Shown in pieces: positions 1-64,000 of a DNA stretch of 64,000 bases; the stretch's first letter is position 1, and each line of letters starts with the position of its first letter. The notes under the pieces were generated by a model. That model did no database searches, was not told where the DNA came from, and worked only from the letters and a program-made list of their open reading frames with translations. The DNA lies in contig JAUMZA010000004.1 of the NCBI GenBank assembly GCA_030528355.1, positions 1 through 64,000 of the forward strand. Direction: 5' to 3'. The DNA comes from Candidatus Saccharimonadota bacterium (GTDB lineage Bacteria > Patescibacteriota > Saccharimonadia > Saccharimonadales > Saccharimonadaceae). The position numbers and the translations under genes are program-made.

Positions 1-141
1 GTTAACCCAGCTAATGCGTTGGTGCTCATTAACGAATCAGCCGAAAACTACCAAGACCTTGCCGCCGCCCGAGAACACATTGCTACTGCCGTATACGACA
101 AGTTTAAGATACAGATTGAGCAAGAGCCGGTAGAAATCTAA
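1..141 (+). CDS. murB: UDP-N-acetylenolpyruvoylglucosamine reductase (MurB), C-terminal end only
   Basis: This is the last 46 codons of a gene that starts before the window. The frame is open from base 1 and ends in TAA. The tail begins with NPANALVLIN, followed by a helical stretch and a closing segment of the type KFKIQIEQEPVEI. That pattern fits the C-terminal substrate-binding domain of MurB, where a VLIN strand is followed by an alpha helix and a basic beta strand ending in EV(R/E)I. MurB reduces enolpyruvyl-UDP-GlcNAc to UDP-MurNAc, the step after MurA. A MurA-type gene lies 2 kb downstream, which supports the call. Only the tail is visible, so the family call is moderate. Confidence 0.65.
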   Translation, partial: VNPANALVLINESAENYQDLAAAREHIATAVYDKFKIQIEQEPVEI

Positions 142-159
142 TATTTGGCTAAAAAGGGC

Positions 160-188
160 TTGTATTTGTAAGCATAATCGTTTACAAT
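160..188 (+). promoter_or_regulatory. Promoter of the prepilin gene
   Basis: A -35-like TTGTAT (160-165) and a -10 TACAAT (183-188) are separated by 17 bases. The prepilin ATG at 231 has a purine-rich AGGGGG at 214-219. Unlike many genes in this window, this one has a conventional leader of about 35 bases. Confidence 0.5.
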
Positions 189-230
189 TACAGCATAAAT
201 AACAAAATTAATTAGGGGGCATTCATAAAC

Positions 231-668
231 ATGAATCTTCAAAAAAGCAAACAACAAGGTTTTACTATCGTAGAACTCCTTATCGTGATTGTGGTTATCG
301 CAATCTTGGCAGCTATTTCAATCGTAGCTTACACCGGTATTCAAAACCGTGCACGTGATACAACCGTTAACCAAGCTGCCGGCCAACTAAAAACTAAAAT
401 TGAAGCATGGAACGGCTTTAAAGCTGCCTACCCAACACCAGATCAGGTTAAAGGCGGACTGGTAGATGCAGAGGCGCCAGAAGCTGCACTTGGCGATGAT
501 GTAAAGAAGCTAATCGGCGATAATGCACCTGAATCACACGAGAACGGCAAAGCCATTCAAATCGTAAGTTGTACTACTGACAGTAAACAAACTGGCGTCC
601 AAATCGTCTTCTACCAAACAAATGGTGGCAACAAGAAGATCAACATGGGTACAGGCTGTCCTGCATAA
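231..668 (+). CDS. Type IV prepilin-like protein
   Basis: This 145-residue protein has a short basic leader ending in QQG, followed directly by FTIVELLIVIVVIAILAA. This is the classic prepilin peptidase site (Gly before Phe, Glu at +5) and the hydrophobic pilin helix. The remaining roughly 110 residues would be the globular head and contain two cysteines near the C-terminus (in IVSC and TGCPA) that could form a D-region disulfide. It would be processed by PilD, which is not in the window, and assembled by the pilBCMNO machinery at 29.8-35.4 kb. It stands alone with its own promoter and terminator. Whether it is the major pilin or a minor one cannot be told from sequence; the separate strong terminator and good ribosome site favour high expression. 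Confidence 0.9.
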   Translation: MNLQKSKQQGFTIVELLIVIVVIAILAAISIVAYTGIQNRARDTTVNQAAGQLKTKIEAWNGFKAAYPTPDQVKGGLVDAEAPEAALGDDVKKLIGDNAPESHENGKAIQIVSCTTDSKQTGVQIVFYQTNGGNKKINMGTGCPA

Positions 669-697
669 TCATAGTATAGTATCTACACTATACCTAA

Positions 698-724
698 ACA
701 CCCCTCCTTACGAGGGGTGTTTTA
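698..724 (+). terminator. Rho-independent terminator after the prepilin
   Basis: A 9-bp stem (698-706 with 712-720) with a 5-base loop is followed by a T run. It sits between the convergent prepilin and glyA genes. The reverse strand also ends in a short T run, so it may serve both. Confidence 0.8.
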
Positions 725-768
725 CTTCGTATGTGTCTGCTATTATACCCTATAAGTCTACGTCCATA

Positions 769-1965
769 TTATCTTCGCAATATGTCTACAATCTGGCAGG
801 CCACCCGTGTAAAGTCATCTTCGTTATAGCCACGGGTGGTCATAGCTGGGGTGCCAAGCCGCAAGCCGCCAGGGCGGTATGGTGGTAATGTATCGTGCGG
901 GATGGCATTGGCGTTGGCGGTAATGCCCGCAGCCTCTAGCCTATCTTGGGCTTCTTTACCATCAATCCCAAAGCTGGTGTATACGTCTATTAGTAGCAGG
1001 TGATTACTCGTACCGCCAGTAATGAGCGTGACGCTCTTATCTAAAAATACCTTTGCCATCGCCTGGGCATTACGCACCACTCGGCATGCGTAATCTACAA
1101 ACTCTGGCTGCAACGCCTCACCAAAGGCCACGGCTTTAGCGGCAATAGTGTGCATGTGCGGCCCACCTTGCGTACCAGGAAACACCGCTCTATCAATCAG
1201 TGTTGGGATATTTTCAATCGTTTTAGCTGGTTTTTTAAGCGGATTACCCACCTTACCACAGCTAAGGATTAGCCCGCCACGAGGCCCTCGCAAAGTTTTA
1301 TGCGTAGTGGTGGTCATGACATGGAAACCCTCGTCGAGCGGATTAACGGCAATACCGCCCGCAATAAGCCCGGCGATATGGCTCATGTCTGCTACCAACA
1401 AGGCGCCGATCTCATTACCAATTTGTACAAACTTTTTATAATCAAGCTCACGTGGATAGGCACTAAACCCTGCCATAATGAGCTTTGGCTTGTGGGCAAT
1501 AGCTAGCCTATGTAGCTCATCGTAATCAATCTCACCAGTTGTAACATCCTTCATGCCATAGCGAATAAAATTATATTCACGGGCACTGCGAGTTACCGGT
1601 GCTCCGTGGGTAAGATGGCCGCCGTGACTTAAATCCATCGCCAGCACTGTGTCGCCAGGCTCAAGCCAGGCGTAATAGACTGCCTCGTTAGCCTGTGCCC
1701 CAGAATGTGGCTGCACATTTGCATGGTCGGCATGAAACAGCTGCTTGGCACGGTCAATCGCTAATTGCTCGAGCTTGTCAGTGTTGGTTTGCCCGCCATA
1801 ATACCGCCGGCCTGGGTAGCCTTCGCTATATTTATTTGTAAATACACTGCCTAACGCCGCCCGCACATCATGTGATACATAATTTTCGCTTGGAATTAGT
1901 TCTATTGCCTGCTGCTGCCGGACCGTTTCGGCCGCAATGAGTTCACTCACCTGCTTATCTTGCAT
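769..1965 (-). CDS. glyA: Serine hydroxymethyltransferase
   Basis: GlyA is a PLP enzyme that interconverts serine and glycine and supplies 5,10-methylene-tetrahydrofolate in the cytosol. The 398-residue length is typical, slightly short at the C-terminus. Visible family signatures include the N-terminal ELIPSEN and the YPGRRYYGG loop. The PLP-lysine motif TTTTHKTLRGPRGG places the Schiff-base lysine at about residue 223. The ATG is preceded by AAAGGAGAT at good spacing, so the start is secure. It is monocistronic and convergent with the prepilin. Glycine made here could feed the one-carbon pool and protein synthesis; no other folate genes are in the window. Confidence 0.97.
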   Translation of the reverse strand: MQDKQVSELIAAETVRQQQAIELIPSENYVSHDVRAALGSVFTNKYSEGYPGRRYYGGQTNTDKLEQLAIDRAKQLFHADHANVQPHSGAQANEAVYYAWLEPGDTVLAMDLSHGGHLTHGAPVTRSAREYNFIRYGMKDVTTGEIDYDELHRLAIAHKPKLIMAGFSAYPRELDYKKFVQIGNEIGALLVADMSHIAGLIAGGIAVNPLDEGFHVMTTTTHKTLRGPRGGLILSCGKVGNPLKKPAKTIENIPTLIDRAVFPGTQGGPHMHTIAAKAVAFGEALQPEFVDYACRVVRNAQAMAKVFLDKSVTLITGGTSNHLLLIDVYTSFGIDGKEAQDRLEAAGITANANAIPHDTLPPYRPGGLRLGTPAMTTRGYNEDDFTRVACQIVDILRR

Positions 1966-2079
1966 AACTATCTCCTTTATTGTTAGTGTACCACGGATAT
2001 GCAGCGATGATAAGCCGTGCGACCCGCTACTACAGAGCTATATTATTTGCAATTATATCAAGTATGATATACTGATACT

Positions 2080-3606
2080 ATGAACTCTGATACATACCTT
2101 GAAAAAATTGGCAATCTTATTCAAGAAACCCGCACCCTGCGTGGCATGACACAAACGCAGTTGGCGGATGCCTTGGGTACCAGCCAGTCAGCTATCAACC
2201 GTATCGAAAAAGGCGGGCAAAATATCAGCCTTGAAATGATCGCCCGCATCGGCGAGGTGCTGGCACGGCCGATTGTTAATCTTAATCAATCAGGTAAAAT
2301 CAACTTTAAGGTGCAAGGCGGCCACGAGCTGTCTGGCGACATCACTATTAAAACCAGCAAGAACGCAGCAGTTGCCTTACTGTGTGCAAGTTTGCTCAAT
2401 AAAGGCACTACCACGCTGCGGCGAGTTGCCAAGATTGAAGAAGTAAACCGCATTATCGAGGTACTCCACAGTATTGGCGTAAAAACCCGCTGGGAAAATG
2501 AATCCGATTTGGTAATCACCCCGCCTCGCACGCTTAATCTTGCAACAATCGATGTAGCCGCCGCCAAGCGTACTCGTTCGATTATTATGTTTATGGGGCC
2601 GCTACTGCACCAATATAACTTTTTTAGCCTGCCATTTGCTGGCGGCTGCAATTTAGGCACTCGCACTGTTGAGCCACATCTAGCCGGCCTAGCTCCGTTT
2701 GGGCTAGAAGTAAAAGCACTGACCGAAAGCTACCAAGTTACGGCTAACCCAACCTCACCCGAACGAGCCATTCTGCTGACCGAACGTGGCGATACCGTTA
2801 CCGAAAATGTCTTGATGGCAGCTGCACTCCACCCAGGCACCGTTACCATCCGCAACGCTAGCCCTAACTACATGGTGCAAGATTTGTGCTTCTTCCTTGA
2901 AAAACTTGGAGTAAAAATTGAAGGTATTGGTACCACCACGCTCCGAGTAACCGGCGTACGTAGCATCGATACCAATGTAGAGTACTTCCCATCTGAAGAC
3001 CCAATTGAAGCTATGAGTTTTATCGCAGCTGGTGCCGTAACCAGCTCCGAAATCACCATCAAGCGAGCACCAATTGAGTTTTTAGAAATTGAATTAGCTA
3101 TTTTGGCCGGCATGGGGCTGCAATACGATCTCACGCCTGAGTATATGGCCGCAAATGGCAACACTCGCCTGGTAGATATTCATCTCAAAAAATCCGTGCT
3201 ACATGCACCAAAAGATAAACTACACAGCATGCCATTCCCTGGGGTAAATATGGACAACTTGCCGTTTCTTGGCTTGATTGCCACCGTAGCCCAAGGCCGC
3301 ACATTGGTGCATGACTGGAGTTACGAAAACCGTGCTATCTATTTTACCGAACTTACTAAGCTCGGGGCAAACATTGAGCTAGTTGACCCGCACCGTGTTT
3401 ACATTACCGGCACCACTAAATGGAAACCAGCCGATGTAGTGGCACCACCAGCCTTACGCCCAAGTGTGGTGATACTGCTGGCTATGCTGGCTGCACCAGG
3501 TGTGTCAATTTTGCGTGATGTATATTCAATCAACCGTGGCTACGAAGAGCTAGCTGCCCGCCTTAACAGCCTTGGTGCCCAGATTGAAACTATCCACGAA
3601 TTATAA
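2080..3606 (+). CDS. murA: XRE-family helix-turn-helix domain fused to UDP-GlcNAc 1-carboxyvinyltransferase (MurA)
   Basis: Residues about 8-65 form an XRE/Cro-type HTH with the typical LRGMTQTQLADALGTSQS turn. From about residue 74 on, the protein is a MurA/EPSP-synthase-like enzyme of about 430 residues, which is near full family length. The KN pair at 94-95, the active-site cysteine in AGGCNLG (Cys190), the conserved Asp in PGVNMDN and the NRGYEEL segment are all present. It should therefore be catalytically competent in the first committed step of peptidoglycan synthesis and should be fosfomycin-sensitive. A -10 TATACT (2068-2073) lies 6 bases before the ATG with no Shine-Dalgarno site, so a leaderless mRNA is likely. 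That start keeps the HTH in frame, so the fusion is not an annotation artefact. DNA binding by the HTH is inferred. Confidence 0.92.
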   Translation: MNSDTYLEKIGNLIQETRTLRGMTQTQLADALGTSQSAINRIEKGGQNISLEMIARIGEVLARPIVNLNQSGKINFKVQGGHELSGDITIKTSKNAAVALLCASLLNKGTTTLRRVAKIEEVNRIIEVLHSIGVKTRWENESDLVITPPRTLNLATIDVAAAKRTRSIIMFMGPLLHQYNFFSLPFAGGCNLGTRTVEPHLAGLAPFGLEVKALTESYQVTANPTSPERAILLTERGDTVTENVLMAAALHPGTVTIRNASPNYMVQDLCFFLEKLGVKIEGIGTTTLRVTGVRSIDTNVEYFPSEDPIEAMSFIAAGAVTSSEITIKRAPIEFLEIELAILAGMGLQYDLTPEYMAANGNTRLVDIHLKKSVLHAPKDKLHSMPFPGVNMDNLPFLGLIATVAQGRTLVHDWSYENRAIYFTELTKLGANIELVDPHRVYITGTTKWKPADVVAPPALRPSVVILLAMLAAPGVSILRDVYSINRGYEELAARLNSLGAQIETIHEL

Positions 3607-3629
3607 GGCTAATTCGTGCAATTAACAAA

Positions 3630-3662
3630 AACCACCCTGCTACACGCAAGGTGGTTTTTTAT
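3630..3662. terminator. Bidirectional terminator between murA fusion and ABC permease
   Basis: The stem is AACCACC (3630-3636) with GGTGGTT (3650-3656), flanked by an A run on one side and a T run on the other. It can end both convergent transcripts. Confidence 0.8.
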
Positions 3663-3674
3663 TTTAGCATCAAT

Positions 3675-5891
3675 CTATTCTGTTTGGTTTTGACCGAGCG
3701 AGGTGATGCGTCGAATCATTGGCAGTATCGCATAAATACCCACCACCGCACCAACTACACTGGCACCCAGGATGGCGAAGTAGGTTGGCGAAAGGTCAAC
3801 TCGTACCGTACTAGATAGTGCCTGCAAGAACACATAAGCCACCCATATGCCCACACCCGCTGCTACCACCGACACGACAATCAGTGGAATCAGCGACTCT
3901 ATCATCACCATACGCTGCATCTGCCCCACCGTCATGCCACCTAGTCGCAAGGTAAAGAGCGATTTGCGACGTTCCAATAAGCCACCCGCTGCACTAACCA
4001 GCAAACTAGCGATTGCCACAAACAGCGTAATGCCAATCCCAACATAGGTAACTGCAGCCAAATCTTTTACAAGTGGGTTGATGTGTGGCTTTTGAGCATC
4101 GGCACCACTCACAGCCCACATATCCCTCACGTTTGGATCGGCGTGCTGTACCACCAGTGTGCGGAGCTTATCAAAATGATCCATATCTGTCAGCCGTATA
4201 AAGTAGGCTGCTGGGGCGGCAGTATCGATAGACGGGATGGTGGTGATAGTTTTTGCAGGCTCTTTTGCAAAATCAATATAAGCATAGGTATGCACTGTAT
4301 CAGCCGGGCATTGCCGTTTAGTGTACTCGGCCAGCGTACTACACGCTACCTGAAAGCTCGCTTTTACTTCACGAGCCTCTGCAAACGATGCAACATAAGA
4401 TTGCTGCCGCAACACATCTGCAAACTTTGGATCCAATGCCGAACCCCACACCAAGGCAGTGCTTGGCGAAAGTTGCGTATACCCATTAGTGTTTAACGCA
4501 TGAAGCTCAAGATTATCAATCCCGCTGACCGTTGCAAGATAAAAGCTACCTGCAAATAGTGCCAGTACCACCCCGCTGACGCTACGGAAAATTTGCCGTG
4601 AATGCCCCGCAATACGCTTGCTTGCAATCAACACCACTGGACGACGAGCTATCCGAGCCACCAGCTGTGCACTGCGAGCAGTCAGCCACGAACCAGCCAG
4701 CACCAGCCCACTCATTACCAAAAGAATTCCTCCCATCAGCACCAAAGCGGGCAGCACGCTATCGTTTGACTGCTGTTTCAACCACGATTGCCCACCAGGT
4801 AGCGACAGCCACGTAAAAATCGCCAAGCCTGTCGCAAGTGGTAATACTCGCCACGCCCGAGGCCGTTTTGCCACCGCCGCACGTCGCACCACGCCCAATG
4901 GTGATACCTGCACCTTACGCATACCCCGCCAGTTGGCAAACAAACTCAAGGCAATTGTAATGCCGGCTAAAATACCAAACTGCCACCAGCCAACTGCGAT
5001 ATCATCTAGCCAAAAACGCTGGCCGGCAAACCGCACTGCCTCGAACTGCGGACGTAACAATAAAAACGCACCATATCCCAAGCCAATACCTGCCACTGTC
5101 GCAAGGCTAGTTTCATACATTAAAATGCGGTTTACTTGCGAGCGGGTCGCACCAACCAAACGCAGTGCAGCATATCGCTGCTCGCGCTGGGCACTGCCTA
5201 GTTGGGTTGAAACAGCAATAAACATCACAATCGGAAAGAGTAGAATTGTGCCACCAAACAGCAACATCATTGGCGTAATAGGGTCGAGCTTAAAACGATC
5301 ACTTTGCTGAAATGCTTCTGTCGTGCTATAGATAGCTGCTGGCTTTTCGCCCGGCTTGTTTGCAAACTCTTCGGCCGACGCTCCACGCACTACTAATAGC
5401 GAATCTGGCGAAGCAACTCGAGCGACAGGCAGCACGCCTAGTGATTTAGTACCGTAGCGGCTACCCACCTTTTCTTCAGGATGATCGCTTATAATACGAG
5501 CCAATGCGGGTGATACATAATATTCACCAGGCTGCGGCGTTGGCATGTCAGCAAATTGTGGACTATTTGGGCCAGTTGCCCGCATCGACACAACGGTAAT
5601 TGCGTTATCCTTCCATTTAGACAGCCCAAGAATCGGACTAATGGTGTCGATTTGTAGCGGGTCAACTCCTGCAATTGGCGTCTGGGCTTTTTTTGCGGCT
5701 TCACCCGCAAATACACCAGGAAAACCAAGATACACCCAGCTTTCACGTTCTGCCCGAGCCGAAATACCATTAATACCCGCAATAAAGCTCGCTAACATCA
5801 CTGTGCCAAGTGCGATAGCAATAATAGTTAATCCCAGCCGCCCAAGTGATTGCGTACCAGATTTTCGTAACAATAACCAGCTGGCTCCCAT
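3675..5891 (-). CDS. ABC transporter permease, FtsX/MacB-like with two FtsX modules
   Basis: This 738-residue integral membrane protein has an N-terminal membrane helix (in SLGRLGLTIIAIALGTVMLAS), a large extracellular segment, a first FtsX-type core of three helices around residues 220-340, two further helices, a second extracellular domain with a cysteine pair, and a second FtsX core near the C-terminus. This duplicated layout is typical of Gram-positive macrolide/antimicrobial-peptide exporters. The ATG at 5891 was chosen over an upstream TTG because AGGAGCGGAGGTG precedes it at proper spacing. It starts one base after the stop of the ATPase gene. Transport substrate is not evident. The PadR regulator in the same operon suggests an inducible efflux or envelope-stress role. 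Confidence 0.88.
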   Translation of the reverse strand: MGASWLLLRKSGTQSLGRLGLTIIAIALGTVMLASFIAGINGISARAERESWVYLGFPGVFAGEAAKKAQTPIAGVDPLQIDTISPILGLSKWKDNAITVVSMRATGPNSPQFADMPTPQPGEYYVSPALARIISDHPEEKVGSRYGTKSLGVLPVARVASPDSLLVVRGASAEEFANKPGEKPAAIYSTTEAFQQSDRFKLDPITPMMLLFGGTILLFPIVMFIAVSTQLGSAQREQRYAALRLVGATRSQVNRILMYETSLATVAGIGLGYGAFLLLRPQFEAVRFAGQRFWLDDIAVGWWQFGILAGITIALSLFANWRGMRKVQVSPLGVVRRAAVAKRPRAWRVLPLATGLAIFTWLSLPGGQSWLKQQSNDSVLPALVLMGGILLVMSGLVLAGSWLTARSAQLVARIARRPVVLIASKRIAGHSRQIFRSVSGVVLALFAGSFYLATVSGIDNLELHALNTNGYTQLSPSTALVWGSALDPKFADVLRQQSYVASFAEAREVKASFQVACSTLAEYTKRQCPADTVHTYAYIDFAKEPAKTITTIPSIDTAAPAAYFIRLTDMDHFDKLRTLVVQHADPNVRDMWAVSGADAQKPHINPLVKDLAAVTYVGIGITLFVAIASLLVSAAGGLLERRKSLFTLRLGGMTVGQMQRMVMIESLIPLIVVSVVAAGVGIWVAYVFLQALSSTVRVDLSPTYFAILGASVVGAVVGIYAILPMIRRITSLGQNQTE

Positions 5892-5892
5892 A

Positions 5893-6573
5893 CTACACCT
5901 CCGCTCCTGCAATCATACCATCTCGCACAACAATTTCACGATCAGCGTATGCAGCAATAGTGGGCTCGTGCGTTACCATAATCACTGTTGTACCGTGTTG
6001 TTTGGCGGTAGTAATAAATAACTCCATTACCTTTTGCGAGTTAAGCGAATCAAGCGAACCAGTCGGCTCATCTGCAAAAAGTACCCTTGGCTCAATTACC
6101 ATCGCTCTTGCAATAGCCACCCGCTGTGCCTGTCCGCCAGATAGTTCGCCCGGCAGGCTATCCTCCTTGCCTCCAAGGCCGACCGTTGCCACCCATTTTT
6201 TTGCTTTTGCGTAGGCATCTTTACGACGCACACCATTTAACAAAAGTGGTAGTGCCACATTATCAATCACACTGAGCTCCGGCACCAGCTGGCTAAATTG
6301 AAATACAAACCCAAATTCGGTACGACGCAACACACTGCGACGAGCATCATTCATTGTATCGATACGCTCGCCACTGAGGGTGATTTTACCCTCGTCAATT
6401 GCCGTAATTGCCGCCAGGCTATGTAGTAAGGTAGACTTACCCGAACCGCTTGGCCCCATGATTGCCAGTACCTCGCCCGGCATGACATCGAGCGAAACAC
6501 CACGCAAGGCCTTGGTTTTACCAAACGATTTTACAATTTTATGTGCACTAATAATTGGCTGTGCTTGTGTCAT
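5893..6573 (-). CDS. ABC transporter ATP-binding protein, MacB/LolD type
   Basis: The 226-residue nucleotide-binding protein contains Walker A GPSGSGKST, the Q-loop region, the signature LSGGQAQRVAIARA, Walker B VLFADEPTGSLD and the switch histidine in VMVTHEP. This is full length for the MacB/LolD/FtsE class that drives FtsX-like permeases. The start codon overlaps the padR stop as ATGA, and the stop is one base before the permease ATG, so the three genes should be one translationally coupled transcript. Two NBDs would pair with the two-module permease downstream. Substrate unknown. Confidence 0.95.
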   Translation of the reverse strand: MTQAQPIISAHKIVKSFGKTKALRGVSLDVMPGEVLAIMGPSGSGKSTLLHSLAAITAIDEGKITLSGERIDTMNDARRSVLRRTEFGFVFQFSQLVPELSVIDNVALPLLLNGVRRKDAYAKAKKWVATVGLGGKEDSLPGELSGGQAQRVAIARAMVIEPRVLFADEPTGSLDSLNSQKVMELFITTAKQHGTTVIMVTHEPTIAAYADREIVVRDGMIAGAEV

Positions 6574-7103
6574 ATATGTAGCTCCTCTTTTAATTTACTT
6601 AGTCGTGAACTTGTCAAATCTATCCAACGCAAATCGGCTTCTAAATGGAACAGGGCGTGATCTATGAGCAGCATATCCTGGAGTGAACTCTCCCGCCGGA
6701 TATTGGTGAGTTCACGCATTCTAGCAATATGTACTCGCCGCTGATGCATTAAGTACGGGGCAGCATCACCATCTTTTAGCAAAGCTAGTACTGTTTTTAC
6801 ATACAAGGTTGCTTGCAACACTGGCGATGGCATTTCGGGCGTTTCAAGCCATGTTTGCAAATGCCTGCGACCCTTTTCGGTAATTTCATACCGCACTCGG
6901 CCAGGCCCGGCAGCCGGTTCTGTAGCCACATCTACCACTTCTTGCACATATTCATCACGCTTTAGCCGTGCTAGGGTAGAATAAATCTGCCCCGCTAAAA
7001 TTGGCTTATCCTTGCCAAAATAGCCATCATATAACTTCTTTAGCTCGTAGCCATAATTAGGGCTATTTGCCAAAAAACCAAGCAACGTATAATTTGCGTT
7101 CAT
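6570..7103 (-). CDS. PadR-family transcriptional regulator
   Basis: This 177-residue regulator has an N-terminal winged helix (starting NANYTLLGFLANSPNYGYEL) with the YSTLARLKRD recognition segment, followed by a beta wing and a C-terminal helical dimerisation domain. That is the PadR-s2 layout. The ATG at 7103 was chosen because it gives the family-typical N-terminus; an upstream in-frame start would add 20 residues that run through the operator. A perfect 9-bp inverted repeat lies just upstream, which suggests autoregulation together with the downstream ABC exporter. PadR proteins are usually repressors released by a small-molecule ligand, often the exporter substrate; the ligand here is unknown. 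Confidence 0.92.
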   Translation of the reverse strand: MNANYTLLGFLANSPNYGYELKKLYDGYFGKDKPILAGQIYSTLARLKRDEYVQEVVDVATEPAAGPGRVRYEITEKGRRHLQTWLETPEMPSPVLQATLYVKTVLALLKDGDAAPYLMHQRRVHIARMRELTNIRRESSLQDMLLIDHALFHLEADLRWIDLTSSRLSKLKEELHI

Positions 7104-7109
7104 AGTATT

Positions 7110-7130
7110 ACTATACACCGAGTGTATAGT
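7110..7130 (-). promoter_or_regulatory. Probable PadR operator
   Basis: This is a perfect inverted repeat with arms ACTATACAC (7110-7118) and GTGTATAGT (7122-7130) and a 3-base spacer. It is centred about 17 bases before the padR ATG and covers its likely -10 element (TATACA/TATAGT). Position and symmetry fit an autoregulatory PadR site. The binding itself is inferred. Confidence 0.75.
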
Positions 7131-7148
7131 TGTATGCAAGCCTCTTTT

Positions 7149-7178
7149 TTGTGTATGATACATTTTTTATGCTATAAT
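7149..7178 (+). promoter_or_regulatory. Promoter of tRNA-Gly
   Basis: A -35-like TTGTGT (7149-7154) and a consensus -10 TATAAT (7173-7178) have an 18-base spacer. The tRNA 5' end is 25 bases downstream. Confidence 0.5.
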
Positions 7179-7202
7179 TAAGAGGTTGTCATTGTGTAAT
7201 TT

Positions 7203-7277
7203 GCGGGCGTCGTATAATGGCTAATATACCTGCCTTCCAAGCAAGTGATGCGAGTTCGATTCTCGCCGCCCGCACCA
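7203..7277 (+). tRNA. tRNA-Gly (anticodon TCC)
   Basis: The sequence folds as a cloverleaf with a 7-bp acceptor stem (GCGGGCG with CGCCCGC), the T-arm motif GAGTTCGATTCTC and the anticodon loop CTTCCAA. CCA is encoded at 7275-7277. The anticodon stem has one C-A mismatch. A terminator follows 25 bases downstream. The downstream neighbourhood carries recombinase debris, so this tRNA may once have been an integration target. Confidence 0.93.
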
Positions 7278-7301
7278 AATCGGAACTAAAACGGAAACGG
7301 T

Positions 7302-7326
7302 CGCCCGAACGGGCGGCTTTTTTTAC
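7302..7326 (+). terminator. Terminator after tRNA-Gly
   Basis: The stem CGCCCG/CGGGCG (7302-7307 with 7310-7315) with a tight AA loop is followed by GC and a run of T. Confidence 0.85.
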
Positions 7327-7429
7327 TGGCAGCGTGCAGCGCCGACCAGCGATTTTTCTGGGAGAGTTAAGGAATTGGTCATCATTTATGACGACTTCTT
7401 TTTGTCGTATGTGTAGGTTCGACCCAAGT

Positions 7430-7735
7430 CGAAACGCCAAGTGTAGCTTACTCGATCTACTCTTCGAGTAACTTCTTTTTGCCTAGTATTTCCGCACGTT
7501 TGTCTTGATACAGTTCGCACTCGGCATCACCGTCCAGGTAGCTATCGAGCAATCGCTACATTTTCTCGGACAGGCGGGCGATAGCCTCCTTGTCACCCTC
7601 CACGCAGTGCGCAAAGTCGGCTTTCTCACTTGCTTCGTCTTTGTATATCAGTTCGCACAGTTTACCCGCCCACGAGGCAGACATAGCATAACAAAGCAAA
7701 AGCGCGTTAGCAAGGCGTAGTCTAAGCGACAGTAT
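7430..7735 (-). pseudogene. C-terminal remnant of a large serine recombinase
   Basis: Reading the minus strand from about 7735 gives a frame with WAGKLCELIYKDEASEKADF, then ARLSEKM, stop, RLLDSYLDGDAECELY, then RAEILGKKKLLEE, stop, IE, stop. This is the coiled-coil tail seen after the zinc ribbon of large serine recombinases, where the family consensus is of the type EK(L/M)xRLLDxYLDG...YxxKKxxLLxxKxxLEExI. The three in-frame stops (TAG at 7556-7558 and 7457-7459, TAA at 7448-7450) fall where Gln is common in the family, as expected from C-to-T change of CAG/CAA. No catalytic serine domain remains. This fills the 440-base stretch without an intact gene after tRNA-Gly. The frame and motif are seen directly; the family call is by recognition. 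Confidence 0.7.
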
Positions 7736-8195
7736 TCATCTATTTTTTGACACAGGACCTCTATTGCGCCCATATCATCAGCATGATTACCCAGATACAA
7801 CATTTGGAGAGTGGGTGTCTTTGAACGAGGAAGAGTATGGGAGTACTTTTGCTGATGATGTTCTGGCTGGACATGTCTCAACCGCATTGAGGCAAGTATC
7901 AGGAAAGGCGGTAGTAATCGGTAACCGCTCAATAGACGGAATCGACAGAATATCAGAAGTACTTGGTGCGTCTGACCGAAAAATAGTATATGTAGACGCG
8001 CCCACAGACCTGCTTCATGAGAGATATCAAAAACGTGAGCAGCATATCGTATCAAAAACTGAGTTCAAAGAAATGCTTGATCGAGATAGGTGCATGGGGC
8101 TAACCACACTTATCGGCGCTGCCAACGCTGTTATCGATAACTGTTCTCATTTTGAAACGGCTGTTCAGCAATTTCAAAGTAGCGTAGCAAACTAG
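7725..8195 (+). pseudogene. 5'-truncated P-loop nucleotide kinase-like protein
   Basis: An open frame begins after a stop at 7722-7724 and continues with FFDTGPLLRPYHQHDYPDTT, an alpha/beta protein of about 155 residues ending at 8195. The segments IGNRSIDGIDRI, IVYVDAPTDLLHERYQKRE and the C-terminal helix resemble the second half of small P-loop kinases of the dephospho-CoA/adenylate kinase type: a strand-loop carrying D-A/T, then a helix rich in R. The N-terminal strand with the GxxxxGK(S/T) phosphate loop is absent. Only a TTG at 7764 could start translation. The missing part borders the recombinase remnant, so the gene was probably cut by the same event. It ends convergently with the next gene with 4 bases of overlap. 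Function cannot be assigned. Confidence 0.5.
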
Positions 8196-8749
8196 TTCTG
8201 CACGCCGTTTTTGATAAGTGCTGCAATAGCTTCGTAGTTCCTTGTCCAATAACCTGCACGCTCCGACTCGGGGTATTCAGCAAAGGTTCTCGAGTCATCG
8301 GCAAATTGAATAATACGCTCCCAGCGCATACTTTCATCACCTCGTGCCTCTTGACTGAACACTACTGGCACGCTATAGGAAAACTCGTGAGCGGTACCGG
8401 TTTCGTCCACGTAGGTAGCCGCAAGCTCAAAGTGCCCCTCTCGACTCGGTAAGGTGTCAAGAATCTTTATTAATTGATCAACGGAAATAACCTTATCAAT
8501 ATATGCCATGAAAGGACCTGGCATACCAAGGGCATCAATATAAAAGCTATGATCTTCTCGAATAACAGCCTTTCTCGTTTGCCGATGAGCCTCAATGGCC
8601 GCTGCGGTAGCAATCTCTTTGCTATTGTCTGCTTGGATTTCGGGAATATCTAACTTTAATGGTTCTACTTCGATGCCATATCGATTAAAAACTGCATTGG
8701 CAGCTGCTATCTTGCTGGGATTTCCCGTTAGTAAGTATACATTCGTCAT
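8192..8749 (-). CDS. Non-canonical purine NTP pyrophosphatase (RdgB/HAM1 family)
   Basis: This 185-residue protein starts with the family hallmark VYLLTGNPSKIAAANAVF, the phosphate-binding loop, followed by LDIPEIQ and EIATAAA. A conserved acidic region follows in REDHSFYIDALGMPGPF, matching the D-S-G-L-x-(V/I)-x-A-L-x-G-x-P-G motif in a diverged form (the usual D-S-G is DHS here). The family hydrolyses ITP, dITP and XTP to monophosphates to keep damaged purines out of nucleic acids. The divergence and the location between pseudogenes suggest it may be an acquired paralogue rather than the housekeeping copy. No clear Shine-Dalgarno site is seen before the ATG. Confidence 0.8.
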   Translation of the reverse strand: MTNVYLLTGNPSKIAAANAVFNRYGIEVEPLKLDIPEIQADNSKEIATAAAIEAHRQTRKAVIREDHSFYIDALGMPGPFMAYIDKVISVDQLIKILDTLPSREGHFELAATYVDETGTAHEFSYSVPVVFSQEARGDESMRWERIIQFADDSRTFAEYPESERAGYWTRNYEAIAALIKNGVQN

Positions 8750-8827
8750 GTTACTATTATGGATGATTTTGCAGGTTCCGTAAATCTATTCCTGCTTTTT
8801 ATATGACGCTATTGTATTATAAACTAC

Positions 8828-9393
8828 ATGAAAATACCTGGCATCCTTGGCGGTCTCGGCTCACAAACAACAGCAGACTATTATTTGCGAGTACAGGAGC
8901 TTGCACTTGAGCTGAAGGCGCGCACAACCTTGAATCAGCAGGTGCAGATTTTATAGTAATGCCATGCAATTCTCTGCATATATGCCAATCTCAAATTGAA
9001 GAAAAACTTACAATCCCATTCATTAGTATTATTGACGAGACAATACGAGTCTCCTACGCTAACATAGCCTTGCTTGCTACCGAGCAGACAGCAGAAAGAG
9101 GGTTGTATGCCATGCCGCTTGAAGCTGCGGGAATTAATGTTATAAGGCCAGATTATACCCAGCAACGTATGCTGAACGAAATGGTTGTCAGGCTTATCAA
9201 CGGTAGACAGAAGGTGAGCGATAAGAAGAAGTTTCACCAGGTACTACAGTCCCTTCATGAACAAGGCGCAGAGATTGCAGTATTAGCATGCACTGACTTC
9301 CATATTTTATTCGATGATAATAGCACACAAATGCCATATCTTGATACGATGGAAATACTCGCACAGGCAACCGCTCGCGAGATGTATAGCTAG
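8828..9393 (+). pseudogene. Aspartate/glutamate racemase family protein, broken by an internal deletion and frameshift
   Basis: The gene starts well: MKIPGILGGLGSQTTADYY is the classic N-terminus of the Asp/Glu racemase family. After about 36 codons the frame runs into TAG. The second half continues in the next frame from about 8936 with AGADFIVMPCNSLH, which contains the first catalytic cysteine region. It continues to VLACTDFHIL, where the second catalytic Cys is present, and to a normal C-terminus. About 40-50 residues normally found between these parts are missing, so this is a deletion with a frameshift and not a simple sequencing slip. The gene overlaps the next one convergently by 4 bases. 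Loss of a D-amino-acid-making enzyme fits genome reduction in the accessory zone. Confidence 0.8.
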
Positions 9394-9944
9394 CCATCGT
9401 TGATTTGGTCTATTGAGTCGGTAAGAAGCTGGCGGATTATTTCGCCCTTGGATACTCCCTGAGCCTTTGAAAGCTCTTGAATTGAATTATCAATTTTTCG
9501 TGTGCTCATAAAACTAGTACGAACTGTTTGTTGCTGTTGGTTGGCAAAATGCACAAATGAGTCTAGGACGGCCTTGTAGGTAGAGCTACTGTAATCTTTT
9601 ATTTTTAGTAAGCGCGAAGGATTATTACGAAGTATACCTCCAGGTTCTAACTTTGTGCCAGTATGATACATGTAGAGACTTGACTTTGTGTTTGCAAGAG
9701 CGAAAGATAGCTGAAAACCGAGCGTTTGACTTGCCCTGCTCATTTCAGCAATGAACATATCGGCTTGTAGGATTTTTTTAACAATTTTATCGAATGACTC
9801 CGTGCTATCTGGCTCACTGGGATCATATAAGAATATATTAACCTCGCGACCGAGGGTTTTTAAATAAGACGGCAACTGTTGCGACACAAGCTCTTCGACT
9901 TCTCTAGAATTGTGACCTCTTGCAGCTGAGTAGACTATGTCCAT
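9390..9944 (-). CDS. Deoxyribosyltransferase-like domain fused to a ribbon-helix-helix domain, function unknown
   Basis: Residues 1-105 form an alpha/beta domain: an opening strand DIVYSAARGH, a helix, a strand VNIFLYDPSE, then ADMFIAEMSRAS followed by GFQLSFALA. This order resembles the nucleoside 2-deoxyribosyltransferase/TIR-like fold, in which a strand ending in AEx precedes a G(x)E(x)GxA helix; here the catalytic-type Glu position reads Gln. Residues about 140-184 (TSFMSTRKIDNSIQELSKAQ onward) look like a ribbon-helix-helix DNA-binding domain with a strand, helix, turn and helix. The protein could be an autoregulated nucleotide sensor or an antitoxin-like factor. No partner gene is evident. 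Neighbours are pseudogenes, so it may be a survivor of an imported segment. Confidence 0.55.
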   Translation of the reverse strand: MDIVYSAARGHNSREVEELVSQQLPSYLKTLGREVNIFLYDPSEPDSTESFDKIVKKILQADMFIAEMSRASQTLGFQLSFALANTKSSLYMYHTGTKLEPGGILRNNPSRLLKIKDYSSSTYKAVLDSFVHFANQQQQTVRTSFMSTRKIDNSIQELSKAQGVSKGEIIRQLLTDSIDQINDG

Positions 9945-10140
9945 AGTGATTATTACACCATATATAGCGTGTTTGTACTTTCGGGTATTAACCTAGGTGG
10001 TTTTTGCACATAACTTGCAGGTCTGGAGTGCAGCACGGCTTACCGTGCTAGGCGACGTGGCTAGAATTATTTGGCTTTTGTTTCAAAGCTGGTTCGAACT
10101 TGGGCGTAAAATCGCACCAAGTAGAAGAACCACGCCCAAT

Positions 10141-11739
10141 TTACACAGCTTTTATAACAATCGCCTCAAACGGCTGCAACACAATGTGCGTGTCAATATC
10201 GTATTCATCTGACGTGTTAGTGCTAGCTAGCACTCGCCCAGGTTGCGGGATAGCGAGCTCCACCTGCCTATCGGTAAAGTTAACAGCCGTAAAGAACGTA
10301 CTGCCATCGTGTGTGCGGCCAAAGGTCATAATTTCATCACTTGTTTCACGCCAAGTGAAATATTCGCCATATCGCAAAGCTGGTTCATCTGCACGGAGCC
10401 GCAACAGTTTTTGATATAGCCGCAAAAAGGAGTGTGGCGTGTCTAACTGGCTTGCAACGTTCATCCACTCACGATATTCACCAATCGGCAGCCATGGCTT
10501 AACGACTGAAAACCCGGCATACTCACTTGCATCCCAACGCATTGGAGTGCGATATTTATCACGAGCATCCAACCCAGCTCCGCCGTTAAACCTATCATGT
10601 GCATCCTCGGGCGCAATCTCTACATCAAGCATACCCAGCTCCTCGCCGTAATAAATTGCTGGTACACCCGGCAATGTTAGCTGCATCACCGCCAAGGCTT
10701 TAGCTTGTGCCATCCCAAACTTTGAAGCAATGCGAGTTTGATCGTGATTGCCAAGTGCAGCCACCGGCAACCTATCATGCCACTGTCCAAATGCATCAAA
10801 TTTTTCTTGGAACTTTCGTGCCCACCATTCGGTTTGAAAGCCTTCAAAATAAAAGGTTGATGATACACAGCACGGTGCCACATGCTGGATGCCGGTATAT
10901 TGTGCAAATCGATCACCCAAGCGGTCATCCGGATAAAATTCAAACACCAAAAAACGGTCATCATATTCCGCTGCAACATCACTCATGCGGCGTAAATACT
11001 CATGCAGGTTTGGCCCACCCTTGCTATGTTGATGCACATACGAGCCGTAATCACACTCGCCAGCGTAATAATCAGGGTTACGTGGATTATCGCCCGCTGC
11101 AAAATTTTTACTGAGCGGCCAAATCGCATCCACCCGAAAGCCATCAACACCTTTATCAAACCAAAATCGCAGTACGTCGCACATTTCTTGCTGCACTTTT
11201 GGGTTATCCCAGTTGAGATCTGGCTGGCTAGCTAAAAACGAATGTAGATAATACTGCCCGGTTGGCTCGTGCCATTGCCAAACACTACCGCCCGACATGC
11301 TGAGCCAATTGTTTGGTGGCGAACCATCCGGCTTGGCATCGCGCCAGACGTAGTAATCGCGCTTTGGATTATCACGTGAGCTCGCCGATTCAATAAACCA
11401 CGGATGCTGATCGGATGAGTGGTTTGGCACAAAATCAAACATGACCTTAATGCCTCGGGCATGAGCTTGATCGATTAGCTCCTCGCACATTGCCATACCA
11501 CCAAACAGTGTATCGATATCACGGTAATCACTGACATCATACCCACAATCAACCTGCGGTGAAGTAAAAATTGGCGAGAGCCAAATTGCATCCACCCCCA
11601 GCGAATCAGGCTGGCTTTTAAGGTAATCGAGCTGCTCGATAATACCTCGCAAATCGCCCACGCCATCACTATTTGTGTCCTTAAAGCTGCGTGGATAGAT
11701 TTGATAGATTGCATTTACGTCTTGCCAAGCTGTTGTCAT
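10141..11739 (-). CDS. GH13 alpha-glucosidase (oligo-1,6-/alpha-1,4-glucosidase subfamily)
   Basis: This 532-residue cytosolic enzyme has no signal peptide. The (beta/alpha)8 barrel carries the GH13 motifs: FDFVPNHSS (region I), GFRVDAIWP with the nucleophile Asp204 (region II), FLVFEFYP with acid/base Glu267 (region III) and ALGNHDQTR with Asp333 (region IV). A C-terminal beta domain follows. The residue after the nucleophile is Ala, not Val. In this subfamily Val there favours alpha-1,6 linkages and Ala/Thr favours alpha-1,4, so a maltose/maltodextrin substrate is more likely (inference). The ATG at 11739 was chosen because a -10 TATAAT sits 7 bases upstream; a TTG 18 bases earlier would lie inside the promoter. 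It would give glucose from short glucans scavenged from the host. Confidence 0.95.
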   Translation of the reverse strand: MTTAWQDVNAIYQIYPRSFKDTNSDGVGDLRGIIEQLDYLKSQPDSLGVDAIWLSPIFTSPQVDCGYDVSDYRDIDTLFGGMAMCEELIDQAHARGIKVMFDFVPNHSSDQHPWFIESASSRDNPKRDYYVWRDAKPDGSPPNNWLSMSGGSVWQWHEPTGQYYLHSFLASQPDLNWDNPKVQQEMCDVLRFWFDKGVDGFRVDAIWPLSKNFAAGDNPRNPDYYAGECDYGSYVHQHSKGGPNLHEYLRRMSDVAAEYDDRFLVFEFYPDDRLGDRFAQYTGIQHVAPCCVSSTFYFEGFQTEWWARKFQEKFDAFGQWHDRLPVAALGNHDQTRIASKFGMAQAKALAVMQLTLPGVPAIYYGEELGMLDVEIAPEDAHDRFNGGAGLDARDKYRTPMRWDASEYAGFSVVKPWLPIGEYREWMNVASQLDTPHSFLRLYQKLLRLRADEPALRYGEYFTWRETSDEIMTFGRTHDGSTFFTAVNFTDRQVELAIPQPGRVLASTNTSDEYDIDTHIVLQPFEAIVIKAV

Positions 11740-11833
11740 GCTGTCTATTATACACAATTACCTCTTATGCTTATAGCTGTTTATTTTGCCAATAATATGG
11801 TATACTAATAGTAGTAATTATAAGGAGGAATTT

Positions 11834-12253
11834 ATGGATCACGGACCAAACCCCTACGTGGTTGATATTGAAGAACTAACAATGCAGAACGACACATTCC
11901 GCACTGCCGCATGGACCGGTTCATGTATGCAGATGACACTTATGTCGATTCAGCCGGGTGATGATATTGGGCTAGAAGTACACCATGATCACGATCAGTT
12001 TTTGCGAGTTGAAGCAGGTAGCGGCCTAGTGCAAATGGGCGATAGCGAAACCGCACTTGACTTTGAAGAAACTGTTTCTGATGATTTTGCCATTTTTGTG
12101 CCTGCTGGCAAATGGCATAACGTCACTAATACCGGCACTACCCCACTCAAGCTGTATTCGATTTACGCCCCGAGCGAACATCCACACGGCACCGTGCACA
12201 CCACCAAAGCAGAAGCTGATGCTGCCGAGGCTGCTCATCACGCAACAGAATAA
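11834..12253 (+). CDS. Cupin domain protein
   Basis: This 139-residue single-cupin protein has a metal-site motif in LEVHHDHDQFLRVEAGSG, matching G(x5)HxH(x3-4)E(x6)G, and a second motif FVPAGKWHNVTNTG, matching G(x5)PxG(x2)H(x3)N. The residues for binding Mn, Fe or Zn are therefore present. A strong ribosome site (AAGGAGGAA) directly precedes the ATG, and a TATACT box lies about 30 bases upstream. The C-terminal tail is rich in Ala, Glu and His. Related cupins are often annotated as mannose-6-phosphate-isomerase-like, but there is no isomerase catalytic domain here, so the substrate is unknown. It is followed 12 bases later by a small hypothetical gene, probably in the same operon. Confidence 0.88.
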   Translation: MDHGPNPYVVDIEELTMQNDTFRTAAWTGSCMQMTLMSIQPGDDIGLEVHHDHDQFLRVEAGSGLVQMGDSETALDFEETVSDDFAIFVPAGKWHNVTNTGTTPLKLYSIYAPSEHPHGTVHTTKAEADAAEAAHHATE

Positions 12254-12265
12254 CCACCCAGCTGG

Positions 12266-12775
12266 ATGACACATATGGGAGATATTACACAACGCAGGAT
12301 GCAGGCAGAAGCTGATGCCAACGGCGAAATTCAAGCAAAAGATTTTCGCCACACTGCTGCATATCGCATTGTTGCTGAAGGGCTCGACCCTGCAGTTACG
12401 CCACAAATGACCATCCAAAGCGGCAAGGCAATCCGTGAAGCATTGCTGCGGCGAGCCAAGGCAAAAGAGCTGGGGCTTGATTTATCCTACCAGTCATCCA
12501 AAATTGGCAACGTTGGCTACAAGCATGATAGCTTTTACGCTAGCGACAAGGAGCGGCGACAAGAAGAGCTTGGCACCGCCGAAGCAAGCCGCAAACGCTA
12601 CAGCAAAAAGGATGACGATACCGATACACCACGTTCAAACTACCGACGAGAGGCTACGCCAGGTGATACAACCACCGAAACTCCGCCGGTTTCACTGCGA
12701 GATCAAGCCCGAGAACGCTTTGGCAGCAGCCCTAGCACTGGCTCAAAACCGGTTCGCTACAATCCCTTTGCCTAA
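12266..12775 (+). CDS. Hypothetical protein with disordered C-terminal half
   Basis: The family of this protein of about 165-169 residues is not recognised. The first 95 residues are mixed helical and contain a helix rich in Arg and Lys (GKAIREALLRRAKAKELGLD). From about residue 100 the chain is charged and low in hydrophobic residues (KKDDDTDTP, TTTETPPVS), so likely unstructured. There is no signal peptide or membrane helix. It follows the cupin gene by 12 bases. Two ATGs (12266 and 12275) are possible and neither has a clear ribosome site. Codon use matches the neighbours. Being polar and basic it could bind nucleic acid or ribosomes, but this is only a guess. Confidence 0.65.
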   Translation: MTHMGDITQRRMQAEADANGEIQAKDFRHTAAYRIVAEGLDPAVTPQMTIQSGKAIREALLRRAKAKELGLDLSYQSSKIGNVGYKHDSFYASDKERRQEELGTAEASRKRYSKKDDDTDTPRSNYRREATPGDTTTETPPVSLRDQARERFGSSPSTGSKPVRYNPFA

Positions 12776-12822
12776 CCTCTAGCAAAAGCACGCTACCTAT
12801 GTTACAATATGTAGCGTACCAT

Positions 12823-12900
12823 GGCGGATGTAGCTCAGTTGGTTAGAGCGCCAGTTTGTGGCACTGGAGGTCGTGGGTTCGATTCCCATCATTCGCCCCA
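12823..12900 (+). tRNA. tRNA-His (anticodon GTG)
   Basis: The cloverleaf has an anticodon loop TTGTGGC and the T-arm GGGTTCGATTCCC. The acceptor stem has the diagnostic extra G(-1) at 12823 paired with C73, giving an 8-bp stem typical of tRNA-His. CCA is encoded at 12898-12900. The -10-like TACAAT lies at 12803-12808. Confidence 0.95.
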
Positions 12901-12910
12901 AGCAATTATC

Positions 12911-12946
12911 ACTCACCCATCTATAAAAAGGTGGGTGAGTTTGTTA
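12911..12946 (+). terminator. Terminator after tRNA-His
   Basis: The stem is ACTCACCCA (12911-12919) with TGGGTGAGT (12932-12940), 9 bp, followed by TTGTT. It also separates tRNA-His from the promoter of tRNA-Arg. Confidence 0.8.
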
Positions 12947-12960
12947 TAATAATCACATAC

Positions 12961-13036
12961 GCCCCGGTAGCTCAGTGGATAGAGCAAGAGACTTCTAAGC
13001 TTTTGGCCGTAGGTTCGATTCCTACCCGGGGTGCCA
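12961..13036 (+). tRNA. tRNA-Arg (anticodon TCT)
   Basis: The acceptor stem is GCCCCGG with CCGGGGT, the D-arm is GCTCAGTGGATAGAGC, the anticodon loop is CTTCTAA and the T-arm is GTAGGTTCGATTCCTAC. CCA is encoded. The anticodon stem has an A-G mismatch at its last pair (31-39), which is tolerated in some tRNAs. A -10-like TATAAT lies about 12 bases upstream. Confidence 0.93.
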
Positions 13037-13095
13037 TGAGATTTTTGCTATATCTATAGATTTTTTATCTATTTTATGCCATAATTAGTACTATT

Positions 13096-14688
13096 GTGAC
13101 ACAACACACATCGTTAAGTCAGCTTGGCCAGCTTCTAGCTTCGTCGCTGACACAAATTGATGATTACGAAACACGCTTGCAACGTTCCCGTCAGCGTGAT
13201 ACCTTTTACGTAAATACTGCCGGGGCAACCTTAACTGCCGCCTATGAGCAGCTACGTAATGCCTCCGAGTATGCCAATGACAAACTATTTCGGCAACGAG
13301 CTATTCGCCGCTTTTTTACCCGCACCCTATCCTTCCACGAAAAAACCACCATTGCCCCACTTGCCGAAGAGTTGATTGCCGAGCTTACCATGGCAAGCTA
13401 TATCGCTAACAGCAGCCTAACCACCGCCGAGGTGAAGGCGATTCAAGCAGCCATCAAGCGGTACTACCATGCATATTGGCAGTACACCAAAATCGAACAA
13501 TCGCACCGTAAGCGTCAACTATTCCGTGAGTGGCTGTTAGATGTCATGAGCGTTCGCTGCGAACAAATCATCCAGCCAGCCGTACGACAACTAGCGTTCA
13601 CCCATTTTGCCTTCACATACTTACAGCCGCAGCTTACGCCAGACAAAATCACCCAGCCCGGCGAGCGACTATCTCAAGAAGAGTATCCGATTGCCATCTA
13701 TATTGCAATTCAATCTGCAATTCTAAAGCTCGATCAGCCAAGTATTCGCACCGCACTTATCGATAGCTACCGACAAGACGTGCCGCTACTTGCCAATTTT
13801 GAGGCGTTTAATTTGCGACTTGATGCACTGTTTGAAAGCAAGACAGTCGCCATGGCAACCCGCATTGTCAAACGTAATAGTGCTACGCTCCATATGATTT
13901 ATACTGGTTTTTATGTCAATCATCATCCGCTTAGCCATAGCGAGCTTACCTCAGAAGATGCCTTTAGTTACGCGCTCGAAAAACATATCAAACACGAATA
14001 CTCTCTGCTTGAAAAAATGCTTGATGCCGCTATTATGCGCAGCATTATCTTCCTGTTAATTACAAAAAGTATTATTGGCCTCGCCATTGAGGTGCCGTAC
14101 GATTTAATAGTTGAAGGCCATATCGCCTGGCTACCACTCTTGCTTAACCTATTCTTCCCGGCACTATTTATTGCAATGTCACGCCTCACCCTCAGTGCCC
14201 CGGGCGAACGTAACACACAAGCAATCATCTCGCAGGCCACCAATATGCTATTTGCAGGGCACACGCCGCCACAAATTAATCAGCAAAAACGCATTGCCTC
14301 GACTGGCTTTTCGATCGCTTATGGCGTCATGTTTGCAGGAGCCTTTGCTGGCTTAACCTACATTCTTTATTTGCTTCACTTTAATATTGCCCAAGGTGTG
14401 ATCTTCTTTATCTTTCTTTCAACCGCCAGCTTTTTGGTATTTCGCATGTCTACCCAAATTCGTGAGATTGAGGCAGTGGCTGCAGCCAAACGCCTATCCG
14501 CTACACTGCGTGATGTCATCTACTTGCCATTTATTTATGTGGGGCAGCAAATTTCGTACCGCTATTCAAAAATTAATATCGTTGCCATTACGCTTGATAT
14601 GCTAATCGAATTGCCGCTAAAGTCGCTTCTGCGAATCTTGCGTCGCTGGACAAGCTTTTTAAATAGCAAGAAAGACGACCTGCTGTAG
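13096..14688 (+). CDS. Conserved multi-pass membrane protein, function unknown
   Basis: No family is recognised for this 530-residue protein. The first 310 residues are soluble, helical and rich in Arg, Gln and Tyr. From about residue 318 there are paired hydrophobic segments (SIIFLLITKSIIGLAIEV, WLPLLLNLFFPALFIAM, then two more around 405-460), giving about four membrane helices. A short basic C-terminal tail follows. The start is GTG at 13096, with an AT-rich -10-like TAATTA 8 bases upstream and no ribosome site, so probably leaderless. Its stop directly abuts the stop of the convergent 900-residue gene with no spacer. The adjacent secretion-like operon makes a membrane-complex role possible but unproven. 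Confidence 0.75.
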   Translation: MTQHTSLSQLGQLLASSLTQIDDYETRLQRSRQRDTFYVNTAGATLTAAYEQLRNASEYANDKLFRQRAIRRFFTRTLSFHEKTTIAPLAEELIAELTMASYIANSSLTTAEVKAIQAAIKRYYHAYWQYTKIEQSHRKRQLFREWLLDVMSVRCEQIIQPAVRQLAFTHFAFTYLQPQLTPDKITQPGERLSQEEYPIAIYIAIQSAILKLDQPSIRTALIDSYRQDVPLLANFEAFNLRLDALFESKTVAMATRIVKRNSATLHMIYTGFYVNHHPLSHSELTSEDAFSYALEKHIKHEYSLLEKMLDAAIMRSIIFLLITKSIIGLAIEVPYDLIVEGHIAWLPLLLNLFFPALFIAMSRLTLSAPGERNTQAIISQATNMLFAGHTPPQINQQKRIASTGFSIAYGVMFAGAFAGLTYILYLLHFNIAQGVIFFIFLSTASFLVFRMSTQIREIEAVAAAKRLSATLRDVIYLPFIYVGQQISYRYSKINIVAITLDMLIELPLKSLLRILRRWTSFLNSKKDDLL

Positions 14689-17391
14689 TTAGTTTTCTCG
14701 CACAAAGATAATGTCGTTGCGTGGATAAAAGCCGGTGTGGAAGGTCGGATTAGAGTCATCGTGCCAGCACTCACGAGCTCCAGATAGGCCAGCGAGCACT
14801 CGACATGCCGCCGTATAGGCACGGAAGTTTTTCATCATCTCGGATTCTTCTACGCACTTTTCGCCAGTCATCCATTTTTGATCAACTTCACTGCCCCACG
14901 CACGTGCATAGTACATATATGGTGGATCTTTTGGCTCTGTCTGCTTTACATTACCATCTTTATCAATCTCTTCGCCATGTTTTCTATCCATATATTTAAG
15001 ATATTCGCCGCTATATACTGGTAGATTTTCTTCACCAATTGGGTCTGGTTCATCTGGCGTGTACTCTTCTTCTTGGTATTCAGTTACTACGCCCATGCTA
15101 CCCCACGGATTGGTGCGATTGACGCAAAATTCCAAAAACTTGGCATATTGTGTATGAGGGTTTGGCTTGCCAGTCTTTGGGTCGATATAAGTGGCCTCCG
15201 AACCCTGCTGTGCCTCGTTTTTCATGCGATCGCCAGCTTCGCTGTCTGCACTGGTGTTGCGTTTATTGATCTGCTCGAGCGACTCTTTCGCATCATCTGG
15301 ATGTGCCTCTACCATATAATCAAGCACCTCTTTAATATCTGCGTTCATAGCCTCCTTGCTCATGCTGTAGCGAATATTGCAGCCAAAATCCGGGTCGATA
15401 AAATCACCCTCCAGGCTACAATCTTCCATTGAAAGGAAGCGTTTTTGGCTGAGATTCATGGGCTGTGAATATACTGCGCTCACCGTAGTATCGTTCATAC
15501 TTGCCAATGCCCGGCTCCCGATAGTAAATGTACTAGCTAACACATTCTGTAGTGAAAGATTTGGCAGGCGAGCCGATAATGTATCGGTGCCGTACATTGT
15601 GCGAGCAATTGTTGCTACAAACCGACGCAATTTTGTATCTTGCGATGGCACTTCACGTTGCGATGGCAGCAACCCTTGCTGGGCAAGCTGTTTGTAATAC
15701 TCACCAATGGTTGATTTTGTCGCCGGACGCATCCCAAGCGATTGTGCCACATCACCCAAAATAATGCCCGTACCGGCAAAAATTGCGTCTTGCGTAGCAG
15801 TGCCAACCCCAAGCTTGGCGGTCTCTTGTGTTTCGATACCAGCCGCTAAATAGGTGAAGTAATCGGCTTCGGTTTTTACGCTTTGGTTTATTTTATCTGC
15901 GATTAATTTTGATACTGTATCCCTAATTTCATCTCGGACTTCTGTCACAATTGCCGAAAGCGGGGTCTCGCAGGGCTCCTTGGCATTGAGCTTTTTTAGG
16001 GCAAACTTACCGCCAGCAGCAACGCTAATATAGCCTGCTAACAATTCTGCATATTCGTAGCCACAAAATTTACTACGTTCAGTCGATTCTTGTTCACTCG
16101 ATAACCCCTTCACGCAAGCTTTATAAATGTCATCTTCGCCTGTGTCAATCGAATCCATCACTTCGCGCAAATACTGCGTGCCAGGCGAATCAGGACCGAT
16201 GCCATTATTTCGCAAGGCGGTCAGCATCGCCTTTGGATCATTCATGTAGTTACGATCTCGCTTTTTCAGTGCCCCGTTGTCAGCCTCTTCTAGACGTGCT
16301 GGGATGCGGTACGAACTACCATCGAGTGCATTTTTGCCTTCATCATTACCAACTGTCAACCGATCAGTCAGATTATTTAAGGTCATTTCGTAACTTGAAC
16401 TATTGCCAGATTTAATCGAGTCTGCCAGTGCCATATACTGCATCGCAAACCGAGCTAGCGTCACGCTCTTGGCTCGACGCACCACATTCTCCGACATCTC
16501 CCCATAGGTGTAAATCGAGCAAGCTAATAGTTGATGGGTTGGCTTAGCATTATCAAGTAGACGATCTCGCACCTTCTCTTTCCACTGCTTTTTACCTTCG
16601 TCGGTTAGTAAATAATGCAGTCCATACACGCCATTGCCGTTATCATCAATGTAATCACCCTGGCGCTTCAAGGCATCACCAAATGACGTGCCAATATCCT
16701 TTGCGTTATAGCCTCGCACCATTGGGCGATGTTCAATATGAAACCGTTCATGCAGTCGATCGGGGAATTTTCTATCATGAAACAACCCATTTTTAGGGTT
16801 GAGGACATTATCAATATAATAGCGAGTTTTATCATTTTTTTGCGTGGCTTCTTTAATTTTTTTGCCATCAGATAACGTTTCGCCTTTTGGTATTTTAAGG
16901 CTTGATACTGCAAAACGGCCTCGCTCGTTCTTTTCGCCCGCACTTGGCTCCACCTTATAATCTTCAAAGCGTTTTTTAAGCATATTGCTCATAGTACCAA
17001 ACTTACACTGAATCTTTTCTTCCTCACACGAATCGCCATTTACTTGCATAGCCAATACTTTGTGGGCGAAATTATGATACACACCCATTGCATCGTTTAG
17101 ATCGTTTGTGAGCTGCTCTTTCATATTCACCAGCAAGAGTGATGGCGATAGTAATATCATACCCGCCACTCCCATCAGTGCAACAATTGCAACAATCATC
17201 GACATCACCCAGGTGCCTTTACGCAAGCGAGAAGTTGCTTCGGGTTTTTTGATGTTCGTATCCCATCGTTCGACAGACTTTTTTTCTGCCTGCGTTTCAC
17301 GAGAGGTCTTTTCTTGCTTCGCAGCGTCTTGCTCTAACGCTTTGAGCGTATCATCATCTTCATGCGGCTTTTTATCTGGCTGCGGCTCCAT
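14689..17391 (-). CDS. Large single-pass membrane protein of the VirB6/AAA+ operon, function unknown
   Basis: This 900-residue protein has a charged cytosolic N-terminus (residues 1-60, Glu/Lys/Asp-rich), one strong membrane helix at about 62-88 (WVMSMIVAIVALMGVAGMIL) and a very long extracytoplasmic part. The outer part contains many cysteines spread in pairs (CEEEKIQC, CKFG, CEDCS-like segments, and a C-terminal CRVLAGLSGARECW), which suggests disulfides outside the cell. Predicted secondary structure is mostly helical with no recognised domain. It starts 3 bases after the stop of the VirB6-like gene, so it is the last gene of the four-gene operon. Topology and position suggest a structural or host-facing part of an envelope-spanning machine. 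This is inference. Confidence 0.8.
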   Translation of the reverse strand: MEPQPDKKPHEDDDTLKALEQDAAKQEKTSRETQAEKKSVERWDTNIKKPEATSRLRKGTWVMSMIVAIVALMGVAGMILLSPSLLLVNMKEQLTNDLNDAMGVYHNFAHKVLAMQVNGDSCEEEKIQCKFGTMSNMLKKRFEDYKVEPSAGEKNERGRFAVSSLKIPKGETLSDGKKIKEATQKNDKTRYYIDNVLNPKNGLFHDRKFPDRLHERFHIEHRPMVRGYNAKDIGTSFGDALKRQGDYIDDNGNGVYGLHYLLTDEGKKQWKEKVRDRLLDNAKPTHQLLACSIYTYGEMSENVVRRAKSVTLARFAMQYMALADSIKSGNSSSYEMTLNNLTDRLTVGNDEGKNALDGSSYRIPARLEEADNGALKKRDRNYMNDPKAMLTALRNNGIGPDSPGTQYLREVMDSIDTGEDDIYKACVKGLSSEQESTERSKFCGYEYAELLAGYISVAAGGKFALKKLNAKEPCETPLSAIVTEVRDEIRDTVSKLIADKINQSVKTEADYFTYLAAGIETQETAKLGVGTATQDAIFAGTGIILGDVAQSLGMRPATKSTIGEYYKQLAQQGLLPSQREVPSQDTKLRRFVATIARTMYGTDTLSARLPNLSLQNVLASTFTIGSRALASMNDTTVSAVYSQPMNLSQKRFLSMEDCSLEGDFIDPDFGCNIRYSMSKEAMNADIKEVLDYMVEAHPDDAKESLEQINKRNTSADSEAGDRMKNEAQQGSEATYIDPKTGKPNPHTQYAKFLEFCVNRTNPWGSMGVVTEYQEEEYTPDEPDPIGEENLPVYSGEYLKYMDRKHGEEIDKDGNVKQTEPKDPPYMYYARAWGSEVDQKWMTGEKCVEESEMMKNFRAYTAACRVLAGLSGARECWHDDSNPTFHTGFYPRNDIIFVREN

Positions 17392-17394
17392 GGG

Positions 17395-19623
17395 TTATTT
17401 CTCTTCAGTTGTTTTTTTATCATCTGCCGTGGCCGGCTTTGCTTTATCAGTATTTTTTGCGGTCGGTTTTGTCAGCCCTAATATCTCATCTTCGGCCGCC
17501 TCGAGCTGAGCTTCTTGAGAGTGCATCACGTAGCGTGCAGCACGTGCTTTAGCCTGCAGTTCGGTACCGGTCAAGTGTTGCGGACGTACCACATCCGCAC
17601 TGCGACGCTCGTGGCCAGGGGCGGTGCCTGTGGCTGGCGAGCCGCCTTGCTGCACCATAATGACATTGCCAATGACCGCACTGCCACCGCCAGCCGATGA
17701 TGCCGCCGAACCTGCGTTCGCCGCTGCCGACATAATGTCGCTAGTTGAAAATCCGCTCACCATGCGTGGAGCCGCCACTTGCGGAACGCCGTCGGCCTTC
17801 TCGGCCTTGCTTGAGCCACCGCCGCCACCACCAGTGAGGCTGTCGCTTGTACGTGAGGCAGACGAGCGAGATGGCTTCGTCTTATCATCCTTCGCCAGCG
17901 GAATCCCTGCCGCTTTTTTATCACGGCTTTCACTAGCTGCTGCCACCACTTCGGTGCGACTCGGTGCCGAGCTTGTACCACTAGCCGCTTCTGTTGTTCG
18001 AGCTGGTGCAGTTGCAGTTGCGGCAGCAGTCGCCGATTTCTGCTTTTCCTGAGCGGCAGCGATCTTATTCGTAAGATTTGCATCCATTGCCACCCCACGA
18101 CCAATACTTTCAAGCAAGTAGGCCTCGGCCGCCTTTAGTTCAATACCTTCAAAACTATTGATATTAAGCTGCCCCGTATCGGCTGATTCGCCCAGCAGCG
18201 ACTGGCTTTCTTGATACTGCTGCAACGCCTTTGTATAATGCACCTGCGGTGATAATCCACCCTTTTGTCGCAGCTCTACCAAGCGATCTTGCACCTTACG
18301 ATCAAACTGTGCCTGTTCGGTACTTTTTTGTGCCTTCTTACGCACTCGCCGGCCAGAGCTGAGTCGCCCGATAATCGTACTACCGACCGTTTCACCATCC
18401 TGGGCAGCACTTAAGCGTTGTAAGCGATTAACCCCTTGCATAAATTTTGACTTCTTTTCAGACTGCATAGCGGCATGCTCACGACGTTCGGTTGATTTAT
18501 CACGCTCACGACTATGCTGCCCCCGACGCACTCGCACTGCCAAACGATCCGCACCGCTTAAGGCCAGCTTAAAGGCATACCACACTCCAGCTAGTGGCAA
18601 CACCGCCGCTCCAGCTGCGACCAAATTGACCGTTGCAGATGAACGCGAACCGGCACCACCGCCAGATTTTGACGGCGTATATTCATCATTTTCAACGCTG
18701 TAGCTACTATCATCTGCTTGAATAATCGCCGCACTGACAATCTGTCCCGCACCCAACAACAACGCAATCACCGGAAACAGCAACAAGGCCTGCGAAAGCA
18801 GCCGTAGCCAGCGGGTAAAGTACTGCTCGGTATTTGGTAGCAAATATGCCACAAACGCCAACGGCGAAATCAAAATCAGTGCCACAATTAACACCTTGCG
18901 TACAATCAGCACCACAATCAGCACCGAACAAATCAGTGCAACCAACAATACCACGGCTGAGATTGGGGCAAGTAGCACCCACGACACATCAACCTTACTT
19001 AAAATACCCGAGGTAATTTCGGTAAGAACCGGTGCACTATCGCTACCAATCTTATCAGCAATTGGCATGCCCGAGGTACCAATATTTTTTGCAATATCAC
19101 CCAACACGCTACTGATTACTCGGCCAGCAATGTTTGAAATATCCACCATTAGCTGACAAATATAGAACGAAATATTCACCAAAATAGCCCCCACGATAAA
19201 ACGTGGCAGCATGCGCTTAATGTTGTAATTACCGACACCACGGCCAGTAATGAGCGAATAAATCACCACCAAAAATGCGAACACAAACATTGCATTGGCA
19301 ATATTACGAGCAACACTCCAGGCTTTAATCGTGCCTCCTTGCGAATTAAACAAGGTTGGCTCAACCGTTAAGAAGCTTTGAGCCACAAAGGTAAAGGCAT
19401 AGTCACCCGCTTTAGCCGCAGAACGTAGCACTGGACATATCAACCAGCCAATATTATCTAGTGCACAAGTAGTAATTGGTTGATTATCATTCAAGGCAGA
19501 CAATGCATCAAGTCCGCCGCCAGCACCTTGTGCACTAACCGGCCGCTGCACCACAGACACCATCGCACCAAGCACAGCCACCGCCATGATGATACTTGTT
19601 ATCCATGTCTTTAGTTTACGCAT
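17395..19623 (-). CDS. VirB6/TrbL-like polytopic membrane protein (paralogue 1)
   Basis: This 742-residue protein has a signal peptide (residues 1-32, ending VSAQG), a conserved cysteine pair in CALDNIGWLICP (Cys53, Cys63), and about seven membrane helices between residues 75 and 390. A long Ala/Ser/Glu-rich, probably disordered cytosolic tail follows. The segments AWSVARNIANAMFVFAFLVV and ISPLAFVAYLLPNTEQYF are shared almost residue for residue with the protein at 53925-56573. The layout fits the VirB6/TrbL channel family of type IV secretion systems. The ATG at 19623 was chosen over a GTG two codons upstream because AGGGAGGG is correctly spaced from it. It overlaps the end of the AAA+ gene by 8 bases, indicating coupled translation. 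Confidence 0.85.
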   Translation of the reverse strand: MRKLKTWITSIIMAVAVLGAMVSVVQRPVSAQGAGGGLDALSALNDNQPITTCALDNIGWLICPVLRSAAKAGDYAFTFVAQSFLTVEPTLFNSQGGTIKAWSVARNIANAMFVFAFLVVIYSLITGRGVGNYNIKRMLPRFIVGAILVNISFYICQLMVDISNIAGRVISSVLGDIAKNIGTSGMPIADKIGSDSAPVLTEITSGILSKVDVSWVLLAPISAVVLLVALICSVLIVVLIVRKVLIVALILISPLAFVAYLLPNTEQYFTRWLRLLSQALLLFPVIALLLGAGQIVSAAIIQADDSSYSVENDEYTPSKSGGGAGSRSSATVNLVAAGAAVLPLAGVWYAFKLALSGADRLAVRVRRGQHSRERDKSTERREHAAMQSEKKSKFMQGVNRLQRLSAAQDGETVGSTIIGRLSSGRRVRKKAQKSTEQAQFDRKVQDRLVELRQKGGLSPQVHYTKALQQYQESQSLLGESADTGQLNINSFEGIELKAAEAYLLESIGRGVAMDANLTNKIAAAQEKQKSATAAATATAPARTTEAASGTSSAPSRTEVVAAASESRDKKAAGIPLAKDDKTKPSRSSASRTSDSLTGGGGGGSSKAEKADGVPQVAAPRMVSGFSTSDIMSAAANAGSAASSAGGGSAVIGNVIMVQQGGSPATGTAPGHERRSADVVRPQHLTGTELQAKARAARYVMHSQEAQLEAAEDEILGLTKPTAKNTDKAKPATADDKKTTEEK

Positions 19624-22042
19624 GTTCACCCTCCCTTGTTGTGGTCATGCTACCACCTAGTGCATTCGCTACTTGCTGCTTGCTTATCTTTATTATAGTA
19701 CCAGGAAGTACCAATCCACTCAACATTTCTTTTGCAATTGTGTTTTCAACTGCTCGCTGCACCACTCGCCGCATTGGTCGAGCGCCCAGGCGAGGGTCGT
19801 AGCCGTGCTCAACGAGTAGCAATTTGGCATCATCGTCCACCTCGACCTGCACCTTTTGCAGTGCCAATGTTTTATTGATACCCGCCAGCATTAAATCAAT
19901 CACCTGCACCAGTTCTGGCTTGTTTAACGGCCGGAACACCACAATTTCATCAAAACGGTTCAAAAACTCTGGCTTAAATTGGTTTGATGAAATCAGCTCA
20001 TCAGTGATTTGCAACTCAAACTGTTCTAGCTCGTAGCCACGTTCAATATATTCACGAATTCTATCCGCCCCTGCGTTGCTAGTGGCAATTACAATCGCAT
20101 CACGAAAGCTTACTTCACGGTTATTAATATCACGCAAAATCCCTTCATCAAGCAGCTGCAGCAGAGTAGTAAGCACATTCGGATGTGCCTTTTCAATTTC
20201 ATCAAGCAACACCACGCTAAACGGCTGCTTCATTACCTGGGCAGTTAAACTATGTGGATCGTTCGCCCCGTCGGCAATTAACCGTGCCACGTCATCAATC
20301 CCCACGTACTCATTCAGGTCAAGCCGTACGATTTTATCTTCCCCGCCAAAATACACATCAGCCAACGCCTTAGCAAGCTCGGTTTTACCAACACCAGTCG
20401 GCCCCAAGAACAAAAAGGTGCCGATGGGACGATCTTGATTACGCACCCCAGCTCGAGCCCGCCGCAGGGCATCACTAACCGCCTGCACTGCCCTAGTTTG
20501 GTTAATCATGCGTTCATGAATCCTATCTTCAAGATGCAGCAGCATTTCACGATCGTCTGCATCGCTCGCTACGCTTACTTTTACATCCATCGTCTGTTCA
20601 ATTGCCTGCTGCACCGAATTAATCGTTACCAATCCATTTTGTGCATAGCTGGCTGCCATTTCAAGCAATTTTAAGGCTCGCCCCGGCATGGCTAAATCAT
20701 GAATGTAGCGCTCACTTAAGCGATACGCCTCGGCAATCGACTGATACATATAGGTTACTTTGCGTTTATATTCAGTAACAATCAGCTTATCTTGCATAAT
20801 CTGCATCGTATCAGCTTTTTGCGGCTGACTCACCATAACACGATTAAGTGCATTAATCAGGCCTGGATTGCGTTGACTAATTTGCAACAATCGCTGCTCG
20901 TCCATTGTTAAAATCACCCGCAAATTGCCGGCTTCAAGAATTGGCAGCAGCACATTACCAATATCCACCGAACCAACTCCCTCTTCAAAGAACAGCTGGG
21001 CGTTATCCAGGCAGATAATTACATTTTTTGCCTGATATGCTTCTGCCAATACTCGCATTACCAAACCCTCAAGCTCCCCACGGCCAGGGGCTGCCGCAAT
21101 GAGGGCTGATGAATCCAATAAGAATACCTGACGAAACTTCAGATTAGCCGGGATGTCGGATGAGGCATCAAGAATATAATCAGAAAATGCCCGTAAAATT
21201 TCTGTTTTACCCACACCATTCGGGCCAACCAGTACCGCATTTTGCCGCCCGCCAGAACTAAACGTTTCAACCAGCTGCGTAATAATGCGTTGATGGTCGG
21301 CCGTCTCAAACGAAAAGCCGTTGCCCGCCTGATGTGCTAAATTCACCCCAAAGCGATTTAGCAGCGGAATATAGCCAAATGACCAATCACGGGCAATGCC
21401 ACCCGTACGGCGAGGCGTAGCGTGTTTGTGAATTAGTTCTTGCAGATGATTATACCAACGTATACACGCAAGCACTTCTTCCATATCAAGATGCATCTGG
21501 GCGAGCAACATATCGCACTGCGGACTTTGCTGCAGAATAGCCGCCGCCAATACCCCGCCGTGTAGCAATTTACTATCAGTTTGCTGCTGAATCGTACGGG
21601 CAATCTGCCATAAATCATCTGTCATTTTAATATCATCCGTGGCGATATTAAGCAGCACATTAGCCGTAATGCCGCAACGTACCGCCATAAATTGCCCGCT
21701 ATTGGTAGTGCCAGTGATTTGAGCGATTTGTTTTGGCGACATATGCGGGCGTAATTTTGCAAGCATATCACCAGCCAGCACATCATCAACCCCGTGTGGG
21801 CGAGCCATCGGTGGCAGTTCTTTGAGATCGCCCTTATACCATTCGACTAACATGAGTGGTAGTGCGGCCAAGCCTATCACCAGCCAGCCAACACTCATCC
21901 CCAGCACCAACAGACCAATGCCACAAATCAGCAACGCATACAGCAACACCTGCAGTAATACAATCCACACACCGCCAAGTGCAGCACCAACCCGAGCTTT
22001 GACTGCCCGCTCGCTTTGTAGGTTGAGATTTAAGACTGCCAT
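19616..22042 (-). CDS. Membrane-tethered double-AAA+ Clp-family ATPase
   Basis: This protein of about 808 residues has two adjacent membrane helices at about 22-66, a Clp-N-like helical domain (about 85-200) and two AAA+ modules. D1 has Walker A VGPNGVGKTE (273-280) but a Walker B of LDNAQ, with Asn in place of the catalytic Glu. D2 has Walker A LGPTGVGKTE (547-554), Walker B VVLLDEIEKAH and the LNRFDE arginine finger, then a Clp D2-small domain. The (I/L)GF tripeptide loop that docks ClpP is not seen, so it looks like a ClpB-type remodeller rather than a protease subunit. It overlaps the upstream small membrane gene and the downstream VirB6-like gene. Two nearby ATGs (22051, 22042) are possible starts. 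Confidence 0.85.
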   Translation of the reverse strand: MAVLNLNLQSERAVKARVGAALGGVWIVLLQVLLYALLICGIGLLVLGMSVGWLVIGLAALPLMLVEWYKGDLKELPPMARPHGVDDVLAGDMLAKLRPHMSPKQIAQITGTTNSGQFMAVRCGITANVLLNIATDDIKMTDDLWQIARTIQQQTDSKLLHGGVLAAAILQQSPQCDMLLAQMHLDMEEVLACIRWYNHLQELIHKHATPRRTGGIARDWSFGYIPLLNRFGVNLAHQAGNGFSFETADHQRIITQLVETFSSGGRQNAVLVGPNGVGKTEILRAFSDYILDASSDIPANLKFRQVFLLDSSALIAAAPGRGELEGLVMRVLAEAYQAKNVIICLDNAQLFFEEGVGSVDIGNVLLPILEAGNLRVILTMDEQRLLQISQRNPGLINALNRVMVSQPQKADTMQIMQDKLIVTEYKRKVTYMYQSIAEAYRLSERYIHDLAMPGRALKLLEMAASYAQNGLVTINSVQQAIEQTMDVKVSVASDADDREMLLHLEDRIHERMINQTRAVQAVSDALRRARAGVRNQDRPIGTFLFLGPTGVGKTELAKALADVYFGGEDKIVRLDLNEYVGIDDVARLIADGANDPHSLTAQVMKQPFSVVLLDEIEKAHPNVLTTLLQLLDEGILRDINNREVSFRDAIVIATSNAGADRIREYIERGYELEQFELQITDELISSNQFKPEFLNRFDEIVVFRPLNKPELVQVIDLMLAGINKTLALQKVQVEVDDDAKLLLVEHGYDPRLGARPMRRVVQRAVENTIAKEMLSGLVLPGTIIKISKQQVANALGGSMTTTREGEHA

Positions 22043-22413
22043 GGCACCCATCCTGAAATTGCTAATATACAGCCAATCACTGGCACAAATGGCATTATGC
22101 CCCACGCCAGCAATATCACCACACTCACCAATGCCATCAATGTAATGACCAACAAGCCCACCACTAACACCACCGAACGCACACAGGCACCAATAAAGCG
22201 TGAAATCAGCCGCTCTGCAAACATGCGTAGTTTTAGACCTAGCGAGCCATCAACCCTACCCGCTCCGTCTTGGCGAAACAGTGCAAACATAGTTTTTAGC
22301 AGCAACCCGATCGAAAAATAGTCCATAGCAGATTCGAGTCGAAGCATGCATAAGCGAGCTCGGCGAAGATAGCCGTCGCCGTACCACCACCGTAATAAGC
22401 CCACAATAAACAT
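22030..22413 (-). CDS. Small membrane protein, first gene of the AAA+/VirB6 operon
   Basis: This 127-residue protein has a basic N-terminus and one long or two tight hydrophobic segments near the C-terminus (SVVLVVGLLVITLMALVSVVILLAWGIMPFVPVIGCILAISG). The family is not recognised. Its -10 TAGAAT lies 6 bases before the ATG, so the operon likely begins with a leaderless message. It ends 13 bases inside the AAA+ gene, which ties its translation to the ATPase. It could be an anchor or inner-membrane platform partner of the tethered ATPase, comparable in size to PrgI/VirB3-type subunits, but there is no sequence proof of that. Confidence 0.75.
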   Translation of the reverse strand: MFIVGLLRWWYGDGYLRRARLCMLRLESAMDYFSIGLLLKTMFALFRQDGAGRVDGSLGLKLRMFAERLISRFIGACVRSVVLVVGLLVITLMALVSVVILLAWGIMPFVPVIGCILAISGWVPWQS

Positions 22414-22504
22414 AACCTTATTCTACTCTAAAATGACACAAAACGCCACCTTTTTGCCAGAATTACTTTATTGCAACCCGTGCTCGTTGTATACTTAATA
22501 CTAT

Positions 22505-23779
22505 ATGCCAAAACCTCATGTTGCGACATTCGGAAAATTAGTGCGTCGAGTTGCCCGCCTGCGGGGCGGCGGTTCTGCGTTTCCAGGCTTGGTGATAGAA
22601 AAAATCTCGCCAACCTTCACCCAAGAAGTCTTGGCAACACTGCCTTATGGCGTGGTGGTCGTTAGTGGCACCAATGGCAAAACCACCACCACCAAAATGG
22701 TGGTAGAATTGCTCGAAAGCCAGGGTTTACGTGTATTTACCAACCGCACTGGCAGTAATTTTGCTCGGGGCGTAACTGCAGCCCTGTTGGGTGAGGTTGA
22801 CTACAAAGGTAAGCTAGCCGCAGATATTGCCGTACTTGAGCTGGATGAGGCTCATGCGGTGAAATTTGTTGCCATGGTGCCACCAACTCACTGCTTACTA
22901 TTAAACGTCATGCGCGACCAGCTTGATAGGTTTGGTGAAATCGACACCACCGCAAAGCTACTCACTCATATCGCAAAGGCCACCACTAAGACCGTAGTAC
23001 TCAACCGTGAAGACCCCAGAGTGGCTGCGATTGCCACTACACTCAGCTCGTCTGTTGCGGTGCAATACTTTGGGCTTGCCCCTGCCCTACTAGCTCAGTT
23101 TCCGCACGATGACAATCTACGAAACTCAGCTCCTGCTACCCACGGCGACACGCCCGCACTAGCAACGCTTGATGCGTTTTCCGACACACAAGCAACGTTT
23201 ACTCTACAGGGCACATCTCACACCACAAGCTTGTCGCTAAAAGGTATTTACAATACTTACAATGCAGCAGCAGCACTTGCTTTGGTGGCGGCAATTTGTG
23301 GTGATTCACTAAAAGTGAAGCCTCTACTCCACGCATTGGCCCAGGTTGCACCCGCTTTTGGCCGAGGTGAAACAGTCATGATCAATGGCATGCCGGTGGA
23401 TCTAGTACTGGTTAAAAACCCTGGTGGCTTTCGGCTGGCATTGCAATCATTTTCGCCTAAAGGTGTTGCTACCATGATTGCCATCAACGATAACTACGCC
23501 GATGGCCGTGATATGAGTTGGCTATGGGATGTTGATTTTCGCAGCTTGGCCGATGATGGCGTCGCGATGGTAAGTGGCATGCGAGCCTACGACATGGCAT
23601 TGCGACTCGGTTACGACAACATCACCCCTACTGCCATCGAACCACAACTTGCAACAGCCCTGACCACATTCCTTTCACAATACAACTCGCAACCAAAACG
23701 CATCTACTGCAGCTACACCGCCATGTTAACACTCCGCAAATCGCTCGCCCAACATACTAATATGGAGGATGTGTTATGA
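22505..23779 (+). CDS. murT: Lipid II isoglutaminyl synthase, MurT subunit
   Basis: This 424-residue Mur-ligase-like protein has the ATP-binding loop VVVSGTNGKTTTTKM, the central ligase segments LELDEAHAVKF and LLLNVMRDQLDRFGEID, and the C-terminal DUF1727-type domain. MurT with GatD amidates the D-Glu of lipid II to D-isoglutamine, which is needed for efficient cross-linking in many Gram-positives. The Cys4 zinc ribbon usually inserted after the LNREDP segment is absent here; that region has no cysteine at all. A -10 TATACT lies 9 bases before the ATG. The stop overlaps the gatD start as ATGA. This supports a Gram-positive-like cell wall in this organism. Confidence 0.93.
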   Translation: MPKPHVATFGKLVRRVARLRGGGSAFPGLVIEKISPTFTQEVLATLPYGVVVVSGTNGKTTTTKMVVELLESQGLRVFTNRTGSNFARGVTAALLGEVDYKGKLAADIAVLELDEAHAVKFVAMVPPTHCLLLNVMRDQLDRFGEIDTTAKLLTHIAKATTKTVVLNREDPRVAAIATTLSSSVAVQYFGLAPALLAQFPHDDNLRNSAPATHGDTPALATLDAFSDTQATFTLQGTSHTTSLSLKGIYNTYNAAAALALVAAICGDSLKVKPLLHALAQVAPAFGRGETVMINGMPVDLVLVKNPGGFRLALQSFSPKGVATMIAINDNYADGRDMSWLWDVDFRSLADDGVAMVSGMRAYDMALRLGYDNITPTAIEPQLATALTTFLSQYNSQPKRIYCSYTAMLTLRKSLAQHTNMEDVL

Positions 23780-24498
23780 GCCGTACACTTACCATCGTGC
23801 AACTGTACCCTCGTGATATGAATATCTACGGCGACTGGGGCAATACTCTTACTCTGCAGCGGCGTGCCCAATGGCGAGGCGTTACGACTGAGATAATTGA
23901 CTACAATATTGGCGACAGCTTCCCTGCAAACGCTGATATTATCGTTGGTGGTGGCGGGCAAGATAGTGGGCAGCAGCGAGTCTGCAAGGACCTTCAGCAC
24001 ATAGCCCCCACACTACGCAGCCTGGCAGACAACGGCACGCCAATGCTGATGATTTGTGGCATGTATCAACTATTTGGCAAACGATTTATCACCAAAGATG
24101 GCAACGAGCTACCTGGCATTGGCATATTTAACGCTGAAACCAAGGCTGGTAATGAACGACTGATTGGCAACATCATCCTTGAGAGTAAAGAATTTGGCGA
24201 TATTATTGGTTACGAAAATCACAGCGGTCAAACCTTTTTAGAAGGTGGCACTACGCCGCTTGGAAAAGTACGACTCGGAGCAGGCAATAACCTGACTGAT
24301 GGCGTAGAGGGTGCTCGCTACCGCAACGTGATTGGCACATACCTGCACGGCTCGCTACTACCCAAAAATCCCCGCCTGGCTGATTTTTTGATTGCTAAAG
24401 CCCTAGCCAAACACAGCCACACCAAACCACTCGCCCTACTCGAGATCGATGCAATCGCTGAGCAGGCACGAACGGTAGCCAGTAAGCGGCCACGGTAA
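23776..24498 (+). CDS. gatD: Lipid II isoglutaminyl synthase, glutamine amidotransferase subunit GatD
   Basis: This 240-residue class I glutamine amidotransferase is of the CobB/CobQ type. The nucleophile is the Cys in MLMICGMYQLFG, about residue 95, and the partner His is in TYLHGSLLPKNP, about 190. The N-terminal IVQLYPRDMNIYGDWGNTLT is a GatD signature. It releases ammonia from glutamine and channels it to MurT. The gene overlaps murT by 4 bases, so the two subunits are made in coupled fashion. The length matches Staphylococcus GatD. There is no clear terminator after it. Confidence 0.95.
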   Translation: MSRTLTIVQLYPRDMNIYGDWGNTLTLQRRAQWRGVTTEIIDYNIGDSFPANADIIVGGGGQDSGQQRVCKDLQHIAPTLRSLADNGTPMLMICGMYQLFGKRFITKDGNELPGIGIFNAETKAGNERLIGNIILESKEFGDIIGYENHSGQTFLEGGTTPLGKVRLGAGNNLTDGVEGARYRNVIGTYLHGSLLPKNPRLADFLIAKALAKHSHTKPLALLEIDAIAEQARTVASKRPR

Positions 24499-24502
24499 TT
24501 TT

Positions 24503-24754
24503 TTACAGCTCGCTTTCGATACAAACCGAAGCACCCGGCTCTGTAAATTCGGCAAGGTCAACTTCTGTGAGAATAGATGGTAAAATAACTGTTGTTTTTG
24601 GATCGACAAAACCACACTCGGCTACCTCTGTTTCGCCATGGCCCTTTGCGAGCGGATCAGGATGATCATCAATAAAATTATCGTAGCATAGGCCTGTCAG
24701 ACAAGCAAGGCGGCCAGTTTTGCATGTAGCTTGCTTATTTTTCTGTTTCCAGGC
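24503..24754 (-). pseudogene. Cysteine-containing ORF fragment without a start codon
   Basis: The minus strand has 83 open codons bounded by TAA at 24755-24757 and TAA at 24503-24505. The peptide contains CKTGRLACLTGLCYDNF, then DDHPDPLAKGHGETEVAECG, and ends in VCIESEL. It has five cysteines and balanced composition, so it looks like real coding sequence, but no ATG, GTG or TTG occurs in frame. It may be the 3' part of a lost gene or use an unusual start. No family is recognised. It lies between gatD and tRNA-Pro, beyond the terminator of that tRNA. Confidence 0.3.
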
Positions 24755-24830
24755 TTAACGCAACCGCTTAATGTGCAGTTTGTTAGTTCTGCATGAGGTT
24801 GCCAGACAATCCAAGCTCACAGCCTCATGA

Positions 24831-24868
24831 AAACTAAAAAACCACCCTGGTAGTCGCCAAGATGGTTT
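24831..24868 (-). terminator. Terminator after tRNA-Pro
   Basis: On the minus strand an 11-bp stem with GU pairs (24857-24867 with 24840-24850) is followed by a T-rich tail. It lies about 65 bases downstream of tRNA-Pro. Confidence 0.6.
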
Positions 24869-24933
24869 CGAATTGTGAAATAAAAAAGAGTTGGCTACTG
24901 CCAACGCTCTATAAACAGATATAAGATTTGTAC

Positions 24934-25010
24934 TGGTCGGGGTGAAAGGACTCGAACCTTCGACCTCACGGTCCCAAACCGCGCGCGCTAGCCAACTGCG
25001 CCACACCCCG
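24934..25010 (-). tRNA. tRNA-Pro (anticodon TGG)
   Basis: On the minus strand the acceptor stem CGGGGTG pairs with the CACCCCG end. The anticodon loop is TTTGGGA and the T-arm AGGTTCGAGTCCT is present. CCA is encoded at 24936-24934. A -10 TATAAT lies about 17 bases upstream (25032-25027). Confidence 0.95.
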
Positions 25011-25060
25011 ATGGTGTACTGTAGGTATTATAGCAAAAAATATGTTTGTATTCCAGTGTT

Positions 25061-26182
25061 TTATTGTGGGATTATTTTTTGCACCAACGGAATCCGCAAT
25101 AACCCCCAAATTATCAACACCACCACCAACGCCACTACTGCATTAACCCAGGGCATGTCCACCTTTGGGGCGATAGTAACGACAACCATCGGCAACAAAA
25201 GTGCCTGCAGACAGTATGCACTCAACGACCGCTGCCCTAACGGCAATAATAGCCAGCCAAATAACCTCAACACTACTGGGCGAAGCAAACGAAACGCCAC
25301 CAATAAACCACCAAACCACACAAACGACAAGGCGATACGAGTGAGCGTTAATGGATCAATCGTTACATAGGGAGCTATCACCTGACGAACCGCCAAGTAC
25401 TCATCAAAACTTACTACATTCCAGTTTGGATCTTCCACCTTATGCCAGCCGTGCGTAAAGAAATAGCTGGCATACATAGTGATGGCCGTTGCCGCCAACA
25501 AGCCAGCAATTGCTGCCGTTCGCACATACGGGTGACGTTGCAGCCACGCCACAATCGCTTCAAGCCGGTAACCAATCAATGCCGCACCAAAGAAAAGCAG
25601 CTGCCATTGTAGTGCCGCCTCGTATACATACGCACTCAACCAATATGCGGCAGCCATAAGTCCAATAATGATATAGTCTTTTTTGCGACGCAGCAACCAT
25701 AAAAATAGTGGCGTAATAAGCAGCATGATAGCGTACAGTCGCAAAAAGTAGATCCATGGACTAAAGTATTCAGTCGAAGTTACTGCCCAGCCTACACTCA
25801 GCACGCTCGCCATTTGCTCCTTGGTTGGTAGGTCGGGCAAGGCATCATGCCAGCCGTGTAGATGAGTAAATAGCAGCACTGCAAACGTAATCCCAACCCC
25901 CCACGCATACAACATCGCCGCACGCTTTGCGAGCAGTGTTGACACTTCTTTTAGTGGCTTGTGTCGACTTTTAAAGCCACGGATATAGCCAATCAATAAG
26001 CCAGAAATCAAAAAGAAACCTTCTGCGGCCGTCACCCATAAGCGCCCTTCGCCCGTAATGTAGCGAAGTGGACTTGGCCATAACTGCAAATGGTCGATGA
26101 TAATAATCACCACAAATAAACCTCGCAGCAAATCAAGCTCAAAGATACGTCGTTTTTTCGGCGGCGTGTTTACCTCTTTCAT
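25061..26182 (-). CDS. OpgC-like integral membrane protein
   Basis: This protein of 373 residues has about ten membrane helices. It opens with FELDLLRGLFVVIIIIDHLQ, matching the (E/R)xDxLRGxxxxxxxxDH motif of OpgC/DUF1624-type acyl- or succinyltransferase-like membrane proteins. Further segments include EGFFLISGLLIGY and a C-terminal LGQRSLSAYCLQ, also typical of that group. OpgC modifies periplasmic glucans in proteobacteria; here the acceptor is unknown and may be a surface glycan. The ATG at 26182 is chosen because a TATACT box and a leader with AAAAGAAG lie directly upstream. It is divergent from the VIT1-like gene, sharing an intergenic promoter region. Confidence 0.8.
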   Translation of the reverse strand: MKEVNTPPKKRRIFELDLLRGLFVVIIIIDHLQLWPSPLRYITGEGRLWVTAAEGFFLISGLLIGYIRGFKSRHKPLKEVSTLLAKRAAMLYAWGVGITFAVLLFTHLHGWHDALPDLPTKEQMASVLSVGWAVTSTEYFSPWIYFLRLYAIMLLITPLFLWLLRRKKDYIIIGLMAAAYWLSAYVYEAALQWQLLFFGAALIGYRLEAIVAWLQRHPYVRTAAIAGLLAATAITMYASYFFTHGWHKVEDPNWNVVSFDEYLAVRQVIAPYVTIDPLTLTRIALSFVWFGGLLVAFRLLRPVVLRLFGWLLLPLGQRSLSAYCLQALLLPMVVVTIAPKVDMPWVNAVVALVVVLIIWGLLRIPLVQKIIPQ

Positions 26183-26243
26183 GCTTCTTTTATTAGTATA
26201 CCGCACTAGTAAAACTATATGCAATCTATAGTATAATATGCAT

Positions 26244-26804
26244 ATGCGTATTACTTCGACCTCTCAGCACCACCCTGCCCATCGGCAACGACGAAACCTA
26301 CATCTTTCACTTGGTACACAACGGTTTTTAGCTGTGTTTGAAGGGCTAGAGGGCGGCTTTGCAATTAGCACCAGCATTGTTGCTGGCCTGTACTTTGCCA
26401 ATATGCCTCAGCACATTCTCGTCACTACGATTGTAGTTAGCGTATTGGTCAATGGATTTAACGCCGCCTCGGTAAAATATAGCAGCGAACACTACCTTGA
26501 TGAGCTTGATGGCCGAGAAAAACGCAGCCCATTCCGGCATTACTTCATCCCCGCCCTGATTGAATTTTTAGTATACCTTACCATTAGCATGACAACCCTC
26601 GTGCCACTCCTGCTTATTCCAAACACCGCCCTTGCAATCGGTGCACTTACCCTTTCAAACTTGTCGATCTTATTTGCCGCTGGCTGGTGGCGTGGCTATA
26701 TGGTGCGGCTTCACCCCTGGAGAGACGCATTCGAAACCTGCCTGCTAGGAGCGGGCATTATTGCGGTTGGGGCAATCGCTGGCTGGCTACTTTACAGCAT
26801 ATAG
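26244..26804 (+). CDS. VIT1/CCC1-like membrane protein
   Basis: This 186-residue protein has a basic soluble N-terminus of about 25 residues and then a segment FLAVFEGLEGGFAISTSIVAGLYF. It resembles the first helix of the VIT1/CCC1 iron-manganese transporter family (x-D-G-x-x-(D/S)-G). Four more hydrophobic helices follow, which is a usual count for the family. The metal-binding Glu-rich loop between helices 2 and 3 of plant VIT1 is reduced to HYLDELDGREKR. A -10 TATAAT (26232-26237) lies 6 bases before the ATG at 26244; the ATG at 26238 would overlap the -10 edge. Its stop abuts that of the convergent Nudix gene. Confidence 0.65.
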   Translation: MRITSTSQHHPAHRQRRNLHLSLGTQRFLAVFEGLEGGFAISTSIVAGLYFANMPQHILVTTIVVSVLVNGFNAASVKYSSEHYLDELDGREKRSPFRHYFIPALIEFLVYLTISMTTLVPLLLIPNTALAIGALTLSNLSILFAAGWWRGYMVRLHPWRDAFETCLLGAGIIAVGAIAGWLLYSI

Positions 26805-27275
26805 TTACACGGTGACAGTCTGTTCGTAATAGCCATCATGAGCATCTTCTGCCCACACCTGCACCGCACCGCCAAATTGCGAAGGGTTAGCTTTCACGTC
26901 GGCCTTACTCACAAACATATACTCGTCAATTTCTTCTGGCTGTATCTGCACAGGCAATGTGTCGTCATATACCGTATGTGCGATAAACATAAACTGATAC
27001 GACTGCATAATGTCGCTCGAACGGCTAATTGTGCATAAAAACTGTACTTGATGCGGCAACAGCACTATTCCCGCCTCTTCCTCTAGCTCACGCAGAGCCG
27101 CCTCTCGGGGTGATTGCCCAGCTTCAATCCAGCCGCCAGGAAATGACCAGTACGGCTTATAATTTGCCTTTAGCACCAAGGCTTCGCCCTTTGCATTGCA
27201 CAACACCACACCGGCACTGGCTGGGCGTGCCACCTGGGTGTGCAGAAATTCCCGCACTTCTTGTTTGTTATACAT
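26805..27275 (-). CDS. Nudix hydrolase
   Basis: This 156-residue protein has the complete Nudix box GGWIEAGQSPREAALRELEEEAGI split across residues about 48-71: G(x5)E(x7)RE(x2)EE(x)G is intact, so Mg2+ and pyrophosphate chemistry are expected. The flanking strands (VVLCNAKGEALVL, YWSFPGG) are standard. Substrate class cannot be told; candidates are oxidised nucleotides, ADP-ribose or mRNA caps. The start overlaps the stop of RNase Y by one base (TAATG), so it is co-transcribed with the RNA decay enzyme. Confidence 0.93.
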   Translation of the reverse strand: MYNKQEVREFLHTQVARPASAGVVLCNAKGEALVLKANYKPYWSFPGGWIEAGQSPREAALRELEEEAGIVLLPHQVQFLCTISRSSDIMQSYQFMFIAHTVYDDTLPVQIQPEEIDEYMFVSKADVKANPSQFGGAVQVWAEDAHDGYYEQTVTV

Positions 27276-28783
27276 TATTTTGCAAACTCAATCGCACGGG
27301 TTTCACGAATCACGTTAACTTTAATAGTACCAGGATATTGCATGGTACTTTCGATCTTGGTTGCAATATCACGAGCTACCTTAATGGCACTTAAATCATC
27401 GATAAGCTTCGGGCTGACAATCACACGGATTTCACGGCCAGCACTAATCGCATAGGCTTTATCAATCCCCTTAAAGCTGGTGGCCACGTTCTCGAGCTCA
27501 CGCATACGTTCGGCAAAGTTTTCGGCGCTAATATTGCGGGCACCTGGGCGAGCCGCACTGGCCGCATCCACCACCCGCACCACCAGTGCTTCTGGCGTGG
27601 TTGCCTCGATATCATCATGATGCGCCTCAATTGCATGGGCAATTTCTTCGCTCATACCGTATTTGCGAGCCAACTCGGCACCAATATGGTGATGCTTGCC
27701 TTCAACCTTGTGCGTAACCGCCTTGCCAATATCATGCAGTAAGGTTGCAATTTTTACCACACGTACGTTAGCGCCGATTTCTTCAGCAATCATACCAGCG
27801 ATTTGGGCCATTTCGGTACTGTGCTTTAGCACATTCTGCCCATAGCTAGTGCGGAATTTTAGCTCGCCAAGCAGGCGCAGCATTTCTTTTGGAATACCAA
27901 CCACGCCGGTTTCGCGCATGGCATCTTCGCCGGCTTGCTTCACTTCTTTTTCGATCTGCTTTTTGGCTTTGGCAACCACTTCCTCGATGCGGCCTGGGTG
28001 GATACGCCCATCCTTCATTAGCATCTCAAGTGTCAAACGAGCCACCTGACGACGCACTGGGTCAAAGCTCGAGAGCACCACCATGCCCGGCGTGTCATCT
28101 ACCAGTACATCAACGCCGGTTTCGCGCTGAATCGCCTGAATATTGCGACCTTCTTTTCCAATGATGCGACCTTTCATCTCGTCATCGGTTAGCTTCAATG
28201 CCGTCACAGTACGTTCGGCCGTTACTTCGCTACTCATGCGCTCCATGGCGGTTAGCAAAATGGTTTGGGCACGATCTTCGGCATCTTCCATCGCATCATG
28301 CTGCAGCTTATTTACCAGGCCAAGTAGATCATTTTTGATATCACGTTCGGTCATTTGCATCAGCTTTTCGGCGGCTTCGGCCTTCTTGAGCTTGGCGATT
28401 TTTTCAAGCTTTTCTTGCTGACGGACACGAATCTCGCGAATCTCACCCTTTAGTTTTTCAACCTCATCTTCTTCAGCACGCAAACGTTCTGAGCGGCGGT
28501 CAAGATCATCAAGCTTGCGATCGATATGCGATTCACGATCGGCCAAGCGCTGCTCGGTCTTTTTAATTTCGCGGCGCAGTTCGGCCTCTTCCTTTTTGGC
28601 TTCATCAGTAATTGCTAGTGCTTTATCTTTGGCCTTTAGTACAATATCACTGGCTTTATTTTTTGCCTCAGCGATGGTTTGTTCGCTCTTATTTTTGCCC
28701 TGGGTACGCTGAGTATATTCATACGCAAACGCACCGCCTGCACCAATTAACGCACCGGCGCCGAGCAGTATTATCTCTACCAT
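27275..28783 (-). CDS. rny: Ribonuclease Y
   Basis: RNase Y is the membrane-anchored endonuclease that starts mRNA decay in many Gram-positives. The 502-residue protein has an N-terminal membrane helix (IILLGAGALIGAGGAFAYEY), a long coiled coil (residues about 30-190, charged), a KH domain (GRIIGKEGRNIQAIQRETGV) and an HD domain with the metal site (ATLLHDIGKAV, then EAHHDD). Its length is near the usual 510-520. Ribosome site AAAGGAACC precedes the ATG. It forms an operon with the Nudix gene. Confidence 0.97.
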   Translation of the reverse strand: MVEIILLGAGALIGAGGAFAYEYTQRTQGKNKSEQTIAEAKNKASDIVLKAKDKALAITDEAKKEEAELRREIKKTEQRLADRESHIDRKLDDLDRRSERLRAEEDEVEKLKGEIREIRVRQQEKLEKIAKLKKAEAAEKLMQMTERDIKNDLLGLVNKLQHDAMEDAEDRAQTILLTAMERMSSEVTAERTVTALKLTDDEMKGRIIGKEGRNIQAIQRETGVDVLVDDTPGMVVLSSFDPVRRQVARLTLEMLMKDGRIHPGRIEEVVAKAKKQIEKEVKQAGEDAMRETGVVGIPKEMLRLLGELKFRTSYGQNVLKHSTEMAQIAGMIAEEIGANVRVVKIATLLHDIGKAVTHKVEGKHHHIGAELARKYGMSEEIAHAIEAHHDDIEATTPEALVVRVVDAASAARPGARNISAENFAERMRELENVATSFKGIDKAYAISAGREIRVIVSPKLIDDLSAIKVARDIATKIESTMQYPGTIKVNVIRETRAIEFAK

Positions 28784-28870
28784 AGGTGGTTCCTTTCTTA
28801 TCTATATCCCGACTGCCAACAATGCATCTAGTGTCAGCCAATCAGCAATCAAAATACTCATTCAATTCAT

Positions 28871-28892
28871 CAAAAAGATAGCTACGCTATCT
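28871..28892 (-). terminator. Terminator after tsaB
   Basis: A 7-bp stem AGATAGC/GCTATCT (28876-28892) with a 3-base loop is followed on the minus strand by TTTTT. It ends the tsaE-tsaB transcript before the rny promoter region (28784-28870), where nothing else was seen. Confidence 0.6.
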
Positions 28893-28938
28893 ATATATAC
28901 CCATTGTACGCATTTTCTAGGGAAGGTTCAAGTAAAAG

Positions 28939-29328
28939 CTATTTACGCGGTGCAGTAATACGAGCCTCACGGCCATACTCTGGTAGGATGATCTTATCGG
29001 ATTCGCCCGCCTGCAGCCTTTGTAGTGCCCGCACCTGCCAATTATCGCCTGTCACGCCAACAATCGGTGCGTGGCAAGTATCCCCGATAGTATTGATGGT
29101 CGCAATGCCAATTCGCAACCCCGTAAAACTACCAGGGCCACGCAACACCCCCCAGCCAGCCACCTCTTGAATAGCCACCTGATGCCGAGCAAGACATTCT
29201 ATAATATATGCCAGCAGACCCTTTGCCATTTGCCTGTCTGCCTGCCACGTGTATTCGTGCTGCTCGCCATTAGAGTCAACCAGCCACACTCGACACACTG
29301 CTGTACTTGTATCAAGCAGCACGTACAT
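28939..29328 (-). CDS. tsaB: tRNA threonylcarbamoyladenosine biosynthesis protein TsaB, half-length
   Basis: TsaB is the scaffold partner of TsaD in making t6A37 on ANN-decoding tRNAs. The visible N-terminal ASKHA half is clear: MYVLLDTSTAVCRVWLVD opens it, and GVLRGPGSFTGLRIGIATIN carries the family GPGSFTGLR motif. Only about 129 residues are encoded, whereas typical bacterial TsaB has about 220-230, so the second ASKHA lobe is missing. The ending ITAPRK is a clean stop with no frameshift evident. The ATG at 29328 is preceded by GAGGGG inside the end of tsaE, 17 bases of overlap. TsaE is next to it; TsaD is not in the window. Confidence 0.85.
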   Translation of the reverse strand: MYVLLDTSTAVCRVWLVDSNGEQHEYTWQADRQMAKGLLAYIIECLARHQVAIQEVAGWGVLRGPGSFTGLRIGIATINTIGDTCHAPIVGVTGDNWQVRALQRLQAGESDKIILPEYGREARITAPRK

Positions 29329-29779
29329 CTCCATACCCCTCAATCAGTGATGCCAGCTCACCGCCCGCTTGACACTCTATCATTCGCTGCGTTTCGCTAG
29401 CTGCAACCGCCGCAATAGCAATAATAATCCGATCATCCGGCAACACATCAGCCACAATATCCGACCATTCCACCACACTTACCGTGTGCGGCTCGTGAAT
29501 AGATTCGGCAAGCTCATCCGCAATAATGCCAGGTTCGTGCAATCGGTAAAAGTCATAATGCACCAGTCGTCGCCCCCGAGTGCCTTCATACTCACGGCTA
29601 ATGGTAAAGGTTGGACTCTGAATTGTGTCGCTCACACCCAGCCCCTCTGCCAAGCCACGAGTAAACGTTGTCTTACCCGCTCCAACATCACCACGCAGCT
29701 CAAGCAATTCGCCGCCCCGAAGCCGTTCACCCAGCCAGCGACCAAATTGTTTCATGTGCTGTTCATTTTGTATGATCAT
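29312..29779 (-). CDS. tsaE: tRNA threonylcarbamoyladenosine biosynthesis ATPase TsaE
   Basis: This 155-residue P-loop ATPase has Walker A LRGDVGAGKTTFTRG, SPTFTISREYEG (the switch-like motif of the family) and a Walker B-like LVHYDFYRL followed by VVEWSD. It is full length. TsaE regulates the TsaB-TsaD complex in t6A synthesis. It overlaps tsaB and reads divergently from pilB, with a 60-base shared promoter region. Confidence 0.95.
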   Translation of the reverse strand: MIIQNEQHMKQFGRWLGERLRGGELLELRGDVGAGKTTFTRGLAEGLGVSDTIQSPTFTISREYEGTRGRRLVHYDFYRLHEPGIIADELAESIHEPHTVSVVEWSDIVADVLPDDRIIIAIAAVAASETQRMIECQAGGELASLIEGYGDVRAA

Positions 29780-29839
29780 ACCTCTATTATAACACTCTAG
29801 TAAAATTATCCCGTTTGTTCTATACTAAACATAACCGGT

Positions 29840-31621
29840 ATGCATATATCTGACAACACATTTTTGGCAATGGTGGGATTGCACAACACGATCGCACCGG
29901 AAGACATCAACGCGCTACAACGAGAGAGCGAATCTTCAAGGCAGCCGCTACAAACGCTTGCGATTAAACAAAATCTTATTACCGATGAGCAACTCACCCG
30001 CCTCTTTGCCGAATACGCCAGCATCCCCTATATCGAAATCAAACCAAAAGACATCCCCCAGGAGGCACTTGATCGCCTGCCGGAACATATCGCTCGCCAA
30101 TACAATGCCATTGTGTTTCATATTGATGAAATGGGCAAGGTGCACTTGGCCATGGAGGATCCAGATGATGTCGAAGCCGTCAACTTCATCCAAAAACACG
30201 TCGGCAGTAACCTTAAGATTTATGTATGCACCCGAGAAACTATTACTAACGCTCTAGATGCATATCGCACCGATGTCGATAAAGAGCTGGGCGAAATTAT
30301 TAGCGACCAAGACACAACCGATACACCAACAGAATCTGTCCGTGAAGAAGACATTGCCGAAAACTCCCCAATTGCCCGCACTGTTAGCCTGCTACTTGAA
30401 TATGCTGTGCGATCTGGGGCGAGCGACATCCATATTGAGCCACGGGAAACCTACGTCCAAGTACGTTACCGCATTGACGGTGTCTTAAAAGAGACTAACC
30501 AGCTGCCAAAAAACATCGCAAGTGCACTAGTTAGCCGTGTTAAGATTCTTTCTAATCTTAAGATTGATGAACGCCGGGTGCCTCAGGATGGTCGTATTAA
30601 AATTAGACTGGGCGGCCGTAAATATGCCTTCCGTGTCAGCACCCTGCCAATTACCGATGGCGAGAAGGTGGTGATGCGTGTTCTCAACGAATCAAGCGAA
30701 GCGCTGCCGCTAGAAAAACTTGGCTATTGGGGAAAATCGCTCGAAACTATTAATCACGCTTTGGCAGAACCAAACGGTATGATTTTGGTAACGGGGCCAA
30801 CTGGCTCGGGTAAGTCAACCAGTTTGTTTAGCGTGCTATCCCGGCTCAATACACCAGACGTGAATATCTCGACAATCGAAGACCCAGTCGAATATAAAAT
30901 CCCTGGCGTTAACCAAACTCAAACCAACAATAAAGCTGGCATGACCTTTGCAAGCGGACTACGCGCCCTACTACGTCAAGACCCAAATATCATCATGGTG
31001 GGTGAGATTCGTGATGGCGAAACTGCTAACTTGGGTGTGCAGGCAGCCCTGACCGGGCACTTAGTGTTCTCAACGCTGCACACCAATAACGCCGCCACCA
31101 CCCTGCCTCGTCTGCTTGATATGGGCATTGAGCCATTCCTGATTGCCAGCACCGTAAAAGCAGTGGTAGGGCAGCGTCTTGTGCGGCGATTACGCCACGA
31201 AACTCGAGTACAATACGTCCCAAGCGAAGAAGAAAAAGCCACTATGATTAAACTCTTTAATCTTCGCCCCGGGCAAACGTTTGCTCATATTCACGCCCTT
31301 GAACGACAGGCGGCTGCTATGGGTATTGGCGGCAACACGCCGCTCGCCACCAGCGAAACCGGCATTAACTTTTTATGGAAACAAAATGACGAAGATAATG
31401 AAGATGGTGCCCATGGCGGCTTTAAGGGGCGGGTTGGTATCTACGAAGTGCTCGATATGACGGTCAATCTACAGAAGCTCATCACCGCTAACGCTACCGC
31501 TAACGAAATCCAGGATCAAGCAATTCTTGAAGGCATGATTACCATGCAGACTGATGGACTAATTAAAGCACTTCGTGGCGACACCACACTAGAGGAAGTA
31601 ATGCGAGTAACAAGGGAGTAA
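29840..31621 (+). CDS. pilB: Type IV pilus assembly ATPase PilB
   Basis: This 593-residue secretion ATPase contains a GSPII_E N-terminal domain (about 1-150) that may bind PilZ/c-di-GMP-like partners. Walker A GPTGSGKST is at about residues 318-326, the Asp box is STIEDPVEYKI, Walker B is IIMVGEIRDGET and the His box is HLVFSTLHTNNA. The tetracysteine zinc motif common in proteobacterial PilB (CxxC...CxxC) is absent; the region after VVGQRLVRRL has no cysteines. A TATACT box lies 13 bases before the ATG and there is no Shine-Dalgarno site. It heads the pilus operon and powers extension; no pilT retraction ATPase gene is present in this operon. Confidence 0.96.
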   Translation: MHISDNTFLAMVGLHNTIAPEDINALQRESESSRQPLQTLAIKQNLITDEQLTRLFAEYASIPYIEIKPKDIPQEALDRLPEHIARQYNAIVFHIDEMGKVHLAMEDPDDVEAVNFIQKHVGSNLKIYVCTRETITNALDAYRTDVDKELGEIISDQDTTDTPTESVREEDIAENSPIARTVSLLLEYAVRSGASDIHIEPRETYVQVRYRIDGVLKETNQLPKNIASALVSRVKILSNLKIDERRVPQDGRIKIRLGGRKYAFRVSTLPITDGEKVVMRVLNESSEALPLEKLGYWGKSLETINHALAEPNGMILVTGPTGSGKSTSLFSVLSRLNTPDVNISTIEDPVEYKIPGVNQTQTNNKAGMTFASGLRALLRQDPNIIMVGEIRDGETANLGVQAALTGHLVFSTLHTNNAATTLPRLLDMGIEPFLIASTVKAVVGQRLVRRLRHETRVQYVPSEEEKATMIKLFNLRPGQTFAHIHALERQAAAMGIGGNTPLATSETGINFLWKQNDEDNEDGAHGGFKGRVGIYEVLDMTVNLQKLITANATANEIQDQAILEGMITMQTDGLIKALRGDTTLEEVMRVTRE

Positions 31622-31628
31622 TACAGCA

Positions 31629-32858
31629 ATGGCATCATTTACATACGTCGCAAGTAGCACCAAAAGCGGCAAGTTAGTTAAGGGCGATATCGAAGCAAAA
31701 AATCGTGACGAAGCCGCCAGCATCCTATTAAAACAACAGCTCACCCCTATTAATATTAAATCTGCTGATGGAGCAGCGACCGGGCTGGCTGGCCTATTTA
31801 GTGCTAAAAAAGTCAAAACCGATGAGCTAGTTATCTTTACTCGCCAGTTAAGTACTATGATCAGTGCTGGTGTGCCGCTAATTCGCTCACTTAATTCGCT
31901 TGAAGAACACGCCGAAAACCCCGCCTTCAAAAAAGTGATTGAATCCGTCAAAACAGATATCGAAGGTGGTGCCGCCCTAGCTGATGCACTCGAAAAACAC
32001 CCTAGCACTTTTAGCGATATTTATGTCAATATGGTGCGTGCCGGCGAGGCCGCTGGTATTCTCGAAGATGTACTCCGCCGGCTTGCTATGCAACAAGAAA
32101 AAGCGGCCACAATTCGTAAAAAGATTAAAAGTGCCATGACCTACCCAACCGTCCTTGTGGTTATTTCTATTCTGGCATTTTTTGGCTTGATGATTTTCGT
32201 CATCCCCCGCATTGGCGCCATCATCAAAGACCTTGGTGGCCCAGATGCCGAACTACCACTACTTACGCAAGTTATGCTTGGCATTAGCGGCTTTATGACT
32301 TCCTTCTGGTACATCCTGGTTCCATTGCTGGTTGGAGCGGTGATTATGGTAAAGCGCTATCTTAAAACCCCTGTTGGAAAGCAACAGTTTCATCGCATTG
32401 TCCTTAAACTGCCCGCTGTCAGCGTGATTGTAAAAAAGGTTGCAGTAGCTCGTTTTGCCCGCACCTATGCTTCGCTGATTGGTGCTGGCGTATCCGTGAT
32501 CGAAGCACTCTCTATTAGCGGACGAGCTATTGGTAACATACGCTACGAAGAAGTGCTTGCCGAAGCTGGCCAGCGTGTTGAAAATGGCGAACCGCTCTCT
32601 AAAGTAATTGAAGAGCATGAGGACCTATTTCCTTCTATCCTTGCCCAGATGCTTGCCGTGGGTGAAGAGACCGGACAGACCGATAGCGTCTTGGTGAAGG
32701 TGGCAGATTTTTATGAAGAAGAGGTCGATACCGCCATTGAAGGCATTAGTTCTATTATCGAACCAGTCATGATTGTCTTTATGGGTGGCATGGTTGGTAT
32801 TATTGCTGCCAGCGTGATGCAACCAATTGCCAATCTTTCACAAAGCATTAAGGGCTAG
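31629..32858 (+). CDS. pilC: Type IV pilus inner-membrane platform protein PilC
   Basis: The 409-residue protein carries two T2SSF domains: DELVIFTRQLSTMISAGVPL (first repeat) and VARFARTYASLIGAGVSVIE (second). Each is followed by helices, with three membrane segments (around 170-190, 210-235 and 375-400). This is the standard length and layout. It anchors PilB at the membrane and handles pilin insertion. It lies 7 bases after pilB and is therefore in the same operon. Confidence 0.97.
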   Translation: MASFTYVASSTKSGKLVKGDIEAKNRDEAASILLKQQLTPINIKSADGAATGLAGLFSAKKVKTDELVIFTRQLSTMISAGVPLIRSLNSLEEHAENPAFKKVIESVKTDIEGGAALADALEKHPSTFSDIYVNMVRAGEAAGILEDVLRRLAMQQEKAATIRKKIKSAMTYPTVLVVISILAFFGLMIFVIPRIGAIIKDLGGPDAELPLLTQVMLGISGFMTSFWYILVPLLVGAVIMVKRYLKTPVGKQQFHRIVLKLPAVSVIVKKVAVARFARTYASLIGAGVSVIEALSISGRAIGNIRYEEVLAEAGQRVENGEPLSKVIEEHEDLFPSILAQMLAVGEETGQTDSVLVKVADFYEEEVDTAIEGISSIIEPVMIVFMGGMVGIIAASVMQPIANLSQSIKG

Positions 32859-32912
32859 GCAGCAGATTATGCTTATGCTATAATTCTTATATATTCTTGA
32901 GTGGGTAAATCT

Positions 32913-33965
32913 ATGCAGAAATTATTTTATAAAGACAGTTCACTAATCGGGCTTGATATTGGCTCAAACGACATGAAACTTATGGCCATTGCGCCAGATA
33001 AATGGACGGTGCTAGCACACGGTGCAATCGATGTTGATAGCGTAAAAATGCGTAAATCGCTTGATAATGATGGCGAATACCTCAAGCTACGTCTTAAGCG
33101 ACTCCTGCTAGATAAGCTCCACGGCAATCTACCAAGCACCCAAGTCGCAGTTAGCATCCCAACTTCCCGCACCTACTCCCGCACATTCTCTATTCCGGCT
33201 ACTGCGAAAAAAAATCTCAAGGAAGCAATCGAACTAGAGGTAAGCCAGTACATACCCGTACCAATTACACTGCTTTATGTTGATTACGAAATTATCCACG
33301 AAACAAAAGACGCACTTGACGTGTTGGTGTCGGCCGCTCCAAAGGTGGTAGTCGATAATATTATTGATGCTTGCGCACAGGCCGGACTGACTGTTAACCT
33401 TGTCGAGCCAAGCATTAACTCAATCGCTCGTATTTTACAATCTACCGAAAGCGGCACCCTGCCAACTGCCATTATTGATATCGGGTCAGTCACAACCGAT
33501 GTTGCAATTCTCGAAAAGGGCATTATTCGTGTGACTGGCAGTACCGCAACCGGCGGCAATGCCTTTACTCTTAATATCGCAAAAAAACTCAACGTATCAA
33601 TCGAAAACGCACACCAACTAAAAATCCTCAACGGCCTTAACGTTGGCCCACGACAAAAAAAGATTACTGCCGCACTCGAGAGTAATCTAAAAAAGATCTC
33701 GCTCGAGGCAAGGCGAGTTATGCGCTACTACAACGAGCGTGTACAGGGCGAAAAGGTAGAGCAAGTCATTATTGTGGGCGGCGGCAGCAATGTGCCTGGT
33801 ATTGGCGAATACTTCACTAACGAACTAACCATGCCAGCTCGTGTGGCCAGCCCATGGCAACGGCTCAACTTTGGCAAGCTAGAACAACCGGCCAAACAGT
33901 TGCGTCCACGCTACATTGGCGTAGCTGGCGTAGCAACCATTACCAAAGAGGAGGTACTCGAATGA
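32913..33965 (+). CDS. pilM: Pilus assembly protein PilM
   Basis: This actin-like ASKHA protein of about 350 residues contains the phosphate loops SLIGLDIGSNDMKLMAI near the N-terminus and TAIIDIGSVTTDVAILEKG mid-protein, with IIVGGGSNVPGIGEYF at the adenosine-binding end. PilM sits under the membrane and binds the short N-terminal tail of PilN. The ATG at 32913 is chosen over a GTG four codons earlier because GAGTGGG lies about 6 bases before it. A TATAAT box (about 32877-32882) sits in the gap after pilC, so an internal promoter is possible. Confidence 0.94.
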   Translation: MQKLFYKDSSLIGLDIGSNDMKLMAIAPDKWTVLAHGAIDVDSVKMRKSLDNDGEYLKLRLKRLLLDKLHGNLPSTQVAVSIPTSRTYSRTFSIPATAKKNLKEAIELEVSQYIPVPITLLYVDYEIIHETKDALDVLVSAAPKVVVDNIIDACAQAGLTVNLVEPSINSIARILQSTESGTLPTAIIDIGSVTTDVAILEKGIIRVTGSTATGGNAFTLNIAKKLNVSIENAHQLKILNGLNVGPRQKKITAALESNLKKISLEARRVMRYYNERVQGEKVEQVIIVGGGSNVPGIGEYFTNELTMPARVASPWQRLNFGKLEQPAKQLRPRYIGVAGVATITKEEVLE

Positions 33966-34555
33966 TTAATCTACTCCCTACTGAAAATATTCGCCAATTA
34001 CGGGCAGCCCAACAAAATACCCTATTGCTACGCTACGTGATATTTTCTGCCGTTACCCTTGGAGCGGTAGTAATGATTCATCTTACGGCCTTCACTATCC
34101 TAAAGGTGACCGAAAGCCAAGGTAAGGCTGCTGCAGAAGAAAACATGCGTCAAGTCTCGCAGTATAGCGATATACAAAAACGCGCACAAGAATACGCCGC
34201 TAATCTTCAAGTCGCCAAAACACTGTTCGCAAAACACGTACCGTTTACAACTGCACTGCTCAATATTGCTGCAGCTGTGCCAGAAAATGTCATACTTGAA
34301 AATATCGACCTTTCACAGGACGACTCAAAAAAAGCTGTCGTATTAAGTGCTCGTGCAAAATCTTATGATGACGGTATTGCTCTGCGTGATTCATTGAGCC
34401 GCTCAAAACTCGCTAAAGATGTTACTATCGCCTCGCTTATTAATACCGCCGCTGACAGGGGCAACAGCGGAGGCAACGATCCTGCACAAGAGTATCCATT
34501 CACCGTGTCGCTCAACTTAACCTTCACTCCAGAGCTACTAAAGGAGAAGAAATGA
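33962..34555 (+). CDS. pilN: Pilus assembly protein PilN
   Basis: This 197-residue protein begins with MINLLPTENIRQLRAAQ, the PilN-type tail bound by PilM. A membrane helix follows (residues about 26-47) and then a coiled coil and a ferredoxin-like periplasmic domain. The ATG at 33962 overlaps the pilM stop (ATGA) and has GAGGAGG just upstream. It pairs with PilO in the alignment subcomplex of the pilus. Confidence 0.92.
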   Translation: MINLLPTENIRQLRAAQQNTLLLRYVIFSAVTLGAVVMIHLTAFTILKVTESQGKAAAEENMRQVSQYSDIQKRAQEYAANLQVAKTLFAKHVPFTTALLNIAAAVPENVILENIDLSQDDSKKAVVLSARAKSYDDGIALRDSLSRSKLAKDVTIASLINTAADRGNSGGNDPAQEYPFTVSLNLTFTPELLKEKK

Positions 34556-35154
34556 AAAAAGAACTACCCAAACAAGAGCTCACTCCCGTAACACTCAGAC
34601 TAATCCTAAGTCTTGTTCTTGCACTGATTATCGTTGCTCATATTGGCATTACCCTGCTGGGGCAAAAATTCTTGAAAGAAAACTCTGGCGGTGTCACAGA
34701 AGCAATTACGACCGCAAAATCAACCGAAAAAGCACTACGTCAGCTACAAAACGCAAAGGCTGTCCTAGCCCAAAAAGCTAAAACAGTTGAAGCCTCACGT
34801 CACCTGGTTGGCCAAGTCAAAGAAGCTTCCTACCAAAAAGAGGTTATCTACGACCTTATCGCCTATGGAAAGAAGGTAGGTATTGGCGTAAACGGCTTTA
34901 CCTTTACCGGTGCCGAAGGAGCTGGCGGAGCGGCTAGCTCGGGCAGCTCGGTGGCTGGAGTAACCTCTCACAATGTTACAGTAGACTTTGCCTCACCGGC
35001 TGATTACCGTGCCTTCCTAAAGCTGCTCAAATACCTCGAAGGCAACCTCACTCAGGTACACCTAAAAAGCCTGAGTGTCGCACCGCCGGCCGGTGACATG
35101 GATAAAAATTCCATTGCAACACCATCATTAAGTCTGGAGATATTTACAAAATAA
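34552..35154 (+). CDS. pilO: Pilus assembly protein PilO
   Basis: This 200-residue protein has a short basic N-terminus, a membrane helix (LRLILSLVLALIIVAHIGIT), a coiled coil and a C-terminal beta/alpha domain with FASPADYRAFLKLLKYLEGN, the typical PilO-like folding unit. The overlap with pilN is ATGA, and an AGGAGAAG ribosome site lies upstream. Forms heterodimers with PilN in known systems. Confidence 0.9.
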   Translation: MKKELPKQELTPVTLRLILSLVLALIIVAHIGITLLGQKFLKENSGGVTEAITTAKSTEKALRQLQNAKAVLAQKAKTVEASRHLVGQVKEASYQKEVIYDLIAYGKKVGIGVNGFTFTGAEGAGGAASSGSSVAGVTSHNVTVDFASPADYRAFLKLLKYLEGNLTQVHLKSLSVAPPAGDMDKNSIATPSLSLEIFTK

Positions 35155-35432
35155 TGAGCAAGCCACTACACCCTGCACAAAAATTCTTAAATCATCATAG
35201 TTTTGTGGTCTTTGTGGTCACAGCTGCCGCAATGCTAACTATTGTTATCGCTCTTTGCTACAACACCTTCACAGAGGCCACCACGCCAGTTGACGTGGAG
35301 TCAAAGGTGAATGTACCAACCAGCTTTGATGCTGTCACCGAAAAAAAGCTAGAGTCGCTCCACACCCGTAAGGATCAAAACCTAGAAGTTACACTCCCGG
35401 TCGATACCCGTGTCAATCCGTTTGTTGAATAG
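35154..35432 (+). CDS. Small single-pass protein in the PilP position of the pilus operon
   Basis: This 92-residue protein has one membrane helix at about 17-39 (FVVFVVTAAAMLTIVIALCY). A short extracytoplasmic tail ends in a VDTRVNPFVE motif, which recalls the conserved N/D-P-F end of the linker in PilP and GspC proteins. The start overlaps the pilO stop by one base (TAATG). It is too short to hold a PilP beta domain, as expected for an organism without an outer-membrane secretin to contact. The PilP-like role is inferred from position and the tail motif. Confidence 0.7.
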   Translation: MSKPLHPAQKFLNHHSFVVFVVTAAAMLTIVIALCYNTFTEATTPVDVESKVNVPTSFDAVTEKKLESLHTRKDQNLEVTLPVDTRVNPFVE

Positions 35433-35456
35433 TCAATTCCATCGTATACTAGATAT

Positions 35457-36044
35457 ATGCTACTAAAAACATCTCAACTACGGAACCTCCCTGTTATGAG
35501 CCTACAGACGGGCGAAGAGATTGCTCGTACAGCACAGCTGTTGATATCGCCAGACACGCTCAAAATCGCAGGGTTCGAGCTATCTGGCAAGCATCTAACC
35601 GCAGTGCCAAGTTTTTTACGCATCGAAGATATCCGTGAGCTGAGCAATATCGGCTTCATTGTTGATTCAAGCGATGAATTTATTGAGCTTGATGATGTAA
35701 TTGCAATTAGAGATATCTACGATCTTCAGTTCCAGCTTGATGGCATGCGCGTAACCGATACATACGGCAAAAAGATTGGTAAAGTGTACGATTCTATCTT
35801 TGCCACCGAAAGCTTTACGATCGAACAGCTCTGTGTCAGTCGCCCACTGTTTCAAAGTTTTGATGACACCGAACTGCTCATTCATAAACGTCAAATTGTT
35901 GAGATTAATCGTGATACGATTATTGTTCGCACTCCGACCATACGCGCCAACGATACTCGCACGCAACGTACTGAACCGGCTGTACTATTCCGCAACCCCC
36001 ACCCACAGCCAGAAACCATCTCGCAAGATAGTCACTCTTCGTAA
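35457..36044 (+). CDS. PRC-barrel domain protein
   Basis: This 195-residue protein carries two PRC-barrel-like units: an N-terminal one (LRNLPVMSLQTGEEIARTAQ, with LEIDD-type strands) and a second around FQLDGMRVTDTYGKKIGKVYD. The C-terminal 30 residues are polar and likely disordered. A -10 TATACT (35445-35450) lies 6 bases before the ATG, so the gene has its own leaderless promoter although it follows the pilus operon by only 25 bases. Function unknown; PRC-barrels often bind RNA or membrane-associated partners. It ends with a 13-base convergent overlap with recX. Confidence 0.85.
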   Translation: MLLKTSQLRNLPVMSLQTGEEIARTAQLLISPDTLKIAGFELSGKHLTAVPSFLRIEDIRELSNIGFIVDSSDEFIELDDVIAIRDIYDLQFQLDGMRVTDTYGKKIGKVYDSIFATESFTIEQLCVSRPLFQSFDDTELLIHKRQIVEINRDTIIVRTPTIRANDTRTQRTEPAVLFRNPHPQPETISQDSHSS

Positions 36045-36694
36045 ATCGTTTCTGCAGATAACTGCCTGCTAATATCATCGTACCGAAAACCTTGGCGTAA
36101 TAAATAGGCGATCAGCTTTTGTGTATCCGGATAACGATGCCGTTTTTTAGCAATCATTTTTGCCAATTCATCCACATCCCGACGTGATGACTCGCCTAGC
36201 ACCAGCTCAATCACCCCAGGGCTCACCCCTTTTGCTCGCAGCTCGCCCACTAGCGTACGACGACTTATGCCCGTACGCACCTTGCGACCCTCGACCCACC
36301 AACGGGCAAATCGCTCATCATCAATATAGCCTTTATCTTGCAGCCGCAGCAGCACTCGCTGAGTGAGACCGGCACTCACGCCCGGCCGCTGCACCAGTTC
36401 ACCCGTTCGCTGATTTTTTACCATGCGTGGCAAGGTTTTTTTGTATAAATAATCTCGCACTTCTTTTTCGGAATGTGGCCGTGCCAGACAATAGTCAATC
36501 GCACGTGTATAGAGTTTACCAAATTGGCTCTCTTGCTCGAGCATCACCAGCTCACTTTCGCTATATTCCTGACCAACTTTTATGCCTAGCTCGCCCACCT
36601 GCAACACATCAAGGCTGAACCGATACACACCGTCAACGCTTACATTGACACGGTTTTTATTTTTTGCCTGCAGCGAAATGGCGGTAATTTTCAT
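36032..36694 (-). CDS. recX: Regulatory protein RecX
   Basis: This 220-residue protein has the helical repeats of RecX: AIDYCLARPHSEKEVRDYLY, then LLRLQDKGYIDDERFARWWV (the most conserved RecX block), then LRAKGVSPGVIELVLGE and a C-terminal repeat. RecX caps and modulates RecA filaments. It lies downstream of recA on the same strand, the usual order. Confidence 0.95.
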   Translation of the reverse strand: MKITAISLQAKNKNRVNVSVDGVYRFSLDVLQVGELGIKVGQEYSESELVMLEQESQFGKLYTRAIDYCLARPHSEKEVRDYLYKKTLPRMVKNQRTGELVQRPGVSAGLTQRVLLRLQDKGYIDDERFARWWVEGRKVRTGISRRTLVGELRAKGVSPGVIELVLGESSRRDVDELAKMIAKKRHRYPDTQKLIAYLLRQGFRYDDISRQLSAETIYEE

Positions 36695-36755
36695 ACCGCC
36701 ACTCCTTTTACATAATTTACCACCCCAGTCTGCATACGCACCACGCCAAGCTCTG

Positions 36756-37799
36756 CTATGCGTCCGTTGACTTCACCTTTTCGCGCACCTTAGCATCGAT
36801 TTCTGCCAAAAGTTCTGGATTCTGCTTCAACATGTCTTTAGTTTTATCACGGCCCTGGCCAATGGTTTCGTCATTATATTTGTAAAACGCACCCGCCTTG
36901 CCAACAATACCGTGCTGCACCGCCAAGTCAAGAATGTCGCCCGTCTTGCTGATACCTTCGTTGTACATAATGTCAAACTCAGCAATCCTAAACGGCGGTG
37001 CAATCTTGTTCTTCACCACCTTTACTTTGGTGCGGTTGCCAATAATATCCTCGCCTACCTTAATTTGGCTAATGCGGCGGATATCCATACGCACACTAGC
37101 ATAAAACTTCAGTGCGTTACCACCAGTCGTCGTTTCTGGGTTACCAAACATCACGCCAATCTTCATGCGGATTTGGTTAATAAAGATCACGGTTGCTTTT
37201 GATTTGTTGATGATGCCAGTAAGCTTCCGTAGGGCCTGGCTCATCAAGCGGGCCTGCAAGCCCATGTGTGAATCACCCATGTCGCCGTCAATTTCGGCCT
37301 GCGGGGTTAATGCCGCCACCGAGTCAACCACAATCAAATCAACCGCATTACTACGCACCAAGGTTTCACAAATTTCGAGTGCCTGCTCACCGTTATCCGG
37401 CTGCGCTACCAATAGGTTTTCAGTATCAACGCCTAGTTTTTTCGCATATGATGGATCAAGTGCGTGCTCGGCATCAATAAACGCTGCCGTGCCACCCTGC
37501 TTTTGGATTTCGGCAATGGCGTGCAGTGTCAGCGTGGTTTTGCCGCTTGATTCTGGGCCATAAATTTCAATAATACGCCCCTTTGGATAGCCGCCACCCA
37601 GTGCCAAATCAAGACTCAACGCACCACTTGGCAAAAGTTCCACATCAACTTTTTTGGCTTCACCCAGTTTCATAATTGAGCCATCACCAAATTGCTTGGT
37701 GATTTGCTCCATCGCAAGACTCAGCGCCTTCGACTTACCATCATCCATCTTACCGGTTGTTTCTTTTGCTGCCACCTCTTGCTGTGATTTTTTCGCCAC
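36756..37799 (-). CDS. recA: Recombinase RecA
   Basis: This 347-residue RecA has Walker [11 protein letters not shown] (about residues 81-90), [18 protein letters not shown], loop L1 with [15 protein letters not shown], and loop L2 after [20 protein letters not shown]. The start is GTG at 37799, with a perfect AGGAGGGA ribosome site. It performs strand exchange in repair and in transformation; ComEC and type IV pili in the same window make natural competence plausible. No LexA-like gene or obvious SOS box was noticed upstream. Confidence 0.98.
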
Positions 37800-37865
37800 G
37801 CTTCCCTCCTGATTACTTTTCTTTATTATACGAAATTACCCAGTAATTTGCTATAATAGAAATAT

Positions 37866-38312
37866 ATGAAACGACACGCAGGTTTTACGGTGATAGAACT
37901 CCTTGTCACAATTGTGATACTATTTACCGCTAGTGCTCTATTTTTAAGCCAAAAAAATCGGCTTGAAGCTTCAGCACTCGATGATCGCCGCAAGGTTGAT
38001 ATCAACACTCTTCATCATAACCTTGAAAAGGTCTACTACGCCACTCATAAGGCTTATCCACGAGAACTCAACGAAAACACACTACCTGCCGTGCATCCGG
38101 ACACCTTCAAGGATCCATCCGGTATCCTTATTAATCAACAAAAGGTTTCGCCACTAGGCATTAAAACAGGCGAATCCGACTACCGCTACGAAGCCAAAGG
38201 TTGCGACCAACAAACCGGTAAATGCACCAGCTACATCCTCCATACAAACCTCTCACTCGAAGCCGATTACACCAAGCATTCCACTCACGGCAATCAATCA
38301 CACAAAAAATAG
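37866..38312 (+). CDS. Type IV prepilin-like protein (second)
   Basis: The 148-residue protein has the leader MKRHAG, cleaved before FTVIELLVTIVILFTASAL, with the Glu at +5 and the hydrophobic pilin helix. The head has one cysteine pair (GCDQQTGKC) and a Lys/His-rich tail. A -10 TATAAT (37852-37857) lies 8 bases before the ATG with no ribosome site, in contrast to the strongly initiated prepilin at 231. It is divergent from recA. A minor pilin is likely. Cysteine-bridged heads in minor pilins are known from DNA-binding and adhesion pilins. Confidence 0.88.
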   Translation: MKRHAGFTVIELLVTIVILFTASALFLSQKNRLEASALDDRRKVDINTLHHNLEKVYYATHKAYPRELNENTLPAVHPDTFKDPSGILINQQKVSPLGIKTGESDYRYEAKGCDQQTGKCTSYILHTNLSLEADYTKHSTHGNQSHKK

Positions 38313-38336
38313 CAGTCCGTCCGTTGCTATTTTCCT
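38308..38336 (+). terminator. Terminator overlapping the prepilin stop codon
   Basis: AATAGCA (38308-38314) pairs with TGCTATT (38325-38331), followed by TTCC. The first arm contains the TAG stop. Confidence 0.55.
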
Positions 38337-38351
38337 ATTTATAGTTAATGG

Positions 38352-39173
38352 CTAATCGTCACCTACCGGACGACCGTTCTTAAATGCCTCAACCGCATTA
38401 TTCAGTACCGCCACTTGCTCTTTTGGTCGTGCCACATAGTAAAATCGATAGGTTGTTTCATCACCCTCAGTACTTAGTCGAATTGAACCGTAGTTAAACA
38501 TCGCCTGCATAATACCATTCTGGCGAAAGCTTACATCTTCGATACTGCCAAGGCTCACCGTCTGCTCGTGCCGAGAAAATAAGCTGTGCTGAATCTCTTG
38601 AATCACACTCTCGTTTGTTAAAAAGAATTGGTTTCGCAAATACACCCACACCGCAATATACGAAAACAACCCAACTAGCAAACATACTGGCAAAATACAT
38701 AACGCCATCACCCCAAAGCTTGGCAAGGCACCTTCAGCAGATTCTGCCAGAATCATTGGATAAATAGCCAAGAGCGATAGCAATAAAATAACAATTAGCA
38801 TACCGGTGCCGATAGGAATAAATAACCCAATTGGGTGCCGTTGGATATTTAGTAGCACATATTCGCCCTCGGAAAGATTGAGATATGGATATTCTTGGGC
38901 TGAACGCTCGTGTTTCTGCTGCAGCTCGGGGCTAATGGTTCGCTTTGGCGGTTCAATTTCACGCACAGCATGCACGATACTTGGTTCGTTTGCATATTGT
39001 GCTCGCAGTTGCGGATCGAAGTTATGTCCAGCTAGTTCGTTTGGCTGTGCGGTAACATGCGAAATAGTCGGCTGCACTTCTGGCGTGACTACCGGTGGTG
39101 TTGCACTACCCGAACGTGGCGGCTCAGGCGGTAGTGGCGGCTGTGGTGGCAAAGAAGGTTGTTGTGGATTCAT
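38352..39173 (-). CDS. Membrane protein with bacterial PH-like domain
   Basis: This 273-residue protein has a Pro-rich, likely disordered N-terminus (about 1-95), two membrane helices (GLFIPIGTGMLIVILLLSLL and LCILPVCLLVGLFSYIAVWV) and a C-terminal bPH2-type domain (residues about 180-262: LRNQFFLTNESVIQEI, then SLGSIEDVSFRQNGIMQ). This domain order is typical of YdbS/YdbT-like proteins. The role is unknown. It is encoded 22 bases after ruvB on the same strand, so possibly co-transcribed with it. Confidence 0.85.
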   Translation of the reverse strand: MNPQQPSLPPQPPLPPEPPRSGSATPPVVTPEVQPTISHVTAQPNELAGHNFDPQLRAQYANEPSIVHAVREIEPPKRTISPELQQKHERSAQEYPYLNLSEGEYVLLNIQRHPIGLFIPIGTGMLIVILLLSLLAIYPMILAESAEGALPSFGVMALCILPVCLLVGLFSYIAVWVYLRNQFFLTNESVIQEIQHSLFSRHEQTVSLGSIEDVSFRQNGIMQAMFNYGSIRLSTEGDETTYRFYYVARPKEQVAVLNNAVEAFKNGRPVGDD

Positions 39174-39195
39174 ATCTTTTAGTATAGCAAACTCC

Positions 39196-40197
39196 TTACA
39201 AAAGCTCTAGGTGACGGCGAGCACGCAAAGTAACCCGACGACCACGTGGCGTGCGTTCAATAAAGCCAATTTGCAGCAAATATGGTTCATAAAAATCTTC
39301 AATCGTAGTAGCTTCATCGCCAGTTAGGGCGGCGATTGTCGTAAGTCCAACTGGACTATCACCGTACGCCTCAATCATGCTGGTGAGCAAATGTCGGTCA
39401 GCTGGGTCAAGCCCTAGCTCATCAACCTCAAGCATCTCTAACGCCCGAGTGGTGGTCGGCACGTCAATAATCCCATCACCATTCACATCCGCATAGTCAC
39501 GCACTCGCTTTAATAAGCGATTCGCAATACGCGGCGTTAACCGAGCCCTAGTCGAAAGCATATCGGCCGACGCATCATGTATTTCGCTCTGCAAAATTGA
39601 AGCCGCTCGCTTAATAATCGCACTCACTTGGGCTGGCGTATAAAACTCCAACCGATGCACGATTCCAAACCTATCACGCAGCGGTGCCGCCAAGCTACCG
39701 GTGCGGGTGGTTGCACCAATTACCGTAAACTTTGGCAAATCAAGCCGCACACTGCGTGCTGCCGGACCTTTGCCAATCACAATATCAAGCTTGTAGTCTT
39801 CCATGGCACTATAGAGCACCTCTTCAACCGCCCGACTTAAGCGGTGTATCTCATCAATAAATAAAATATCACCATCCTGTAGATTAGTGAGGATACTTGC
39901 CAAATCACCTGCACGTTCAATTGCCGGGCCAGCCGTTACTCGTAAATTTGTCCCCATCTCATGGGCAATCACGCTCGCCATTGTGGTCTTGCCTAAACCT
40001 GGCGGCCCATACAGCAACACATGATCAATTGGCTCGCCACGCTTTTTAGCTGCCGCAATCGCAAGTTGCAAATTCCTCTTCAGTCGATCCTGGCCAATAT
40101 ATTCTGCAAACGACTGCGGACGTAAACTCACCTCAATTACCTGCTCTTCGGTGTCGTCTGTATGCGTACTCGTATCCACAATGCGTTCAATGGCCAT
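39196..40197 (-). CDS. ruvB: Holliday junction branch migration helicase RuvB
   Basis: The 333-residue AAA+ motor has the opening [20 protein letters not shown], Walker [14 protein letters not shown], Walker [12 protein letters not shown], sensor 1 [11 protein letters not shown] and the RuvB C-terminal winged helix. It is separated from ruvA by a small gene on the other strand, so it needs its own promoter; a -10-like element (TATAAT, minus strand, about 40201-40206) lies directly before the ATG. Confidence 0.97.
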
Positions 40198-40331
40198 TAC
40201 TCTATTATACCATCACCCGCCGCCTATCGATACCTTACCATAAGCTATTGCTTTTTATTAAAAAATCATGTATAATAAAGGATGGGGAATTACCCAGCTT
40301 GTACCTACTACAGAAAGGACAGGTGATACCA

Positions 40332-40616
40332 ATGATCACCGGCCAAACATTCTATCGAGAACCCCATATTTCGGGTCATCCTGCAGAAGATGGAGTGTTT
40401 CATCAAGCACAAAAAGCAGAGATTACTCTTGTGCGTCACGGTGTTAGCATGCATGCTGCCGGTCAACTCACCTTTGGAGTCTTATGCTCCGGTAGAGTGC
40501 CCGACGACAACTATATAGCAGCTAGAATTCCAACCCCTTGCCAAGAGCGATATCGTGTATTTATTGATGCATACGTAAGCTACAAGCAATGGATTCGGTC
40601 TGCCACTGCAGCCTAA
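40332..40616 (+). CDS. Hypothetical small protein between ruvB and ruvA
   Basis: This 94-residue protein has no recognised family. It has no signal peptide or membrane helix; features are an aromatic/His-rich N-terminus and a central segment ITLVRHGVSMHAAGQLTFGV. The ATG at 40332 was chosen because an AGAAAGGACAGG purine stretch lies upstream and because the TATAAT box at about 40272 leaves a leader of about 50 bases. It has its own promoter and a strong terminator, so it is likely expressed as a single-gene unit. Alternative start at 40248 would overlap the -10. Confidence 0.6.
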   Translation: MITGQTFYREPHISGHPAEDGVFHQAQKAEITLVRHGVSMHAAGQLTFGVLCSGRVPDDNYIAARIPTPCQERYRVFIDAYVSYKQWIRSATAA

Positions 40617-40621
40617 CCCCT

Positions 40622-40648
40622 AGCCCAGGCATACCCTGGGCTTTTTTC
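40622..40648 (+). terminator. Terminator after the small gene
   Basis: An 8-bp stem AGCCCAGG/CCTGGGCT (40622-40629 with 40635-40642) with a 5-base loop is followed by a run of T. Confidence 0.9.
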
Positions 40649-41224
40649 TTATCCCTTGAGTGCTTGCGTAACCCGTGCGGCAGTTGGCAGAGTTGGATCC
40701 ACCCCTTCAAGTGCCTTAGTTGCATCTGCCAAAGTATAACCCAACGCCATCAAGGCCTCTAGTGCTTCATCAGCTGCCACTGGCATTTCAGCAGCCGACT
40801 CAGCCGGCCGACCGTAGCGAGTTGGCACACCTACCTTATCACGCAAATCAACCACCACTCGCTCGGCGGTTTTCTTACCCACGCCAGCTGCTTTTTGAAT
40901 AAATGCGGCGTCATCATTCGCAATGGCATTTCGCACCGTTTCCGCATCGCCCAAACCTAAAATTGCCAGAGCAGCTTTCGGGCCAACCCCCTGCACACCA
41001 ATCAGCAGCTCAAACAGTTTTTTTGCCGCCAGGCTACTAAAACCAAACAATTCCTCTGCCTGCTCTCGTACATGATGATAGGTGTATAATTTTACCTCTT
41101 GTTCAAGCGTAATAGATTCAAAATCACCCGCCGGTACCGCTACTTCATAGCCAATACCCTGCACATCAATAATAACTGCCGTATTAAACTTTTCGGCTAC
41201 CACCCCACGAACATGTGCAATCAT
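40649..41224 (-). CDS. ruvA: Holliday junction DNA helicase subunit RuvA
   Basis: This 191-residue protein has the N-terminal OB fold (MIAHVRGVVAEKF, then VQGIGYEV), the helix-hairpin-helix pair (LIGVQGVGPKAALAIL and AAGVGKKTAERVVVDL) and the C-terminal RuvB-binding helix bundle (ALMALGYTLADATKAL). It overlaps the stop of the penicillin-binding protein as ATGA, so ruvA is translated from the ruvC-PBP transcript. Confidence 0.97.
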   Translation of the reverse strand: MIAHVRGVVAEKFNTAVIIDVQGIGYEVAVPAGDFESITLEQEVKLYTYHHVREQAEELFGFSSLAAKKLFELLIGVQGVGPKAALAILGLGDAETVRNAIANDDAAFIQKAAGVGKKTAERVVVDLRDKVGVPTRYGRPAESAAEMPVAADEALEALMALGYTLADATKALEGVDPTLPTAARVTQALKG

Positions 41225-43530
41225 GCCCCACCTCCTGGTGCTGGTATTGGTCGAGGTGGACGTGGCAGACGAGGCGGGGTACTGCCTGAATTACCACCCG
41301 TGCCCGGCTGCACAACTGTATCATCTTCTGGATCAGTAGGCGGATTTGTTGGGTCGGTAGGTTGCGTAGTGGTGTTATCGTCACTTGATGAGTCGCCTCG
41401 GCCTGATGGATTTTGCCGTGGGGTTGTGCGCGGTGTCGGGGTAGTTTCGGTTTCATCATCTGGCTTAGCAGCCTCCTTCTCCTTGTCTTCCTCGGTAGTC
41501 TTTACTTCGCAGCCAACTGATGGTAGTGCTGATGATAAAAAGAGCTCTTTGTAGGTGTTCTCACCACTGCGACTTGCAAGCATACCGTTGCCTTTACACG
41601 CATCACGCTCAACTACTCCATCTGGGCGAGTAAACGGATCGCCCGATTGCGGTGCGGCAAATTTCTGCATCGAGGATCGCCAAATCGGACCCGCCAACGT
41701 CCCGCCACCACTTCGCATCGGCGTATTATCATTATTGCCAACCCATACGCCAATCGCCACGTCTGGTGTGTAGCCAATTGTCCAGGCATCACGCTGCTCA
41801 TCGGTAGTACCCGTCTTCACCGCCACCTTCTTGCCTGGCACCGTCAACGAACCCCCAAAAATGCCAGCCCGAGCAGCATTATCACTTAAAATGTGTGAAA
41901 TAAGATATGCTCCCTCTTTGCTAATAACCTGCACAGGCTTGTCGTTACCCAGCGCAATGCGCTCATCGAACTTACTTTTTACCTCCTCAACAAATCGCAA
42001 TGGAGCCTGGCTGCCCTCATTTGCAAAGCCAGCATAGGCGTGCGTCATATCAACCAATCGAGCCTCAGCAGCACCCAGTGCAAGCGACAAGCCATAATCC
42101 TTTGGGTCGCCCAGGGTAGTCACCCCCATACGCTTAGCTGCTGCGACAGATTTACCCACGCCCAAACGCTGCATCACTTTCACCGCCGGCACGTTCAACG
42201 ACCAGCTCAGGGCACGTCGCACCGTAACATCACCATTGTAATTACGCAACGCATTTTTTGGCTTATAGCCATTAAAGTCAGTCGGTGCATCCTCAAGAAT
42301 CGTTGCTGGATTCACTACTCCCTCCGCCAGTGCCTCTGCGTAATATAGCGGCTTAAAGCTACTGCCCGGTTGGCGCACAGCTGTTGTCATATTTACTTTA
42401 CCAAACTGCGGATCATTCCAATCATAGCTCCCAACCAAGGCTCGTACTGCACCAGTTTTTGGATCGAGCACAATTGCCCCGGCGTTACTGCCGCCATTTG
42501 CCCGAATACTTCGCATATTTGCAGCAACAATTGCCTGCAGCTCTCGCTGCATTGCAAGGTCAAGCGAGGTTTTGACCTGAAAGCCAGAACGAGCAATTTT
42601 TTCTTCATCGTGAATCTTACGCAGATCTGCCATCACCATCTCAACAAAATGCGGAGCCGGGCTTTCATCTTGTGGTGATTTACGTGGTGCATAGACAAGC
42701 TCTGTTGCAGCGGCCTGGGCTTGCTGCTCTTTCGTAATCATGCCATTTTCGACCATACGCTTTAGCACGGTCGCCTGGCGTTGCTTGGCATATTCAGGAT
42801 TACCGCTGACCGGCGAATATACGCTTGGGGCAGGCAGTACGCCAATTAGCATGGCACTTTCTGCCAAGGTTAAATCGGACGGGGTTTTATTAAAATATAC
42901 CTGAGCGGCATCAGCAATACCAAATGCATTTTCGCCGTAGTATACGGAATTAAGATACATCTCAAGAATTTCATCTTTAGTGTAGGTTCGCTCAATCGCA
43001 ATCGCAACCGATAATTCCTGATATTTACGCAAAAAACTTTTTTGGCTTGTTAGTAATGTATTTTTTGCCAACTGCTGGGTTAATGTAGAGCCGCCAAAAT
43101 TCTTGCCACGAGTAATCACATTAGCATACAGCGCCCCTACCATACTGGTTAGCGATACGCCGCTATGATTGTAAAAGTTTTTATCTTCACTAGCAAGCAA
43201 CGCCTTTTTGGTGTGCTCGCTAATATTTGCCAGTGGTACAAGTTCACGATGCTTGGCTCGCCCCATCTGATAAATCACTTCACCATTTTTATCTAGCAAT
43301 ACAATGCCAGTGTTATTGCGATTCATCAGCCGCTCTTTATCCGCAATATCACGGGCAAAGTAGATATAAGTTACCAGCGGAATAATCGCTAAAATCAGCA
43401 CAATTGGGCCAACAATAATGGCAATTTTTTGCCACCACGCAAGCTGCCTAAACCATAAAATATATTTATTCGTTGCAAACTTTGCCGAACGAAGATTGTT
43501 CTTTTTGGTATATTTACCAGTACGTCGCAT
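41221..43530 (-). CDS. Class A penicillin-binding protein (PBP1A-like, bifunctional)
   Basis: This 769-residue protein has a cytosolic basic N-terminus, one membrane helix (about 35-60), a GT51 glycosyltransferase domain (ASEDKNFYNHSGV, GGSTLTQQLAKN) and a transpeptidase domain (QPGSSFKP with the acyl-Ser, SWSLNVP, VAVKTGTTD). A Thr/Pro/Asp-rich tail of about 110 residues follows. It polymerises and cross-links peptidoglycan and would act on the amidated lipid II made by MurT/GatD. The ATG at 43530 has a -10 TATACT 7 bases upstream. It lies between ruvC and ruvA, an unusual insertion in that operon. Confidence 0.95.
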   Translation of the reverse strand: MRRTGKYTKKNNLRSAKFATNKYILWFRQLAWWQKIAIIVGPIVLILAIIPLVTYIYFARDIADKERLMNRNNTGIVLLDKNGEVIYQMGRAKHRELVPLANISEHTKKALLASEDKNFYNHSGVSLTSMVGALYANVITRGKNFGGSTLTQQLAKNTLLTSQKSFLRKYQELSVAIAIERTYTKDEILEMYLNSVYYGENAFGIADAAQVYFNKTPSDLTLAESAMLIGVLPAPSVYSPVSGNPEYAKQRQATVLKRMVENGMITKEQQAQAAATELVYAPRKSPQDESPAPHFVEMVMADLRKIHDEEKIARSGFQVKTSLDLAMQRELQAIVAANMRSIRANGGSNAGAIVLDPKTGAVRALVGSYDWNDPQFGKVNMTTAVRQPGSSFKPLYYAEALAEGVVNPATILEDAPTDFNGYKPKNALRNYNGDVTVRRALSWSLNVPAVKVMQRLGVGKSVAAAKRMGVTTLGDPKDYGLSLALGAAEARLVDMTHAYAGFANEGSQAPLRFVEEVKSKFDERIALGNDKPVQVISKEGAYLISHILSDNAARAGIFGGSLTVPGKKVAVKTGTTDEQRDAWTIGYTPDVAIGVWVGNNDNTPMRSGGGTLAGPIWRSSMQKFAAPQSGDPFTRPDGVVERDACKGNGMLASRSGENTYKELFLSSALPSVGCEVKTTEEDKEKEAAKPDDETETTPTPRTTPRQNPSGRGDSSSDDNTTTQPTDPTNPPTDPEDDTVVQPGTGGNSGSTPPRLPRPPRPIPAPGGGA

Positions 43531-43568
43531 TATATTTAGTATACCACTTTCGCCAACTGGCGGCAAAA

Positions 43569-44048
43569 TCACCCGTGCAGGCGAGCCATTGCCGCATGAG
43601 TGATAGCTGCCGCTAGTGCATCGGCACAGTCATCTGGCTTTGGTGCTTCACGCAAACCAAGATTAACGCGCACCATTTCTTGTACCTGTTTTTTATCTGC
43701 CTTGCCATAGCCAGTCAGCGTTTGTTTAATTTGTAGCGGCGTATATTCAGCGATAGGCACGCCAGCCTGCCTAGCTGCCAACATCACCACACCACGTGCG
43801 TGCGACACGCTTATTGCAGTGGTAACGTTGCGGGCAAAAAATAATTTTTCAATCGACATAACTGTCGGATGTGTTTCTGTAATAATCTCACACATTGCAT
43901 CGTAAATCTCCTCAAGCCGCTCTTCAAGTGGTGTATGGGCGGGCGTTCGCACCACGCCAGCCGTCACCATACGGTGCGACATACCGTTCGTATCAATCAC
44001 TCCAAACCCAAGAATGCCAGTACCCGGGTCGATGCCTAAAATTCTCAT
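43569..44048 (-). CDS. ruvC: Holliday junction resolvase RuvC
   Basis: The 159-residue nuclease has MRILGIDPGTGILGFGVID with catalytic Asp7, MSIEKLFFARN with the second acidic residue, and a C-terminal PDDCADALAAAITH carrying the last pair. A -10 TACAAT lies 6 bases before the ATG with no ribosome site, so leaderless. It resolves the junctions moved by RuvAB. Confidence 0.96.
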   Translation of the reverse strand: MRILGIDPGTGILGFGVIDTNGMSHRMVTAGVVRTPAHTPLEERLEEIYDAMCEIITETHPTVMSIEKLFFARNVTTAISVSHARGVVMLAARQAGVPIAEYTPLQIKQTLTGYGKADKKQVQEMVRVNLGLREAPKPDDCADALAAAITHAAMARLHG

Positions 44049-44066
44049 TATTCTATTGTAGCACTA

Positions 44067-45665
44067 TCATTTTCCGCCAGATAGCTTATCTTTTATGCGG
44101 ACAATATGTTGCCATACTTCTCTTCGCCACTCCCAGCCAGCATACCCAACTGCAATACTACCCGCACCGGCCAGTGCGACCCACGAGGCTATTGTATCAC
44201 CACTCGGTGCAACCTCTTCTACCGCAAACGTCTGCTTATCATCTTTAGCCTGCGATTGCACCTTGCGACAGCGTCCGGTTTGGGGATTACGCTCTTGCCC
44301 AGCTGGGCATGGCTTTGGCGTTTTAGGGACAGGGATTTTGCGGCAACGACCGGTGGCAGGATTACGTTCTTCACCCGGCTTACAGGGTGTCAGAGCAGCA
44401 GCCTTGGTGGCAGCAACGGTTTGCAATTTACGACACCGACCAGTTTCGGGGTGGCGATATTCACCAGGGCCACAAGGTTTTACGGCAGTAGTAGCCGGGG
44501 CGCCCGCAATCTTACGGCACCGACCCGTGGCAGGGTTGCGTTCTTGCCCTGCCGGGCAATCGGGCTGCATATGAACACTTGGTGCCTGCACTTTCCGGCA
44601 GCGACCAGTTGCAGGATTTCGCTCCTGGCCAGCCGGGCACGGAGCTGGCGTTGCCACCGACTCTGCCGGCTCGGGTTGCGGCGGGATAATCTGATTTGGC
44701 CCAGTTGGCTGTGGCACGCCCCATCGCCACACTCCATCAACATCTCGAGCCCAAGACGTTCCCTGTTTTACACTAGGATATTCTACAATCGTCGAAAGAT
44801 ATGGCACTATCCCGTAACTATCTTCAAGCCACACATAGGCACCGCCATCCACTACGTTCAACGAACTCCCATCTGCAAGCGTCTGGATTGTCACATACTC
44901 ACCCGGCTGCACCACACCCGTCAGCGGCACAGTGTTTTGCTTAGTGATAGACTGCCCCATGTGTCCAATACGGAGCCTCACGCCAGCAAAATCAACCGGG
45001 CTATCGGTATGATTATAAAACTTTACATAATCCGTGCAATCTGCAGCATAATTTGCAGGTGAGCAATCCTTTGCCTTTGGTAAGATTTCGATAGGGGCTA
45101 GCGGAAATGTTGCTCGTGGCACATATACCCCATCAGCTATTACTGGCGAGGTCTGATCTGCTAGCTTTTTATATTGATGACTAGCCGCAACCCCACCACT
45201 CGCCGTGCGAGCAATCGCATATCTGACCTGCTGTGGCAACGTATTCATTGGTATAGTTAGCTCAGTATACTCACCCGCCGCATGTGCGAGCACTACTATA
45301 TCGTCCTGGGTAAATGATTCCAGCCACTCTAGCGGCAACACACCTTCGCCCTGTAAGTCAGGCGTAGCACTCATCACTACATAGCTGCCCGGGGCAAGAT
45401 ATTGCTGCGGCAACTCATACGATTGCACCACCGCACCAGCCGCACGCACTTCAAACCGCCAATCAGATAATTTCACTACCGTTTCGCTGGCATTATATAG
45501 CTGCACATAAGCCGGCATGTCCTGCGTGGCACTAAATTCTGTTACAGCAAGTGGCGAAGATTTGCGTAATGGCACACTCGGCACCACTGCTAGAGCCGCT
45601 GCCGCATGACTCATCGTCACACACATCAGCCCTACTATCACAAGATAGTGCCATACACGCTTCAT
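44067..45665 (-). CDS. Surface protein with two lamin-tail domains and five Cys repeats
   Basis: This 532-residue protein has a signal peptide (about 1-26), two lamin-tail (LTD) beta domains (about 37-145 and 186-320, each with the VxLYNxxxxxVxLxxWxF or VKFYNHTDSPVDFAG type motif) and five copies of a 16-residue unit CPAGQERNPATGRCRK (residues 343-358, 370-385, 398-413, 428-443, 453-468). A C-terminal membrane helix (about 492-510) and a basic tail follow. Each repeat has two cysteines 13 residues apart and could form a small disulfide loop or bind a ligand. The protein is anchored outward, so host contact or wall binding is plausible. This is inference. Confidence 0.85.
   Translation of the reverse strand: MKRVWHYLVIVGLMCVTMSHAAAALAVVPSVPLRKSSPLAVTEFSATQDMPAYVQLYNASETVVKLSDWRFEVRAAGAVVQSYELPQQYLAPGSYVVMSATPDLQGEGVLPLEWLESFTQDDIVVLAHAAGEYTELTIPMNTLPQQVRYAIARTASGGVAASHQYKKLADQTSPVIADGVYVPRATFPLAPIEILPKAKDCSPANYAADCTDYVKFYNHTDSPVDFAGVRLRIGHMGQSITKQNTVPLTGVVQPGEYVTIQTLADGSSLNVVDGGAYVWLEDSYGIVPYLSTIVEYPSVKQGTSWARDVDGVWRWGVPQPTGPNQIIPPQPEPAESVATPAPCPAGQERNPATGRCRKVQAPSVHMQPDCPAGQERNPATGRCRKIAGAPATTAVKPCGPGEYRHPETGRCRKLQTVAATKAAALTPCKPGEERNPATGRCRKIPVPKTPKPCPAGQERNPQTGRCRKVQSQAKDDKQTFAVEEVAPSGDTIASWVALAGAGSIAVGYAGWEWRREVWQHIVRIKDKLSGGK
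44262..44639 (-). repeat. Five tandem-spaced 48-base coding repeats
   Basis: The DNA encoding the five Cys units of the lamin-tail protein is repeated with spacers of 30-45 bases. Copies 1, 2 and 5 are the most alike; copies 3 and 4 have diverged (CGPGEYRHPETGRCRK, CKPGEERNPATGRCRK). It is a protein repeat and not a CRISPR array. Confidence 0.85.
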
Positions 45666-45738
45666 ATATTCAGCCTACCTTAAAATAAGATACAGTGCAA
45701 GGCAACCTCACACTGTACTGTTTTTCCTGGCTTACAAT

Positions 45739-46461
45739 CTACGCTACATCAACTGTAATATCAGCGTTGGTGTGCACATTCACCACATCGTCAAGATCAT
45801 CCAGTGCATCCATCAGCTTCATCATTTTTTGGGCAGTTTCGGCATCGTCAATGGCGATTTCGTTGTTGGCCACATACTGCAGCTCGGCATCAAGCACTTT
45901 CATATCAGCATCGATAATTGCCTGGCGTACTTTGGCTAATTCTTTCTGATCAGTATACACAATCAATTCGCCGTCCTCTTCAACTGCGTCGTCCGCGCCA
46001 GCATCTAGCACCATCAGCAAAGCATCTTCACCTGTTGCCGCCACGCGAATCACACCCTTGCGGGTAAATTGAAACATCACACTGCCCGCATCGGCAATGC
46101 GACCGCCGTTTTTTGCCAAAGCAGTTTTGACTTCTGGCAAGGTACGGTTGCGGTTATCGGTGGCAGTTTCGATAATTAAACCAACCCCAGCCGGGCCGTA
46201 GCCTTCGTAGGTAATCTCTTCCAGTGCAGCCGCATTTTTATCGTTGACACGATCAATCGCCCGCTGAATATTTGCATTTGGCATATTGGCCGCCTTGGCC
46301 TTTTCAATCGCCAGTGCCAGTGCCGGATTCATGGTTGGGTCGGTGCCGCCACGTGCCGCAATTGCAATCTGATTACCAATACGAGTAAAAATTGCCCCAC
46401 GCTTGGCATCATTCGCACCTTTATCACGTTTAATCTTTGCCCATTTACTGTGTCCTGCCAT
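45739..46461 (-). CDS. YebC/PmpR-family protein
   Basis: The 240-residue protein begins AGHSKWAKIKRDKGANDAKR, the YebC hallmark, and contains YEGYGPAGVGLIIETATDN. It is full length. Members act in transcription control or help ribosomes through poly-proline stretches; Pro-rich tails here (PBP, lamin-tail and PH-domain proteins) make the latter attractive. Ribosome site GGAGATAG precedes the ATG. Confidence 0.95.
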   Translation of the reverse strand: MAGHSKWAKIKRDKGANDAKRGAIFTRIGNQIAIAARGGTDPTMNPALALAIEKAKAANMPNANIQRAIDRVNDKNAAALEEITYEGYGPAGVGLIIETATDNRNRTLPEVKTALAKNGGRIADAGSVMFQFTRKGVIRVAATGEDALLMVLDAGADDAVEEDGELIVYTDQKELAKVRQAIIDADMKVLDAELQYVANNEIAIDDAETAQKMMKLMDALDDLDDVVNVHTNADITVDVA

Positions 46462-46533
46462 ATAAACTATCTCCGTTACAGTTGCATTTTCTTTTCTTTA
46501 TTATACCAGAAAGCCCTACAGCCCGGCGGGTGA

Positions 46534-47997
46534 TTATTCCACCACATTGACCGCCCGATACTCCACCGTACTACGCCGGTATAGCCATATTGTTACTATT
46601 GCCAGCACCACATACATTGCTACCGCCATCTGCCAGCCCACCTGCCACTCTGTCGCCGCCCATGGCACTGCTGCCAGCGTATCAACCACCATTGTCATAT
46701 ATTGCAGCAATGCCTGGGTTGGCCACGCTACCACGCCGGCAGCCATAGGTATCCATAAAGAAGCTAGACCAGTAACCGCTACCATCACCATTGCCAGTGG
46801 CACTAATGGCAGCACCAATATATTAGCCAACAACGCCACGTTCGAAAATGTGCCAAACATTACCAAAATAATCGGTGCTGTGTATACCTGTGCCGACAAT
46901 GTTTCACCAACAATTTGCCGTAATGCACCCGGCTTTGCATCTCCAAAAAAGTATGATTGTAACACCGGTGCACACAACATCACGCCCGCAAACGCCGCAA
47001 AACTCAACAGCCAGCCAACATCACCCCAAATGTAGGACGGCTGCACCAACACCGAAATCGCCGCCGTTACCAACAAAAGTACCAACGGGTGCAATTGCCT
47101 ACCATAATACCACGCCAGTAAACTTATTCCTGCTACCATACCCGCCCGCATCATGCTAGGGCTCAAACCTGTAATCCCTATAAACATAGCCGCCATGCTA
47201 CCACCTGCTAATGCTGCCGCATACCGAGATACTCTCCCAAACAAACGGCGAGCAAATCGCACTAGAATAGTTAAATTATACCCGCTTGCTACCACCACAT
47301 GCGTTAAGCCTACTGTTCGCAGTGCTTCATCAAAATCCGGCGGTAAGGCACTTTTTTGCCCCAATACATACCCGGCCCCTAAAGCAGCTTCCGTACTGGC
47401 TAACTGCTGGTGAATACCGCCACTCAACCAATCCCGTAGCTCTACAAACGGATCTCTGCCCACCTCACGCTGTACTTGCACTACCTTTGCCCGGTACATT
47501 GCCCCAGCGTATGTACCAAATCCTTCTTGCAATCGACCCTGTATTTGCACAATATCGCTACGCTGCAGCCGCTTGCCATCATCACCACTCACTACCACCC
47601 AAAATATTCCTTCTACCGGTGTTTTTTGCACTGTATGTGCCGCTAATCTCACCACCGCATCACCCCGCTTTGTTATAGTTACGTCCTCCGACACCACACC
47701 TTCTAGCAGCACCTCGTGGCCATACATTGCCACGGCTGGCTGCATACCCGCCATCACCATATTGCCCCGAGTGTAGCCCAGCAGCATACCAACCATACAC
47801 AGCAGAACTACACTCCATACGAATCGCCATCGCAACAATAATAATAGCAACACACCCCACACCACTAGCCACACCCAGCTCGCGAACCATGCACCACTGG
47901 CTACCCGAGCCAACAATGCACCTATCAAGATACCAGCCCCGCATGCAACAACCCCATACACAAGTGGCAATCTGACAGTAGTGCAACGCTGCTTCAT
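46534..47997 (-). CDS. comEC: ComEC/Rec2-type DNA uptake channel, competence domain only
   Basis: The 487-residue protein has a cluster of N-terminal membrane helices, an OB-like DUF4131 segment (about 95-170), then the Competence domain with LRTVGLTHVVVASGYNLTIL and GLSPSMMRAGMVAGISLLAWYYGRQLHPL, all typical ComEC signatures. About ten helices in all. The C-terminal metallo-beta-lactamase domain found in many ComEC proteins (total about 700-800 residues) is absent. A -10 TATACT lies 7 bases before the ATG. ComEC moves single-stranded DNA into the cell; with pili and RecA this argues for uptake of external DNA. Confidence 0.93.
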   Translation of the reverse strand: MKQRCTTVRLPLVYGVVACGAGILIGALLARVASGAWFASWVWLVVWGVLLLLLLRWRFVWSVVLLCMVGMLLGYTRGNMVMAGMQPAVAMYGHEVLLEGVVSEDVTITKRGDAVVRLAAHTVQKTPVEGIFWVVVSGDDGKRLQRSDIVQIQGRLQEGFGTYAGAMYRAKVVQVQREVGRDPFVELRDWLSGGIHQQLASTEAALGAGYVLGQKSALPPDFDEALRTVGLTHVVVASGYNLTILVRFARRLFGRVSRYAAALAGGSMAAMFIGITGLSPSMMRAGMVAGISLLAWYYGRQLHPLVLLLVTAAISVLVQPSYIWGDVGWLLSFAAFAGVMLCAPVLQSYFFGDAKPGALRQIVGETLSAQVYTAPIILVMFGTFSNVALLANILVLPLVPLAMVMVAVTGLASLWIPMAAGVVAWPTQALLQYMTMVVDTLAAVPWAATEWQVGWQMAVAMYVVLAIVTIWLYRRSTVEYRAVNVVE

Positions 47998-48041
47998 ATG
48001 GGTTAGTATATCATTATTTATACAAAATATTACGTTTATGC

Positions 48042-48070
48042 TTGACTTTTTTATTATTTTGTGATATATA
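48042..48070 (+). promoter_or_regulatory. Promoter of the 130-residue gene
   Basis: TTGACT (48042-48047) and TATATA (48065-48070) are separated by 17 bases. This is the best -35/-10 pair in the window. The leader to the ATG at 48179 is about 100 bases. Confidence 0.7.
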
Positions 48071-48178
48071 TGTATATGGACACATCGAGTTGTCCAGGGT
48101 GTTACGGTCTACGTAGCATTAACGCCTTTGTATCGCAGGCATCGCGATATCGCTCATTAATGGAAGGAACTGGTTATC

Positions 48179-48571
48179 ATGACCATTCTGTTTTCAGGCA
48201 TCACTCGTAAAGTTGTACAACAGGCTGCCCTGCTTGATGTGAAGAACGATTTCTACCCAGAAATCCCACTCACGATTGAATCTCGCTGGCGACTGTTTAG
48301 CCCTTTCACTGCACCAACTGCAGTCAAAGCCCATATCACCGCACAAATTGTCGGTTACGGCTCAGGAATTTCGGGTGATTACCTTGAGGTGATTCTACTT
48401 GATGCAGACGATCCAGAAATTGATGGTATTTCCATTCAAAACATCTCGACACCGCTCCGCATCTTTTACGATATCGATACTCAAAAAGGCTCGCTTGAAG
48501 CAGAACAGGAAGAAGAATTCCTTTCGTACTGCGAACCGTGCATCGAACTGCTTGATACTCACTTCGTCTAG
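48179..48571 (+). CDS. Hypothetical 130-residue acidic protein
   Basis: No family is recognised. The acidic soluble protein (many Asp/Glu, pairs of Cys in SYCEPCIELL near the end) has mixed alpha/beta character with a strand-rich centre (AHITAQIVGYGSG, YLEVILLDADDPE). There is no signal peptide. The ATG has a good GGAAGGAAC ribosome site. It stands alone with a strong promoter, a long leader and a strong terminator, which suggests high and perhaps regulated expression. It could not be linked to a pathway. Confidence 0.75.
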   Translation: MTILFSGITRKVVQQAALLDVKNDFYPEIPLTIESRWRLFSPFTAPTAVKAHITAQIVGYGSGISGDYLEVILLDADDPEIDGISIQNISTPLRIFYDIDTQKGSLEAEQEEEFLSYCEPCIELLDTHFV

Positions 48572-48592
48572 CACGTAGCCTTCACCCACCCA

Positions 48593-48616
48593 CCCCGACA
48601 CAATGTCGGGGTTTTT
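48593..48616 (+). terminator. Strong terminator after the 130-residue gene
   Basis: An 8-bp stem CCCCGACA/TGTCGGGG with a CAA loop is followed by TTTTT. Confidence 0.92.
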
Positions 48617-48650
48617 CCTTGTGGTAAAGCTGTGGAAACTATGCGGAAAA

Positions 48651-49739
48651 CTACACAGTTGGCGGCGTCCAGTACTGCTGGATGATCTGCTGAGTTTGAT
48701 CTGGCTGGAATTGCAGGGCTTGCTGCCAGGTCATGCCAGTATCTTGTTGGAAGCTGGCCATTGCTTGGATAAGATTGTCCACCTGGACATGGGAGATGCT
48801 GTAGCCGTTGGCGGCGGTGAAGGTTTCGATTTTTTTGGTATCGCTACGGTATTGTTCGGTAATTTTTATCGTATCAGATGAATCATGTAGGCGAATATAC
48901 ATATCCTGGCCGCTTCGTTCAAACATAACTACGTTGGTGTTGTAGTTAAGCTGAATCGTATCCACTCCCCCGGTATCCACCAGTATATCCTGGCCATCTC
49001 CCCTGTTGAAGATGTAGGTGTCATTGCCGGTGTCGCCGTCGAGTCGGTCGTTGCCGGTGCCGCCAATGAGGGTGTTGGTGCCAATGCGTGTATCGTTGCG
49101 GTAATTACCAATGACATCGCTTTCGTTGGCATAGTTAATGGCTTTGTCTTTGTAGTAGGTATAGTCTACTTTTTTGCCAGAGGCGGAGGTAATCACAGAG
49201 CCAATTCCGGGGGCGTTAAAAGTAACTGCCCGGTGGTCTGTTTTGTAGGTGAGATATTGTGCTAATGCACCGCCCAAAGAATGGCCGGTGAATGAATAGT
49301 TAGTGATGTCTGGTTTGGTGGCAAGGACGTTATGGACGAATTGTTCGGCATGATGGAACTGAGTGGGGATGGTGTGAGTGAGGCCAGAGAATAGCTGTTC
49401 GTCGGTAGCGATATCTCCAAGGTCATTCAGTTCTGTACCCCGAAAGGCAAACACTACTTCTTTCGTGTCTGGATTTTGCAGGGCGATGGCGGACATGCCG
49501 GAGCTGTAGGTTTCGGCGTTCACAATCACCCAATCCGACAAAGAAGAGAGAGCGTGGAATTCGGGGGAGATTTCGCCAGTCTTTTCATGTTTATAGCCTT
49601 TGACGATCTCCTGCTCAACCCCTTTTTGGCTATTTGCTTCTGCAATAACTCTCCCCAGGTTCCTTTCGGTAAACTGAGACAAATCAGAATACGCCAATGC
49701 ACTTACTGCTAGATATTGTTCAGTTGTTATGTTTGCCAT
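48651..49739 (-). CDS. Class 3-type lipase with RTX nonapeptide-like repeats
   Basis: This 362-residue alpha/beta hydrolase has the lipase nucleophile elbow FTGHSLGGALAQY (Ser154), an oxyanion-side motif VFAFRGTELND, and likely Asp/His partners later. Residues 225-250 (IGGTGNDRLDGDTGNDTYIF) match the RTX GGxGxDxLx calcium-binding pattern, here about two turns. It has no signal peptide; RTX proteins usually leave through type I secretion, and no such system is in the window. A canonical AGGAGGT ribosome site lies 8 bases before the ATG, unlike many neighbours. It is coupled to the upstream membrane-anchored gene. It may act on host membrane lipids; acquisition from another bacterium is likely but not shown. 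Confidence 0.85.
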   Translation of the reverse strand: MANITTEQYLAVSALAYSDLSQFTERNLGRVIAEANSQKGVEQEIVKGYKHEKTGEISPEFHALSSLSDWVIVNAETYSSGMSAIALQNPDTKEVVFAFRGTELNDLGDIATDEQLFSGLTHTIPTQFHHAEQFVHNVLATKPDITNYSFTGHSLGGALAQYLTYKTDHRAVTFNAPGIGSVITSASGKKVDYTYYKDKAINYANESDVIGNYRNDTRIGTNTLIGGTGNDRLDGDTGNDTYIFNRGDGQDILVDTGGVDTIQLNYNTNVVMFERSGQDMYIRLHDSSDTIKITEQYRSDTKKIETFTAANGYSISHVQVDNLIQAMASFQQDTGMTWQQALQFQPDQTQQIIQQYWTPPTV

Positions 49740-49741
49740 AA

Positions 49742-50326
49742 TTAATACCTCCTAACTTTTCCTATATGTGCTTCTAGCTGCTGCACGTCTGTAAGTCTGT
49801 TAACATCTTCTTCGCTGAGACTATAGCAGCCCCTTCTATTTTTTGTACAGGTATGAAAAGATATTTCAGGAATCTTATCTTGCTTAAATATAGCTAGCAA
49901 ACCCCACACCTCCTGGGCAGTAAATTCTCTATCTCCATATATAGATAAATCAATAGCAGTTCCCGGACTGTCTTTGTACTGAGAGAATTTTGGCACCCCT
50001 TTGCTGAAATCAATCTCTAGAAGCAAGCTCCTATTGTAAGAAATCGACAGATCATATTTCACACCTCCACCTACTATGTCTACAACTCTATCCCTAACTC
50101 GCTGTATATATTCACGCTTCCACGCCACACTTAGGTATCCATCATCATAACTATGCGGCCCTACCACCGGTCTGCCGTAGTCCCATACCTTAAATTTAAT
50201 GTCAGGGTTATCTTTAGGGTAGGCGTCAGCGGTGGGATCACCTTCAACCCCCAGGCCAGCACCTTCGATGCGGTAGTTTTTTACTACGAATTCTTTTTTG
50301 TATTTGTCTTGGAGGTAGGTTTGCAT
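49742..50326 (-). CDS. Lipase-partner protein, soluble domain (after an in-frame TAG)
   Basis: This 194-residue alpha/beta protein opens with MQTYLQDKYKKEFVVKNYR. A TVEGDPTADAYPKD-like segment follows, then a central domain and a Cys pair (HTCTKNRRGC). It resembles membrane-anchored or lipoprotein-type proteins of Firmicutes that start with a membrane segment and a (Y/F)LxxKYxKxF helix. The ATG is in frame with the upstream 45-codon anchor ORF, separated only by TAG and one AAA codon, so the ancestral protein was probably one chain. No ribosome site is seen before this ATG. It ends 2 bases before the lipase. An immunity or chaperone role toward the lipase is possible. This is inference. Confidence 0.55.
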   Translation of the reverse strand: MQTYLQDKYKKEFVVKNYRIEGAGLGVEGDPTADAYPKDNPDIKFKVWDYGRPVVGPHSYDDGYLSVAWKREYIQRVRDRVVDIVGGGVKYDLSISYNRSLLLEIDFSKGVPKFSQYKDSPGTAIDLSIYGDREFTAQEVWGLLAIFKQDKIPEISFHTCTKNRRGCYSLSEEDVNRLTDVQQLEAHIGKVRRY

Positions 50327-50329
50327 TTT

Positions 50330-50467
50330 CTATTTGCTATATTCTACACCAGCATAATGTAGCAAAATTGGTGTAATAATGATGGCGGCAATAATTAGTA
50401 AGGCTTTTTTAAGACGACGGGGCTTTTTGGGCTTTGTTGTTTCGATGGAAGGTTGAGTATTTTGCAT
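50330..50467 (-). CDS. Small membrane-anchor ORF, in-frame N-terminal part of the lipase partner
   Basis: This 45-residue reading frame has a Lys/Arg/Pro-rich cytosolic end (KPKKPRRLKK), a hydrophobic helix (ALLIIAAIIITPILLHYAG) and a TAG stop. The next sense codon is AAA, followed by the ATG of the soluble domain in the same frame. Either it is a separate tiny membrane protein, or a nonsense mutation (for example CAG or AAG to TAG) has split a 240-residue anchored protein, or the TAG is sometimes read through. The AAAAAGGC purine stretch upstream is a weak ribosome site. Confidence 0.6.
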   Translation of the reverse strand: MQNTQPSIETTKPKKPRRLKKALLIIAAIIITPILLHYAGVEYSK

Positions 50468-50565
50468 GAAGCTTGCCTTTTTGTTAGGTTGGTTAGGTTT
50501 ATGATAGCTTATAATTTTCTAAAACTCAACACACCCCATTCGTAGCCAGCTTATCCACTGGTATA

Positions 50566-50591
50566 CAAAAAATCCGCCATATAGGCGGATT
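50566..50591 (-). terminator. Terminator after tRNA-Lys
   Basis: AATCCGCC (50571-50578) pairs with GGCGGATT (50584-50591). On the minus strand the stem ends in a T run. Confidence 0.8.
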
Positions 50592-50607
50592 AGTTGCTTA
50601 TTACACA

Positions 50608-50684
50608 TGGTGAGGCCACTGGGGCTCGAACCCAGGACACCCTGCTTAAAAGGCAGGTGCTCTAACCAGCTGAGCTATGGCCTC
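50608..50684 (-). tRNA. tRNA-Lys (anticodon TTT)
   Basis: On the minus strand the acceptor GAGGCCA pairs with TGGCCTC. The anticodon arm CCTGC-CTTTTAA-GCAGG and the T-arm CTGGGTTCGAGCCCCAG are clean. CCA is encoded. A -10 TATACT lies just upstream. Confidence 0.95.
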
Positions 50685-50731
50685 GTATAGCAGTATACTT
50701 CAAAAAATATACCACAGGTAGCAGCTATTTG

Positions 50732-51220
50732 TCAATGTTTTGCAGATTTTGTGCGAGTTGGCATGCGGCCATATAGTTGCAACATATCGACAATAATTAA
50801 CACTAGCACTACCGTAATTACGTACTGCTGATATTGCATAACAACTGTGCCAAGTTCACGCAGTAAACCGGTCACTACTGCCCCTTCTAGCACACCACTA
50901 CACAACAACACCGCCAATAAGGCATATTGCAATGCCCCCATGATGCGCGGCAGTTTTTTACTGTACACCGGGCCGCCACCCAATAGTAGTAGAGATGGCA
51001 AAATGGTGATGGCAATACTCATAATAGTAGTTGGCGAAACAGGAAAGTCTATTGGAATGCCGATTGTTGCCGCCCAGCTAGCTAGCTGCGGCTGCCAAGC
51101 CTGCTGAAGCAGATAGCCCAAAACGAGTGCCGCACCCAATACACCAAATCGCCGCTTGGTGGCAAATGCCATCCCAAACAGCACCACGGCAACGATTCCA
51201 AACACTACTGCAATATCCAT
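50732..51220 (-). CDS. Small multi-pass membrane protein, function unknown
   Basis: The 162-residue protein has about five hydrophobic helices (starting at residue 3, then around 28-40, 62-82, 93-112 and 130-148) and a basic C-terminus (GRMPTRTKSAKH). No family is recognised. It starts 1 base after the stop of the DUF192 gene, so both form an operon. Its start has no room for its own promoter. Confidence 0.75.
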   Translation of the reverse strand: MDIAVVFGIVAVVLFGMAFATKRRFGVLGAALVLGYLLQQAWQPQLASWAATIGIPIDFPVSPTTIMSIAITILPSLLLLGGGPVYSKKLPRIMGALQYALLAVLLCSGVLEGAVVTGLLRELGTVVMQYQQYVITVVLVLIIVDMLQLYGRMPTRTKSAKH

Positions 51221-51221
51221 A

Positions 51222-51686
51222 TTATTGTACGATTCTTACTTCTTGTCCTATAGTTAGATATGTCATTTTTGCGGTTGAAGCGGCAAACTCTACTACATAC
51301 TTTGCCTTTTTTGTGGGGCGATATACTTTGGGATAGCTACCCGGCTGCATGGAGTGCTCTATATGTACCACTTTATATGTTTCGTCTAGCCAGACCACAT
51401 CAATCGGGTATCGCATATCACGCATCCAAATCCCCCAAAAATCAGCATGCGGAAACACAAATAGCATTGCATGATTTGGCGGCAGATAGGCTGTCCCGCT
51501 TAAGCCGGCGGCTCGCTCCTCTTCAGACTCGGCAACCTTAGCAGCAAACACCGTTTCACCAATGGTGATAGTTGCCCCGCTTTTGTAAAAAAAGTTTGTA
51601 CACACCCACCATACCAGCAACCCCATCAGTACGATGGCCATTACCAGTATAATTGCCTGCTCGCATTTACGGTCGGCTGCACCCAT
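51222..51686 (-). CDS. DUF192 protein
   Basis: This 154-residue protein has an N-terminal membrane helix (IILVMAIVLMGLLVWWVC) and a DUF192 domain: ERAAGLSGTAYLPPNHAMLFVF, then FWGIWMRDMRYPIDVVWLDE, the characteristic (M/W)x(N/D)(T/M)xxPLD(V/I)xF-like motif, and a closing VLExxAxxxKxxxxxxGxxV block. It would face outside the membrane. The ATG at 51686 has a -10 TATAAT 6 bases upstream. Function unknown in general. Confidence 0.92.
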   Translation of the reverse strand: MGAADRKCEQAIILVMAIVLMGLLVWWVCTNFFYKSGATITIGETVFAAKVAESEEERAAGLSGTAYLPPNHAMLFVFPHADFWGIWMRDMRYPIDVVWLDETYKVVHIEHSMQPGSYPKVYRPTKKAKYVVEFAASTAKMTYLTIGQEVRIVQ

Positions 51687-51718
51687 GTACCTATTATACA
51701 CAGGTGCGGCAGTTTATT

Positions 51719-52630
51719 CTATGCGCCAATTTTATCTTTTTTGCGGCGACGTTTGGCGTTCATTTCGATATACTCAATGATTGGGGTTGCAACATCACGG
51801 TGGGTGATTTTTTCAATTCCAAAACCAGGGCTGGCATTTACCTCTAGCACTAGAGGGCCACGAGCCGAACGCATAAAATCTACACCAGCTACTGTAAGCC
51901 CCATTGCTTTGGCAGCTTTAACGCAAATTTTACGCTCTTCATCGGTCAGTTTTGCAACGGTACCGGCACCACCCTTATGTAAGTTCGAGCGAAAATCATC
52001 ATCAAGCGATTGCCGCTGCATACTAGCCACCACTCGAGTACCCACCACAAAGGCACGAATATCCACTCCGGCAGACTCTTTCACAAATTCTTGCAACAAG
52101 ATATTAGTGCCGTCTTCGTTTGTAAGATAAAACGCCTGCAGCACTGATTTAGCAGCCTTTTTGGTTTCGGCGAGCACTACGCCATTGCCATGGGTGCCAC
52201 GAGCCAGCTTAATAATTACCGGAGTACCGCCTAGCTTTTCTAGTAGGTCATCGATATCGGTCGCATTGCGGCTAAACACTGTTTTTGGAATCCCCACGCC
52301 TGCTCGTGCCAATAGCTGAGTAGAGCGTAGCTTGTCTCGAGATCGAGCAATTGCAATCGAACTTGAGATAGTATAAATACCCTTGGCCTCTAACTGACGC
52401 ACAATGGCCGTGCCGTAGCGGGTCATACTGTTAGCAATACGAGGAATCACAGCATCAAATTGATCAAGCTCCTTACCCCGGTAGCTTACCGATGGGTTAT
52501 TTTGCTCGATTGAGGAATAGCACTCTTTGTATTTAATAACTTTTACTTCATGCCCACGAGCCAAGGCGACTTCCTTGAGTCGCTTGGTAGAATAATTGCC
52601 CGGACCATTTGAAAGAATGGCTATTTTCAT
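51719..52630 (-). CDS. rimK: RimK-family ATP-grasp ligase
   Basis: The 303-residue ATP-grasp enzyme has an N-terminal pre-grasp domain (MKIAILSNGPGNYSTKRL, then FDAVIPRIANSMTRYG), the ATP-binding loop GTPVIIKLARGTHGNGVVLA and the metal-binding end GPLVLEVNASPGFGIE. RimK adds Glu residues to the C-terminus of ribosomal protein bS6 in E. coli or makes poly-Glu. It overlaps the upstream retropepsin-like gene as ATGA. In other bacteria these two are neighbours. Confidence 0.95.
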   Translation of the reverse strand: MKIAILSNGPGNYSTKRLKEVALARGHEVKVIKYKECYSSIEQNNPSVSYRGKELDQFDAVIPRIANSMTRYGTAIVRQLEAKGIYTISSSIAIARSRDKLRSTQLLARAGVGIPKTVFSRNATDIDDLLEKLGGTPVIIKLARGTHGNGVVLAETKKAAKSVLQAFYLTNEDGTNILLQEFVKESAGVDIRAFVVGTRVVASMQRQSLDDDFRSNLHKGGAGTVAKLTDEERKICVKAAKAMGLTVAGVDFMRSARGPLVLEVNASPGFGIEKITHRDVATPIIEYIEMNAKRRRKKDKIGA

Positions 52631-53100
52631 GATTGCTCCCTTTCTTTTCGTAGTGTTGCCGAGCGCTTTAGCTCCGCTTCGTGCTGAGTGGCACCTCTTT
52701 CTTGCACATCAACCACAAACTTACCATGCAATGCCGAACGCCCAATTAATACTGGATACGCCTGGGTGCTACGATCTGCCAGGGTAAATGCCGCTCGAAT
52801 ACGACGACCTTGCAACACCATCGAAATTCGCACTTTATACCGTAATTGCACACTGCCGTTAGAGCTTGCAACCGCCGTTTGCTCGTAATGAGGAAAAAGC
52901 ATTTCATGCTGATAAATATCATGCGAAGGCGAGGCAAAACGCACCCGCAGACCTTCTGGTGTTTCGGTGATATCGGTTGCCCAGATAGATGAAGTCTTAG
53001 CACCGGTATCAATCCGTGCTGGCAAGACACAATTGCCAAGCCCTGGAAATCGCACTTCTTCGGCACGACCAATCAGTGTTTTTCGTTTGGTTGTTGTCAT
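52627..53100 (-). CDS. Retropepsin-like aspartic protease (RimB/DUF785, formerly ATP-dependent zinc protease)
   Basis: The 157-residue protein has the catalytic ARIDTGAKTSSIWA motif, that is DTGA, and a closing VLIGRSALHGKFVVDV, both typical of the RimB/RloA family. RimB trims Glu chains added by RimK in Pseudomonas. Here it is the first gene of the rimB-rimK pair, coupled by a 4-base overlap. The substrate, bS6 or another tail, is not known in this lineage. Confidence 0.9.
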   Translation of the reverse strand: MTTTKRKTLIGRAEEVRFPGLGNCVLPARIDTGAKTSSIWATDITETPEGLRVRFASPSHDIYQHEMLFPHYEQTAVASSNGSVQLRYKVRISMVLQGRRIRAAFTLADRSTQAYPVLIGRSALHGKFVVDVQERGATQHEAELKRSATLRKEREQS

Positions 53101-53240
53101 AGGTTGCTATTATCTCCTTATTGCTAGTGTAGCATAGTACCTGCGGCCTGACAGCCGGCAACTGACACAGCACTATCCTTATTATAATAGCATATTATTG
53201 GCTAAAAATCAATATATCACCTCTGTTTCTCCACCCTATA

Positions 53241-53287
53241 AAAGAAAAAGAGGCATGGTTATCACAACAATAACACATGCCCCTAGC
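53241..53287 (-). terminator. Terminator after the 53.3-53.8 kb membrane protein gene
   Basis: GAGGCATG (53250-53257) pairs with CATGCCCC (53276-53283) around an AT-rich loop; on the minus strand a T-rich tail follows. Confidence 0.6.
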
Positions 53288-53303
53288 GGCACCTTCCCTT
53301 TCT

Positions 53304-53837
53304 TTACAGATACGGATTACGGTACACTGGCGGCGTGGCGTCAGGTGGCTCCGCTGCTGCATTTGCCTCGGCGGCGGCTTCCGCTTGACGTAGCTCTTTG
53401 GTGTGAGCCTCTGCCTCGGCATACGATAGTGTTACCAACGATTCAAACTCGTTGCTATCGGGTGCAAGGTCAGTCACGTAATCACCACGACGCTTAATGG
53501 CTTTATCGGCATTTTGGTTATCCCAGTACATACCAACAATCGCCCCCAACACCACTGCAATAAACCAGAGCAAAAAGATGCTACCAGATATAAGCTTGTG
53601 GTTATCGGGTCGCCATGGCAAAAAGTAGGTCGCAAATATAGTGTAAAGCGTTGGTATCAGTGCCAAGCTAAACATAATGCGAGCAATCGTGTGCGGCGAT
53701 ACAGGGAACGTGTTAAGTTCCGTATACTGCACCTCGGACTGTGCCTCCTCTGCCGAGTCTTTATGCCGGGCACGCCAAGCCAAGATACGCTGAGCCAGAC
53801 GAGCCTTGCCAGTTTGATTTGTAGCGTTAGATTGCAT
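53304..53837 (-). CDS. Two-helix membrane protein, function unknown
   Basis: This protein of about 177 residues has a basic N-terminal cytosolic part, two membrane helices (IARIMFSLALIPTLYTIFATYF and LISGSIFLLWFIAVVLGAIV) and a Glu/Ala-rich helical tail (SYAEAEAHTKELRQAEAAAE). No family is recognised. The ATG at 53837 sits about 8 bases after GAGAGGG; ATGs at 53843 are possible. It follows the VirB6-like gene on the same strand by about 80 bases, so it may belong with it, although the gap is AT-rich and could hold a promoter. Confidence 0.7.
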   Translation of the reverse strand: MQSNATNQTGKARLAQRILAWRARHKDSAEEAQSEVQYTELNTFPVSPHTIARIMFSLALIPTLYTIFATYFLPWRPDNHKLISGSIFLLWFIAVVLGAIVGMYWDNQNADKAIKRRGDYVTDLAPDSNEFESLVTLSYAEAEAHTKELRQAEAAAEANAAAEPPDATPPVYRNPYL

Positions 53838-53924
53838 ACTCATCACCCTCTCGTTAGGTATCCTACCACGATGATAGGATATAACTATATTATACGATAT
53901 TTAATGTTTTTTCACAAATTAGAG

Positions 53925-56573
53925 CTATTTTACTTCACCTAGCTGCTTAATCTCTTCTAGTACCAACCTGGTATTTCCAGCAATATTACCGTTAAGCTGT
54001 TCGTTTTTTAGTAGGGCACGGGCTGTATCGATAAAGGCTTCGCGCTGAGCACCGTATATCATTTTATCGCTCGCACCACTGTAATCCAAATTACCATGAA
54101 CATCTGGCTTAATGGCATCCAAAATCATACGCAAGCCATCCGCATCGGTAGTAGCCAATGCTTGCTGACTGACCTTAGCCTTTTGGATGTAATCACGAGA
54201 AACTTCTAGCAAGTGCTTGGCTGGGTCTTGTGTATTAAGCCCGGTTGTACTTAAGATGTCCAGCGTGCGACCACCTAATTGTGGAGCCCCTGCCATCATC
54301 GTCTTCTTGACGCCACTAACAATGGTGCCGCGCACATCTGCATATTCTGCCTCACCAGTTCGCTTTAAGAGTTCAATTTTTTGTACGAAGTTAGCTTTTT
54401 CGTGAATAAACTTATCAACTGCCGCTTCAAAGGTGTAGCCATCATTAAAGTCAAAGGTAAAGCTGGATCCATCTGGGCGAGTTTTTACTAGCGGCTCACC
54501 ACGACGCATGGCAAGCTGTTCAATGTCCGCACCGCTAAGCTTAAAGTGATCCATAAGTTGCGAAACTGATTTTGCACTTTTTCCAAAATCATCATACAAA
54601 TCAGACACCGCACGAGCAGCCGCCACCGCACGACCCTTCTCGCCACCAACACCGGCTGCAGCGGTTTGCAAGGCTGCACTATTAATCATGGTTTGGGCAA
54701 ATTCGGCACGAGCCGTATCGGTGGCTGAAGCTTTGCGTGCATCAACCACACGAGTGGCTTCATCTATCTGCTGCATACGCTGGGCAACACCCACCAGTGC
54801 CGCATTGCGTGCGGTATGCATACGTCCACCTTCTTTGGTTTGCAGCTCTTGCACAAACGCCTCGGCTTTACCTTGCTGCAAGTTAAGGGCTTGCTTGGCG
54901 ACGTGTGACTGAGCAGATTCTAGCTGCATGCTTTTATCTTTATACTTCATTTCTGCATAGCGTGCCCGGTTGATATTGTCCATCACTTCTGAGCGATTAT
55001 CTGCACGCCATTGCTCGATATCAAGTGCACGACCACGACGCGTACGGCGATAATTAGTTGCCGCATCAGTATCGTAAATTTTCTTCTGCCGCTCATCTCG
55101 CAAGCGCTGATTATGCATCCAGCGAGCTGCCCCAGAAAGCGGTGCATTTGTTGCGATACGCTCAGCACGTTTTAGGTCACGCTTGCCAGTTGCCCAGGTT
55201 TTTGCACGGTCTGCGATACCCTTGGTAGGGTCGTTCACGATGCCGGCAAACTTACCAAGCAGTGAGCCGCTAAATTTAATCAAAAATGGTGTCACAATCA
55301 ATGGAGCCATATGCACGAACATGGCAATCAATAGCACTTCAAAACGGTCGGCACTTTGGGCAATCATATACCCAGCCAGCTGCGATCCACCAAATAGAAT
55401 CGAAAACATTGGGTACATCATCAGCATTGTCTGGAAGACGTCTCGCCACTTGTCGAAATACTTTTGTGTACCAGGCAGCACAAAGGCCACAAAGGCAAAC
55501 GGCGAAATCATAATAAAGATAGTGATGATAGCCTGGCGAGCTGCCAATACCGCCACAGTTACAAAAATAGCTAGCGATACCACTGTAAGGACTGGGATAA
55601 GTGCGTAAATATTGCCACCTGCCGAAACCTGCAACATACCAGCTGCCGCCAAAGCCCCGCCCGATAGCGTATAGGCGGTAATTTCGCCCCAAGTCGGAAA
55701 CGCAATGTTATTTTGCGTTTGGTTTTGGGCAAGTTCGATACGCAAATCATATAGCATATTTTGCAATGAGCTACCGACAATATTTGAAGCATCAACTGCA
55801 ATTGCACATAGGTAGTATGATACGTTCACCAAAATTGAAGCGACAATCAGGCGTGGGATCATGTAGCGGACATCATATTCTCGTAAGCCCTGGCCGGTGA
55901 GATATGAGTAAATCACTACCAAAAAGGCAATCACAAACGCAATATTGGCGATGGTTCGCATAATCGACCATGCCTTAAATAAGCCAGATTTATTATCTGC
56001 TGTAATTGGGCGAACCTCAAGAAAGTTTTGCAAAAAATCAAACACACGGTCGGTCGCATCAGCAATGAGCCCCATTAGCGGACACAGCACATACCCCAGC
56101 CCATTCACTGCACAAGAGGTGGTTTCTTTATCGGCATTTTCGCCCTGCTCGCCGTTGCCGTTTTCGACACTTGACTGCTTATCAATCGAGACGGTGCGGT
56201 CTGCCCCGATCTTTGCGTAGGTATCTGGCGGCGTAAAACGATATTCTGCAACCCGCACGCTGGTCATTTCGGCAACATTAATGCCATCTTGAAAATACGC
56301 TACCGTTACTTTGCCATCTTTTGGCTCTGATTCGTAATACTGAGCATTTTTTGGTAGCCCAAGCGGAGAATTTTCGGGGGCTTTTTTTGGCCCTTTTAGT
56401 GTAAGATCGCCATACTTGATTGCACCATTGCTCCAGGTTGCCTCGGCCGCAAATACCGACTGTTGCAATGCAATGCTACACAAAATAGCCGCACCGATAA
56501 TAGCTATGATGCGAAAAAACCAGTGAATCGGCGACGCATAACACAGCGGCGACTTTGTTGTAACAACCCACAT
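53925..56573 (-). CDS. VirB6/TrbL-like polytopic membrane protein (paralogue 2)
   Basis: The 882-residue protein has a signal-type helix (18-43, ending FAAEA), a beta-rich outer part, and the cysteine pair CAVNGLGYVLCP (Cys154, Cys164). A membrane core with FKAWSIMRTIANIAFVIAFL and ISPFAFVAFVLPGTQKYFDK follows, then a long helical cytosolic region of about 430 residues. The core matches the protein at 17395-19623 closely, but the tails differ: charged helical here, disordered there. A -10-like TAGTAT lies 9 bases before the ATG. It is probably a channel-like component of a type IV secretion-related machine. The partner ATPases (VirB4, VirD4) are not in the window. Confidence 0.85.
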   Translation of the reverse strand: MWVVTTKSPLCYASPIHWFFRIIAIIGAAILCSIALQQSVFAAEATWSNGAIKYGDLTLKGPKKAPENSPLGLPKNAQYYESEPKDGKVTVAYFQDGINVAEMTSVRVAEYRFTPPDTYAKIGADRTVSIDKQSSVENGNGEQGENADKETTSCAVNGLGYVLCPLMGLIADATDRVFDFLQNFLEVRPITADNKSGLFKAWSIMRTIANIAFVIAFLVVIYSYLTGQGLREYDVRYMIPRLIVASILVNVSYYLCAIAVDASNIVGSSLQNMLYDLRIELAQNQTQNNIAFPTWGEITAYTLSGGALAAAGMLQVSAGGNIYALIPVLTVVSLAIFVTVAVLAARQAIITIFIMISPFAFVAFVLPGTQKYFDKWRDVFQTMLMMYPMFSILFGGSQLAGYMIAQSADRFEVLLIAMFVHMAPLIVTPFLIKFSGSLLGKFAGIVNDPTKGIADRAKTWATGKRDLKRAERIATNAPLSGAARWMHNQRLRDERQKKIYDTDAATNYRRTRRGRALDIEQWRADNRSEVMDNINRARYAEMKYKDKSMQLESAQSHVAKQALNLQQGKAEAFVQELQTKEGGRMHTARNAALVGVAQRMQQIDEATRVVDARKASATDTARAEFAQTMINSAALQTAAAGVGGEKGRAVAAARAVSDLYDDFGKSAKSVSQLMDHFKLSGADIEQLAMRRGEPLVKTRPDGSSFTFDFNDGYTFEAAVDKFIHEKANFVQKIELLKRTGEAEYADVRGTIVSGVKKTMMAGAPQLGGRTLDILSTTGLNTQDPAKHLLEVSRDYIQKAKVSQQALATTDADGLRMILDAIKPDVHGNLDYSGASDKMIYGAQREAFIDTARALLKNEQLNGNIAGNTRLVLEEIKQLGEVK

Positions 56574-56658
56574 ACTCTGTTAATACTAGCATGTTTTGGC
56601 AAAATAGTCAATATTATTGCCCTATTTATTTAAGCATGTGCACTTTATATTTTACCGC

Positions 56659-57768
56659 TTAAAACAGCGAACGTCGCTTGGCGCTGCGAAAGGCCTCGAG
56701 CAGTTCTTTTTGCTTTTTTGACAGCTTGGTTGGCGTTTCGACAATAATCCCAACGATATGCGAACCCCGAGTGTCTCGCCCTGAATGCGGCACGCCATGG
56801 CCAGATAATTTAAAATCAGTACCGCTTTGTGTGCCAGCCGGTACCTTCATGCGCACCACACCATCAACCGTTTCAACATCAATCTCGGCACCCAAAGCAG
56901 CATCCACCATGCTAATTCGCTCTTCACTTAAGATTAGGTCACCCTCTCGTGTAAACTTTTTGTGAGCCTTTACCCGAATATGCACATATAAATCACCCTT
57001 TGGACCACCCGCAACTGCTTCGCCACGCTCACGCAGGCGGATTGTCGCTCCGTCATCAATGCCAGCTGGAATTTTAATTGTAAAGGTCTGCTTGCGACGC
57101 TCGGTACCCGCACCCTTACATACCCGACAAGCCACTTCTGGCACCCGACCCCGACCTTCACAAGTTTGGCAGGTAACTGATTGTTGGATTTGCCCAAACA
57201 TGGTATTCATAATACGAGGAATTTGTCCGCTACCCTTACAGGTTTCGCAGTTCTTCATGCCGTGGCCCGGCTCGGCACGATCACCATGACAATGGCTACA
57301 TTCATCCATCATATCAAGCGACAGTTCTTTTTCGGTGCCAAATACCGCCTCTTCAAATGAAAGCGTTACTTGTGTTTCGACATCCTTACCACGCCGTGCC
57401 CGAGCTGATTGCCCCGCTGCACCGCCACCAAAAAATTGTCCAAAAATATCGCCCAGGCCACCATCACCAAAATCAAAATGTACATTCTGGCCGCCAAAGC
57501 CACCAAAATCAAAACCTTCAAACGGGTTGCCGCCAAAGCCGCCGCCCGCACCGCCTACACCAGCGTGCCCAAACTGATCGTAACGTTGACGCTTTTGTTT
57601 ATCCTTAAGGACTTCGTAAGCTTCGTTAACCTCTTTAAACTTCGTCTCGTCGCCACCTTCTTTATCTGGATGATACTTAACCGCCGCCTTACGAAAGGCT
57701 TTCTTAATTTCATCTTCGCTAGCGGTTTTTGACACCCCAAGCACTTCATAATAATCGCGCTTACTCAT
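56659..57768 (-). CDS. dnaJ: Chaperone protein DnaJ
   Basis: The 369-residue type I J protein has the J domain with HPD at 33-35, a Gly/Phe-rich linker, four zinc-binding CxxCxGxG units ([31 protein letters not shown]) and the C-terminal substrate domains. It stimulates DnaK. A CIRCE operator lies 20 bases before the ATG, so it is heat-shock controlled by HrcA together with dnaK although the genes are 1.2 kb apart. Confidence 0.97.
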
Positions 57769-57787
57769 ATTGCCTTATTATAGCAAA

Positions 57788-57814
57788 CTAGCACTCGCAC
57801 GTAAAGAGTGCTAA
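57788..57814 (-). promoter_or_regulatory. CIRCE operator of dnaJ (HrcA site)
   Basis: CTAGCACTC (57788-57796), 9 bases, then GAGTGCTAA (57806-57814). This is the consensus inverted repeat with one mismatch at the outer base. HrcA itself is not encoded in the window. Confidence 0.9.
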
Positions 57815-57841
57815 AAAGACACTCAAGCGAGTGCCTTTTTG
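57815..57841. terminator. Terminator between dnaJ and the upstream gene
   Basis: The stem CACTC/GAGTG (57820-57824 with 57829-57833), extended by flanking pairs, has A and T runs on either side. On the minus strand it ends the 57858-58484 gene just before the dnaJ operator. Confidence 0.65.
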
Positions 57842-57857
57842 TGATATATGGGGCTAT

Positions 57858-58484
57858 TTACTTGCCGTAATTAGCATTTTTTGCGAGCGAAACCAAAGCT
57901 TGCTTGGCGGCAGTTTCGGTAATACCGATGCCTTCGTTGTAGTTTTGAATCAAGGTAAAGGTGTAGAGTGTTTTATCCTTTACTACCATGACAACTGCTT
58001 GCCAATCAGCAGCAACTGGGCGAATAAACATGTATCGTGCCATATCGCCCACACCTTCGATTGCCTCACCACGAGATTCTTCAAACGGCAGGTTCTTTTT
58101 AAGTGTATCTACATCGTTATAAATAAACTTATTAACATGTAGCGTTGCAGTTACGTTCTTTTTGAGTGTGGTCATTGGATAGGTCACCGCTTCACCCTGC
58201 GAATCCTTTTCGGCAACCAGTACGCCAGATTTATTTGGCCCCTTTATATCTTTACCAAGCCCCTTGAAGGCATCTACCACCTGGCGTGAAGAGATAACTT
58301 TATCTGCACCGATGGTTTTGTTTTTATCAATCACTCGTGCATCAGTTTGTGCCACTTGGTTTTTGCTTTTTTGCTTTTGAATGATTGACGCAACTGCCCA
58401 GCCAATCAGCAATAGCAATGCGACAATTCCAATCACTATAAAAATCTTTCCTTGACGTTTCACATCAATATTCCCCCTCTGCAT
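57858..58484 (-). CDS. Single-pass membrane protein, function unknown
   Basis: The 208-residue protein has a short basic N-terminus, one membrane helix (IFIVIGIVALLLLIGWAVAS) and an outer alpha/beta domain of about 160 residues with the segments NVTATLHVNKFIYND and DWQAVVMVVKDKTLYTFTL. The ATG at 58484 has a -10 TATACT 6 bases upstream. A GTG eight codons later has an AGAGGGGG ribosome site and is an alternative start. No family is recognised. Confidence 0.75.
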   Translation of the reverse strand: MQRGNIDVKRQGKIFIVIGIVALLLLIGWAVASIIQKQKSKNQVAQTDARVIDKNKTIGADKVISSRQVVDAFKGLGKDIKGPNKSGVLVAEKDSQGEAVTYPMTTLKKNVTATLHVNKFIYNDVDTLKKNLPFEESRGEAIEGVGDMARYMFIRPVAADWQAVVMVVKDKTLYTFTLIQNYNEGIGITETAAKQALVSLAKNANYGK

Positions 58485-58552
58485 GTTTTTAGTATACTGC
58501 GATTTTTGCCGCATGGCAAGCCGGTTATGGCAAAATGAGGTATACTACTATT

Positions 58553-58927
58553 ATGAGTACATATGAAGGAACCAAGCTTACTGATTTTACTCCGGTAGAA
58601 AAGGTGGCACAATTAGAAATTATCGACGTTAACCCTGGTGCAGGCGCAGAAGTGCCAACTGGCGGTACCGTGACGGTACATTATACCGGTGCACTATGTA
58701 AAAATGGTATTATTTTTCAAAGCAGCCACGACTTCGGTAAGCCGGTTACCTTTGGGCTCGACCAAGTAATTAAAGGTTGGACCCAAGGCCTACCTGGTAT
58801 GAAAGTTGGTGGTTTGCGACGACTGATTATCCCAAGTGAACTGGCGTACGGCTCAGTACGAGCAGCTGCCAATATTCCACCAAACAGTGATTTAGTATTT
58901 GATATTGAACTACTTGACGTAAAATAA
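58553..58927 (+). CDS. FKBP-type peptidyl-prolyl cis-trans isomerase
   Basis: The 124-residue single FKBP domain has VTVHYTGAL, an aromatic core (GKPVTFGLDQVIKGWTQGLP) and RRLIIPSELAYGS, all standard. There is no signal peptide, so it is cytosolic. A -10 TATACT (58541-58546) lies 6 bases before the ATG at 58553. It is convergent with dnaK; together with DnaJ and DnaK it forms a folding neighbourhood. The usual catalytic pocket Asp (VxYDGxLxDG) reads YTGALCKNG here. Confidence 0.94.
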   Translation: MSTYEGTKLTDFTPVEKVAQLEIIDVNPGAGAEVPTGGTVTVHYTGALCKNGIIFQSSHDFGKPVTFGLDQVIKGWTQGLPGMKVGGLRRLIIPSELAYGSVRAAANIPPNSDLVFDIELLDVK

Positions 58928-58952
58928 TATCACAGCAATAACCTCTAATAAA

Positions 58953-58982
58953 AACCGCCCTCATAAGGGGGCGGTTTTTTTG
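58953..58982. terminator. Bidirectional terminator between the FKBP gene and dnaK
   Basis: AACCGCCC (58953-58960) pairs with GGGCGGTT (58969-58976). T runs occur in both directions. Confidence 0.88.
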
Positions 58983-58996
58983 CATACTTGGCGTTA

Positions 58997-60904
58997 TTAT
59001 TTTTTATCGACTACTTCGCCTTCAACTGGCTCGTCTTTATCACCCGCCTTTTTTGACTTCTTTTTAGCCTTGGCATCATCTGCTTTGTCATCTTCGGCAG
59101 CGGCCTGGTACAATTTGGCACCAATTGGCATGATTTTTTCTTGCAATTCTTTGGCTGCAGCCTCTAGTGCATCTTTATCGGCTTTGTCATCGCCTTGCAC
59201 CTTTTTGGCAGCTTCTACGGCATCAGCGATAGCTTTTTTATCGTCGTCGCTAATCTTATCCTTAAATTCATCTGGCATTTTTTCGGCCTGATAAATCGCA
59301 TTTTCAAGCGTGTTGCGTGCATCAACCGCTTCGCGCTTCTTCTTGTCCTCTTCAGCGTGCAGTTCGGCCTCTTTTTGTGCCTTTTCGATATCTTCCTTAC
59401 TCATGTTGCCACTTTCTTGAATGGTAATCGACTGCTCTTTGCCGGTGCCCTTATCTTTGGCGGTTACGTTTAGCAAACCGTTGGCATCAAGATTAAAGGT
59501 CACCTCAATTTGCGGTACGCCACGTGGAGCTGGAGCAATGCCGTCCAGAATAAAGCGGCCAAGCGATTTGTTATCGGCTGCCATTTCGCGCTCGCCCTGC
59601 AAGACGTGAATTTCTACCTGCGGCTGATTATCGGCAGCTGTACTAAAGGTTTCTGACTTACTGGTTGGAATGGTGCTATTGCGATCAATTAACTTGGTAG
59701 TTACGCCGCCCATGGTTTCGATACCAAGCGAAAGTGGGGTGACATCAAGCAGCAAGACGTCCTTGACATCACCAGCCAGCACGCCGCCTTGCACGGCAGC
59801 GCCAATCGCCACCACTTCGTCTGGATTCACACCCTGCATTGGGTCTTTGCCAAAGATTTGCTTCACCTTTTCTACCACGGCTGGCATACGGGTCATACCG
59901 CCCACTAGTACCACCGAATCAATCTCGCTCGCTGAAAGGTCAGCATCCTTCAATGCCTTCTCAACTGGCTCGGCCAAACGGTCGATCAAATCTTGCACCA
60001 ACTCTTCGAGCTTTGAGCGGGTAAGCGTGTATTCAAAGTGCTTTGGCCCGTCTTCATCAGCAGTAATAAATGGCAGATTGATATCAGTTTGATTGGTGCT
60101 TGAAAGCTCTTTCTTGGCTTTTTCAGCTTCGTCCTTTAGGCGTTGCATCGCTGCCTTATCGCCCTTTAGATCGATACCTTCTTCTTGCTTAAAGACATCC
60201 AAGAAGTGGTTAACGATACGGTTATCGAAATCTTCACCACCTAGGTGCGTATCACCGTTGGTTGAGCGAACTTCAAATACGCCATCGCCTAGTTCTAGAA
60301 TCGAAACGTCAAAGGTACCACCACCGAGGTCGAACACGGCGATTTTTTCATCTTTGCCGCCTTCAAGACCATACGCTAGGGCTGCCGCAGTTGGTTCGTT
60401 AATAATACGCTTGACTTCAAGGCCGGCAATTTTACCTGCATCCTTGGTTGCCTGGCGTTGTGAATCATCAAAGTAAGCTGGAACAGTAATCACCGCTTCG
60501 GTTACCTTTTCGCCCAAATAGGCTTCGGCATCGGCTTTAATTTTTGCCAAAATCATAGCCGAAATTTCTTCTGGGCTGTAGTTTTTATCGCCCATTTTTA
60601 CCTTTACGCCAGTGCCAGCCTTTTCGATAGCAAACGGCAAAATATCAAGATCTTTTTGCACTTCTTTATCGGTAAATTTGCGGCCAATCAAGCGCTTTAC
60701 GCCGTAAATCGTATCTTTTGGATTCGTCACGCGCTGACGCTGTGCAATTTGCCCTACTAGGCGGTCGCCTTTTTTGCTCATTGCCACCACACTTGGTGTG
60801 GTGCGGTTACCTTCGGCGTTAGCCACCACTTCTGGCTTGCCGGCCACCATGTGCGCAAAGGCACTGTTGGTTGTGCCAAGGTCGATACCAATAATTTTAC
60901 CCAT
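58997..60904 (-). CDS. dnaK: Chaperone protein DnaK (Hsp70)
   Basis: The 635-residue Hsp70 begins [19 protein letters not shown], with phosphate 2 in [16 protein letters not shown] and the adenosine motif [17 protein letters not shown]. The linker [15 protein letters not shown], substrate domain and lid follow. The tail [11 protein letters not shown] is typical. It is not next to grpE. Two CIRCE-like operators precede it. The ATG has a GGAGAG ribosome site. Confidence 0.98.
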
Positions 60905-60968
60905 TATATTACTCTCCTTTTCTCTTTCGTTATCAAGTTAGCATCATAATTGCTAGTATATTGCCTGA

Positions 60969-60995
60969 TTAGCACTCATCATCTGCGACTGCTAA
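60969..60995 (-). promoter_or_regulatory. CIRCE-like operator 1 of dnaK
   Basis: TTAGCACTC (60969-60977), 9 bases, then GACTGCTAA (60987-60995). One mismatch to the consensus right arm (GAGTGCTAA). Confidence 0.88.
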
Positions 60996-61015
60996 TATGC
61001 TTCATTGTAGCCTAA

Positions 61016-61042
61016 TTAGCACTCGCCTGTCAAGACTGCTAA
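61016..61042 (-). promoter_or_regulatory. CIRCE-like operator 2 of dnaK
   Basis: TTAGCACTC (61016-61024), 9 bases, then GACTGCTAA (61034-61042). The same variant right arm as operator 1. The two centres are 47 bases apart. The right side borders the leader of the plus-strand glycosidase gene. Confidence 0.88.
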
Positions 61043-61153
61043 TTACCTTTTTGTACTGATTGTTTGAAATATTTTGCATTATGCCATATAATTAATCATA
61101 AGCAGCTTTTTCTATCGGGTGAGGCGATGGATAACATAAAAAGGGAGATAAAA

Positions 61154-63238
61154 GTGAAACATATTATGTACAAAGCTAGCCTCGTAACAATATGCGTGGG
61201 TTTATTGTTGACGACAATCAGCCAGCCAGCCCTTGCGCTAACTCGTGCAACTATTGACTACAACTCCAACACTGGTGCGTATAATACCCGCATTGGCTAT
61301 ACCTACGAACGCCAAGGCGACGAAGACGATGCCTCCGCTGCCGACCGACAGAGGGTTGATACAACTATCAGCTCATCACTCTCGCTACAAGCTCGCCATG
61401 TGACAGGGTTTGGGAGCGGCAATATCTGGCTAGATCCACGCAACCGTGACCCCAATAGTAATGCCTGGAACTGGAAGGGGCTTGATGCGAAAATCGCCCG
61501 CATGCGAGCCTCTGCCGGGCCGGGCAAGGCCGAACTAGTAATTACCGCTGGCATGGCACCTAACTGGATGACAACGATCGAAGGGCAAAAAGATCGTAGC
61601 GGCAACTACTATCCTAATAATCGCCCTGTTACTCATTATAGCCAGTACCCTGATATTAACGGCAACGGCGTAGCGGGTGAAAAATACGCCGATAATCCTG
61701 TCGCTCCAGCTCATCAGGATGAGATTTGGGACGATGAGCAACTGCAAGCACCCGACCCATGGTACGAAGATGACTTTGCGTATATGATTAAGCAAGTTGC
61801 CTTGCGATACCCAGATGTGAAAGTGTGGCAGGTATGGAATGAATTTAAGGGTATGTATCGAGCAGACCTCAACCGCTGGGATTACGAACGCTATACTCGC
61901 TTATATAATAAGGTTTACACAGCCATCAAAGAAGCCACCCCCGATGCTAAAGTGGGCGGCCCGTATTTATCATTGAGTATTTGGACAGATAACACCCATA
62001 GCGATGCGCCAACTTCTCGGGCTGAATGTCGTGGCGACTGGGGCATTATGACCGAGAATGAAATTGGCCACCATACTTCGGATAGCAATAGTAGTGTGCT
62101 TGCCTACTGGCTAAAGCATAAAGTTGGTGCTGATTTTATCACCTTCAGCTGGGCGACAAAATCATGGAAAGTACCCCATGCATCATTTAATCCGTTTCAA
62201 GTAGCAGCTCGTGTTAAGGGGTTGATGAATTGTATTCGCACCACTAAAGATGCCAACGGTGCGGTATTTGCCGATGCAAAAACACTACCAGTGGCCGCCG
62301 CCGAGTTCTACCCGAACCTTCCTTCCGCCAGTGCTACCGAGAGCGGCGCTAATGACCCCGCCAAAGAGCCTGAGCGAGCTGCTATTATGGCGAATGCCGC
62401 CGGCGAAATGCTGCGATCACGCTATGATCACTTCTTGTTTTGGGATATGATGACTTCTCATGACGGCGGAGCCCGCTCCTGCGACCCGGCCAACACAGCG
62501 GGCACTTTGAGCTTACTGATTAACCCCGCCCGCTGGAAATGCACCGAACATCCGCAGCTACGTGGCAATGAATCAGCAATTGCCCCGATCCTACGACATA
62601 TCAAAACAACTTTTGCTGCCAACGCCTCATACGGCTACACTACAACCTACGATGAGCGTAGTATTGGCCTATTTGCGAGTAACCGTGGCACAATGGTTAT
62701 CAACAAGCAAAATCGTAACGAAGAGGTAGCCATTAACACCTGTAAACCTTTTACACTTGCTCCGTTTGAGGTGCGCTTTTTAAGTACAATGGACTGCAAG
62801 GAGCAAGGCGGCACTCCATCACAGCCTAGCCAGCCACCACACACTCAACCAAGTCAACCAGGCGGTGGACAACCTGGCGGACAGCCACCTCGCCGTACAC
62901 CACCAGTTGCCGGTCATCACCCACTGTGCACACCTCCATTACCATGGCCGTTTGGCAGTACGCCACACCCTCAACCAAGCCCTACCTCGCCGACTGACAC
63001 GACGGATGACACTACGCCTTCAACCCAGCCACCGCATGACACCATTACACCACCGTCAGATGAGCATGGTAGCACGCCGCTCACTGTTTGCACCGGCCCT
63101 GTGCCGCTCACGCCAGAATCACTACTGGCAGCCCTACCTGGATGGTTTATACTCCTGATGATTGCCTACGGCATTGTCTGCTTGCTTGGTCTGTTGTACT
63201 TTATCATCATGCGACTATTGCGACACTGGCGTGTGTAA
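61154..63238 (+). CDS. Secreted, membrane-anchored GH39-like glycosidase
   Basis: The protein of 694 residues has a signal peptide (1-29, ending ALALT), a clan GH-A barrel with the acid/base pair in VWQVWNEFKGMY (Glu230) and a probable nucleophile in AAEFYPNLP (Glu384). A Pro/Thr/Gln-rich linker of about 100 residues and a C-terminal membrane helix (LLMIAYGIVCLLGLLYFIIM) with a basic end follow. The order signal-catalytic domain-linker-anchor puts the enzyme on the outer cell face. GH39-like enzymes cleave xylosides, iduronides or exopolysaccharides; the substrate here is unknown and could be a host surface glycan. The GTG at 61154 is chosen because AAGGGAGAT precedes it properly. Confidence 0.82.
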   Translation: MKHIMYKASLVTICVGLLLTTISQPALALTRATIDYNSNTGAYNTRIGYTYERQGDEDDASAADRQRVDTTISSSLSLQARHVTGFGSGNIWLDPRNRDPNSNAWNWKGLDAKIARMRASAGPGKAELVITAGMAPNWMTTIEGQKDRSGNYYPNNRPVTHYSQYPDINGNGVAGEKYADNPVAPAHQDEIWDDEQLQAPDPWYEDDFAYMIKQVALRYPDVKVWQVWNEFKGMYRADLNRWDYERYTRLYNKVYTAIKEATPDAKVGGPYLSLSIWTDNTHSDAPTSRAECRGDWGIMTENEIGHHTSDSNSSVLAYWLKHKVGADFITFSWATKSWKVPHASFNPFQVAARVKGLMNCIRTTKDANGAVFADAKTLPVAAAEFYPNLPSASATESGANDPAKEPERAAIMANAAGEMLRSRYDHFLFWDMMTSHDGGARSCDPANTAGTLSLLINPARWKCTEHPQLRGNESAIAPILRHIKTTFAANASYGYTTTYDERSIGLFASNRGTMVINKQNRNEEVAINTCKPFTLAPFEVRFLSTMDCKEQGGTPSQPSQPPHTQPSQPGGGQPGGQPPRRTPPVAGHHPLCTPPLPWPFGSTPHPQPSPTSPTDTTDDTTPSTQPPHDTITPPSDEHGSTPLTVCTGPVPLTPESLLAALPGWFILLMIAYGIVCLLGLLYFIIMRLLRHWRV

Positions 63239-63329
63239 TATCACTGTAATTACTCGAAAATGCATAATTTATTGTCTTTTTTAAAGCATATGCAGTATTA
63301 TAGTAATAGCAGTATTAACTATATTAGGT

Positions 63330-64000
63330 ATGAGAGATATGAGACTACTATACACATATAAAAAAATAGCTCAAAAAATATCAATCGCAACTGCCACAAT
63401 TATTTTGGCAGCCAGCCCAGTATCGGTGTTTGCACAGCAGGGACAAGGGCAACCACGCACTCAAACACCAGGTCAATCCCAGGGTCAGTCCCAAGGACAA
63501 GGACAGGTACCAGGCGGTGGTCAAAATCTGTTCGAGTCTGGTAGCGGCACCAATGTTGCAAAAAGCTTCCTAGATGGCATGAACCAAGGCATGCACAAAG
63601 AAAACAAGGGCGAAGGCAAAAACGGCCCAGGTACCGCCAAGATATCAAAAAATGGCAATAATGGCACTTCATCGTACGTTGACGGTGCTGGTGGTGAGCA
63701 ATCGATTGAATTCACCCATCCAGATGACAAAAAACGCCCCGCTATCATCTTCGTACACGGTGGTGGCTGGCGCGGTGATGACAACAACTACGACCAAGCC
63801 TTCCGTGACCGAGCGGGGCAAAACGGCTTCGCCTCGTTCCGTATTAAGTATCGCCTAATGCCAAATGGTGTGTACGGTGACTACAACGACGTAATGAACT
63901 CTATTGAGCATATTCGCAATAATGCTGATCAATACAACATCGACCCTGCCCGCCTGCTTATTTGGGGTGACTCTGCGGGTGGCTCACTGGCGGTTCGTAC
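63330..64000 (+). CDS. Secreted alpha/beta-hydrolase (acetylesterase-like), truncated by the window edge
   Basis: The visible 223 codons show a signal peptide (about 1-35, ending SVFAQ), then a low-complexity Gln/Gly/Pro stretch. The hydrolase domain has IIFVHGGGWRGDD (the oxyanion HGGGW motif) and IWGDSAGGSLAV (the nucleophile GDSAGG motif of the hormone-sensitive lipase/acetylesterase type). The C-terminal Asp and His lie beyond the edge. Two ATGs (63330, 63339) are possible. It follows the glycosidase by about 90 bases on the same strand, so the two may act together on acetylated glycans outside the cell. Confidence 0.88.
   Translation, partial: MRDMRLLYTYKKIAQKISIATATIILAASPVSVFAQQGQGQPRTQTPGQSQGQSQGQGQVPGGGQNLFESGSGTNVAKSFLDGMNQGMHKENKGEGKNGPGTAKISKNGNNGTSSYVDGAGGEQSIEFTHPDDKKRPAIIFVHGGGWRGDDNNYDQAFRDRAGQNGFASFRIKYRLMPNGVYGDYNDVMNSIEHIRNNADQYNIDPARLLIWGDSAGGSLAVR

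Follow-up and report, generated by a model that had tools for sequence, protein, structure and literature searches.

The analysed stretch (the window) comprises 64,000 nucleotides of contig JAUMZA010000004.1 from a Candidatus Saccharimonadota bacterium. Near its beginning lies an HTH-MurA fusion gene (2080..3606, plus strand; 508 codons plus stop), which encodes a protein of 508 aa and is the only PF00275 gene of the genome. The XRE/HTH_3 DNA-binding domain occupies residues about 10-62 (2107..2265, plus strand), as placed by Pfam HTH_3 (residues 14-65, E 1.9e-13) and by four helices of the AlphaFold model (residues 3-20, 25-32, 36-43 and 51-61). Pfam and the model agree on a Cro/C1-type HTH; its recognition helix QSAINRIE (residues 36-43; 2185..2208, plus strand) is nearly invariant across the fused clade. 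The relatives of this HTH by NCBIfam include the Y4mF family and PRK08154, a regulator of anaerobic benzoate catabolism. A variable linker (residues 63-74; 2266..2301, plus strand; pLDDT <50 at residues 64-71) connects it to the MurA (UDP-GlcNAc enolpyruvyl transferase) domain at residues 75-505 (2302..3594, plus strand), which was delimited by Pfam, NCBIfam, alignments and Foldseek. The Pfam EPSP_synthase/MurA match covers residues 78-492 (E 3.1e-44). The AlphaFold model (mean pLDDT 87.7, pTM 0.81) contains the MurA fold, and its best PDB matches in Foldseek were MurA throughout; a search of the solved MurA structures by sequence gave no match to the HTH region. The mean pairwise identity was highest in the HTH recognition region (68%), followed by the MurA domain (60%) and the linker (26%). 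An earlier note on this DNA had described a complete XRE domain preceding MurA in one frame; Pfam and the architecture of the relatives confirm this, and both domains are intact by sequence within one polypeptide.

MurA catalyzes the committed, first step of peptidoglycan synthesis and is the target of fosfomycin. The catalytic residues named in the earlier note were verified for Lys94-Asn95 and for Cys190 (codon 2647-2649, plus strand), which lies in GGCNLGTR. Asp392 also aligns with the catalytic Asp of the standard MurA, but the motif around it differs, since it reads PGvNmDNLP and not FPTD. This replacement of FPTD by PGxNxDNLP (window 3229-3267, residues 384-396) is possibly a family-specific change close to the active site. 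The residues Lys94, Asn95, Arg166, Cys190, Arg195, His200, Glu242, Asp307, Asp392, Arg418, Arg460 and Arg486 were all invariant across two alignments of the family, which comprised 28 and 38 sequences. The protein passed the NCBIfam model PRK09369 (MurA; 325.1 bits, cut-off 297); whereas its score of 307.7 bits for the equivalog TIGR01072 (murA) fell below the cut-off of 392.7, which is a score threshold and no biochemical feature, and thus marks a divergent MurA. Compared with the MurA of E. coli and E. cloacae (PRK09369), the protein shares the full-length fold and all the catalytic residues checked, including the Cys targeted by fosfomycin; it differs in the motif around Asp392, in its sub-threshold TIGR01072 score, and in the additional N-terminal XRE domain with its own putative operator. 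The fusion is the sole MurA or superfamily gene of the window genome (835 kb, 96.6% complete), so that any peptidoglycan synthesis in this cell must depend on it for the MurA step. A murB gene is also found in this genome, at a contig end.

The survey of MurA homologues that the earlier note had proposed revealed the fusion in dozens of genomes from two phyla. Within the phylum of the window, it was present in 51 of 380 sampled genomes, the window's own included, where a gene was counted as fused when the match began at query residue 1-14, so that the HTH was covered. The possibility that close relatives lack the HTH did not hold, as it was found in all 24 genomes of the same family and in all eight others of the same order. 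Fused matches elsewhere in the phylum belong to further families, with identities down to 51%; in contrast, the matches of unfused close relatives begin at residues 64-77, without the HTH. The fusion also occurs in Actinobacteria, with 60-67% identity among the matches listed (mostly 63-66% over residues 3-508), and 10 of 198 evenly drawn actinobacterial genomes carry it. A scan of named genomes showed the fusion at least in Candidatus Saccharibacteria and, among Actinobacteria, in Streptomyces, Kitasatospora, Nocardioides, Janibacter, Mumia, Humibacillus, Intrasporangium, Allokutzneria and others. In two of the five actinobacterial genomes checked, those of Janibacter and Nocardioides, the fusion is the only MurA and the remaining matches are weak and AroA-like, which argues for full enzymatic function. 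From its status as the sole MurA in these two and in the window genome, the HTH-MurA protein is probably catalytically active.

This distribution also bears on the start of the gene. The earlier note had taken a leaderless start as confirmation that the HTH is part of the protein. The leaderless start itself is plausible, as there is no Shine-Dalgarno sequence ahead of the gene and the -10 element is close to the ATG; however, it alone does not prove the HTH start. It is the conservation among relatives that places the HTH in the protein, and its start is secure in most of them because an in-frame stop lies a few codons upstream of the ATG preceding the HTH. A mis-called start, or a fusion peculiar to one assembly, is refuted by these upstream stops and by the surveys; dozens of independent genomes share the architecture, as do cultured actinobacterial isolates, and the chance of such an artefact is negligible. 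Judged from these comparisons, the fusion is old and maintained under selection.

The two Streptomyces genomes checked each have one HTH-MurA beside a canonical MurA; whereas the window genome has no second MurA. Among the matches listed, the Streptomyces copies reach 63-65% identity across residues 3-508, and they have the HTH as well as the operator. The Streptomyces protein MurA2 (SCO5998, vnz_28735, sven5810) most likely belongs to the same family, although these locus tags were equated with HTH-MurA on the ground that it is the second MurA described (PMC12161575). The murA2 gene has been studied by overexpression (PMC11005364).

Comparison of the upstream regions revealed a perfect palindrome, TATATCA-AGTA-TGATATA (2054..2071), which is a putative operator with the core ATATCA-N4-TGATAT at 2055-2070. 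The promoter was called as TTTGCA-16-TATACT with a TG, and its extended -10 (TGaTATACT, 2065..2073, plus strand) overlaps the right arm of the palindrome. It lies 6 nt from the start codon, in a leaderless-type arrangement, so that transcription is expected to start at or next to the ATG. In the aligned upstream regions, the palindrome stands directly upstream of the start codon in nearly every fused gene. With up to two mismatches in 12 allowed, it was found within 120 nt upstream of 39 of the 51 fused genes, against 4.9% of dinucleotide shuffles and none of the 19 unfused relatives. The position was between -30 and -25 in 110 of 131 genes, and the arms were complementary in all six pairs in 78 genes and in five pairs in 34. 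In the genomes of the family, the information is near-maximal in both arms and low conservation is confined to the spacer and flanks; a TTGA-like -35 is located immediately upstream. The site of the GC-rich Actinobacteria is ATCTCA-N4-TGAGAT at -28, followed by a TAnnnT-like -10, with the same geometry as in the window. Seven fused loci of the family genera g3 and g9 (L019-L023, L025 and L026) keep the HTH and have an asymmetric element with an altered left arm, TATkCA-N5-TGATATA, at the unchanged position; a few further fused genes score poorly for the operator.

The murA gene is divergent from glyA (769-1965, minus strand) across the intergenic region 1966-2079, an arrangement also seen in L162 and L177, and the operator could affect glyA too. 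Several unfused murA genes of Patescibacteria (L054, L057 and L059) begin a few nucleotides after a tRNA-like sequence, which suggests co-transcription with the tRNA.

The idea of the earlier note that the promoter of the gene itself (2040-2079) is a target is strongly supported by comparative genomics, as the predicted operator is shared among the relatives and covaries with the HTH. As the motif was discovered in the same promoters, near relatives do not give an independent test of it; the fairer checks come from distant relatives, from Actinobacteria and from counts over whole genomes. The palindrome is nearly private to murA: the murA promoter was matched in 14 of 14 family genomes, with 0-2 other matches in each (0.7-1.1 Mb); in five further genomes, murA was the only perfect match. 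Among the distant genomes, 10 of 11 matches were at murA, and two Streptomyces genomes of 9.1 and 9.7 Mb each contain the perfect site once, at the HTH-MurA gene. Moreover, the site changes together with the protein. Where the recognition helix reads TTQSA (L033, L034) or STQSA (L043) and not TSQSA, the arm ATATCA becomes ATAGCA in one or both halves of the site, which is again the only one of its kind genome-wide. The locus L052 has a decayed HTH (GIDTSLLTEIE), and the operator is absent. Across the tree, the operator tracks the HTH in four of four independent contrasts, with none contrary, a number with which a sign test cannot reach p<0.05. These comparisons strongly support the palindrome as the putative cognate operator of the HTH.

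A different explanation is that the palindrome is merely a promoter element, in which the extended -10 TGATATAAT happens to be mirrored in the spacer, or that a different regulator binds there; the HTH would then be vestigial. The right arm does coincide with the extended -10; however, the left arm is conserved nearly as well, the palindrome remains perfect though its letters change between clades, and it is absent from the unfused relatives and rare elsewhere in the genomes. Other regulators have been described or predicted at the Streptomyces gene. For example, murA2 has been studied as a BldM-WhiI target whose promoter is bound by these proteins (PMC4125116), as a SigB-dependent gene (PMC8346170), and as a gene adjoining aconitase with a predicted DmdR1 site (PMC12161575). 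A vestigial HTH is nevertheless difficult to reconcile with a recognition region that is more conserved than the enzyme, and this whole explanation is considered unlikely.

Phylogenetic trees were reconstructed from the MurA domain alone and rooted on unfused patescibacterial MurAs. The Actinobacteria formed one clade (support 100) inside the order-level clade of the window (98-99). A tree that kept the order together without the Actinobacteria was rejected (p-AU 4.5e-5; 37-row set including the neighbouring family f42); whereas a tree that kept the window's family together was not (p-AU 0.70). A placement of the Actinobacteria inside the family was therefore dropped; a position as its sister group, within the order-level clade, describes them better. 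The HTH state changes six times on the best tree, and the HTH and operator were lost together several times within Patescibacteria. The simplest account suggested by the tree is a single transfer, operator included, from a Saccharibacteria-like donor to the ancestor of several actinobacterial families. Actinobacteria are the hosts on which Saccharibacteria live, which makes contact between donor and recipient likely. The tree thus suggests gene flow from relatives of epibiont Saccharibacteria into their host phylum, with the cis-regulatory site included.

An HTH on MurA, and a matching site on its own promoter in distant bacteria, make it very probable that the enzyme controls the gene that encodes it. 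It is highly likely that the gene encodes a bifunctional, autoregulated MurA, both an enzyme and an autorepressor of its own promoter. In the proposed mechanism, the XRE domains of two MurA molecules would bind the palindrome 2054-2071 as a dimer and cover the extended -10 of the leaderless promoter. As the right arm lies over this element, the bound dimer should block RNA polymerase, and abundant enzyme would turn transcription off (negative autoregulation). Binding as a dimer, and repression rather than activation, are what we infer from the sequence features, with the overlap of the promoter suggesting repression.

What such a repressor would sense can be read in two ways. It is quite possible, just short of an even chance, that the HTH acts as a plain thermostat for the protein amount, with the ligand state irrelevant. 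One conserved target per genome at its own promoter and a flexible linker are consistent with this, as is the behaviour typical of XRE antitoxin-like repressors, which are relatives of this HTH (Y4mF family, PRK08154). Plain autorepression alone leaves the fusion to an enzyme unexplained, though a fusion would be the simplest sensor of enzyme amount. The earlier note had suggested a trigger enzyme, with transcription responding to occupancy by UDP-GlcNAc, PEP or product. In such a protein, the binding of UDP-GlcNAc (or PEP, or the product) would close the MurA domain and alter the grip of the HTH on the operator, so that murA transcription would follow the precursor supply. This would extend the autorepressor explanation and not replace it. 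MurA undergoes a large open-to-closed movement when UDP-GlcNAc binds, which makes a ligand effect plausible, and even distant relatives retain the HTH on an enzyme that is apparently active and binds its ligands. However, the linker is short and varies among relatives, and the model gives it low confidence, so that no conserved coupling surface is evident. A ligand effect thus might exist, at somewhat less than an even chance. The fullest form of the trigger idea is more tentative: a ligand-gated enzyme-repressor reading UDP-GlcNAc/PEP occupancy might have originated in Patescibacteria and been passed with its operator from a Saccharibacteria-like lineage to Actinobacteria, where it would have replaced the ordinary MurA in some genera and become the MurA2 of Streptomyces.

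Several known proteins are comparable with an autoregulated MurA. In BirA, PutA and NadR, one polypeptide is both a pathway enzyme and a DNA-binding regulator of the pathway or of its own gene; for example, the regulation by BirA follows biotinyl-AMP. Their folds and pathways differ from those of HTH-MurA, and ligand switching is experimentally shown there; whereas HTH-MurA is known from sequence. On this analogy, the best reading of HTH-MurA is an enzyme-autorepressor like BirA or PutA, for peptidoglycan. A further precedent, which also favours a trigger enzyme, is BzdR, an XRE HTH joined to a shikimate kinase-like domain that has lost catalysis and senses benzoyl-CoA; its authors modelled the missing link with a synthetic chimera of an HTH and shikimate kinase (PMC3602430). 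BzdR and HTH-MurA are alike in joining an XRE HTH to an enzyme-derived domain, and the HTH of the latter matches PRK08154; however, the kinase domain of BzdR is catalytically lost, whereas the enzyme of HTH-MurA is intact by sequence. HTH-MurA therefore looks like a natural version of the bifunctional missing link that these authors modelled. If true, nature would itself supply the intermediate that was built synthetically for BzdR, in which a DNA-binding domain is attached to an active enzyme.

The general idea of enzyme-repressors is thus already known from BirA, PutA, NadR and BzdR, and domain databases may already show the combination of HTH and MurA. What this combination means seems not to have been described in the open literature covered here: the searches of open-access papers turned up neither a MurA with an HTH nor a MurA that regulates itself, and the accessible parts of the four murA2 papers (PMC4125116, PMC8346170, PMC12161575, PMC11005364) make no mention of an HTH or self-regulation. 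To our knowledge, most known control of MurA acts on the protein, an example being PASTA-kinase signalling in Enterococcus (PMC12077105). If the autorepressor reading is true, there would be direct transcriptional feedback by MurA itself, conserved across two phyla, and such simple feedback is directly testable in Streptomyces.

Other sites occur in some genomes. The window genome contains two further perfect sites, inside sodA and upstream of tag, and a site with one mismatch upstream of a 91-aa ORF, so that more targets are possible. None of these is a wall gene, and a cell-wall regulon in this genome was therefore rejected. The murB gene was also rejected as a general target. It was found in 30 of 30 genomes searched; among the readable murB promoters (the scan covered all but the last nine genomes, and a start was placed in all but four), the operator was seen only in G168, where an operator-like site (L123:2977-2994) lies 9 bp ahead of the start of murB, which encodes 348 aa. 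The genome of L177, a near relative of G168, has the murA site only. The extra targets predicted in this way vary between genomes, and the constant one is the HTH-MurA gene itself.

An operator-like TATACCA-N4-TGATATA with one mismatch is common to two genera (L127, site 3063-3080, and L130, site 3013-3030; genomes G303 and G123), and lies about 280-300 bp upstream of an nrdR-like gene. In addition, L131 (G296:C39) contains a stand-alone HigA-like HTH (ORF 3099-3395) with the recognition helix GTTQSNVARL, and the palindrome ATATCTTATATGATAT upstream of it (about 2971-2986) is near-identical to the operator. The HTH of the fusion and its operator may have been captured together from a source resembling this protein.
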